The translations under genes were made by a program, and so were the position numbers. Below, in pieces: positions 1 to 35,629 of a DNA stretch of 35,629 nt (position 1 is the stretch's first letter; the number at the start of each line of letters is the position of its first letter). The stretch comes from Candidatus Omnitrophota bacterium. GTDB taxonomy: Bacteria > Omnitrophota > Omnitrophia > Omnitrophales > Danuiimicrobiaceae. Under the pieces are notes generated by a model. That model ran no database searches. It was not told where the DNA came from and saw only the letters and a program-made list of their open reading frames with translations. The DNA is taken from assembly GCA_023247075.1 (NCBI GenBank), contig JAHFHD010000002.1:1-35629 (forward strand). Direction: 5' to 3'.

Positions 1-676
1 CGCCTGACGCAAGACGAATCCAGCCTAAATAAATAGAAGTTGGAATCGCAACGTAACCAAGCGCAAGCGCAACGGCAAATACCTGACCCACAAAATTTGC
101 AGTTTTAAGCGACCCCTCTTTAACGAGTCCAAGCGTTTGAATCCAGCTTGAAGCGCCGTGCCCTAAATGCGCACTCAAAAGTGCCATTGCCGCCACATAA
201 ATAGCGGCAAGTAACTGGTCCTGAAAACTGAGGACGACCATTGAGTACACGTCATGGCGTCCAAGCGAATCTGTCAGATGAGAAATCTCTGGGTGTGTCA
301 CGCGAAATGTGAAATGAAGCAGATGAAAAATAATAAAAGCAAAAATAGCAAGACCTGAAAGCATCATGCTTTTGGCAGCAACGGTTGTTTGAATGGACCC
401 GCTTGCTTTGTAAGAAACAGGTCGCGCCGTGCGGTTTGTTATGGCAAGCTGGATAGCAAATACAATATGGATGAGCACTGAAAAAAACAAAACCCCTCGG
501 GCGACCCATAAAAGACATCCCAAGTGACGGAGTTTTTCAGCATAGGCGTTTAAAGCATTTTGACCTGCAAAAATAAGCAAATTTCCTGCTAAGTGGGCCA
601 TCACAAAGCCGAGCAGGACAAGACCGGTCACAGCCACAACTACTTTTTTTCCAATAGATGAGGATAAGAAGTTCAT
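1..676 (-). CDS. sdhC: Succinate dehydrogenase cytochrome b subunit (b558 family), C-terminus off the window
   Basis: Membrane anchor and haem-b subunit of succinate dehydrogenase/fumarate reductase, passing electrons between the flavoprotein/iron-sulfur subunits and quinone. The frame is open from the ATG at 676 to the left edge (225 codons, no stop), so the gene is partial. The N-terminus MNFLSSSIGKKVVVAVTGL followed by LLGFVMAHLAGNLLIFAGQ is characteristic of the b558-type SdhC family. At least four hydrophobic segments follow, with histidines in or near them (HIVFAIQ, IIFHLLHFTF, SAHLGHG) that could ligate haem. Upstream of the ATG there is only a weak AGAG ribosome-binding site. The sdhA and sdhB genes would be expected beyond the left edge, in the direction of transcription. 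Family assignment is confident; haem ligands are inferred. Confidence 0.88.
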   Translation of the reverse strand, partial: MNFLSSSIGKKVVVAVTGLVLLGFVMAHLAGNLLIFAGQNALNAYAEKLRHLGCLLWVARGVLFFSVLIHIVFAIQLAITNRTARPVSYKASGSIQTTVAAKSMMLSGLAIFAFIIFHLLHFTFRVTHPEISHLTDSLGRHDVYSMVVLSFQDQLLAAIYVAAMALLSAHLGHGASSWIQTLGLVKEGSLKTANFVGQVFAVALALGYVAIPTSIYLGWIRLASG

Positions 677-755
677 TTGATTTCTCTATTTTCGGCGCAT
701 TCTACCACATTCTGAAAGAGGTCAAATCGCCAGACTTGAATACATTTCTCAAGAA

Positions 756-1928
756 TCAATCCAGCGAAGGTAAAACCTTAGAAAAAAAATCTTTGTAGGG
801 GAGAGCCATTTCCAACTTTGAGAACTTTTGGGGAGCATCTCCTGTAAAGATTACGTATTTTTCTGTTGGCTTTGAGACAAATTGGTCCAATGTCCTAAGC
901 CCGCCTAAATCATGCTCAGAAACATTTTTTCCTAATTTGCACTCAATCGCAACAAGTTTCGACCCAGTATCTAAAACCCAATCCACTTCGGCGCCCGAAT
1001 CTGTTCTAAAAGAGCTGATTTTCCACCCCTTCTTTTGGGCATGATTAAACGCTGCCATCTGGAGAAAAACCCATTGTTCGAAAAGACTTCCTTTTTCAAG
1101 TGGGCTCAGTTGACCTTTGTGAATCCCAAGAAGAGCATTACGCACACCCAAATCAAAAAAGACAAAACGTTCCCGTTGACTCACCCGCCGTTTTGAAATT
1201 TTCGGCCGAAATGCTTGAATGCGGTAGGCTACAAGCGTGTCTTCTAAAAGTGTAAAAAACCGGCGTAGCGTCTCCTTTGGAATTTCGCTGTCACTGGCAA
1301 GCTTGGAGTAGTTAATCCATTGGCCGCTTGCTTCTGCAGCCAAATCCAAAAATCGTGCGTAAGAACCCAAATTTCTTGTAAGCGCTTCAGCTTGAATTTC
1401 TTCCCGCAAATAAATTTGGCCGTAACTGTCAAGAAGCTCTTCGGCTATTTTCTTTTCTTCCAAATAAATCCCAGGAAGAGTCCCGATGCGCAATGCTTTT
1501 TCCAAATGAAACTGCGTTTCAAGCTCCCAAAAAGAAAGTGGGTCTAGATTCTCAATTAAGATTCTCCCGGGAAGTAGATTGGCATGTCCCCGTTTCAATT
1601 TCCGGGCGCTGGAACCAGTCAATAAAAATCGATGCTTGCATCCTCCATCAAGAAGCGCTTGAATGATGTTGAGTAACGCAGGAGCCCGCTGAATTTCATC
1701 AATTAAAATGAGAGATGGCTTAACGATGGCCATAATTTCACGCTTCAAACGCCCCGGATCTTTGACGTACGAAAGATACAGGCTTTCATCCATTAAGTTG
1801 ATTATTTTCTCCGGATGAATAGAACGCATGAGGGTAGACTTGCCAACTTGGCGGGGTCCCAAGAGCAAAACACTCTTGGGTGAAGCTTGTATTCGAGACC
1901 TGAGCGCTCTGTCCAACATGTAGGTCAT
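756..1928 (-). CDS. AAA-family ATPase with C-terminal DUF4143 nuclease-like domain
   Basis: A protein of the common prokaryotic AAA_14/DUF4143 family, whose cellular role is unsettled. In the numbering from an upstream TTG (1934), the Walker A motif GPRQVGKST is at residues 26-34 and the Walker B motif LILIDEIQ at 75-82. The sensor-like sequence LLTGSSARKL follows. The C-terminal third has GAEVDWVL and VAIECKLG, resembling a PD-(D/E)xK nuclease core. I prefer the ATG at 1928 (390 residues) over the TTG at 1934, although neither has a clear ribosome-binding site. The gene is single, with 79 bp to sdhC downstream and a repeat-containing gap upstream. Such genes are often horizontally mobile, but the sequence here shows no flanking mobile element. 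Confidence 0.85.
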   Translation of the reverse strand: MTYMLDRALRSRIQASPKSVLLLGPRQVGKSTLMRSIHPEKIINLMDESLYLSYVKDPGRLKREIMAIVKPSLILIDEIQRAPALLNIIQALLDGGCKHRFLLTGSSARKLKRGHANLLPGRILIENLDPLSFWELETQFHLEKALRIGTLPGIYLEEKKIAEELLDSYGQIYLREEIQAEALTRNLGSYARFLDLAAEASGQWINYSKLASDSEIPKETLRRFFTLLEDTLVAYRIQAFRPKISKRRVSQRERFVFFDLGVRNALLGIHKGQLSPLEKGSLFEQWVFLQMAAFNHAQKKGWKISSFRTDSGAEVDWVLDTGSKLVAIECKLGKNVSEHDLGGLRTLDQFVSKPTEKYVIFTGDAPQKFSKLEMALPYKDFFSKVLPSLD

Positions 1929-2061
1929 TTTCAATGAAATTGACCTAAAGTCAAGCTAAATTAGAACTGAATCTTTGCAAATTGGCTTGTTCTATTCTTT
2001 AACTCCTCCAGCCGCTCCTCAAAAAAAGGGCACCTTCTTGTTTCCCTAAATCGCTTTTCCT

Positions 2062-2080
2062 CCCTCTTTACCAAAGAGGG
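2062..2080. repeat. Perfect 8-bp-stem hairpin in the 1929-2148 gap
   Basis: CCCTCTTT-acc-AAAGAGGG forms a perfect 8-bp stem with a 3-nt loop. It is followed by GAGAGGGG and resembles the core of the CCTC/GAGG-rich family seen at 12501-12566 and 22321-22346. I see no gene in the surrounding 220 bp. It could act as a terminator downstream of the Maf gene, but no U-tract follows on that strand, so a degraded repeat copy is more likely. Confidence 0.5.
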
Positions 2081-2148
2081 AATGAGAGGGGTTCTTCGTT
2101 TTGCAAAGGTCAGTTAGGAGACAAGGCGATTTTGTAAACCATGTTTCT

Positions 2149-2703
2149 TCAGAGCTTTTTAAAAATTAGTTCAATTGGAAGGCCGACGGCATTTGAGAAA
2201 AGTCCTTTTACTTCTTCAACAATACCGCCGTGGGAAGATTGAATGGCGTATGCACCCGCTTTGTCGAGTGGATTTACTTTCTTGAAATAATTCGTGATTC
2301 CTTTTGAGGTAAGCGGCTTGAGACGTACTTTTGTTTTTTCAGAGAAAACAATTTTTTTTGTGAGCCGACCGGAGACAATCCAAAACATAGCGACGCCTGT
2401 GTACACCAAATGCCACCGACCTTGAAGCTTGCCCAAAATAAAATGCGCGTCCTTCATGTCTTTTGGTTTGCCAATGATTTTACCCTGATGGTAAACAATG
2501 GTGTCAGCCGCGAGAATTGTTCCGGATTTTATTTTCTTCTGACACGACTCTACTTTTTTCACCGCATGAATTTGAACCACGCAAGATGGAGTGCCTTTTA
2601 AATTTGGATTCTCGTCATAATCCGGTTTTAAAATTCGGAAGCAGATTCCAGCCTCTTTGAGTAAAGATTTTCTTCTCGGTGAAGTAGAGGCAAGGTAAAT
2701 CAT
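2149..2703 (-). CDS. maf: Maf-like nucleoside triphosphate pyrophosphatase
   Basis: Maf/Ham1-fold enzyme that hydrolyses dTTP/UTP or modified nucleotides to the monophosphate; cytoplasmic. The 184-residue protein begins MIYLASTSPRRKSLL, the hallmark STSPRR motif that binds substrate phosphates. It continues with ILAADTIV, holding the catalytic Asp, then IIGKPKD, YTGVAM, a lysine in NPLDKAGAYAIQ and the C-terminal GLPIELI. The ORF is open further upstream, but the ATG at 2703 starts exactly on the family motif and overlaps the TAA of the preceding flavoprotein gene as TAATG, which argues for translational coupling. Length fits the family. Which Maf subgroup (YhdE or YceF type) it belongs to is not decided. 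Confidence 0.9.
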   Translation of the reverse strand: MIYLASTSPRRKSLLKEAGICFRILKPDYDENPNLKGTPSCVVQIHAVKKVESCQKKIKSGTILAADTIVYHQGKIIGKPKDMKDAHFILGKLQGRWHLVYTGVAMFWIVSGRLTKKIVFSEKTKVRLKPLTSKGITNYFKKVNPLDKAGAYAIQSSHGGIVEEVKGLFSNAVGLPIELIFKKL

Positions 2704-3959
2704 TAGGCGAGGCTCCGCGCAGCGCTTCGGCCTGCAATTGCACCTGTACTCCAAGCCCATTGAAAATTAAATCCACCGATTCGACCGTCCACATCCATCG
2801 CTTCGCCTGCAAAATAAAGTCCGTGAACTAGTTTTGATTCCATCGTAGAAACATTGATTTCTTTTAGATTCACTCCACCTGCCGTCACCTCCGCTTTTGC
2901 GTAACCAAAAACGCCCGTCACTTCAAGTGGGTAATGAAGCAGTGAGCGGGCAAGCTGTTTCCAATTTTCACCCGAACAGCTCCCAATCGGTTCATCTAAA
3001 CGAATGCTGGCTTTTCTGAGCAATATCTCCACAAAGCGCTCAGGCAATGGAAATTCATCCGCTAAAATATTTTTAATGAGTTTATTCGGATTTCGTTTCT
3101 GCATTGATTCAAACGCGCGTTTAATCGATTCATCATTGTGCTTAGGAAGAAAGCTCGCTGTGATTTGAGGATGCTCTTCCTCCTTTGCGCTTGCGAAGTG
3201 CCGACTCACATCAAGTGCCGCAGGCCCGCTAAAACCAAAATGGGTAAACAAAAACGAATCGCGGTATTCACACTCTTTCTTTCCATCCTTAAAAAAAGAA
3301 AGGTTCGCTTCAAGTGTAATGCCGCTTAAACTTTTCCAGTCACGGTCACTCGTCAGAAGGGGCGTGAGCGCGGGGTAAGTATTCACAATTGTGTGGCCAA
3401 AGTTTTTTGAAATCCGGTAGCCTGCTCCGTCGCTTCCAGTGGTGGGGTGAGAAAGTCCGCCTGTCGTTAAAATTACTTTTCGTGCGAGAATTTCTGAAAC
3501 GCCATTAGAATCTTTCAAACGAAAAAAATCTCCGGCTTGTTTAACTTCTTTAATCCGCACGCCTGTTCTTAAAGCAACCCCAACCTGCTTTGCCTCTTGA
3601 ATCAGTGCATCAAGAACTGTTTGCGCTGAATTGGTAACCGGAAAATATTTTCCGGTTGGCTCAAGCGTAAGCTCAACCCCAATTTCCTTAAAAAACTGAA
3701 TGGTTTCGTCTCCAGGCTTAAACGCCTCAAAAACATGTTTGATAAAATGACTTGGGCCGCCGTGAAAATCGGTTGATTTGACTTCTCGGTTCGTGACATT
3801 GCAGCGCGTTCCGCCTGACATTAAAATTTTTGCGCCTATTTTTTCTTTGGTGTCAAAAAGAACGACTTGCTTCGCTCCCATTCGTCCCGCCCAAATCGCA
3901 GCAGTAAGTCCTGCGGCGCCTGCGCCAATAATTGCAATGTCGCTTGGTTGGTCATTCAT
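2703..3959 (-). CDS. HI0933/BaiN-family FAD-dependent oxidoreductase
   Basis: Flavoprotein of the HI0933/YhiN/BaiN family (aminoacetone oxidase-like and bile-acid-reductase-like members are known; the physiological substrate is generally uncertain). The 418-residue protein starts with a Rossmann FAD site, IIGAGAAGLTAA (GxGxxG at residues 12-17). The family signature SGGTRCNVTN lies near residue 48. The C-terminal FAD motif is LYFAGEAMDVDGRIGGFNFQ, followed by WAWSTG. The ORF is open for 32 codons upstream, but the ATG at 3959 places the Rossmann fold at the usual distance. Its stop overlaps the Maf start (TAATG), so the two genes form a coupled pair. The function of the pairing is not evident. 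Confidence 0.88.
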   Translation of the reverse strand: MNDQPSDIAIIGAGAAGLTAAIWAGRMGAKQVVLFDTKEKIGAKILMSGGTRCNVTNREVKSTDFHGGPSHFIKHVFEAFKPGDETIQFFKEIGVELTLEPTGKYFPVTNSAQTVLDALIQEAKQVGVALRTGVRIKEVKQAGDFFRLKDSNGVSEILARKVILTTGGLSHPTTGSDGAGYRISKNFGHTIVNTYPALTPLLTSDRDWKSLSGITLEANLSFFKDGKKECEYRDSFLFTHFGFSGPAALDVSRHFASAKEEEHPQITASFLPKHNDESIKRAFESMQKRNPNKLIKNILADEFPLPERFVEILLRKASIRLDEPIGSCSGENWKQLARSLLHYPLEVTGVFGYAKAEVTAGGVNLKEINVSTMESKLVHGLYFAGEAMDVDGRIGGFNFQWAWSTGAIAGRSAARSLA

Positions 3960-3994
3960 ATGCTTGCGAAATTGAATCAAAAAAATTTGCTTTT

Positions 3995-4294
3995 TTAAGG
4001 ATGGGGTGTGATGGCAATAATTGTAATTTGTTTCTTCTGAGGACCGTAACACCAAAAGATTCGGTAAGCAGAAGGTGTCTTGTTTTGAGCATATGCTTCA
4101 AATACCTTTTCGCCTGAAGCAAATGGATGTGGAATGGTTGTGTATTCATGCGTGTGAAGTGACGGGTGCTTTGGATTTGTTTGCAAAAACCCAATTGATT
4201 TTTTAATTTGTTTGACTAGGCCAGAATGAGCAGGATTTTTTTCGAGATTTTTTAACGCTGTCTTCGCTGTGACCGTGAAGAAAATTTCAAACAT
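3995..4294 (-). CDS. RelE/ParE-superfamily toxin-like protein
   Basis: A 99-residue protein with the size and pattern of the RelE/ParE toxin fold. FFTVTAKTALKNLEKN is an N-terminal helix, HTHEYTTIPHPFASGEKVFEAYAQNKTPSAYRIFW forms the central strands, and IIAITPHP is the usual end. RelE-type members cleave mRNA in the ribosome. The ATG at 4294 overlaps the antitoxin stop codon as TGATG; a GTG one codon upstream is the alternative. This one-nucleotide overlap, together with the order antitoxin then toxin, is typical for a type II module. The family level is inferred from pattern rather than clear catalytic residues. Confidence 0.7.
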   Translation of the reverse strand: MFEIFFTVTAKTALKNLEKNPAHSGLVKQIKKSIGFLQTNPKHPSLHTHEYTTIPHPFASGEKVFEAYAQNKTPSAYRIFWCYGPQKKQITIIAITPHP

Positions 4295-4599
4295 CACGCA
4301 GATTCTTTCAAATATTGAGCATAATCTTCATCCCCTTTGACAAGCCGCTTATTCTTTGCATCCTTCAACCCTTTTTGGACTGCCTCTTTTGCTTCCTGAT
4401 TTTTGAACAGCCACGCTTCATGAGCAGGAACTGTTGCCTGAGGATCGAGAATATATTGCCCCAAAGAATTTTTGTAAACCCTGAAGCTAAAAACTTTCAC
4501 AGCGCCTGTTCGAGCCAGTGTAATTCGGTTTTTGGAATCCATCCTTGCTTCACTAACTTCTTCGAAATGATTGTCCTTTAAAAGGTCTTGTTTTGTCAT
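4294..4599 (-). CDS. Antitoxin partner of the RelE-like toxin
   Basis: A 101-residue protein (MTKQDLLKDNHFEEVSEARMD...) encoded immediately upstream of the toxin. The centre (SKNRITLARTGAVKVFSFRVYKNSLGQYILDP) looks like a short beta-rich DNA-binding segment. The charged helical C-terminus (KEAVQKGLKDAKNKRLVKGDEDYAQYLKES) would be the toxin-binding tail. The start at 4599 is fixed by a strong GGGAGGTG ribosome-binding site 7 nt upstream, so the longer open frame to 4635 is not used. The function is inferred from position, size, the TGATG overlap and recollection of similar proteins next to RelE toxins. I do not recognise a named family. Confidence 0.65.
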   Translation of the reverse strand: MTKQDLLKDNHFEEVSEARMDSKNRITLARTGAVKVFSFRVYKNSLGQYILDPQATVPAHEAWLFKNQEAKEAVQKGLKDAKNKRLVKGDEDYAQYLKESA

Positions 4600-4730
4600 T
4601 TGGACACCTCCCGGTTCAAAACAAAGGTAGCACAAAGTGGGAATAGAATCAAGTGGGATATTATGCTTTTCCCACTACCCCAAACAGGAAAGTGTTTATT
4701 TGGCTCTTTTGAAGTGATTTTTGACTTTTT

Positions 4731-4792
4731 GTCATTCCCGCGAAAGCGGGAATCCAGGTTCTGGATCCCCGATGAGAGATTTCGGGGATGAC
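4731..4792. repeat. Palindromic repeat, GTCATTCCCGCG family
   Basis: A 62-bp element bounded by GTCATTCCCG and GGGGATGAC, with an internal perfect hairpin ATTCCCGC-gaaa-GCGGGAAT and a second imperfect stem (ATCCCCGATGAGAGATTTCGGGGAT). Repeats of this type are widespread in bacterial genomes. Here it lies in the 216-bp gap between the SPL-like gene and the antitoxin. It differs from the GTCATYCTGAG and GTCATTGCGAG families elsewhere in the window. Confidence 0.7.
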
Positions 4793-4815
4793 AAACCTGT
4801 GTGAACTTCAATGGG

Positions 4816-5811
4816 CTAAACAATTACACAGGAAAAAGTCTTTTGAGCGGGAATGTAGCGGCTTAATTCCTTAAGGCAAAACTCGTAAACCTGATGTTCC
4901 AGTTCTTTTGGGTAACTACACATTCCGCTCCGCTCTTCAATCGGCCCTGCAAATAGCTTTTCATCCGGGTAAAGCCGATGCATGGTTTCATAAATCGGCT
5001 TGGGGAGGCGGAAGAGACCAAGACTCACGGAATGCAAGCGGTTGGCGTCCACCATTTCAAAGGCGCGCTTGAAAAGCTGCGCGTACTCTCCCGCATAATC
5101 TGCGCAGTAAATCACGGGGTCAAAGCGAAGGCCAATTTTCCACCCGCTCATTTGAAGCGCTTGGATCGATTGAAGCCGCGCTTCAATCGATGGTGTTTTG
5201 CTTTCAAGTGAACGGTTGATTTTTTCCGGCGCGAGACTAAACGCTGCAATGCAATTTTGAACAGGTTTGCGGCTCAAAAGCGAACTAACCTGCGCACTCT
5301 TTGTTCGAAGTTCCAAGTAGGTATTTGGATGACTTTCGAAAAACGGGAGGAACGATTCCAAAAAATTTGTCACGGATTCAAACGCAAGACTGTCGCAATC
5401 GTAGCCAGAAAAAAAATAAATTTCTTCCTCAGGAAATTCTGAAATTTTTTTGAGAATCGCATCCTGAAAATCCTCGTAATTCACAAATAAAACGTAGTGT
5501 GCTGAGCGGTACATTCCCTGCAAGAAACAGTACCGGCAATCGTAGGGACAGTTGAGCATGTGTGAAAAATAAAAATTGCGGGTGCCGCCAATGGCATATT
5601 CACTTGGAGCAGGAAGGACAAGCGAACCTGTTTTATTTGCAAGAATGAGCGCTGGATTTTCTTTCTGAAGACGGAAATTTTGGGCTTTTGGGTTGAATAC
5701 CTCGCCGTAGTAATCGCAAGCAACTCGGTGAGCATTTGGGAACCGCTTTAAAATTTCCTGAACGCGGAGGTTGGGTAAAAGATTTTCTTCAAAGTAAATG
5801 GTGTCAATCAT
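4816..5811 (-). CDS. SPL-like radical SAM protein
   Basis: A 331-residue radical S-adenosylmethionine protein related to spore photoproduct lyase, the enzyme that directly reverses the spore thymine dimer in Bacillus. The N-terminal segment (FEENLLPNLRVQEILKRFP) and the stretch before the cluster (IGGTRNFYFSHMLNCPYDCRYC) follow the SPL layout. C88, C92 and C95 form the CxxxCxxC motif that binds the 4Fe-4S cluster. The following FLQGMY is also typical. In non-sporulating organisms this subfamily is of unknown substrate, so DNA repair is only one possibility. It is a single gene flanked by repeats on both sides, with no strong ribosome-binding site. Confidence 0.82.
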   Translation of the reverse strand: MIDTIYFEENLLPNLRVQEILKRFPNAHRVACDYYGEVFNPKAQNFRLQKENPALILANKTGSLVLPAPSEYAIGGTRNFYFSHMLNCPYDCRYCFLQGMYRSAHYVLFVNYEDFQDAILKKISEFPEEEIYFFSGYDCDSLAFESVTNFLESFLPFFESHPNTYLELRTKSAQVSSLLSRKPVQNCIAAFSLAPEKINRSLESKTPSIEARLQSIQALQMSGWKIGLRFDPVIYCADYAGEYAQLFKRAFEMVDANRLHSVSLGLFRLPKPIYETMHRLYPDEKLFAGPIEERSGMCSYPKELEHQVYEFCLKELSRYIPAQKTFSCVIV

Positions 5812-5901
5812 AGGTCTTGTTTTCGTATTATTTTAGCTTTGTAAAGTTCATGTTATGCTTCCTGTGAAACAGCACCCTCTACGAGAGCTACCTTTCGCCA
5901 T

Positions 5902-5998
5902 GTCATCCTGAGCCCGGGCGAAGGATCTAGCGTTTGTTTTTGCTAGATCCTTCACTACGCCCCACAAATTTATTTTGCGGGGCTTCGTTCAGGATGAC
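5902..5998. repeat. GTCATYCTGAG inverted-terminal-repeat element overlapping a gene end
   Basis: A 97-bp element with left end GTCATCCTGAG and right end CAGGATGAC, containing two GATCYTAG/CTAGATCC blocks and a nested hairpin GCCCC...GGGGC (5960-5985). It supplies the last nine codons and the stop codon of the nucleoside-phosphorylase-like gene (peptide CHPERSPAK). Confidence 0.8.
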
Positions 5999-6809
5999 AC
6001 GCGAAGGGGGTGAAATTAATTTCCTTCTCAAGCGCAGTTAAAACATCTTGTGCCTTATTTAACTGTTTGAGCCGCTCGGTAATGTCACTCGCACGAAGCA
6101 ATCCAAGCGTTTCAATTCGCTTGAGCAGCCGATTTAAACGATGTTCTTCGGTTGCCGTAAAATGCCACTGTTTTACAAGTTGCTCAAATAGTTGAGCGGG
6201 TTGGCCAAGCGCTTCAAGTGTTCCTGAACGATTTGAAAGCGCTGCGCTTAATTTATCAATCGCATCTAAATTTTTATTGATGAGCGTTCGAGCGCTTTCT
6301 GGCGACACATTTGAAATGGGCGATTTTTGATTGTCCGAAATAATTTTGTAACATTGAATGAGTTCTGCTGTAGAAAATCGAATAGCTGCTTCATAAAAAC
6401 CGCTCGCTTCCATCTCGTACAAAAACCCCTCTGAATAAATTTCTTCTGGCTTCGTCACCGTCATCACAGGAAGTCGCATTTCCTGCCAATCGAAGGTAAG
6501 AGGTGGGTACCAGTTCTGCTTATGCTCAGCATCTGAGATTTTTGAAGCGAGCACTCCCGTGCCAAGCTCAAGCGTTTCGTGACCAGCAATTCCGACATTG
6601 AGCCAAGCCGTGCTCTTTTGCGCCTTAAGCCATCCAGCTAAATAAGCAACTGCTTGAGCAGCTCGATTTTTCCCAGGCCCGGAAACAATCAGCCGTTTTT
6701 CCTCTCCTGTAAAAAGTGAAAAGGCATTCACACCCGGAACCAACTTGAGACGGAAATGGTCAATGATGGGCCTTGCTTCCTCAGCAAATGCAACTACAAA
6801 GCAAAGCAT
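5970..6809 (-). CDS. Nucleoside phosphorylase/nucleosidase-like protein
   Basis: A 279-residue protein with the opening of the PNP/MTA-SAH-nucleosidase fold: MLCFVVAFAEEARPI, then IVSGPGKNRAAQAVAYL and WLNVGIAGH, the glycine-rich phosphate/ribose region. A later AELIQCYKII fits poorly to the usual catalytic ExE and D motifs, so the activity is uncertain. The C-terminal half is predicted mostly helical (LFEQLVKQWHFTATEEHRLNRLLKRIETLG), beyond the standard fold. Its ATG at 6809 directly follows the TAA of the DUF6941-like gene. The final nine residues come from a repeat element that provides the stop codon, so the native C-terminus was probably lost or replaced. Confidence 0.65.
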   Translation of the reverse strand: MLCFVVAFAEEARPIIDHFRLKLVPGVNAFSLFTGEEKRLIVSGPGKNRAAQAVAYLAGWLKAQKSTAWLNVGIAGHETLELGTGVLASKISDAEHKQNWYPPLTFDWQEMRLPVMTVTKPEEIYSEGFLYEMEASGFYEAAIRFSTAELIQCYKIISDNQKSPISNVSPESARTLINKNLDAIDKLSAALSNRSGTLEALGQPAQLFEQLVKQWHFTATEEHRLNRLLKRIETLGLLRASDITERLKQLNKAQDVLTALEKEINFTPFACHPERSPAK

Positions 6810-7226
6810 TTAAAGTTCCTGGACGTTTGTGCGACGGTCGACTACGCGGAATGTTTTCTGGCCAAAAACTCGGTCGTATGCAAAAACGCGGAATTCATAT
6901 TCTCCTGGATTTGGAAAACTGAGTCCGCGTAGACAAAATACCATTTCGTGGGCAAGAAGTGGGTCGTTCACTTTGATTTCACCTGGCGCTTCTGCGCGGG
7001 CAATCACCGCGTCGCTTGCGAGGTCAATAAGCTCAAGGCGCACTGAGTAACTTCCCATTGCGTCCGTAAACTTAATGTAAACCGAAAGCGTGTAATGAAC
7101 GCATGGAAATTTTGTGGCGTTGATGTTTTCAAAAATGCCAATTAGGCTTTTTTTATTGGTTCCATGCTCTGTAATCACGTAGTCACAAAGCAGCATCGCA
7201 TTGAGATGTGGAGTTCGGATATTCAC
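6810..7226 (-). CDS. DUF6941-like conserved hypothetical protein
   Basis: A 138-residue, predicted all-beta protein (LLCDYVITEHGTNKKSLIGIFENI, then VRLELIDLASDAVIARAEA and PGEYEFRVFAYDRVFGQKTFRV). This arrangement matches small beta-sandwich proteins annotated as DUF6941, with no known function. The frame opens with a GTG at 7226 lacking a well-placed ribosome-binding site (AAAGG is about 14 nt away). The ATG at codon 11 is an alternative that would begin on the conserved part. The stop TAA abuts the ATG of the downstream nucleosidase-like gene, suggesting co-expression. Confidence 0.62.
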   Translation of the reverse strand: MNIRTPHLNAMLLCDYVITEHGTNKKSLIGIFENINATKFPCVHYTLSVYIKFTDAMGSYSVRLELIDLASDAVIARAEAPGEIKVNDPLLAHEMVFCLRGLSFPNPGEYEFRVFAYDRVFGQKTFRVVDRRTNVQEL

Positions 7227-7304
7227 GTTCGAGTATCAATCCTTTTAAATATTCAAGCGGGATTGTAGCAAAAAGAGTGTGCTGGGAATAGCTTCGCTTG
7301 AATC

Positions 7305-7694
7305 TTAATTTTCGAGAGGGGAAGACAAAGCCACTTTGACCAGCTTCATGAGGTCGCTGCTTTCAATGGGTTTCGAGAGAAAGTAAACATCGCGCCCGGT
7401 GAGGCTAAGCGCCTGCATACGGGCTTCATGAAGTCCAGTGATGATGATGATTGGAATGTGTTTGGTGGAAGGATTGCTTCGAATAATGTCATAGACTTCA
7501 AAGCCGTTTAAGCCCGGCATATTAACGTCTGAGATTAAAAGATCTGGCGGCACGTCAGCAAGCTGTTTTACAGCTTGTCTGGAATCACAAAAGCTTTGGG
7601 TTTGATACCCCACACTCTTCAGTCGCTCAGACAAAACAAAGGCGAGATTTGGGTCGTCATCAATAATCATAATCGATTCGGTATTTTGAACCAT
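7305..7694 (-). CDS. Single-domain response regulator (CheY-like receiver)
   Basis: A 129-residue stand-alone receiver domain. The acidic pocket is D12-D13-D14 (IMIIDDDPN), the phospho-acceptor is D56 (LLISDVNMPG), the switch Thr is T86 (IIIITG) and the conserved Lys is K108 (LSKPIE). All are in canonical positions. No output domain follows, so it would signal by protein contact, as CheY or a phosphorelay intermediate does. The ATG at 7694 has an AGGTG ribosome-binding site about 5 nt upstream. No histidine kinase is nearby, so the partner cannot be named. Confidence 0.93.
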   Translation of the reverse strand: MVQNTESIMIIDDDPNLAFVLSERLKSVGYQTQSFCDSRQAVKQLADVPPDLLISDVNMPGLNGFEVYDIIRSNPSTKHIPIIIITGLHEARMQALSLTGRDVYFLSKPIESSDLMKLVKVALSSPLEN

Positions 7695-7847
7695 GTTTTC
7701 ACCTGACAGAATTGTAGTTTAGGAGAGACTCAAAAACAAGAAAAAGTATTAATAAAGGCTTTAATTAACTAGACTTATTATTGCTTTTTAGGTGCTGTTT
7801 GGAATATAAAAAGGGTTGGATGGATTGGTGCTACGCCCTCTTTAAAA

Positions 7848-8585
7848 TCAAACTTGAAGCGGGCTTTGCCAGATGGCTTTCGCCACAAAAAAGGGGCCGA
7901 GTGACTCAATGTATTTAGCCGTTTGCTCCGTTTTCCTCATGTCCTGGATGACTCGGGAAAGCGGGTGCAAATCGCGGCTCACAAGCCCCAAAACAAATTC
8001 ATTGTCGCGCTTGTCCATGCCGTAGCAGGAAAGCCGAATGTCATGGACCAAATCGTGATTACCATATTCAATCCCGATTCTGGCATGCTCCATCAAAACT
8101 CGTCCCCGGTCGGCGGCAGGCAAAAGTTCAAATTCGGACTTCCGCCTCAAAGGGTACCAAATGGCCCATGGCCATTGGGGATTCAAAGCGCGCTTTAAGG
8201 GCTTGTAAAGAAGCCATTCTTCCAAATTTTCTTCGCGGCCAAGAGAATAGGTTCTCCCAAACATAGTCATTTCTGAATCACGCACAAGTGATGAGAACGC
8301 GGGTTGTAAAAATAAATCTCTTGCTGTGGTAACAAAGGTGTCTGGATTTTCACTCATCATCAGAACACCGATGCCCGTTGGATCAACTGCATCCTGGTAC
8401 AGCACACTTGGCAAAGCATATCCTTTAAGCGCTTGAATGATGGAAGCCGTTGATTTCGCGCCGCGAAATACCTGAAGCTGAATAAAAAGTCTCCGGTCAA
8501 GTGTTTGAGTCACGCCATTTTTAGGCGCTCCCTTTTCACGAATATCGAGAGCCTCTTTAACTGCATTGTCCTGCTGAGAATGCAT
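7848..8585 (-). CDS. hemQ: Coproheme decarboxylase (HemQ/ChdC), chlorite-dismutase family
   Basis: Likely converts coproheme III to haem b by two peroxide-dependent decarboxylations, the last step of the coproporphyrin-dependent pathway. The 245-residue protein has the family core WYPLRRKSEFELLPAADRGR, LMEHARIG and FVLGLVSRDLHPLSRVIQDMR. Y144 in WYPLRRK aligns with the catalytic Tyr of Firmicute HemQ (YPMSK). H167 in MEHARIG is the candidate proximal haem ligand. Spacing between the two is slightly shorter than in Firmicutes. The start at 8585 is fixed by AGAGG 5 nt upstream; the longer frame to 8654 only reads through a repeat. It is last in the hemDE-hemY-hemH-SDR order, which supports HemQ rather than a true chlorite dismutase. 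Confidence 0.87.
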   Translation of the reverse strand: MHSQQDNAVKEALDIREKGAPKNGVTQTLDRRLFIQLQVFRGAKSTASIIQALKGYALPSVLYQDAVDPTGIGVLMMSENPDTFVTTARDLFLQPAFSSLVRDSEMTMFGRTYSLGREENLEEWLLYKPLKRALNPQWPWAIWYPLRRKSEFELLPAADRGRVLMEHARIGIEYGNHDLVHDIRLSCYGMDKRDNEFVLGLVSRDLHPLSRVIQDMRKTEQTAKYIESLGPFFVAKAIWQSPLQV

Positions 8586-8615
8586 ATTAACCTCTTCTTT
8601 AAATAATTCCAAAAT

Positions 8616-8935
8616 GTCATCCTGAGCGGCACATCTTGCGAGTGCGGACATCATCGTAGACGGACATCAAGTCCGTCACACTTTTGGAGAGAACCATCAA
8701 GTTTCTCCCAAAAAGTGCTCGCGCAACAAGCGCGCAGCGCGATGAGTACTGGCGCACATAATCGTAGGCAACGTCAAAGTTGCCTACGATTAGTGCTGGT
8801 GCATTGGCACCTGCATCAGGCGCCGGCAAAAGCGCGAGTGAAGGATCTAGCGATTGCCAGATTCTTCCGCCAAAATACTGGCGGACAAGTTAGTTCGCCC
8901 CGCAGAATAAATTTGCGGGGCTCCTTCAGAATGAC
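8616..8935. repeat. Composite nested repeat between hemQ and the SDR gene
   Basis: About 320 bp bounded by GTCATCCTGAG (left) and CTTCAGAATGAC (right), i.e. the ends of one GTCATYCTGAG element. It is filled with other hairpins: GACGGAC-atcaa-GTCCGTC (8659-8677), an imperfect GGAGAGAAC/GTTTCTCC stem (8695-8710), the 12-bp-arm hairpin at 8761-8790, GTGCTGGTGCA/GGCGCCGGC, TCCGCCA...TGGCGGA and GCCCCGCA...TGCGGGGC. It spans the hemQ-SDR gap and supplies the last 29 codons and stop of the SDR. The gap has no independent gene. Confidence 0.75.
8761..8790. repeat. Perfect 12-bp-stem hairpin inside the composite repeat
   Basis: ATCGTAGGCAAC, loop gtcaaa, GTTGCCTACGAT. It is followed by TTAGTGCTGGTGCA and preceded by CACATA, the same frame as the element inserted in the SDR gene at 9618-9687, but with an entirely different stem sequence. 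Confidence 0.85.
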
Positions 8936-9884
8936 ATTCGGGGGTTAAACCTTCCCGAAAAGTTGGGTAGAGAAATTGAAACCCAAGCGATTTAATTTTC
9001 TGATTCGAACATCGCCTGCTTGAAAGCTTTCTCTCTCTGTCATTGCGCGACGACATTCCAAGAGTTGTCGAAGCAATCTCAGAACAGGGATTGCTTCGTC
9101 CCGGCTGCTTCGCAGCCAGTCCTCGCAATGACGGAACGCCGCGTGCGAGCCAGCTGTAAAACTCGGAGCGCAAAACTGGTTCATCATCCACGCCCAAATA
9201 AATTTGCCCTGACTTTCCGCATTCTAGCAAAAAGTACGCGAGCCTGCCAGCATCGGCAACATGAATGTGATTGGTGTAGCCTTGTGCATCAAGTGACACT
9301 AACCCCTTTTCAATTAAATGAAGGGGGTTGCGCCCCGGGCCATAAATCCCGCTCAGACGAAGCACAATGGATGGGAATGGTGATTTGAGCACAAGAGTTT
9401 CAGCTTCGAGTAAAATTTTTGCATTTTCAGAATCGGCTTTAGTCGGAGTTGATTCATCGACCCACGCACCATCAAAATCGCCGTAGACACTTGTACTTGA
9501 AACCCATAAAAATTTCTTGATTGGACGGTTGCCGAGCGCACAAATTAAATTCCGCGTGGCATCTAGGTAAACGCTTCTGTAATCTGACCGATTTTTTCCG
9601 GGAGCCTGACAAGCCACCACATAATCGTAGTCGGACATCAAGTCCGACTTGATTAGTGCTGGCGCAACCAGCGCCGGCACATAATCGAGTGGTGGAAGAG
9701 AATCAAAATTCTTAACTTTGAGCAAATCCAAAAACAGAGGTTTAATGCCTGCGCTTTTTATTTCGTCTTCATTTTCACGGCTTCTTCTGATTCCCCAAAC
9801 CGAGCAACCTTGGCGAGTGGCATAACGACCTAGTTCAAGCCCCAAGTAACCACATCCCGCGATTAAAAGATTCTTTTTCTTCAC
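8847..9884 (-). CDS. NAD(P)-dependent SDR/epimerase-like protein carrying several in-frame repeat insertions
   Basis: An atypical extended short-chain dehydrogenase (YeeZ-like) in the haem operon; substrate unknown. LLIAGCGYLGLELGR near the N-terminus is the nucleotide-binding GxGxxG. FLWVSSTSVYGD has the catalytic-type Ser and YxxxK-like region, and VLRLSGIYGPGRNPL is the usual extended-SDR segment. IKSLGFQFLYPTFREGL is the expected C-terminus. Three stretches are repeat-derived: about residues 67-86 (60-bp insertion with target duplication), 252-282 (GTCATTGCG element), and 317-345 plus the stop. I choose GTG at 9884, which overlaps the hemH stop as GTGA; TTG at 9890 is possible. The catalytic core appears intact, so the gene may still function. 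Confidence 0.8.
   Translation of the reverse strand: MKKKNLLIAGCGYLGLELGRYATRQGCSVWGIRRSRENEDEIKSAGIKPLFLDLLKVKNFDSLPPLDYVPALVAPALIKSDLMSDYDYVVACQAPGKNRSDYRSVYLDATRNLICALGNRPIKKFLWVSSTSVYGDFDGAWVDESTPTKADSENAKILLEAETLVLKSPFPSIVLRLSGIYGPGRNPLHLIEKGLVSLDAQGYTNHIHVADAGRLAYFLLECGKSGQIYLGVDDEPVLRSEFYSWLARGVPSLRGLAAKQPGRSNPCSEIASTTLGMSSRNDRERKLSSRRCSNQKIKSLGFQFLYPTFREGLTPECHSEGAPQIYSAGRTNLSASILAEESGNR
9039..9132. repeat. GTCATTGCG inverted-repeat element inside the SDR gene
   Basis: A 94-bp element bounded by GTCATTGCGCG and CGCAATGAC, with internal AAGCAATC...GATTGCTTCG and a GGCTGCTTCGCAGCC hairpin. It is read in frame, giving PSLRGLAAKQPGRSNP then CSEIASTTLGMSSRND, and lies in the predicted loop before the conserved RRCSNQKIKSLGF segment. 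The same family occurs at 30726-30813 and 35535-35629. Confidence 0.8.
9618..9687. repeat. 60-bp in-frame insertion flanked by 10-bp direct repeats
   Basis: CACATAATCG occurs at 9618-9627 and again at 9678-9687, exactly 60 bp apart. Between them lie the hairpins GTCGGAC-atca-AGTCCGAC and CTGGCGC-aacca-GCGCCGG. In the protein the reading is LDYV, then PALVAPALIKSDLMSDY, then DYV and VACQAPG, so removal of 60 bp restores LDYVVACQAPG. This looks like an insertion with target duplication or slippage. Confidence 0.88.
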
Positions 9885-10825
9885 GAACAAATCTCGTCAG
9901 CGCGAGAAATCGCGTCCTGGATTAATTCAAAAAACATAGCCACAATAGACTCGTGTTCAAGAACGGTTGGAACGCGCGCGTATTTCATGCCAGATTGTTC
10001 TGCTTTTGAGCGAAGCTCGATGTCCAAATCAAATAAAGTTTCCGCATTGTCACACAAAAAACCGATGGGCAGCGTCACGACTTGTGAAATACCCTTGGCG
10101 CGAAGCGTTTTAAGACACTCTTCTGCAGGCGGGCCAAGCCACGGCTCGCTTGGACTTCCACTTCTTGATTGGTAGCCAATGCTCCAAGGAAATGTGCTTC
10201 CAAGCAATTCCATTACTTTTGCGCTGGATGAATGAATTTCTTGGGCGTAAGAACTGGATGAAGCCATCTGAAGTGGAATTGAATGTGCTGTAAATAGAAT
10301 ATGTGTGCTCTGAGGTGTTAAGTCACCAAGTGTGGAAAGGGTTTTCTTGAGTTGGTCTGTGTGTGCTTCAATAAACAAGGGGTGTTCGTGCCAGGATTTT
10401 AAAAAATGGTATTCAAGATTCGTGGCGTCAGATTCTATTCTGGCTTGGTTCAAACTTTCAAGGTAACGCTCGTAACTTGCCTCGGACCTATGAGGTGCAA
10501 GTACAATTCCAATGCCGCGTTTGAGGCCACTTTTCTTAATTGAAAGAAGGGCATCCTTTAAAAATGGGTGCCAATTTCTCATTCCGGTGTAAATCGGAAT
10601 TGTCAAATGCGACAGAGCTGCGTGACGCTTCAAACGTTCCCAGAAATGAAATACCCGTGTATTGTAAGGAGAGCGTCCGCCAATTTCTTCGTAGTGGCGG
10701 CACACTTCCCGAAAGCGGCTTTCCGGAATGTTTCGGCCTGAAGTGACCTGTCTTAAAAAAATGGGGACTTCGTCAGGCGCTCTAGGGCCGCCAAAACCGA
10801 TTAACAGAATGTGGTCTAGATTCAT
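9881..10825 (-). CDS. hemH: Ferrochelatase (probably coproporphyrin ferrochelatase, CpfC)
   Basis: Inserts ferrous iron into the porphyrin ring. The 314-residue protein opens with HILLIGFGGPRAPDEVPIFL, the ferrochelatase N-terminal motif. H181 in FTAHSIP and E262 in CDNAETLFDLD match the metal-binding His183/Glu264 pair of Bacillus subtilis HemH almost residue for residue. GYQSRSGSPSEPWLGP is the conserved substrate-side segment. Length is that of monoderm-type enzymes, without the C-terminal iron-sulfur extension. Because hemQ lies in the same operon, the natural substrate is probably coproporphyrin III. The gene begins 6 nt after the hemY stop and ends with a 4-nt overlap with the SDR. Confidence 0.95.
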   Translation of the reverse strand: MNLDHILLIGFGGPRAPDEVPIFLRQVTSGRNIPESRFREVCRHYEEIGGRSPYNTRVFHFWERLKRHAALSHLTIPIYTGMRNWHPFLKDALLSIKKSGLKRGIGIVLAPHRSEASYERYLESLNQARIESDATNLEYHFLKSWHEHPLFIEAHTDQLKKTLSTLGDLTPQSTHILFTAHSIPLQMASSSSYAQEIHSSSAKVMELLGSTFPWSIGYQSRSGSPSEPWLGPPAEECLKTLRAKGISQVVTLPIGFLCDNAETLFDLDIELRSKAEQSGMKYARVPTVLEHESIVAMFFELIQDAISRADEICS

Positions 10826-10831
10826 TGTTTG

Positions 10832-12496
10832 TTATTTGTTCGTCATGATTTTGTGGGCGGGTTCAGAACCCGCCCCTATAGATATTTCCTTGAAAATTTT
10901 CTCTGCAACGGCCTCAGCTTGTGCGACGCAATCAGGAATTCCAATTCCCCTGTATGCATTTCCGGCGAGGCAAAGTTGAGGAATTGTTTTCAATTGTTCT
11001 TCAATCGCCATTACTCGCTCCAAATGACCCACGCGGTATTGCGGCATTGAATTTGGAAAGCGCTGAATCAAGCAATGTTCCGGCGATGTTTTAATCCCAA
11101 GCAGCTCACGAAGCTCGGCAAGCACGCTTAAGCGAAGCGACTCATCGTTTGAGCCCAAAATACTTTTTGCGCAAGCGCCGCCGAGAAATACCCGAAACAG
11201 TACAAAATTTTCTGGAGCCCGGTCAGCAAATTTAAAGCTTGAGAAGGTGCATCCGATGATTTTCCTCTTTTCAATTTCAGGTACCACAAAACCAAATCCT
11301 TTTTCCTTCATTTGGGTGAATCGACTTCCGCAGAGTTCATCACTGCGGTATGCAAGATTAACGGTCGCCGCCGATTCGTAAGGAATAGATTCAAGCAAAG
11401 AAGAAAGTGAAGGACTCTGCGCAGAAACAAGCTTTGCAGCTTCATAAGCTGGAAGCGCGAGGCATAGCCAATCACTTGTAATTACTTCCCTCTCTTGTAT
11501 GTCATTCTGAGGCGAAGCCGAAGAATCTAGCGAACTTAGATCCTTCGCGGAGTTTACCCTGAGCGCTAGATCCTTCACTCGCGCTTTTGCGCACTCGCAA
11601 GACGTGTCGTTCAGGATGACACGCGAAGGGCTCAGGATGACATTTTTTGGGGGGGATTTTACTTTCTGTAATTCGATTTTCCACTCGCCCCCCGAAAAAT
11701 GAATTTTTGAAACGCGCGTATTTTTCCTAATGGAATCGGGAGGCAGTTTGCGCTCAAGCGCGCGGACTAATGTTTCCATTCCATTTCGAAAAGATTGAAA
11801 GAGACTGTAACGGGGACCGCTCGCTTCCTTCTGTGCGCCATTTTCAGCATCTTTTTCCAAAAAAGATTTTAAAATACTTCCGTGCTCCTGCTCCATTTTT
11901 TGAAATTTTGGAAGTGTGGCGGCGACACTCAGTTCTTCAGTATTCCCTGCGTAAATTCCGCCAATCATCGGTTGGGCAATGCGGCGAAGTGCCTCGCTTC
12001 CAAATCTGCGCCGCACAAAACTTGCAACACTTTCATCTTCATTGCTTTTTCTTTTTGGGACAAAAGGTTCTAGCGCCATCCGCATTCTGCCTCCAAAACT
12101 CACAAGAGGCATTGAAATTAAAGATGAGGGACGCGTCGGAGCGAGCAAATAAAATCCCTTTGGCACCTGCGTCAGTTTTCCGTGACGAACAATAAAACTT
12201 CTTCTAAATTTTTCCTGAGTTGAGATTAGTTCGTCTTGAATGCCAAGTCTTTGGGCGAGACTCGCGACAAAATTTTTTTCTGTAAGAAAAGAATCTGGCC
12301 CGCCCTCAAAAATAAATCCATTTTGTCTTGTGGATTGAATAACGCCGCCCAAACGGTCGCTTGCTTCAAGAAGAGTGATGGAGAGAGGAAATTTTTGACG
12401 AGCGGAAAGTTCAATCAGTCGGTGGGCGGTAGCAAGTCCCGTAATTCCCCCGCCCACAATGACTACCTGAGTCCCAATGCTACGATTCGTAAACAC
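10832..12496 (-). CDS. hemY: Coproporphyrinogen/protoporphyrinogen III oxidase (HemY/CgoX) with 47-codon repeat insertion
   Basis: Oxygen-dependent FAD enzyme that oxidises coproporphyrinogen III (or protoporphyrinogen IX) to the porphyrin. It has GGGITG at residues 15-20, then LLEASDRLGGVIQS, FEGGPDSFLTEK and QPMIGGIYAGN. The C-terminal FAD motif is LCLAGNAYRGIGIPDCV. At 554 residues it is longer than the usual roughly 470, because residues about 286-332 are a translated GTCATYCTGAG element (VILSPSRVILND... to ...ASPQND) in the middle of the protein. The last residues (GAGSEPAH) come from another palindrome at 10855-10875. The start is GTG at 12496, overlapping the hemDE stop as TAGTG. The flanking conserved blocks are undamaged, so I expect activity, but this is unproven. 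Confidence 0.92.
   Translation of the reverse strand: MFTNRSIGTQVVIVGGGITGLATAHRLIELSARQKFPLSITLLEASDRLGGVIQSTRQNGFIFEGGPDSFLTEKNFVASLAQRLGIQDELISTQEKFRRSFIVRHGKLTQVPKGFYLLAPTRPSSLISMPLVSFGGRMRMALEPFVPKRKSNEDESVASFVRRRFGSEALRRIAQPMIGGIYAGNTEELSVAATLPKFQKMEQEHGSILKSFLEKDAENGAQKEASGPRYSLFQSFRNGMETLVRALERKLPPDSIRKNTRVSKIHFSGGEWKIELQKVKSPPKNVILSPSRVILNDTSCECAKARVKDLALRVNSAKDLSSLDSSASPQNDIQEREVITSDWLCLALPAYEAAKLVSAQSPSLSSLLESIPYESAATVNLAYRSDELCGSRFTQMKEKGFGFVVPEIEKRKIIGCTFSSFKFADRAPENFVLFRVFLGGACAKSILGSNDESLRLSVLAELRELLGIKTSPEHCLIQRFPNSMPQYRVGHLERVMAIEEQLKTIPQLCLAGNAYRGIGIPDCVAQAEAVAEKIFKEISIGAGSEPAHKIMTNK
10855..10875. repeat. 21-bp perfect palindrome in the hemY 3' end
   Basis: GGGCGGGTTC-a-GAACCCGCCC, a 10-bp-arm palindrome followed by CCTATA. 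It is translated as part of GAGSEPAH near the HemY C-terminus, past the last conserved motif. It may also fold as a hairpin in the mRNA just ahead of hemH. Confidence 0.8.
11501..11641. repeat. GTCATYCTGAG element inside hemY (141 bp, 47 codons)
   Basis: Left end GTCATTCTGAG, right end CTCAGGATGAC (near-perfect 11-bp inverted ends). The internal blocks are GAATCTAG, TTAGATCCTTCGCGG, AGCGCTAGATCCTTCAC, and a nested 27-nt piece with GCGCTTTTGCGC that is absent from the hemD/E copy. The length is a multiple of three and the frame used is the same as in the other coding copies. Confidence 0.92.
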
Positions 12497-14646
12497 TAAA
12501 CCCCCTCACCGCCCGCTTGCATCGCTTCCCTCTCCCCCTTAAGGGGGAGAGGGTAGGGTGAGGGGGAGAAGCGACTCATTTGATGAACATATTCGACCAG
12601 CGCAATCACGTGCTCAGGTGGCGTCATTGGAAGGACGCCGTGGCCCAAGTTAAAAATATGCCCCTTTCGTCCCGCAGCTTGGCACAGAATTTTTTTGGCG
12701 TGACTTTTGATTTCATCGAGTCCCGCACACAAAACGGCCGGGTCGAGATTTCCTTGAATTCCAACGTCGTGACCCATTTCATTCCAAGCTTGATCAAGCT
12801 CCACACGAAAATCAACTCCAATCACATCCCCTCCGGCTTCGCGCATTTCTTTTAAAAATGCAGCGGTTCCCGTTCCAAAATGAATGACGGGCGCGGCTTT
12901 TTTAAGCCCCTCGATGACAGATTTCGTGTGCGGCAGAACAAAAGTTTTGTAATCACCCGGACTCAAGCACCCCACCCAACTGTCAAAAATTTGAACTGCG
13001 TCTGCGCCCGCTTCAATCTGAAGCGCGAGAAATTGAGTTAGCCCGCGGCTTAACTTTTGCATCAACGCGTGCCACGCACCTGGGTCGCGGTACATTAATT
13101 GTTTTGTCCGGAGAAAATTTTTAGATCCTCCGCCTTCTAATAAGTAGGAGGCGAGCGTAAAAGGTGCGCCGCTAAAACCAAGAAGCGGAATTTTTGGACT
13201 CAGCGCGCGCCTTGTGAGCCGGATGGCTTCAAACACAAATGCGAGGGATTCCTTGGGATTGATTTCTCTGAGTGCATCAGCGTTGTTTGCGTTTAGGGTG
13301 TCACTAGAAATGACAGGCCCTTCTTCTCCCGAATAATCCAGCTCAAAACCGAGCGACTCGGCGGGAAGAAGTAAATCTGAAAAAATAATGGCTGCGTCTG
13401 CCTTAATTTTTTCCTGAGCGAGCACTGTCACCTCAGCGCAAAGTTCGCTATTTTTGCAAAGCTCAAGGAAAGAAACTTTGTTTCGAATGTCGCGGTACTC
13501 TTTTAAATAGCGGCCAGCTTGCCTCATAATCCAAATGGGCGTCACTTCTGTTTCTTCAAGCCGGCAAGCTTTTAGAAATAACATGTCATTCTGAGGCGAA
13601 GCCGACTTGTCCGCCAGCAATATGGCGGAAGAATCTAGTAAACTTAGATCCTTCGCGGAGTTTACCCTGAGCGCTAGATCCTTCACTTCGTTCAGGATGA
13701 CACGCGAAGGGTTCGGGATGACAACGCCTTTCTTAGCATCTTCGTTTTCTATTTTTTTTCGCACAGAAAAAATTGTGGTTTTAGCTAGTATTAATTCTTT
13801 AGAATGTGCCGCTGTTTCAGAAATCAGAGGTCCCATCTTGGGATGCGTGGGCTCAAAATCAACTGGAAGACCATTTTCCAGAATGGTTTCGCTCGTCGTT
13901 GGACCAACCGAAGAAATCACAATGCGGCCAAGAGCCGCACGAAGCGGCGTCTCAAGCCCTGCTTTTGAAGCAAATTGAATGAGATGGCGCACCTGGGCTG
14001 CATTAGTAAATAAAATAATTGAGATTTCTCCGCTAATTATTTTTTGAATTGCCTGAAGAAGCGGAGCTGTGTCATCTGGAAAAGTCCAGCGGTACACCGG
14101 AATTTGTTCCACTCGCGCACCGCGTTTCTTAAGCGCTGTTAAAAGCAAATCATTGGCAATTCCGTACTCCTGAATGGCTACTGTGCGGCCTTCGAGCGAA
14201 ACACTTCTTTCGCTTAAATCCAGAGCTTCAAGAATTTCGCGCCACGTATTGGGCTCCGGAACATGAATTGAAATTGGAATTTGATATTCCTTAAGCACTC
14301 GCGCGGGTTTTGGGCCGCGCGCAACGATGACCAGCGTGCTTAATTTTTGAATCAGCACTCCGGATGAATCTTGTTTAGAAAGAAAATCAAGCAACATTCG
14401 GGTGCCTACACCCGTCATTAAAATCAGAACATCTATTTTGCCTTCGGAGAGCTTTTTTTGAAAAGCGGATATTGCTGGATTACTTGTGAGTGGGACTTCC
14501 TTGAGTGAAGGCGCCTGAACTACTTTTCCTCCATAACGCTCAATACTTTGAGCCATTACCTCCGCCATCCGGCTCTCAAAACAAACGACGGAGACGCCAT
14601 TAAAATTCGCCCGGGCTTGTGTAGATTCCGCATTTTGGTTTGCCAT
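12496..14646 (-). CDS. hemDE: Uroporphyrinogen-III synthase / uroporphyrinogen decarboxylase fused ORF
   Basis: One 716-residue frame carries two consecutive haem enzymes. Residues 1-308 are HemD-like: VVCFESRMAEVMAQSIERYGGKV, VLILMTGVGTRMLL, VPVYRW, IILFTNAAQVRHLI and ISSVGPTTSETILENGL. It closes the hydroxymethylbilane ring with D-ring inversion. Residues 309-354 are a translated repeat element. Residues 355-716 are HemE: TPIWIMRQAGRYLKEYR with the substrate-binding Arg, IIFSDLLLP with the catalytic Asp, APFTLASYLLEGG, QIFDSWVG and HIFNLGHGV. M355 directly follows the element and could be an internal start, but has no ribosome-binding site. The C-terminal tail (SPSPYPLPLKGERE...) derives from another repeat. 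ATG 14646 has only weak upstream purines. Confidence 0.93.
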   Translation of the reverse strand: MANQNAESTQARANFNGVSVVCFESRMAEVMAQSIERYGGKVVQAPSLKEVPLTSNPAISAFQKKLSEGKIDVLILMTGVGTRMLLDFLSKQDSSGVLIQKLSTLVIVARGPKPARVLKEYQIPISIHVPEPNTWREILEALDLSERSVSLEGRTVAIQEYGIANDLLLTALKKRGARVEQIPVYRWTFPDDTAPLLQAIQKIISGEISIILFTNAAQVRHLIQFASKAGLETPLRAALGRIVISSVGPTTSETILENGLPVDFEPTHPKMGPLISETAAHSKELILAKTTIFSVRKKIENEDAKKGVVIPNPSRVILNEVKDLALRVNSAKDLSLLDSSAILLADKSASPQNDMLFLKACRLEETEVTPIWIMRQAGRYLKEYRDIRNKVSFLELCKNSELCAEVTVLAQEKIKADAAIIFSDLLLPAESLGFELDYSGEEGPVISSDTLNANNADALREINPKESLAFVFEAIRLTRRALSPKIPLLGFSGAPFTLASYLLEGGGSKNFLRTKQLMYRDPGAWHALMQKLSRGLTQFLALQIEAGADAVQIFDSWVGCLSPGDYKTFVLPHTKSVIEGLKKAAPVIHFGTGTAAFLKEMREAGGDVIGVDFRVELDQAWNEMGHDVGIQGNLDPAVLCAGLDEIKSHAKKILCQAAGRKGHIFNLGHGVLPMTPPEHVIALVEYVHQMSRFSPSPYPLPLKGEREAMQAGGEGV
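12501..12566. repeat. CCCCCTCACC inverted-repeat element at the hemDE 3' end (66 bp)
   Basis: Bounded by CCCCCTCACC and GGGTGAGGGGG, with a perfect 13-bp-arm core hairpin at 12528-12553 (CCCTCTCCCCCTT and its complement, no loop). It is translated in frame as the last residues of HemE, and the TAG stop lies just outside it. Related hairpins occur at 22321-22429 and 2062-2080. Confidence 0.85.
13585..13722. repeat. GTCATYCTGAG element at the HemD/HemE junction (138 bp, 46 codons)
   Basis: Left end GTCATTCTGAG, right end GTTCGGGATGAC. Compared with the hemY copy it carries a nested 24-nt insertion (ACTTGTCCGCC...ATGGCGG) and lacks the 27-nt one. It begins right after the ATG of the HemE homologous region on the minus strand, so it is exactly the linker between the two enzymes. 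Confidence 0.92.
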
Positions 14647-14763
14647 AAAGTTCTTTATTCTAACACAAGTTAGAAAGCCTGAATATGCACCCCTCTCTCA
14701 AAAAAATGATTGACCAGAGCGCTCAGATGGGGTAAAAACTGCGCGGGCAAAGTAAAAAATAAA

Positions 14764-16155
14764 ATGGCTAAAATTAAAACTCCAATTATTTACGCAAGCA
14801 TCATCATTGCCTCCGCAATTTCTCTGAGTACAATTGGTTTTACGCACGACCAAGTTGTCTCCGCTTGTATTTTTCTCATGATTGTCTGCGGAACGCTTTT
14901 TTATTGGAAGTTCAGGCTAACATTCGCATTCGCCGGAATCGCATCACTCCTCTTTTTTAATCTCCTTGACGTCCCGCATGTTATTGAGCACGCGGGGCTC
15001 GACATTATTCTGTTCCTAGTTGGAATGATGTGTGTCGTCGGCCACCTAGAAGAAAAACGCTTTTTTGAATACCTCATCGCCAAAGTGGTGGACCAAATCG
15101 GCCACCACGCTTATTTGTTAATCGGAGCGCTGATGGCATTTGCCACCCTTTCAGCGGCGCTTGTCGATGAGGTCACCTCCATTCTCTTTATGATGGCAAC
15201 TGTATTTCACCTAACCAAGCGTTACCGAGTAAATCCAATCCCTTTTTTGCTTATGATTGTCTTTGCAACCAATATTGGCTCAAGCGCAACGGCAGTAGGC
15301 AATCCAATTGGTGTGATGATTGCACTCAGAGGCGGTCTCAGTTTTTCTGATTTTCTCCGGTGGGCAACGCCAATTGCGCTTGTCGCGCTCGCCATTTGTA
15401 TTTTGCTCTGTTTTGTGATTTTCAAAAAAGCAATCGATGAACTCGGCAAGCACATGAAGGCGGAAGTCAAGGAAGAACGTGAACTCACTCACGTTCATTT
15501 TAAGAAAAGTGACATTGCCATTTGCTGGATTTATTTTCTCGCAACTGTTGCCTGCCTTGTGTCTCACCACGCGCTTGAAGAATTACTCGGGCTTCAAAAA
15601 AATACGCTTTTGCTTGGCGTAGCACTTGCCGCAGGTTCTGTTGCTGTTCTGTTAAATGCGGAAAATGCTCGTGAATTTTTTACGAAGCGCGTCGATTGGT
15701 GGACGCTCACTTTCTTTATGGCGCTTTTTGCCTCAGTAGGAACGCTTCGCTACACGGGAGTCACTGACCGCATTGCGCACGGAATGATTCAATCCGCGGG
15801 CGGGCAACCAATTGTTCTTTTTTCTGTTTTTAGCGCCGCCATTGGCTTGCTTACCGGCTTTATGGACAATGTGCTTGCCGTTGCCACGTTCATTCCAATC
15901 CTTGAGGACATTCAAAAGGCTGGAGTTTTTATTTTCCCATTCTGGTGGGCGATGCTCTTTAGTGGAACCATGTACGGAAATCTCACCGTCATTGGAAGCA
16001 CTGCCAACATTGTGGCGATGGGAATGCTTGAAAAAGATTACCAAAAAAACATTGGGTTTATGGAGTGGTTAAAGCCCGGCTTTATTGTTTCAACCGTTAC
16101 ACTCGTCGTCTCTCTTGTCCTGCTTTATCTCCAACTCCCCTTGATGCCGCATTAG
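14764..16155 (+). CDS. ArsB/NhaD-superfamily membrane transporter
   Basis: A 463-residue inner-membrane ion transporter of the ArsB/NhaD (IT) superfamily, with about eleven or twelve hydrophobic segments. The two pseudo-symmetric halves each carry the family's polar hairpin: MIVFATNIGSSATAVGNPIGVMIA in the first, and MYGNLTVIGSTANIVAMGM in the second. HAGLDIILFLVGMMCVVGHLEE and ALVDEVTSILFMMATVF also match NhaD/CitM-type proteins. Substrate is uncertain: a Na+/H+ antiporter or an anion carrier. The frame is open from a TTG at 14710, but the ATG at 14764 (MAKIKTPIIY) leads straight into the first membrane helix. It is read divergently from hemDE, with about 117 bp between. Confidence 0.85.
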   Translation: MAKIKTPIIYASIIIASAISLSTIGFTHDQVVSACIFLMIVCGTLFYWKFRLTFAFAGIASLLFFNLLDVPHVIEHAGLDIILFLVGMMCVVGHLEEKRFFEYLIAKVVDQIGHHAYLLIGALMAFATLSAALVDEVTSILFMMATVFHLTKRYRVNPIPFLLMIVFATNIGSSATAVGNPIGVMIALRGGLSFSDFLRWATPIALVALAICILLCFVIFKKAIDELGKHMKAEVKEERELTHVHFKKSDIAICWIYFLATVACLVSHHALEELLGLQKNTLLLGVALAAGSVAVLLNAENAREFFTKRVDWWTLTFFMALFASVGTLRYTGVTDRIAHGMIQSAGGQPIVLFSVFSAAIGLLTGFMDNVLAVATFIPILEDIQKAGVFIFPFWWAMLFSGTMYGNLTVIGSTANIVAMGMLEKDYQKNIGFMEWLKPGFIVSTVTLVVSLVLLYLQLPLMPH

Positions 16156-16160
16156 CGGCA
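16145..16160. terminator. Weak hairpin over the transporter stop codon
   Basis: TGCCGC-atta-GCGGCA, a 6-bp stem spanning the TAG stop. No U-run follows within 10 nt, although TTTCTTTT lies about 25 nt downstream. It is a possible but unproven terminator. The gap 16156-16277 otherwise holds nothing I recognise. Confidence 0.25.
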
Positions 16161-16277
16161 CAAACCTTCTTAACCCAATCTTTCTTTTAGAATTAGTTGC
16201 GATGCCTGGAGGGTATGTCCAAGCGTTTGAAGACAACGAACGCTTATTTCATAAAGCAACCTATTGCTTTTTTCTCT

Positions 16278-17261
16278 TCATAATTTTAGCCGCGCTCGTC
16301 TTTCGGCAAGCAAATCCAAATAGGATTTTTTCATTTCCTCGCTTAGAAAACTTTGGCGAATCAGGCGGTCCCATTCAGGAAATGCGTCTTGCAATTTTCT
16401 AAGACAAGTTTGGATGGCTTTTTCATCCAAACCCAAACGCTCATGACCAAAATAGTTCACCAAATGATTATGAGTCAGTTTGGATTTCTTCCCCATAAGC
16501 GGCACAGCAAGTTCTTCTTTTGATTTTCCTGAAGTCGCAATCGTGCTGTTTAAAAGATCATAAGCCGGAGCAAGTTTAAAAACCTGATTATCCTCTGAAA
16601 AAAGAGAAAAGTTTTTGGCGTGCATGTCTTCATTGCCCGTCAAAAAACAGAAAATGACTCTGAGGAAAAATTTGCGGCATTCGAGTGCGGGAAAAGTGGT
16701 GCGCATTTGAACCACATTGGCAAAGCTCTCCATTGAGGTATTGTATTTAACTTCCCTCGCCAAACCGAGAAGCTGTCCAAAATCTTCCAGATATAATTTT
16801 GCACTTTTTTTGCGGTCAAACCGTTTGATAAAATAAGTACGGGTCCCACCCTTTGCGTAAACTAATCCATGCACAGGCACTTCAATGCCCACCGCTGCTG
16901 CAAGTCGCATGGTCAAGTCTTCATTCTCCGGCACTTCACGATAACCTGCAGGCGCAGGTTTTAAAATATAAGTTCCTCCGCGATCCACAATTTTGAACCG
17001 GCCTGCCGAAACAGCAAGTTTGGCGCTCAGCTTAACCTGCACGCCCTGGATTGACATTTTTCCTGCACGAGCCGCAGCTTCTTCCCGTTGTTCTTCCACA
17101 GTCAGATTGAGTGGTTCAAGTTTTTTGAGCTGAGGAGAAAGAAGTTTCAAACCCTTCGGAGAATAATGCTCACCGGCCGGAATCTCACTGTAAGTAATGG
17201 CGCACAGTGAATTTTGTAGTCCCGTAGACGAAATACTGTGAGAAGTATTTTTATGATTCAC
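16278..17261 (-). CDS. hipT: HipT-like serine/threonine kinase toxin
   Basis: Kinase toxin of a tripartite HipBST module. Characterised HipT from enteropathogenic E. coli phosphorylates tryptophanyl-tRNA synthetase; the target here is unknown. The 327-residue protein lacks the N-subdomain-1 of HipA. It begins with HYSPKGLKLLSPQLKKL and has the glycine-rich loop region S70-I71-Q72-G-V-Q-V-K. It also has TYILKPAP, YFIKRFDR, the catalytic-loop GNEDMHAKNFSLF (D212) and the metal-binding APAYDLL (D235). S70 is the candidate autophosphorylation site; Q72 sits where EPEC HipT has its second serine. The start is GTG at 17261, with GGAG 7 nt upstream inside the end of hipS, giving an 11-nt overlap. 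Confidence 0.88.
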   Translation of the reverse strand: MNHKNTSHSISSTGLQNSLCAITYSEIPAGEHYSPKGLKLLSPQLKKLEPLNLTVEEQREEAAARAGKMSIQGVQVKLSAKLAVSAGRFKIVDRGGTYILKPAPAGYREVPENEDLTMRLAAAVGIEVPVHGLVYAKGGTRTYFIKRFDRKKSAKLYLEDFGQLLGLAREVKYNTSMESFANVVQMRTTFPALECRKFFLRVIFCFLTGNEDMHAKNFSLFSEDNQVFKLAPAYDLLNSTIATSGKSKEELAVPLMGKKSKLTHNHLVNYFGHERLGLDEKAIQTCLRKLQDAFPEWDRLIRQSFLSEEMKKSYLDLLAERRARLKL

Positions 17262-17562
17262 GCCACTTCTCCACAGTTACTGCCCCAACAAGATCACGTC
17301 CCACAGCTAAAAGTTGACTAAAATAATTGCGGCGGTCAATTTTAGTTCTTCTTAAAAACGCCTCAAGATTCACGCCTTCTGGAAGCAAGCCATCAAAAAA
17401 AGATGGAAATTCTTTAAATTCAAATCGTTCTTTTTCGCGCGGCATAGTCCGCGAGATTGAAGGGCCTTTGTAATCTTTGTTGTATTCAAAAACATAATGT
17501 TCACTCTCTTCGGTTAAAATACCTGCGGGACGGCTATTGAAAAAAACCTGAGCTTTTCTCAT
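17251..17562 (-). CDS. hipS: HipS-like protein (HipA N-terminal subdomain), probable antitoxin
   Basis: A 103-residue protein equivalent to the detached N-terminal subdomain of HipA: VFFNSRPAGILTEESEHYVFEYNKDY, ISRTMP and FPSFFDGLLPEGVNLEAFLRR. In the E. coli HipBST system HipS is the antitoxin that inserts a Trp into the kinase active site. Here the only Trp is W100 (VEKWRES), near the C-terminus, so the inhibitory contact may differ. The start codon overlaps the hipB stop as ATGA, and the gene overlaps hipT by 11 nt. Separate frames with overlaps and an HTH gene in front indicate a genuine three-gene system rather than a frameshifted hipA. Confidence 0.87.
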   Translation of the reverse strand: MRKAQVFFNSRPAGILTEESEHYVFEYNKDYKGPSISRTMPREKERFEFKEFPSFFDGLLPEGVNLEAFLRRTKIDRRNYFSQLLAVGRDLVGAVTVEKWRES

Positions 17563-17804
17563 TCTTTAGTTTCCTTCATGGCTTGCAAAAGCGGACTGAG
17601 TAAACGAACTTCAATATTCAAAGCGTCGAGAATGTGCAGCAAGGTGTCCACTTGAATTGTCATTTTACCGTGCTCGAGGTCAAAGATAACGGTTTTCCCG
17701 ACACCCGCAAGTTCCGCAAGCGCTGTCTGGGATAATGAGCTTTTCTTGCGATGCGTGCGCACGAGCTCAGGAATTTCTTTTTTGAATTTATCGATATTTT
17801 TCAT
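17559..17804 (-). CDS. hipB: HipB-like helix-turn-helix regulator
   Basis: An 81-residue Xre/HTH_3 DNA-binding protein. The helix-turn-helix covers about residues 25-50 (LSQTALAELAGVGKTVIFDLEHGK), followed by VDTLLHILDALNIEVRLLSPL, the dimerisation part seen in HipB. It is expected to repress the hipBST promoter, probably as a complex with HipS and HipT. The start at 17804 lies 25 bp from the first of three palindromic sites matching TACTG-N6-CAGTA, the likely operators. It is the first gene of the operon. Confidence 0.9.
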   Translation of the reverse strand: MKNIDKFKKEIPELVRTHRKKSSLSQTALAELAGVGKTVIFDLEHGKMTIQVDTLLHILDALNIEVRLLSPLLQAMKETKE

Positions 17805-17828
17805 TATTCTTAGCCTTATTGAGTATAA

Positions 17829-17844
17829 TACTGCTTTAACAGTA
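17829..17844. promoter_or_regulatory. hipBST operator-like palindrome 1
   Basis: TACTG-ctttaa-CAGTA, perfect 5-bp arms with a 6-nt centre. It lies just downstream of the -10-like TATAAT on the minus strand and 25 bp before hipB, where a repressor would block transcription start. Confidence 0.7.
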
Positions 17845-17845
17845 A

Positions 17846-17872
17846 ATTATATTAGTTTTATCCATATTTCAA
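17846..17872 (-). promoter_or_regulatory. Candidate hipBST promoter
   Basis: On the minus strand TTGAAA (17872-17867) and TATAAT (17851-17846) are separated by 15 bp, a little short of the optimum. Transcription would start inside operator-like palindrome 1. This is inferred from sequence only. Confidence 0.5.
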
Positions 17873-17900
17873 GAAAAAATAGCGCAAAATGATAACTTTT

Positions 17901-17916
17901 TACTGTTTCAAAAGTA
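17901..17916. promoter_or_regulatory. hipBST operator-like palindrome 2
   Basis: TACTG-tttcaa-AAGTA, one mismatch from the consensus TACTG-N6-CAGTA. It begins exactly 72 bp from site 1 and lies upstream of the -35-like sequence. Confidence 0.6.
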
Positions 17917-17972
17917 AATTTAGCTTATTTTAATCTGATTATTGGTTTGTAAGTTTTAAAAACTTAAATTAT

Positions 17973-17988
17973 TACTGTCTAGGCAGTA
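17973..17988. promoter_or_regulatory. hipBST operator-like palindrome 3
   Basis: TACTG-tctagg-CAGTA, within a larger perfect ATTACTG/CAGTAAT palindrome. It begins exactly 72 bp from site 2. The gap 17805-18046 otherwise holds AT-rich sequence and no gene. Confidence 0.65.
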
Positions 17989-18046
17989 ATTTATTGTCTT
18001 AAATCTAAAAACTGTCCACTATAATAAATTCTTCTTGGTTTTTTTA

Positions 18047-18688
18047 TTACCAAATCCACGGAATTAATTTTTTTACTTTCCGGCAATAAAGTTGATAATC
18101 CTCTCCTAAATTTCGCTTTAACAACCCTTCTTCCAATCGTATGCGGCGACGAAATGCCAGAGGCAGTGCAACAATCGCTACAAGAGTTGAGAACCAAGCA
18201 TGTAAAAAAAGAGGTCCAAAAAGATAAGTTAGCATGGCTCCTGCATAACTGGGGTGTCTCACAAAACGGTATGGTCCGGAGCAAATGATTTTTTGATGTG
18301 ATTCGACTTTGATGTGCCAAGTGAAAAATTTCCCCAACGTCGCTACGGCCCAGGTTCTAAGGACGAGTCCCGACAACATGAAAATTAGGGAAATCCAGGC
18401 GAGCCCATCCCACTCAAAACTTCGCGGGTACTGAAGATAAGCGGCCTCCATAATTGCTAGAACCTGCGTCAGGCTGCAAGACCAGAGGATTTGAGATGCT
18501 GTATTTCTGTCTTCCGTGGGAGCAGACCGGTCAAAGGGCTTGTAAGACGGTTGAAATAAATGAGCAAAGACCCCGATTGCAAACATCAGCCAAAGCTGCA
18601 AAGCAAACACCGCATCTGCATTTCCTAGAGCAGGAACAATTACAATGATGAATGAAAATAGGATTCCCTGGATCAATCTCTGAATCAT
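18047..18688 (-). CDS. Isoprenylcysteine-carboxyl-methyltransferase-like membrane methyltransferase
   Basis: A 213-residue integral membrane protein of the ICMT/PEMT-like family, which uses S-adenosylmethionine to methylate carboxyl, phospholipid or small-molecule substrates. About five hydrophobic helices precede the signature SGPYRFVRHPSYAGAML, which binds AdoMet, and RIRLEEGLLKRNLGEDYQLYCRKV, the usual C-terminal E-E/Y segment. It is the last gene of a four-gene operon; its ATG overlaps the GH3 stop as TAATG. By context it could methylate the product of the GH3 ligase, possibly a free carboxylate, but that is inference. Confidence 0.85.
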   Translation of the reverse strand: MIQRLIQGILFSFIIVIVPALGNADAVFALQLWLMFAIGVFAHLFQPSYKPFDRSAPTEDRNTASQILWSCSLTQVLAIMEAAYLQYPRSFEWDGLAWISLIFMLSGLVLRTWAVATLGKFFTWHIKVESHQKIICSGPYRFVRHPSYAGAMLTYLFGPLFLHAWFSTLVAIVALPLAFRRRIRLEEGLLKRNLGEDYQLYCRKVKKLIPWIW

Positions 18689-20364
18689 TACGCTCTTTCT
18701 TTGATTTCTACAGTTTTAACAATTGCTTTCGTGTCTTCAACGCTCGCTTCTGGACAAAGAATACGCCACTTGTACTGGATGTCCCTTTTTCCTGACTCCA
18801 TAAACTTCCGGTATTCTGCCTCTGCCCATCCACAGCGCATCAGAAACAAGCAAGGCCATTCAAGACGTTTAGATTTGCGTTTCTCAGCATACTCCACATT
18901 CACTTTTGCAAGCATTTGATCAATGAAAGGGAGAATTTCATCCTTTAAAATTTTGTCGGTGGGGATGTTTGACCTTAATTCCATAAAAAGAATGTAGCGG
19001 CCTGTTTCAAAATCGGGCGTTGCCCGGAATTGTTCGATGCCAAGATTGAATCGCTGCCTCGTTTCATCAATCGCTAATAAAAAATGATTGGCGTGCATTT
19101 TCTCGCCTGTAATGTTTGTCATGTCCCGACCTTTACGCACAAAGGCCAGAAGTGGAGTCTTTTGATAAAAGCCGGTTACTTCTATAATGTCATTGATGTC
19201 GTAGCGGTAAAGGCCGCTGGAAGTGGTTAATACAATCGCATAACGCTTTCCTTGTTCAAGTTCGTGACAAGAAAGCACGGGTGGTTTTTGAGTTCCGTGG
19301 GCCTCTTCAGGGACAAATTCGTAATAATTTGTTTGAATTGTGAGAATGCCTGAAGACGTGTGGTCTTGATAAGGCATTGTGATATGCGCTTCGCTCGCCA
19401 TATAACCAATGTCGCGAACCGGGATGTCTCCATATTGAGCCGACAGCTTTTGCGCTTGAATTCCAACGCTTCCACCAAGCCAACAAGCGAGTAAACGAAG
19501 TTCTGGCCACACATCACGTGGCCGAAGAGTGCCGGTTTTTTCAAGAACTTGTTCCAAAAACTTTGCGCGGTGGGGATTGGGCGCAAGGTAACTGGATGGA
19601 ATTTCTAGCTTGATGTCTTTTCCGATTGCCCCATCATGAACCGAGCGAATCATTTCTTCTGCATGCTTGGCTACGACTTCTGCCAATCGAATAAAGGTGC
19701 TGGGGTTCGGCGTCAAAAGAAAAGAAATCTTTTTGGCGATGGCGAATCTTGCAATGAGAAAATAACGCGTTTCATAATCCTTGATTTCTGAAACGCTTTC
19801 GGGAATTGCGTAAAATTGCCGTATGAATTGCGGGATGCGATTAAAAATCATGCCGGAAGCACTGCCAAAAGGCACGCCTTGCTCAGTTTTTCCTTCGACT
19901 GGCGGACAAACAATCGCTGCCCTAAAGTGATCCAAAAATTGCGGGTGACCCTCTAATGCCCTGTAATACCATTGCCCAATGAGATTTATTTCTTGGTTTT
20001 GATTTTCGAGTGTTACAGGAATGTATTTCGGTTCTCCGGTAGTGCCGCTTGTGACATTGAATCTAATTGGGTCGTCAATCGTCAAAATTGATTTTTTGCC
20101 TGAGAGAATGTGATTGACATAAGGACGAAATGCTTCAAACTCCCGAATAGGAACTTGAGCTTTATATTCCCGCTCTGAACGAATACCTGAAAAGCCATGG
20201 GTTTTCCCAAATGCGCTGGCCGCATTTTTCCTTAACAGCCTAATTAAAAAATCAGACTGCGTCTTTTGAACGTTTCTTGCCGCTTGGTCAAAAGAAAATC
20301 GGCTGGATGATCCATATAATCGAATCAAACTATTGATCACGAGACTCATCAAACTTTTCCACAT
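18688..20364 (-). CDS. GH3-family acyl-adenylating ligase
   Basis: A 558-residue ANL-fold enzyme of the GH3 family, named from plant enzymes that conjugate acyl hormones to amino acids through an acyl-adenylate. The ATP-binding motif TSGTTGEPKYIPVT is at residues 105-118. DIGYMASEAHITMP and YYEFVPEE match the second and third GH3 motifs, and SGLYRYDINDIIEVTGFY is the hinge-region motif. Bacterial members are mostly uncharacterised. The ATG at 20364 overlaps the epimerase gene by 16 nt; an ATG at 20349 overlapping its stop as TGATG is equally plausible. In this operon it probably joins a carboxylic acid to an amine. Confidence 0.88.
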   Translation of the reverse strand: MWKSLMSLVINSLIRLYGSSSRFSFDQAARNVQKTQSDFLIRLLRKNAASAFGKTHGFSGIRSEREYKAQVPIREFEAFRPYVNHILSGKKSILTIDDPIRFNVTSGTTGEPKYIPVTLENQNQEINLIGQWYYRALEGHPQFLDHFRAAIVCPPVEGKTEQGVPFGSASGMIFNRIPQFIRQFYAIPESVSEIKDYETRYFLIARFAIAKKISFLLTPNPSTFIRLAEVVAKHAEEMIRSVHDGAIGKDIKLEIPSSYLAPNPHRAKFLEQVLEKTGTLRPRDVWPELRLLACWLGGSVGIQAQKLSAQYGDIPVRDIGYMASEAHITMPYQDHTSSGILTIQTNYYEFVPEEAHGTQKPPVLSCHELEQGKRYAIVLTTSSGLYRYDINDIIEVTGFYQKTPLLAFVRKGRDMTNITGEKMHANHFLLAIDETRQRFNLGIEQFRATPDFETGRYILFMELRSNIPTDKILKDEILPFIDQMLAKVNVEYAEKRKSKRLEWPCLFLMRCGWAEAEYRKFMESGKRDIQYKWRILCPEASVEDTKAIVKTVEIKERA

Positions 20365-21509
20365 TCGATTACTTTATCAACATACTTTCTTAAGATTTCT
20401 TCACGGACGCGAACCCCTAATCCCTCACCACGCAAGACAGGCGCCTTACCGCCGTGTCCAAAATTAATTTTTTCATCTCCAATATCTTCCGTAAGAAGCA
20501 TGGTTCCGTAAGACCCTTCGACAAAATCAACCCTGTCTAAATAAGCGGCTACATGACGCCCCGCCGCAGATAAAATGACGGTCTCGCCTACCTGCGCACC
20601 TAATTGTAATTTGATGCCGGCTTCTTGAGCCAATCGAGCGATTTGTAATGTCCTCAAGATTCCACCGCATTTTGAAATGCGGAGATTAAAAAAATCACAG
20701 GCCTTAGCAGAAATTAGTTGCTCAGCATCTTCAACTGTGACAAGAGATTCATCTGTCATAATCGGAATTTTTAATTCGGATTTTAATTTCGCAAGGTCGG
20801 ATGGATTTCCTCTTGGAATGGGTTGTTCGACGCAATCAATCCGGATATCTGAAAGCCCGTTTAAAATTTTTGCCGCTCCATTAAGTGAAAAAGCGCCGTT
20901 TGCATCTATTCTGATTGAAGCGTCCTTTCCCATTGTCTCGCGAACCGCCAAAAGTCGTTTGCGGTCGTTCTTTCCATCTATTTTAACTTTTACCTGAGTG
21001 ATTCCAAATAGTTTGAAATATTTGGCGACTTGAATCACTTTTTCTGTAGCGCTTGCTGTAATAACGCCGCTGTAAATTACGGTTGTCCTCCTCGGAGGAA
21101 GAATTTTTGAAAGAGAAAGTTTTTGATTCTTTAAAAGGCAATCGACCAAAGCCAATTCAAAAGCGGCGCGCGCTGCATTCCACGCAACTACTCCTTGAGC
21201 TCTTTTGTCAGGAAGTGACCGCTCCATACTAGCCAGAGATTGAATGGGATTAGAATTTTGAGAAATTTCGAAGTCATCTATTCGGGCAATGGCTGGCCAT
21301 AAAACCTTTTGCATATATTCCAAACTGCTTTCAACCGTCTCTCCGGTAACATAAGGACGGGCCAGACCTTCTCCGTAGCCGGTCACGCCATTTTCTGCAG
21401 TTAGGCGCACAACGATTGAATCTGAAAATGTCCTTGTCTTTGCAGTATGTCTAAAAGATTCGACGAAGGGGATTTTTAAAGCAAGGAGGGTGGCGCTTAC
21501 AATTCTCAT
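20349..21509 (-). CDS. Enolase-superfamily enzyme of the muconate-lactonizing/dipeptide-epimerase group
   Basis: A 386-residue TIM-barrel enzyme that abstracts a proton alpha to a carboxylate. The active-site set is complete: K174-V-K176 (KxK), metal ligands D202 (RIDANGAF), E228 (CVEQP) and D253 (MTDES), and K280 on the opposite face (LRISKCGG). This places it in the MLE subgroup, which includes L-Ala-D/L-Glu epimerase, N-acylamino-acid racemase and o-succinylbenzoate synthase; the exact reaction cannot be read from sequence. It starts 5 nt after the oxidase stop and overlaps the GH3 gene, so it belongs to one operon. Epimerisation of an amino acid or dipeptide before or after conjugation is a reasonable guess. 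Confidence 0.88.
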   Translation of the reverse strand: MRIVSATLLALKIPFVESFRHTAKTRTFSDSIVVRLTAENGVTGYGEGLARPYVTGETVESSLEYMQKVLWPAIARIDDFEISQNSNPIQSLASMERSLPDKRAQGVVAWNAARAAFELALVDCLLKNQKLSLSKILPPRRTTVIYSGVITASATEKVIQVAKYFKLFGITQVKVKIDGKNDRKRLLAVRETMGKDASIRIDANGAFSLNGAAKILNGLSDIRIDCVEQPIPRGNPSDLAKLKSELKIPIMTDESLVTVEDAEQLISAKACDFFNLRISKCGGILRTLQIARLAQEAGIKLQLGAQVGETVILSAAGRHVAAYLDRVDFVEGSYGTMLLTEDIGDEKINFGHGGKAPVLRGEGLGVRVREEILRKYVDKVIECGKV

Positions 21510-21514
21510 TCGAC

Positions 21515-22222
21515 TTAATTGATCATTCCGGTCTGCCGCGCCAAAGCAATCTCACCGAAATATCGTTTGATGAAGACGTTTTCGCGGAAGGTGAGTTCAA
21601 GGATGGATTCAAAGTGGGATTGATCAAACTGATAATACTTCACATACTCCACGATGGAATCAAGCTGTTCTTCGGCATGCCGAATGTCCACTTCTGAATG
21701 ATGGGAGAACCATTCAAGACCCTCTTTTGAAATTCCTCGATGCTTTTCAAGGAACTTGGCCATTCGGTTTGAGAGATGAGATAACATCCATTCGAAGGAA
21801 GCCGTCTCAAGCAGGGCGCTCAATCCAATTTCTTTCATAGTGCCGTAGAGAATTTGTTCAGACGTCATTCTTTTTAATTCTTCTTGAGCCAGAATTTCTA
21901 ATTGCTTAATACCTTGATCATTAAAGCCTGCATGCTTGGCCAACTTGACGAGTAACTGCGGATGAGGCAAACCTTCTTCATCAAGACCAAGTTCTTCAAG
22001 CATATTGTGTTTTACTTCATCAACGCTTTCGGGAGGAGCAACAGAAAAAAGAAAAGCTAGAATTTGAGGACTCCGAAGATGAGTTTTACAAACATTGGCA
22101 ATAAAATCATCATGCGCCTTTTTATTGGCTCGGCCGCTCTCTAAGGCTTGAAACCCCTCAGAAGAAGTTAATGCCTCAGTTTGCTTTGCATATTCCGATT
22201 CTACTTGTGACCTAACCGACAT
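21515..22222 (-). CDS. Haem-oxygenase-like di-metal oxidase (TenA/PqqC/CADD-like)
   Basis: A 235-residue all-helical protein of the haem-oxygenase-like di-iron oxidase group (relatives: CADD, UndA, SznF, PqqC). The C-terminal metal motif is H175-SEV-D179-IR-H182, matching the H174/D178/H181 triad of Chlamydia CADD in spacing and position. E144 (FEWML) and H87 (GLPHPQL) are further candidate ligands; the first glutamate is ambiguous (E76, E77, E82 or E83). CADD itself makes p-aminobenzoate, but the reaction here is unknown. ATG 22222 is chosen because AGGAGG is correctly spaced for it; the ATG at 22225 is too close. It is the first gene of the four-gene operon ending at 18047. Confidence 0.82.
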   Translation of the reverse strand: MSVRSQVESEYAKQTEALTSSEGFQALESGRANKKAHDDFIANVCKTHLRSPQILAFLFSVAPPESVDEVKHNMLEELGLDEEGLPHPQLLVKLAKHAGFNDQGIKQLEILAQEELKRMTSEQILYGTMKEIGLSALLETASFEWMLSHLSNRMAKFLEKHRGISKEGLEWFSHHSEVDIRHAEEQLDSIVEYVKYYQFDQSHFESILELTFRENVFIKRYFGEIALARQTGMIN

Positions 22223-22320
22223 CATTCCCTCCTTTTGGCGCTTGTGTATTATAAAGTTGTATCGGCCAAATCCTTAAAGCAAATTAGGGCTTGAGTTCTG
22301 CAAATTTTTGAATCAATTCT

Positions 22321-22429
22321 CCTCTCCCCTTTCTTAAGGGAGAGGGGCAGCGCTTGCTTTCATTAAATGATTTATGCGTAGCAAGCACAGTCCTCACCTT
22401 CAACTTATTTTTCACAGAGGGTGAGGACA
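22321..22429. repeat. Hairpin-rich repeat region upstream of leucine dehydrogenase
   Basis: Three stems: CCTCTCCC...GGGAGAGG (22321-22346), GCTTGCT...AGCAAGC (22352-22387) and GTCCTCACC...GGTGAGGAC (22391-22429). The CCTC/GAGG composition links it to the element at 12501-12566. The rest of the gap 22223-22531 holds the GGAGGG ribosome-binding site of the oxidase gene and a candidate promoter for the next gene. Confidence 0.6.
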
Positions 22430-22495
22430 GGGCGAGTGTTTGCCGCTGAATCGGAACTGCTTTTTTTTGGATGCGCCCCTTAGAAAATACCTGTC

Positions 22496-22524
22496 TTGTG
22501 AACAGCCCTAACTCCATGTAAAAT
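22496..22524 (+). promoter_or_regulatory. Candidate promoter of the leucine dehydrogenase gene
   Basis: TTGTGA (22496-22501), a 17-bp spacer, then TAAAAT (22519-22524). The start codon is at 22532, so transcription from this promoter would begin at or next to the ATG, giving a leaderless mRNA. This agrees with the absence of a ribosome-binding site. Confidence 0.45.
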
Positions 22525-22531
22525 TTAGCTT

Positions 22532-23596
22532 ATGAACATTCATGAAATCAGCCGTACAGGCTTCGAATCTATTTTTACCTGCGAAGACAAGGCCTCAAAA
22601 CTGCGAGCAGTCATTTCCATTCACAGCTCGCGGCTTGGTCCTGCGCTCGGTGGAATTCGAGTGCATTCCTATGCAAGTGAAGAGGAAGCCATTCAAGATG
22701 CCATGAGACTTTCAAAGGCAATGTCTTACAAATCGGCGGTGGCTCATTTAAAACTGGGGGGCGGAAAAGCCGTCATCATCGGCGACCCCGCGAAAGACAA
22801 AACCCCAGCGTTGCTCGGCGCGATGGGAAAATTTGTCAATGCGCTCAAGGGCCGTTATTATGCCGCAAAAGATGCGGGAATTAATACTGAAGATTTAGTC
22901 ATAATTCGCGGCGAGACAGAATTCGTAACCGGCCTCCCTGAGTCGCTTGGTGGAAGCGGAGACCCTTCACCATGGACTGCAAAAGGGATTCTCTATGGAA
23001 TGCGCGCCTGCATTGAGGAAGCGCTGTGTCAAAAAAGTTTCAAGGGTTTGCATGTGGCCATTCAAGGCGTTGGGCATGTGGGACACGGGCTTGCACAACT
23101 GCTCCGCAAAGAAGGAGTGGAGCTCACGATTTCTGATTTAAATTCTGATTCTCAAAAAGAAGTTGGTTCGGAATTAGAAGCGCGCGTAGCTGAGCCCGCA
23201 AAAATTCATTTGGTTAACTGCCACATCTTCGCTCCCTGCGCGCTTGGTCACGCAATCAACCCGGGCACCAGCGCAAAACTAAATTGCAAAATTGTGGCGG
23301 GTGCTGCCAACAATCAATTGAAGGATGAAAAACGCGAGGGAGAAACTCTTTTGCGCCGGAAAATTCTGTATGCTCCGGATTACATTCTAAATGCGGGAGG
23401 GGTTATTAATATTTACGTGCGCGATATTTTAAAGGAAAAAAACCCTGAGCCGTGGATTCAAAAAATCGAGGACTCGCTTAAAACAATTTTTTCAATTTCA
23501 AAGAAAGAATCAATTCCAACCGCGCTCGTGGCAAACCGACTCGCAGAACAAATTCTCACGACCGGAAGCAGCCGCGGCCACTCGCTGCGCAGTTAA
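22532..23596 (+). CDS. ldh: Leucine dehydrogenase-type amino acid dehydrogenase
   Basis: A 354-residue Glu/Leu/Phe/Val dehydrogenase, interconverting a branched-chain amino acid and its 2-oxo acid with NAD+ and ammonia. GPALGGIRVH (36-45), the substrate Lys K67 (MSYKSAVA) and the catalytic Lys K79 in LKLGGGKAVI match Bacillus leucine dehydrogenase. AKDAGIN carries the active-site Asp, and IQGVGHVGHGLAQLL is the dinucleotide site. FAPCALGHAIN and AGAANNQL are conserved C-terminal blocks. No ribosome-binding site precedes the ATG. The stop codon overlaps the nrdB stop on the other strand, so the two genes converge. Substrate preference (Leu versus Phe or Val) is inferred. Confidence 0.88.
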   Translation: MNIHEISRTGFESIFTCEDKASKLRAVISIHSSRLGPALGGIRVHSYASEEEAIQDAMRLSKAMSYKSAVAHLKLGGGKAVIIGDPAKDKTPALLGAMGKFVNALKGRYYAAKDAGINTEDLVIIRGETEFVTGLPESLGGSGDPSPWTAKGILYGMRACIEEALCQKSFKGLHVAIQGVGHVGHGLAQLLRKEGVELTISDLNSDSQKEVGSELEARVAEPAKIHLVNCHIFAPCALGHAINPGTSAKLNCKIVAGAANNQLKDEKREGETLLRRKILYAPDYILNAGGVINIYVRDILKEKNPEPWIQKIEDSLKTIFSISKKESIPTALVANRLAEQILTTGSSRGHSLRS

Positions 23597-24633
23597 TCCC
23601 ACTCGAGCGTGCCGCCAACCTGATATTCGGTGACACGTGTTTCAAAAAAGTTTTTTTCCTTTCTGAGGTCAATAATCTCGCTCATCCAAGGAAAAGGGTT
23701 GGGGGTGTTGAACTGCTTGGGAAGATTTAATTTTTCAAGGCGGCGATCTGCCACATGCTTGATGTAATCATCGAGCATGCCATGGGTCATACCCAAAAGA
23801 CCATTGGGCAGACAATCCTGTCCAAATCTGATTTCTAGCTCCACTCCGCGGCGGATTTTTTGAACCGCTTGATCTTGAAATTTTTGTGTCCAAATATCTG
23901 GATTTTCTTCCTTGATGGTGTTGATGAGATCAAGCCCAAAATTAAGATGCATGCTCTCGTCTCTCAAAATGTACTGTACCTGCTCGCATGCGCCTGGAAG
24001 CCGGTTTGTCCGTCCAAAAGACAAAAGCATGACAAAGGAAGCGTAAAAGAAAATACCTTCCATAATGGCGGAATAACCGATTAAATTGTCGAGCAGTTTT
24101 TGACGGCCGTGAAAAGATTCGGTTTCAAAACCCGGCTTAATGAGGTCGACGGTTAAACGCGCTTCAAATTCGTCTTTGTCATGAATCGAGGGAATTTCCC
24201 GGTACATGTTGTACATTTCCCCTTCATCCATGCCAAGCGATTGAGGAATGTATTGGTATGCATGTGTGTGAATAGCTTCTTCAAACGCCTGTCTTAAAAG
24301 ATATTGGCGGCATTCGGGAGCTGAAATATGGCGGTAAACAGCAAGCACAAGATTATTGGCAACAAGTGTGTCAGCCGTCGTAAAAAATCCGAGTGTGCGC
24401 TTAATGACACGCATCTCCTCTTCGCTAAAAGCACCACCTTTCCATTGTTCAATATCGCGCTGCATGGAAATTTCCTGTGGCATCCAGTGATTCGCGCAAG
24501 CATCCAAGTAATACTGCCACGCCCACGTGTATTTAATTGGAACGAGCTGATTGACGTCGACTGCTTTGTTGTTAATGATTCTTTTATCTTCGGCTCGGCA
24601 TCGTTTATCCGTCATTACAATTACATCTGACAT
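23593..24633 (-). CDS. nrdB: Class I ribonucleotide reductase small subunit (NrdB)
   Basis: Radical-generating subunit of aerobic ribonucleotide reductase. The 346-residue protein has all six di-metal ligands of the family: D88 (TADTLVANN), E119 and H122 (FEEAIHTHAY), E192 (IMEGIFFY), E226 and H229 (RDESMH). Y126, four residues after H122, is in the position of the E. coli radical Tyr122, so this is not the tyrosine-free class Ic type. The C-terminal YQVGGTLEWD is the peptide that docks on NrdA. AAAGGT lies 8 nt before the ATG. It follows nrdA, separated by 279 bp filled with two repeats. Confidence 0.95.
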   Translation of the reverse strand: MSDVIVMTDKRCRAEDKRIINNKAVDVNQLVPIKYTWAWQYYLDACANHWMPQEISMQRDIEQWKGGAFSEEEMRVIKRTLGFFTTADTLVANNLVLAVYRHISAPECRQYLLRQAFEEAIHTHAYQYIPQSLGMDEGEMYNMYREIPSIHDKDEFEARLTVDLIKPGFETESFHGRQKLLDNLIGYSAIMEGIFFYASFVMLLSFGRTNRLPGACEQVQYILRDESMHLNFGLDLINTIKEENPDIWTQKFQDQAVQKIRRGVELEIRFGQDCLPNGLLGMTHGMLDDYIKHVADRRLEKLNLPKQFNTPNPFPWMSEIIDLRKEKNFFETRVTEYQVGGTLEWD

Positions 24634-24654
24634 ATTGTTTTACCTTTCTTTCAA

Positions 24655-24753
24655 CTAGTACTCTGTAACATTAATTACTGTCTATGGAACAGAGTACTGT
24701 ACCTTGTTCCTTTAAAAAACGAGCCTTTAATTATTAATGTGACAAGGTACTAG
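24655..24753. repeat. 99-bp palindromic element between nrdA and nrdB
   Basis: The outer arms are 21 bp (24655-24675 and 24733-24753) with 18 matches, starting CTAGTAC and ending GTACTAG. Inside lies a nearly perfect palindrome, GGAACAGAGTAC-t-GTACCTTGTTCC (24686-24710). A box of the form GTACYYTGTNNC therefore occurs four times in alternating orientation. It is not related to the GTCAT families. It may be a miniature mobile element or a regulatory structure ahead of nrdB. Confidence 0.75.
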
Positions 24754-24761
24754 CCTGGCCT

Positions 24762-24875
24762 GTCATTCTGAGGCGCCCCTACGAGGTCCCGTAGGGAAAG
24801 CCGACTTGTCCGCCAGCACTGTGGCGGAAGAATCTCGCGTTTGCTAGATCCTTCGCCCTATGGGCTCAGGATGAC
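24762..24875. repeat. GTCATYCTGAG element downstream of nrdA (114 bp)
   Basis: Ends GTCATTCTGAG and CTCAGGATGAC. It contains two nested hairpins, CCCTACG-aggt-CCCGTAGGG and TCCGCCA...TGGCGGA, plus the AGAATCT and GATCCTTC blocks. It is intergenic, between the nrdA stop and nrdB start. The length is again a multiple of three, although no frame is at stake here. Confidence 0.85.
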
Positions 24876-24912
24876 AAACTCTAAAGTGAACTTCATGAGG
24901 CTAAATAATGCT

Positions 24913-27900
24913 CTACTGACAAGCCTCGCACTCCCCATCTCCATTTAAGTTCAAGTCACAGGTTTCCCCCTGAACTGGTTCTTCCTCTTGAACAGCAGAA
25001 GCAAGCTCTGCCGGAGCGAGTCCCGAAGGAGCAAGTGAAATCCCAGCTTCCTTTTGAAGTCTCTGCTTGAGACCGAGCGGGTCGCCGTACCGATTAGCGT
25101 CCACAGTTGATTTTTCAACCCGCGTCGCGCCAAGAGAACGCAAATAATAAGTGGTTTTAAGCCCCTTTTCCCATGCCATGAGATACATGTTGTGAAGTTT
25201 TTTGCCGCTTGGCTCTGCAAGATAAAGATTGAGTGACTCGCCCATGTCAATCCACTTCTGGCGCCTGCTTGCGCATTCAATAATCCATTCGTACCCAATC
25301 TCAAACGCAGTGGCGTACCGGTCCTTGACCACCTGCGGAATACGGTCAATCTCCTGGAGATTGCCGTCAAAATACTTAAGGTCCTCTACCATTTTCTGGT
25401 CCCAAAGACCGTAGGCTTTAAGCTCGCCAACCAAATAAGGATTGATGACGGTAAATTCGCCTGAGAGATTGCTCTTCACAAATAAATTTTTGTACGTCGG
25501 TTCAATTGATTGAGTGACGCCGGTAATATTGGCAATGGTTGCAGTAGGAGCAATGGCCATTGTGTTGCTGTTGCGCATCCCGTGCTGTTTGATGGATTCA
25601 CGGACAGGCGTCCAGTCGAGCCGCTTGCTTCTGTCCATAGTCAAGTAACCAGACCGCTCTTGTTCCAGAATTGCAACTGTGTCGATGGGTAAAAGTCCTC
25701 TATCCCACTTGGAGCCGGGAAAACTTCGGTAGGAACCGCGCTCCCGCGCAAGTTCACTTGATGCCAAAATTGCGTGGTAGGAAATGAGCTCCATACTTTC
25801 ATCCGCGAACTCAATGGCCTCTCGCGAAGCATAGCTCATTCCCTGAATGTAAAGCGCGTCCTGAAAACCCATAAGCCCAAGCCCAACCGGCCGATGATTT
25901 TCATTTGAAGTTTTGGCTTCACGCGTTGGGTAATAATTGATGTCGATGACATTGTCGAGCATCCGAATTGCTGTTTTTACCGTCCGGGCAAGCAAATTGT
26001 GGTCAAGCCCAGCTGCAGTAACGTGAACGGCGAGATTGACTGAGCCCAAATTACAAACTGCTGTTTCATCTTTAGAAGTATTGAGTGTAATCTCGGTACA
26101 TAAATTCGAACTATGAACTACCCCAATATGATCTTGCGGGGACCGGACATTGCAAGGGTCTTTAAATGTAATCCATGGATGCCCTGTTTCAAAAAGCATG
26201 CTCAACATTTTTCTCCAAAGCGTGACGGCAGGAATCACTTTCGACTGCCGAAGAAGACCTTTGCGCGCTTTTTCTTCGTATTCCTGATACCGCTTCTCAA
26301 ACTCACTGCCGTATAAATCATGAAGGTCAGGAGCTTCATTTGGGCTTAAAAGCGTCCACTCGCCATTCTGAAGTACTCGTTTCATGAAGAGGTCTGGAAT
26401 CCAGTTTGCAGTGTGCATGTCATGGGTGCGTCTGCGGTCATCACCTGTATTTTTGCGGAGCTCAAGAAATTCTTCGACATCCAGGTGCCAGCATTCGAGG
26501 TAGCCGCATACCGCGCCCTGACGTTTTCCACCCTGATTGACAGCCACTGCGGTGTCATTGGCCACTTTCATAAATGGAATGACGCCCTGACTGTTTCCAT
26601 TTGTTCCTTTAATATGAGAGCCCATTGCACGAACAGGCGTCCAGTCATTACCAAGACCACCGCTCCATTTTGAAAGAAGTGCATTGTCCTTAACACATTT
26701 AAAAATGTGGTCTAGGTCATCTCCAACAGTTGTTAAAAAGCACGAGGAAAGCTGGGGGTGAAGTGTTCCTGCATTAAAAAGTGTTGGGGTTGAAGACACG
26801 AAGCGGAAGGTAGAAAGAATGTCATAAAATTCAATCGCTCGTTCATTTTTCTGGTCACCTTCGCGAATTGCAAGTCCCATCGCAACCCGCATCCAGAATG
26901 TTTGAGGCGCTTCAAGCCTGCGGCTATTTTCATGAATGAAGTAACGGTCATAAAGGGTTTGAAGGCCCATGTACGTGAACGCGAGGTCACGCTCTGGCCG
27001 TAGTGCTGCGCCAAGACGAATCAGGTCAAACTGAAGAAGTTCCGGCATCAACCGGCCGCACTCTACTGCAAACGCAATGTTACGGCTGAACACCTCTGGA
27101 TAAAGCTGTGTCATCTCTTTAAAAGAAATGATTTTGTCCGAAACATCTCGGTACACTTTGCGAAGCAGAATCCTGCCCGCCACGTAATTGTAGGTAGGCT
27201 CAAATTCAATCATCTGCCGCGCGGCAAGCAGCGCAGCTTCTGAAATATCACTCACTGACATGCCGTCGTAACAATTTACGAATGTTTTGACAAGCAATTC
27301 ATCAATAGACACGGAATCTTCAAGCCCATGACAAGCTTCGGCAATTAGGAATTTGATTCGTTCAATGTCGAGATGTTCTTTGGTTCCATCAGAATGTTTG
27401 ACTAAAATTTTCCTTTGCGGAATTGGAGTGGGTTCGGGAGGTTTTCCTTGAGCCTCTTCTTCCCGTTTGCGCTTGCGGTCTTCCCGGTAAATAATGTAGC
27501 GGCGCGCCACATCCAAATACCCTTTTTCCATCAGCGTAATCTCAACCAAATCCTGAATGTCTTCAATATGAACTGTTTTGACCTGAGGATCTCCTGATTT
27601 CAAAATTGCTACCACTTGGTCTGCTACTTCAAGCACCTTGCTTCGTGTCTCAGAAGAAAGTACGCTTTCGCCTTTCGTGACTGAAAATGCGTGCCCAATC
27701 GCAATTGCGATTCTTTCCGGTTTAAATGAGACCGCTCTGCCATCCCGTTTTTGAACCGTAATGCGCTCCGCCTCAAAACGTTTAAGTTCTTGCTCATACC
27801 GGTAGCGGGCATACCCTTCAGCAATTTCAGCTAATCCGCTGCGGCGCAATTCCTGAACCACGGCGTTTTGGATGTCCTCTATGAATAAGACAGGGCTTGC

Positions 27901-28113
27901 TTGGGCTTGCTCTTCGCACCACCCGGCCACACGGCTTGTCACTTCTTCCACCTTAGCTTTCCAATCAGACTCAAGCTCCGCCTCATGGGGAATACTTAAA
28001 TGGGCTTTGCATGCTGCTTCAATTGCTTTAAAAATCCGGACTTCAAAGAAAGGGACTTGCTGACCACTACGTTTTTTGACGGTTAGCGCGTGCGCACGAA
28101 CGGCGGATGACAT
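24913..28113 (-). CDS. nrdA: Class I ribonucleotide reductase large subunit with three ATP-cone domains
   Basis: Catalytic subunit reducing ribonucleotides to deoxyribonucleotides. The 1066-residue protein is about 300 residues longer than E. coli NrdA because it starts with three successive ATP-cone repeats (about 8-110, 118-222 and 238-330: VKKRSGQQVPF, VQKRDGRAVSF, VKHSDGTKEHL), the allosteric on/off switch. The catalytic part has C458 (LSSCFL), N-L-C672-T-E674 and C687 (AVCNLGSVNL). The radical-transfer pair YY is in KTTYYLRS, and a C-terminal CEAC replaces the usual CxxxxC shuttle cysteines. ATG 28113 has GGGAGG 8 nt upstream. A triple-cone NrdA is also known from Chlamydia. Confidence 0.95.
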   Translation of the reverse strand: MSSAVRAHALTVKKRSGQQVPFFEVRIFKAIEAACKAHLSIPHEAELESDWKAKVEEVTSRVAGWCEEQAQASPVLFIEDIQNAVVQELRRSGLAEIAEGYARYRYEQELKRFEAERITVQKRDGRAVSFKPERIAIAIGHAFSVTKGESVLSSETRSKVLEVADQVVAILKSGDPQVKTVHIEDIQDLVEITLMEKGYLDVARRYIIYREDRKRKREEEAQGKPPEPTPIPQRKILVKHSDGTKEHLDIERIKFLIAEACHGLEDSVSIDELLVKTFVNCYDGMSVSDISEAALLAARQMIEFEPTYNYVAGRILLRKVYRDVSDKIISFKEMTQLYPEVFSRNIAFAVECGRLMPELLQFDLIRLGAALRPERDLAFTYMGLQTLYDRYFIHENSRRLEAPQTFWMRVAMGLAIREGDQKNERAIEFYDILSTFRFVSSTPTLFNAGTLHPQLSSCFLTTVGDDLDHIFKCVKDNALLSKWSGGLGNDWTPVRAMGSHIKGTNGNSQGVIPFMKVANDTAVAVNQGGKRQGAVCGYLECWHLDVEEFLELRKNTGDDRRRTHDMHTANWIPDLFMKRVLQNGEWTLLSPNEAPDLHDLYGSEFEKRYQEYEEKARKGLLRQSKVIPAVTLWRKMLSMLFETGHPWITFKDPCNVRSPQDHIGVVHSSNLCTEITLNTSKDETAVCNLGSVNLAVHVTAAGLDHNLLARTVKTAIRMLDNVIDINYYPTREAKTSNENHRPVGLGLMGFQDALYIQGMSYASREAIEFADESMELISYHAILASSELARERGSYRSFPGSKWDRGLLPIDTVAILEQERSGYLTMDRSKRLDWTPVRESIKQHGMRNSNTMAIAPTATIANITGVTQSIEPTYKNLFVKSNLSGEFTVINPYLVGELKAYGLWDQKMVEDLKYFDGNLQEIDRIPQVVKDRYATAFEIGYEWIIECASRRQKWIDMGESLNLYLAEPSGKKLHNMYLMAWEKGLKTTYYLRSLGATRVEKSTVDANRYGDPLGLKQRLQKEAGISLAPSGLAPAELASAVQEEEPVQGETCDLNLNGDGECEACQ

Positions 28114-28862
28114 GCGAAAATCCTCCCTTTGGAGTTACTGATGACGCGAGCAAATTAAAGAATAAAAGTTTTTTCTAACTTTGATTAAACTTTGAATTAA
28201 CAGTGTGTGGTCTGCATATTCAAAAGCAGATGAAACTCTTTTGAGATGAGGAAACGAAAAAGCGCAAATTAAATGAAATGCGTTTTGCTTCACTTGCATC
28301 TCCTCGCCTTATTCAAAATAAATCCTTCCACTGCGAGGCTGCTACAAACAATAAAACCTTCTGATGCAACCTGTTGTATTCAACGGCAGAAACTTAGTAA
28401 GATGTAGAACAAAAATCGAAAACTTTACCGCGCACAAAAATCATTAATCATTTTCTTGGGTAATCACTTTTGGGTCGGATGTTGCAACTATGTTAATCGC
28501 GTGAACTGTCAAAGTACAAAACAAAAAACGTGGATGGGTTCTTTTAAACGCTGTGTGAGTTTTAAAATTTTTCGGCATAGGCACGTTCACGCGACAAACA
28601 TCCAAATGTGTTGCACATTATAATCTCCGTGATGCAAAAGAAAAGAATAATTTTTGATTTTTTTTATTTTTAAAATTTAAAAATCTCCATCGGAAGAAAA
28701 AAAATAAATTCTGCTTGACAAAATTCGGTGGAAGTACTCTTGACTGTTTTGTTTTTCATTTTTTGGTGGCTTCGTCCCTTCGCAAACTGTAAAATGCGCA
28801 GCATAGGTTGCGTGCTGCACCAGCGTGCAGCTGAACAATCAGTTTTGGGGAGGTTTTGAAAT
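28114..28862. other. 749-bp intergenic region between divergent nrdA and ino1
   Basis: No convincing ORF. It contains hairpins GAGATG...CATCTC with an inner AAAGCGCA/TGCGTTT stem (28242-28312), TCTGC...GCAGA (28210-28230) and GTTG-tatt-CAAC (28373-28384). A 10-bp inverted repeat TCGCGTGAAC/GTTCACGCGA lies at 28497-28506 and 28585-28594, and AATGTG-ttg-CACATT at 28605-28619. TATAAT is at 28619-28624 and TTGACA at 28715-28720, neither with a good partner. The size suggests regulation of nrdA, or an unrecognised RNA. I found no cobalamin-riboswitch B12 box and no clear NrdR box. Confidence 0.5.
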
Positions 28863-29981
28863 ATGAAAAAAATAAAAATTGCAATTGTGGGCGTCGGCAA
28901 CTGCGCAAGTTCCCTCGTTCAAGGAATTTATTATTACAAAGATAAGCCAAGTCAAAATTCAATTGGGCTCATGCATTTTGAAATAGGTGGCTACACATCC
29001 GGCGACATTGAAGTGGTGTGTGCTTTTGACATCGATGAGCGGAAAGTAGGGCAGGATGTGTCGGAAGCAATTTTTGCTCTGCCCAATTGCACCGCTATTT
29101 TCTGCGACAGCGTGCCCAAAATGGGGACAGTTGTCAAAATGGGGAGAGTGCTTGATGGTTTTTCAGAACATATGTACGCTCAGGAAGAATCTCGCACATT
29201 TATTTTGAGTCAGGAAAAAGAAGCATCTGAAGAAGACGTGGTGAAGGAACTCAAACGCTCAGGCGCTGAAATGCTCCTCAACTACCTTCCGGTTGGCTCG
29301 CAAAAGGCAACTGAGTTTTATACCGAATGTGCGCTTCAAGCGGGCATCGGCTTCATTAATAATATGCCTGTCTTCATCGCAAGCAATCCAAAATGGGCAG
29401 CACGCTTTAAAGAAAAAAATCTTCCAATTATTGGAGACGACATCAAGGCTCAACTTGGTGCAACCATCGCCCACCGCACACTTTCAGACCTCTTTAAAAA
29501 ACGCGGGGTCAAGCTTGAGCGGACTTATCAACTCAATACAGGCGGCAACACTGATTTCCTCAACATGCTCAATCGAAACCGCCTTGCCTCTAAAAAAGAA
29601 TCGAAAACCGAGGCGGTGCAATCGGCACTCGCAGAGCGGCTTGACCCGGAAAACATTCACATTGGTCCAAGCGATTATGTTCCGTGGCAAAAAGACAATA
29701 AAGTTTGCTTCATCCGGATGGAGGGAAAACTCTTTGGTGATGTTCCGATGAATCTTGAGCTGCGCCTTTCAGTGGAAGATTCTCCAAATTCTGCGGGCGT
29801 TGCCATTGACGCGATTCGAATCTTAAAACTTGCGCTTGAAAAAAATATTGGCGGGCCGCTCATCGTCCCTTCTGCCTTTTTCATGAAACACCCTCCTCAG
29901 CAAATTCCAGATGATGAAGCGTACTTGCTCGTTGAAGAATTCATCAAGGAATTGAGTGAAGAATTGGTAGAAACGAAGTAG
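28863..29981 (+). CDS. ino1: Inositol-3-phosphate synthase
   Basis: NAD+-dependent enzyme converting glucose 6-phosphate to 1L-myo-inositol 1-phosphate, the entry to inositol lipids or osmolytes. The 372-residue protein resembles the short actinobacterial/archaeal form. It has a KIAIVGVGNCASSLVQGI Rossmann start, LNYLPVGSQKATEFYTECAL, PIIGDDIKAQLGATIAHRTL with conserved catalytic residues, and QLNTGGNTDFLNML. EDSPNSAGVAIDAIR and IVPSAFFMKHPP follow near the C-terminus. GGGGAGG lies 9 nt before the ATG. It is a single gene after the long nrdA intergenic region, with 27 bp to the convergent giant gene. Inositol synthesis is uncommon in bacteria, so it is informative about membrane lipids. Confidence 0.94.
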   Translation: MKKIKIAIVGVGNCASSLVQGIYYYKDKPSQNSIGLMHFEIGGYTSGDIEVVCAFDIDERKVGQDVSEAIFALPNCTAIFCDSVPKMGTVVKMGRVLDGFSEHMYAQEESRTFILSQEKEASEEDVVKELKRSGAEMLLNYLPVGSQKATEFYTECALQAGIGFINNMPVFIASNPKWAARFKEKNLPIIGDDIKAQLGATIAHRTLSDLFKKRGVKLERTYQLNTGGNTDFLNMLNRNRLASKKESKTEAVQSALAERLDPENIHIGPSDYVPWQKDNKVCFIRMEGKLFGDVPMNLELRLSVEDSPNSAGVAIDAIRILKLALEKNIGGPLIVPSAFFMKHPPQQIPDDEAYLLVEEFIKELSEELVETK

Positions 29982-30008
29982 AGCGGGGAGAAGGGATTAA
30001 GTTTTTAT

Positions 30009-33000
30009 TTATGCAGCGGTTTGAAGTTTTTTGTTAGCAGCACCTTCCAAAAGAAGTCTGAATGCATAAGCCGCGTAATGAGCTTGCTCGACATTAACTG
30101 GTTGAAACACATTAGAAGCACTGCGACGCACACCTGCTATTTCGCTTGTCTTGCCAAGAAGTGACGCCGAAAGAAGAAGTGAATCAGCAAAAGACAATGT
30201 AGAAGCATGGTGCGGCACAGCGGGAGAATCTAGCGAATTTAGATCCTTCGCGGAGTTTACCCTGAGCGCTAGATCCTTCACTTCGTTCAGGATGACAAGC
30301 GAAGGGCTCAGGATAACAGGTGTGCGTGGATCAAAAAATAAAACTCCCAATTCACGCTTAGCTCTTCCGCCCTCAAGATTAATAGTAACGACCATGTTGG
30401 GGGTAGAATACGCCGGGTTGATTAGAATTTGGCCTGGCTTGATCTTACCCTTCAAAACCCCGGCTGTATTTCGCACTCGACCTAAACTCTTTGTGAAAAT
30501 TCCTTCGAGTGCTCTCGCGCCTGTTACTTCAATCTTCAAATCTGGATTTGCACTCGCAAGGTGAACTGCTGTTTCAAATAGTGCATTCAATTCACTCGCG
30601 CCACTTTCAGTAACCTCACCCCAAAACTCAAGTCGAATCGTGCCCTTTGCATGAAGCAGTGCTTGAAACACTCCTTCCAAAGATTTTTCTAGGTTTTCAA
30701 CTTGGGTGAAGTTAATGGAAAATTCGTCATTGCGAAGCAGCATCCCGGGCGATGCTGAAGCAATCTCCATACCTGGATTGCTTCGTCGTCCCCCAGGGAC
30801 TCCTCGCAATGACAAGAAAGATTGAGCAATGTCACCGGTTCTAATGCCTCGAAGCTCACTCAAACGCTCTTCCTCAACCCGATTAATCACTGCCAAAATA
30901 TTTTCAAGTGGAACTTCTGCTCCGCGCGCATCAGTGAGTGAAGCTGCGATCCCGGAAGCAGCTTCTGTTGTGGATTCGGATGCACTTGCAAGTGTTTGCA
31001 ACGTTAAATACTGGCTTAATTCATTTTGAAGAGATTGTGCTGCTGTGTTTCGAACTTCAGAGTGGGCAGAGTTAAAATGTTCTATTGCACTTAATGCCTT
31101 ATTTACTCCATAGTAAACACTTCCAGCCCGATGTTGATTTAAGTGATTCGCCATTACACCAAGGTTAGCTTTAAAGCTCTGCTCATTTGCACTGAGGTAT
31201 GCGCTTCTTAAATCAAAAAGTAACTTTCTCATTTCTTCATAAGCAGGATTGTAACCAAATATGCCAGGTTGCAATAATTCATCCAAAGAAGCTCCTATTG
31301 GTGCATTGAATTTCCATGTCTTGATGAGCTGATTTAAAACCGACTCTATTTTTTGTTTTGTTTCTGGATTAAATTTTAAATTACCTGTTTCAGGTTTCAA
31401 AACAGCAGTTGTGTATGTAAGATCGGGATTAGTGTTTGATTTAACTCTTTGAATATGAGTTCCGACTGGAAAATACTGTTCAGTAAATGGAATGGCGCCG
31501 TTCAACGGAAATAGATTAACGGATGCGTAAATCACTTTAGCGCCTTGATTTAATTGTTCGACCATTCGTTCAGCTAATTTTTCAGCAAAATGAGTATCCG
31601 AATACTCAAGCACCATGGGAAGTGTTCCATAAAAAACAACGTCGTATTTTTTTTCAGGCCGGAAATGAATTAAATCGTTTTGGATGAGGTTCAATTGATT
31701 TTGATTAATCTTTGTACGCAACTCCACCTCATGATGCTGAATAAATGAGTAGTAAAAGACGTGTGCGAGAAAAGAAACTTGTTTTGAGGAAGCATCGAGC
31801 GTTGAATTTTCAATTAATCCCCTGATTTCTTCAATTTTATCACGCACTTGCGATGTACGAATAGAGTCTGCCAATCCTTTTAAGAATTGGATTTGCAGCG
31901 GATTTACATCTACAACATCAACTTCTCCGGCAGCATTCAGAAAATGAAATGGGATCAATGCGCCGCCAATCATCATCACTTTTGAATCTGGGCGAACATC
32001 TGCGATATTTACAATTTCAGATGGATCTTCCATTTGAGGCAGAATTAAATACCCCAGTTGATCCATCAACTGACGAGAATGAGCGTAGATAACCCCGTTT
32101 AAATTGGGTATGGTTTTTTGCCCATCGTCATTTTGTGTTCGAATTTCCGAACGCCGATTCATTGGACTGCGCATTTCATGGCGCTGGTCGGGTTGATTTA
32201 AAAATTCACGGAGTTGGTTTAAATCGCTTGAAGATAATTTCCCTTCCGGGTTTTCAGAATTACCCAAAACACCATTTAAAAGTCGACGGGTTGCGGGGTC
32301 GCCATTTACTGACTTTAGAATACCTTTTGCTTCGCGTGGAGCAAAAAACCATCCACCAAGATTTTTGGTATTGTCTTTTAAATAATTAAAATTCTCTCCC
32401 AGCATTTCACCAAGAGCGGTGTTCACATATTCTCCTAAATTGAGATTGTTCCCAAGAGCTTGCGGCTTTGTTTGCACATGTTCCGCCAAAGCAGCCAGTA
32501 TTGGGTCGCGGCTGAAAATTTCATGCTGATTCTCTGGCAAAAGATTTCTCTTCACCCAATCCACTTGATCCAGCGCCTCAGCAATCGGTGTTGTGGGCGT
32601 CACTTGAAAATGCCATGTCTCGACGACTGACTCTTCTGTTTTATTTTTTTGACCGGGGCGGTCTTTAAAAAGACTTTCGGCTCCGGTTTTAATCTCACCC
32701 CAAGTTAACGCTTGGGACTCTTCAAGCAATTTCAATGTCCATTCCTCGGGAATGTCATTTTGACCAAGTAATTCGAGCGAATCTTTTGCATTTACACTGG
32801 TGCCGTTCACCATTGATTGTAAGAACCGAAGTTTCAAGGACTCTTGTTCAGATTGATTGTCTGGGTGTATTCCGTTTTGAGTAGCGTTGCTCAACATGTC
32901 ATTCTTCGCCAAAAGGACGAATCCGTCCTCTGGCGGATGAGGCGAAGCCGACTTGTCCGCCAGCACTGTGACGGAAGAATCTGGCGAACTTAGATCCTTC

Positions 33001-35333
33001 ACTCCGCGCAGCAGCCCTTTAGGGTCGTTCAGGATGACAAGCGAAGGATTCGGGATGACACTGCTTTTTCTGAAATGCGCCTGACTATTTAACTCCGAAA
33101 TTGCACTTTTTAAACTTTCTGACAAATTTTCTGCGCCGAGTTCGGCTGCCACATTCCACGCAATTTCCACATCCAGAGGATATTCTTGACCGAGTTGATT
33201 AAAAAATAAATCGTAAGCGGCAGCTGCATCATTTCCGTTTTCAGGATTTTGAAGTGCATCTAGAAAACTCTCGTGAGCCAAGCTCGCCAAAGAGTGCTTG
33301 ATGTTCGCTATTTCCTCATCAGAATAAGAAGGCTGCCAATTGGGATGTTGGCTCATCCTTTGTTTCCAAATTCGCGAGTGAAGTTCGGCCAAATCCAAGC
33401 GAAGCGGTGGAAGCGTAAGTGCTGAGCTTAAAAGTTCAAGGTCTGTAGATTCAGACCACAACTCGAACATTGCATTTCTTAAAATCGAACCGGTGTTTTC
33501 AGAGAGCCATATTTTCGCTAATGCATCTGCTTCAATTTTCTCCACCGCTTCCTTAAGTTTCTGCGACCATTCGGCGGGCACAAGTTGACTTGCCATTCCA
33601 ATTAAAATTTTAGGATTTAAAAAATCTGCTTCTGTGCGCTTCGAATCAGGAAGAGTGTCTTTGTACATTTCATTCATTATTTTTGCAATGAGCGCACGCT
33701 CTTCGCCGCTTCGCGCGGAGTCTAAAAGCGCCTTGGCAAAATCAGAAAATGCCACGTCCCAATTTTGGGTTTTACCTTCGTTGTATGCTGCAATTGCTTC
33801 ATCCACCGTTCGAGCAAAGTAGCGGCTGTCACTGAGTTGGGCTTTGTCGCGCTCTTTTTCAGGAACAACTGTCACCCCGCTTGTCGCTTCAACATAAAAC
33901 CACTCATTGCCAAATGAATTTTTACGGACAAATGGCGCTCCATGAAATGCTTTTTTTGTATGTTTCGTTTTTTCAGGGTCGCGCAATATGCCGCCAGCAA
34001 TAGCCACATCTTCAAGTGGATACCCATAATCGGTTAAACAAATCTGAACAACTCGGGCCAGCCAATCGCAATCCATTGGAACAAAACCATTCTTTCGATA
34101 AAGTCTTCGAGAATAACTCATTAGCGTCTCACCTTGATCAAATGGTGCCATCTCATGGTCATGAACATACCGGTAGTATTTTCGAACCAGCTCCATTACT
34201 TTTTTTGCTATGGCCAATCTTCCTCCTTGTAACTCAAAAACAAACCCATGCGCTTTTAATTGATTCATGTCTTCTTTTAACTCTGGGAACATGTCTAAAT
34301 GTTCGAGCACAAGTCTCAACCTCTGTTCTTTTGTAGGTATTGATGGATTCATAATTTTCAAAACATTTTCTGTTTCTCGAATTTGATAAGTAATCATTAC
34401 TTCCTCACCTGAGGGATTGTTTCCCACGTCAAGTTGTCCGTTTGAATTTAATGTGATTCCTTTGCTGTTTGTCCAACCAGAACCAACGCGCTCCTCATTT
34501 ACTTCAAACTGAATCACTTGAGAATTTGTTGCTATGGGTAAAGTGGTCTTTTTCGGAAGCGTGTTAGGTGTCACCAACACTGTTTCCTCAAGCACAGCTC
34601 CGCTTGGGATAATTGGTCCGCTCTCCATATCAATTGGACGAAAATCCATAGACCCATCTGCGTCAGGACCTGCTGTAATTCCCATTGGCAAAAACAAAGA
34701 AAACGAGTCTCGACCATTTGCATTTGATGAAATAAGTTTGGTCTTTAAAATTGTTTCGCCATCCTCCTGCGGTTCCAGACCAAGCGCAGGAAAACGGCCG
34801 CGCTCAAATCTAGATGACGGTTTTGGTAATTTGCTCAATTGATCTTCCGGTTCCAACATGTGGTCAAAATATGCCTGCACTTCCTGAAGAGGTATTCCCA
34901 AAAAGCTCAACACGTCATCAAGTGTGACAAGTTTCGATTCGACATTATTTAAGCTAAGACCTTTTGTGACAAGTTCCGAACCGCCTCGATGAAAAAGAAA
35001 ATATCTTTCGACATCATTTAAGCTAAAACCTTTCGAAATCAAAAATTCATCCATTTCCTTTAAGGAAAGACCATACTTAAAAAAGAATTCCTCTAAATCA
35101 AGCGGCGGGCGTTCACGTCTTAGAGAAAGTAGTGGATGAAGAATGGGGTGTTGAATGGCATTTGAATTAACCACATCACTTGTGATGTAGAAATTTTTGG
35201 GCTTTTGATTAAATGACACTACTCGATGTCTTGCTTCTAATGTCGAAATAGCTCCGGCGGCAAAGATCAAAGACACGAATGCTCCTACTACCAACCAAAA
35301 AAATAAATCAAACAATAAATCAAGCTCTTCCAT
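30009..35333 (-). CDS. Giant membrane-anchored protein with transglutaminase-like and methyltransferase-like regions
   Basis: A 1774-residue protein of unknown function. Residues about 5-29 (LLFDLFFWLVVGAFVSLIFAAGAI) form one membrane anchor. C422 (VPMDCDW), H464 (FHGAPFV) and E482 (YVEATSG) have the order and spacing of a transglutaminase/protease-like triad. A helical region follows. At about 1110-1260, SKVMMIGGALIPFHFL and VDVVDVNPLQIQFLKGLAD resemble an AdoMet-methyltransferase Rossmann fold. RSEIR and SEVR motifs precede and follow it. Translated repeat elements occupy about 759-812, 1507-1536 and 1673-1703. The frame is open to 35597, but upstream of ATG 35333 it runs through a repeat cluster, so I start there; no good ribosome-binding site is visible. 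Phylum assignment to Omnitrophota rests on recollection of similar proteins. Confidence 0.72.
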   Translation of the reverse strand: MEELDLLFDLFFWLVVGAFVSLIFAAGAISTLEARHRVVSFNQKPKNFYITSDVVNSNAIQHPILHPLLSLRRERPPLDLEEFFFKYGLSLKEMDEFLISKGFSLNDVERYFLFHRGGSELVTKGLSLNNVESKLVTLDDVLSFLGIPLQEVQAYFDHMLEPEDQLSKLPKPSSRFERGRFPALGLEPQEDGETILKTKLISSNANGRDSFSLFLPMGITAGPDADGSMDFRPIDMESGPIIPSGAVLEETVLVTPNTLPKKTTLPIATNSQVIQFEVNEERVGSGWTNSKGITLNSNGQLDVGNNPSGEEVMITYQIRETENVLKIMNPSIPTKEQRLRLVLEHLDMFPELKEDMNQLKAHGFVFELQGGRLAIAKKVMELVRKYYRYVHDHEMAPFDQGETLMSYSRRLYRKNGFVPMDCDWLARVVQICLTDYGYPLEDVAIAGGILRDPEKTKHTKKAFHGAPFVRKNSFGNEWFYVEATSGVTVVPEKERDKAQLSDSRYFARTVDEAIAAYNEGKTQNWDVAFSDFAKALLDSARSGEERALIAKIMNEMYKDTLPDSKRTEADFLNPKILIGMASQLVPAEWSQKLKEAVEKIEADALAKIWLSENTGSILRNAMFELWSESTDLELLSSALTLPPLRLDLAELHSRIWKQRMSQHPNWQPSYSDEEIANIKHSLASLAHESFLDALQNPENGNDAAAAYDLFFNQLGQEYPLDVEIAWNVAAELGAENLSESLKSAISELNSQAHFRKSSVIPNPSLVILNDPKGLLRGVKDLSSPDSSVTVLADKSASPHPPEDGFVLLAKNDMLSNATQNGIHPDNQSEQESLKLRFLQSMVNGTSVNAKDSLELLGQNDIPEEWTLKLLEESQALTWGEIKTGAESLFKDRPGQKNKTEESVVETWHFQVTPTTPIAEALDQVDWVKRNLLPENQHEIFSRDPILAALAEHVQTKPQALGNNLNLGEYVNTALGEMLGENFNYLKDNTKNLGGWFFAPREAKGILKSVNGDPATRRLLNGVLGNSENPEGKLSSSDLNQLREFLNQPDQRHEMRSPMNRRSEIRTQNDDGQKTIPNLNGVIYAHSRQLMDQLGYLILPQMEDPSEIVNIADVRPDSKVMMIGGALIPFHFLNAAGEVDVVDVNPLQIQFLKGLADSIRTSQVRDKIEEIRGLIENSTLDASSKQVSFLAHVFYYSFIQHHEVELRTKINQNQLNLIQNDLIHFRPEKKYDVVFYGTLPMVLEYSDTHFAEKLAERMVEQLNQGAKVIYASVNLFPLNGAIPFTEQYFPVGTHIQRVKSNTNPDLTYTTAVLKPETGNLKFNPETKQKIESVLNQLIKTWKFNAPIGASLDELLQPGIFGYNPAYEEMRKLLFDLRSAYLSANEQSFKANLGVMANHLNQHRAGSVYYGVNKALSAIEHFNSAHSEVRNTAAQSLQNELSQYLTLQTLASASESTTEAASGIAASLTDARGAEVPLENILAVINRVEEERLSELRGIRTGDIAQSFLSLRGVPGGRRSNPGMEIASASPGMLLRNDEFSINFTQVENLEKSLEGVFQALLHAKGTIRLEFWGEVTESGASELNALFETAVHLASANPDLKIEVTGARALEGIFTKSLGRVRNTAGVLKGKIKPGQILINPAYSTPNMVVTINLEGGRAKRELGVLFFDPRTPVILSPSLVILNEVKDLALRVNSAKDLNSLDSPAVPHHASTLSFADSLLLSASLLGKTSEIAGVRRSASNVFQPVNVEQAHYAAYAFRLLLEGAANKKLQTAA
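30225..30317. repeat. Degraded GTCATYCTGAG element in the giant gene
   Basis: The right end CTCAGGATAAC and the internal blocks GAATCTAG, TAGATCCTTCGCGG and AGCGCTAGATCC are present; the left terminal repeat is lost. It is read in the same frame as the hemY and hemDE copies (VILNEVKDLALRVNSAKDL) near the C-terminus. The recognisable part is 93 bp, 31 codons. Confidence 0.8.
30726..30813. repeat. GTCATTGCG element in the giant gene
   Basis: An 88-bp element bounded by GTCATTGCGA and CGCAATGAC with internal AAGCAATC...GATTGCTTCG, as in the SDR copy. It is translated as SLRGVPGGRRSNP then GMEIASASPGMLLRND. The same frame is used as in the SDR gene (SLRG...RSNP...EIAS...RND). Confidence 0.82.
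32898..33059. repeat. GTCATYCTGAG element in the giant gene (162 bp, 54 codons)
   Basis: Left end GTCATTCT, right end ATTCGGGATGAC. It carries two nested pieces: AGGACGAATCCGTCCT and TCCGCCAGCACTGTGACGGA. It is in frame, encoding VIPNPSLVILND and later SASPHPPEDG then FVLLAKND, within a helical region of the protein. Confidence 0.85.
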
Positions 35334-35339
35334 TTCTAT

Positions 35340-35629
35340 GTCATTCTGACCCTGCAGGGGGAAGAATCTAGTGGACATGAATTCTTTTATGGAATTCATC
35401 CTGAGCGCTAGATCCTTCGCGGAGCTTGCCCTCGAGGCGCCCAGATCCTTCACTTCGTTCAGGATGACACGCGCCGAAGGGCTCAGGATGACAAGCAAAG
35501 GACGTAGGATGACACGCGAGGGATTCAAAGCGCGGCCGTCATTGCGAGACAGGTTCCCAGGTGTTGTCGAAGCCCCTACGGGATCCCGTAGGGACAATCT
35601 CGTATTCTTGGGATTGCTTCGTCCCGGCT
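35340..35629. repeat. Repeat cluster upstream of the giant gene, running off the window
   Basis: A GTCATYCTGAG-family copy (35340-35492) with extra CAGGATGAC-type ends up to about 35513, then a GTCATTGCGAG element from about 35535. The second element carries a nested perfect palindrome CCCTACGGGATCCCGTAGGG and is cut by the window end. No independent gene is visible. The promoter and ribosome-binding site of the giant gene must lie within, or have been replaced by, these repeats. Confidence 0.8.

Follow-up and report, generated by a model that had tools for sequence, protein, structure and literature searches.

Why should three nearly identical palindromes stand at exactly equal intervals in front of a toxin-antitoxin operon? 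In such modules the timing of toxin release is governed by autoregulation, and the question addressed here is by what means multiple antitoxin sites act together in HipBST systems.

Three palindromes upstream of a hipBST operon

Rescanning the 35,629-nucleotide stretch of DNA analysed here (the window) bore out the preliminary description of three TACTG-N6-CAGTA palindromes beginning at 17829, 17901 and 17973. Sites 1 (TACTGCTTTAACAGTA, 17829-17844) and 3 (TACTGTCTAGGCAGTA, 17973-17988) match the pattern exactly, site 2 (TACTGTTTCAAAAGTA, 17901-17916) carries one mismatch, and the distances between consecutive sites are 72 and 72 bp. Each site comprises 18 nt once the outer bases are counted. 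On one side the sites are bounded by the stop codon of an ICMT-family gene, on the other by the start of hipB, and we therefore assigned them to the hipB promoter region. The features of the locus are:

16278..17261, minus strand: hipT, 327 aa, HipA_C kinase without N-subdomain-1, toxin by homology (Pfam HipA_C, 7e-45)
17251..17562, minus strand: hipS, 103 aa, HipA N-subdomain-1, antitoxin by homology (Pfam Couple_hipA, 3e-24; TIGR03071, 9e-26)
17559..17804, minus strand: hipB, 81 aa, Cro/C1-type HTH repressor with a KTV-type recognition helix (Pfam HTH_3, 2.4e-9)
17828..17845: O1, candidate HipB operator nearest hipB, reading TTACTG-TTAAAG-CAGTAT on the minus strand (PWM 20.8 bits)
17846..17851, minus strand: possible -10 hexamer TATAAT abutting O1, found by eye, with no good -35 at 16-18 bp
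17846..17899: gap O1-O2, 54 bp, A/T phased to the operator centres with 7 periods per 72 bp (phase +18 degrees)
17900..17917: O2, degenerate candidate operator with one core mismatch, reading TTACTT-TTGAAA-CAGTAA on the minus strand (PWM 15.5 bits)
17918..17971: gap O2-O3, 54 bp, A/T phased to the operator centres (phase -6 degrees)
17972..17989: O3, symmetric candidate operator, reading TTACTG-CCTAGA-CAGTAA on the minus strand (PWM 21.0 bits)
18047-18688, minus strand: ICMT-family gene, other flank of the intergenic region

The gene order hipB-hipS-hipT, the overlapping reading frames and the split HipA are those of a tripartite hipBST toxin-antitoxin operon. The nearest solved chain to HipB is HipB of Legionella pneumophila, HipB(Lp) (8ezt, 9e-18), and the nearest to HipT, whose GTG start is uncertain (homology starts near residue 18-20), is HipT(Lp) (8ezr, 2e-99; 7vkb, 1.5e-99). 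HipT matches E. coli O127 HipT at an E-value of about 1e-25 and HipA at about 1e-10, so that both proteins are closer to HipT(Lp) and HipB(Lp) than to hipBA proteins. HipS is known to neutralise the HipT kinase in the E. coli O127 and Legionella systems, and a toxic kinase neutralised by HipS is predicted here by homology. The closest relative of HipB, at 79% identity, comes from an assembly labelled 'Chlamydiae bacterium' (locus L012). Among 218 genomes of the source genome's phylum we found no close HipB besides its own, only eight weak HTH matches near 1e-13, which suggests that this hipBST operon may have been acquired horizontally.

The intergenic region upstream of hipB measures 242 bp and is 78% A+T. 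A motif-free scan of it for arm5-N6-arm5 inverted repeats, allowing at most one mismatched pair and demanding at least two G/C per arm, returned exactly O1, O2 and O3. When the region was shuffled with its dinucleotides preserved, three TACTG-N6-CAGTA sites were found in 0 of 5000 shuffles and at least one in 27 of 5000. The entire 2.28-Mb genome contains the exact pattern at sites 1 and 3 only. Palindromes with up to two mismatches are in mild excess across the window (11, against 6.1 +/- 2.4 by chance); it is their clustering and periodicity, not their number, that is the significant feature.

Two other roles for the palindromes were considered and rejected. For a wider HipB regulon the genome offers no further exact site; one-mismatch matches are scattered and fewer than those of a reversed-pattern control (32 vs 120). 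As an RNA element the palindromes have no credible match in Rfam and form weak hairpins (-5 to -6 kcal/mol), and we prefer to read them as DNA operators because they match the proven HipB operators of Legionella.

In Legionella, three 18-nt imperfect palindromes upstream of hipBST serve as HipB operators, the first 24 nt upstream of hipB and all evenly spaced with 53-bp gaps (PMC10653801). HipB(Lp) bound each of the three in EMSA (gel shift), and HipT and HipS-HipT gave additional shifts of the HipB(Lp)-DNA complexes (PMC10653801). The window resembles this array in the number of its operators, in their 18-nt size and TTACYG-type inverted repeats, and in the position of the first, whose 16-bp core stops 24 nt short of the hipB ATG; its arms and its O2 differ slightly. 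The Legionella step is 53 + 18 = 71 bp and that of the window, with 54-bp gaps, 72 bp. Because the window's sites belong with these proven operators as one kind of element, their existence and likely role were already known. The main text of PMC10653801, which covers Legionella, is silent on helical phasing, bending, looping and wrapping, and the new part appears to be the geometry, i.e. spacing and phasing.

Other systems set limits on how far the comparison extends. E. coli O127 HipBST (7ab3/7ab4/7ab5) is likewise a tripartite operon with a homologous HipT, and its HipB represses the hipBST promoter (PMC10627512); however, that promoter is reported to lack the Legionella-type operator motif (PMC10653801), and the operator triplet is therefore no rule for all HipBST. 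In E. coli K-12 hipBA, too, several palindromes of 18 nt precede the gene of a Cro/C1-type HipB that, together with a kinase toxin, is autoregulatory, but there HipA is one chain and the four sites read TATCC-N8-GGATA at steps of 28, 39 and 28 bp. Differing in both sequence and spacing, the window-type array is a solution separate from that of hipBA.

Operator spacing across related loci

To see how the spacing behaves elsewhere, we collected hipB loci by similarity to the HipB of the window, a choice that places E. coli- and Haemophilus-type HipBST outside the sample. A starting set of 67 loci from GTDB genomes was extended via Legionellales, Bacteroidota, Neomarinimicrobiota, Gammaproteobacteria, Bacteroidales and Desulfobulbia to 133 distinct loci. 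Upstream of hipB we scanned with a symmetric weight matrix, TTAC[TC]G..AT..C[AG]GTAA, which was built without spacing information; at its threshold of 8 bits, chance alone should yield about one site in the 68 promoters of the first set.

The steps between neighbouring sites are sharply quantised. In these loci, which span many phyla, two classes take up 204 of the 212 steps, 60-62 bp (52 steps; mean 61.04, sd 0.48 bp) or 69-73 bp (152 steps; mean 71.31, sd 0.69 bp), the latter including both Legionella and the window, and none lies at 63-68 or 74-88 bp. The class means differ by 10.27 bp, approximately one helical turn. Among the eight remaining steps (21, 89, 106, 141, 144, 193, 216 and 217 bp), those of 141 and 144 bp correspond roughly to two steps and those of 216 and 217 bp to three; the 106-bp step, which is out of register, belongs to L031 and the 89-bp step to L065, a hipB without a detected hipS. 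The distance from O1 to the ATG, by contrast, is variable (sd 15.6 bp). In 119 loci we counted three operators in 89, two in 18 and four in two, so three operators are not obligatory.

The two classes are related by changes of about one turn. The 61-bp class belongs mostly to one Bacteroidales clade on the HipB+HipS tree, on which the spacing labels require at least four changes, many forks being unsupported. In L022 the O1-O2 gap is longer by an insertion of exactly 10 bp, which gives a step of 71 bp, compared with 61 in its close relatives L013, L021 and L023. Mixed arrays also exist, with steps of 71+61 in L162 and, between weaker sites, 72+60 in L058. Variable spacing in close relatives had been named beforehand as one observation that would count against the proposal. 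In L012 the 72-bp O1-O2 distance is kept exactly, but its O2 is weak and its O3 not recognisable.

Several loci deserve separate mention. The sequence between O1 and the ATG is about 17 bp shorter in L012. L013 and L017 carry four operators in one register, at 62/62/61 and 61/61/61 bp. L042 has two good operators 71 bp apart, with no hipS or hipT detected by tblastn within 3 kb downstream, and its hipB is possibly an orphan repressor. L053 combines an in-frame stop in hipB with decayed operators and a hipT match that is truncated; array and operon seem to be decaying in step. A search of viral_contigs yielded one distant HipB, without operators, and a plasmid search few HipB relatives.

The spacing is also found with a second operator sequence. 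In 14 loci of the Desulfobulbia clade of the tree (numbered within L052-L072 and L182-L187), the operator is TTCCC-N8-GGGAA, found by its own matrix, and the step measures 70-73 bp in 23 of 24 cases. The A/T content of these gaps follows seven periods per step at a phase of -4 degrees, above 2000 of 2000 shuffles. Since the Desulfobulbia loci share step and phase with the other operator family, the spacing has outlived a change of operator sequence. The HipB recognition helix starts with KN[ML] in 12 of 12 readable TTCCC loci and with KT in nearly all TTACYG loci, a candidate specificity code in which KT would go with TTACYG and KN with TTCCC.

A/T phasing of the gaps

What is conserved in a gap is its length, not its sequence: among 36 representatives with less than 70% HipB identity, gaps are 36% identical, compared with 33-34% when shuffled, and never more than 60%. 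The preliminary description had offered, as one of two readings, that the array arose by tandem duplication of 72 bp and then decayed except for conserved operator cores, which would make the spacing a functionless relic. The equal spacing itself would fit, and the two gaps of the window are slightly alike, with 24 of 54 positions identical (44%) against 18.5 (34%) in shuffles (p = 0.064); in a few loci, e.g. L054 and L023, the gap-gap z-score comes near 3. Over 37 loci, however, this z averages 0.4-0.6, TRF finds no tandem array, and the slight likeness can stem from a shared A/T phase. Gaps vary freely between loci, with step lengths that stray from 61 or 71 by no more than about 2 bp, the spacing changes by about one turn, and a different operator family has the same spacing. 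We therefore consider a decayed repeat extremely improbable.

The gaps do, in contrast, share a periodic base composition. In the 71-72 bp steps the A/T content is 0.99 beside the operator, then falls and rises from 0.49 at +7 to 0.96 at +10, 0.55 at +16, 0.90 at +20, 0.48 at +25, 0.83 at +32, 0.56 at +36, 0.93 at +41, 0.46 at +46 and 0.99 at +52. For the 84 gaps of the 71-bp class, the Fourier amplitude at seven periods per step is 0.089 at a phase of 2 degrees, against a maximum of 0.014 in shuffles and 0.0225 in a rotation null; at six and eight periods it is 0.008 and 0.024. Trimming 12 bp from each gap end left amplitudes of 0.066 and 0.079 (null maxima 0.028 and 0.034), in interiors so short that six, seven and eight periods are not sharply separable. 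Six periods fit the 61-bp class (amplitude 0.089, phase 5 degrees), significantly when the gap is taken whole but not in its interior alone, and phasing across the middle of the gap is thus shown for the 71-bp class only. The two gaps of the window are jointly phased (p = 0.0001 vs shuffles).

Bacterial DNA is known to carry a 10-11 bp A/T periodicity. It could accordingly be argued that the phased A/T is this general genomic periodicity, or that it recruits a nucleoid protein of the HU, IHF or H-NS type, HipB sites having merely been placed there. Yet the phase is locked to the operator centres, lying within 60 degrees of the operator register in 98 of 100 gaps, and exactly seven or six periods fit the step. 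The pattern is common to distant phyla and dies away within roughly 1 to 1.5 turns of the array's ends: upstream of the outermost operators only the first 20 bp carry a clear signal, and downstream it is borderline as far as about 30 bp. A nucleoid protein or background periodicity is therefore a very unlikely source of the pattern.

Proposed geometry of the repressing complex

Taken per turn, the two classes agree, with 71.31/7 = 10.19 bp and 61.04/6 = 10.17 bp. The proposed closeness of 72 bp to seven helical turns holds at about 10.2-10.3 bp per turn and not at 10.5, the value for relaxed DNA. Values below 10.5 would be expected of a left-handed wrap or of overtwisting. When a dimer of the Cro/C1 type recognises its operator, the minor groove at the operator centre faces the protein. 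Because A/T peaks lie at whole turns from that centre, the corresponding minor grooves are on one side, and the peaks would favour curvature towards HipB, as in nucleosomal DNA, where phased A/T, at about 10.2 bp to the turn, has its minor groove turned in towards the protein.

We consider it likely that the three palindromes serve a Legionella-type hipBST as its autoregulatory operators, on which phased HipB dimers curve the promoter and are bridged into a compact repressing complex. A HipB dimer would bind each of the three operators, and the whole-turn spacing would set the bound dimers on one face of the DNA. The A/T-patterned gaps would then bend with the minor groove in on the HipB side, so that the promoter curves towards the dimers, and the HipT and HipS-HipT complexes that HipB carries would link neighbouring sites. 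The resulting single compact complex, wrapped or looped over about 160-185 bp, would cover O1 and the core promoter and shut off transcription. For the window we infer HipB binding to its sites, curvature of the DNA, bridging between sites and HipT/HipS as the bridges. Helically phased binding that would curve DNA towards HipB is well supported by the sequence comparisons, and hipBST is probably silenced by its promoter curling around the repressor complex. The phasing half of the earlier proposal of phased binding that wraps or loops DNA is thus strongly supported by the quantised spacing, the one-turn changes and the operator-phased A/T, in the window as well. A sigma-70 promoter scan told little, giving one site vs 2.1 expected, and the TATAAT abutting O1 is a weak candidate because the scan did not call it.

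A simpler possibility is that independent HipB dimers occupy separate sites, spaced by steric packing of rigid HipBST or by free promoter elements, with no curvature or bridging. In Legionella, 50-bp fragments with a single operator bound HipB individually, and cooperativity was not reported (PMC10653801). The Legionella O1 overlaps the predicted promoter and could repress by itself, and two-operator loci occur. Independent binding would nevertheless leave unexplained the whole-turn quantisation, the one-turn insertion, and an A/T phasing that spans 50 bp with a turn of about 10.2 bp and fades beyond the array; straight DNA, at 10.5 bp to the turn, would lose the register. We regard it as unlikely.

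The effect of lac-type DNA loops depends on whole-turn spacing. What differs from such loops and from nucleosome-like DNA is that both features are here combined in a short three-site toxin-antitoxin promoter, the wrapping being putative. More tentatively, and with some doubt, a nucleosome-like particle may silence HipBST operons in many phyla, the DNA making a left-handed wrap around a HipB/HipS/HipT core in which each step (71 bp, in Bacteroidales 61) takes roughly one superhelical turn. If so, the operators would stack, toxin complexes would touch between turns, and the 10.2-bp phasing would reflect the wrap.

Whole-turn spacing, A/T phase and about 10.2 bp per turn together form a quantitative rule that holds in many phyla and with two operator sequences. 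Combined with the natural one-turn spacing variants it opens the geometry of the repression complex to direct testing, and it offers a cheap finder of HipBST operons and a reader of the HipB recognition code.

Elsewhere in the window, a dispersed repeat (13592-13731) lies in frame inside the ORF at 12496-14646 on the minus strand, an apparent HemD-HemE fusion gene, where it adds residues such as VILNEVKDL between the HemD and HemE domains. Other full or partial copies are located at about 11517, 24791, 30220, 32938 and 35443.
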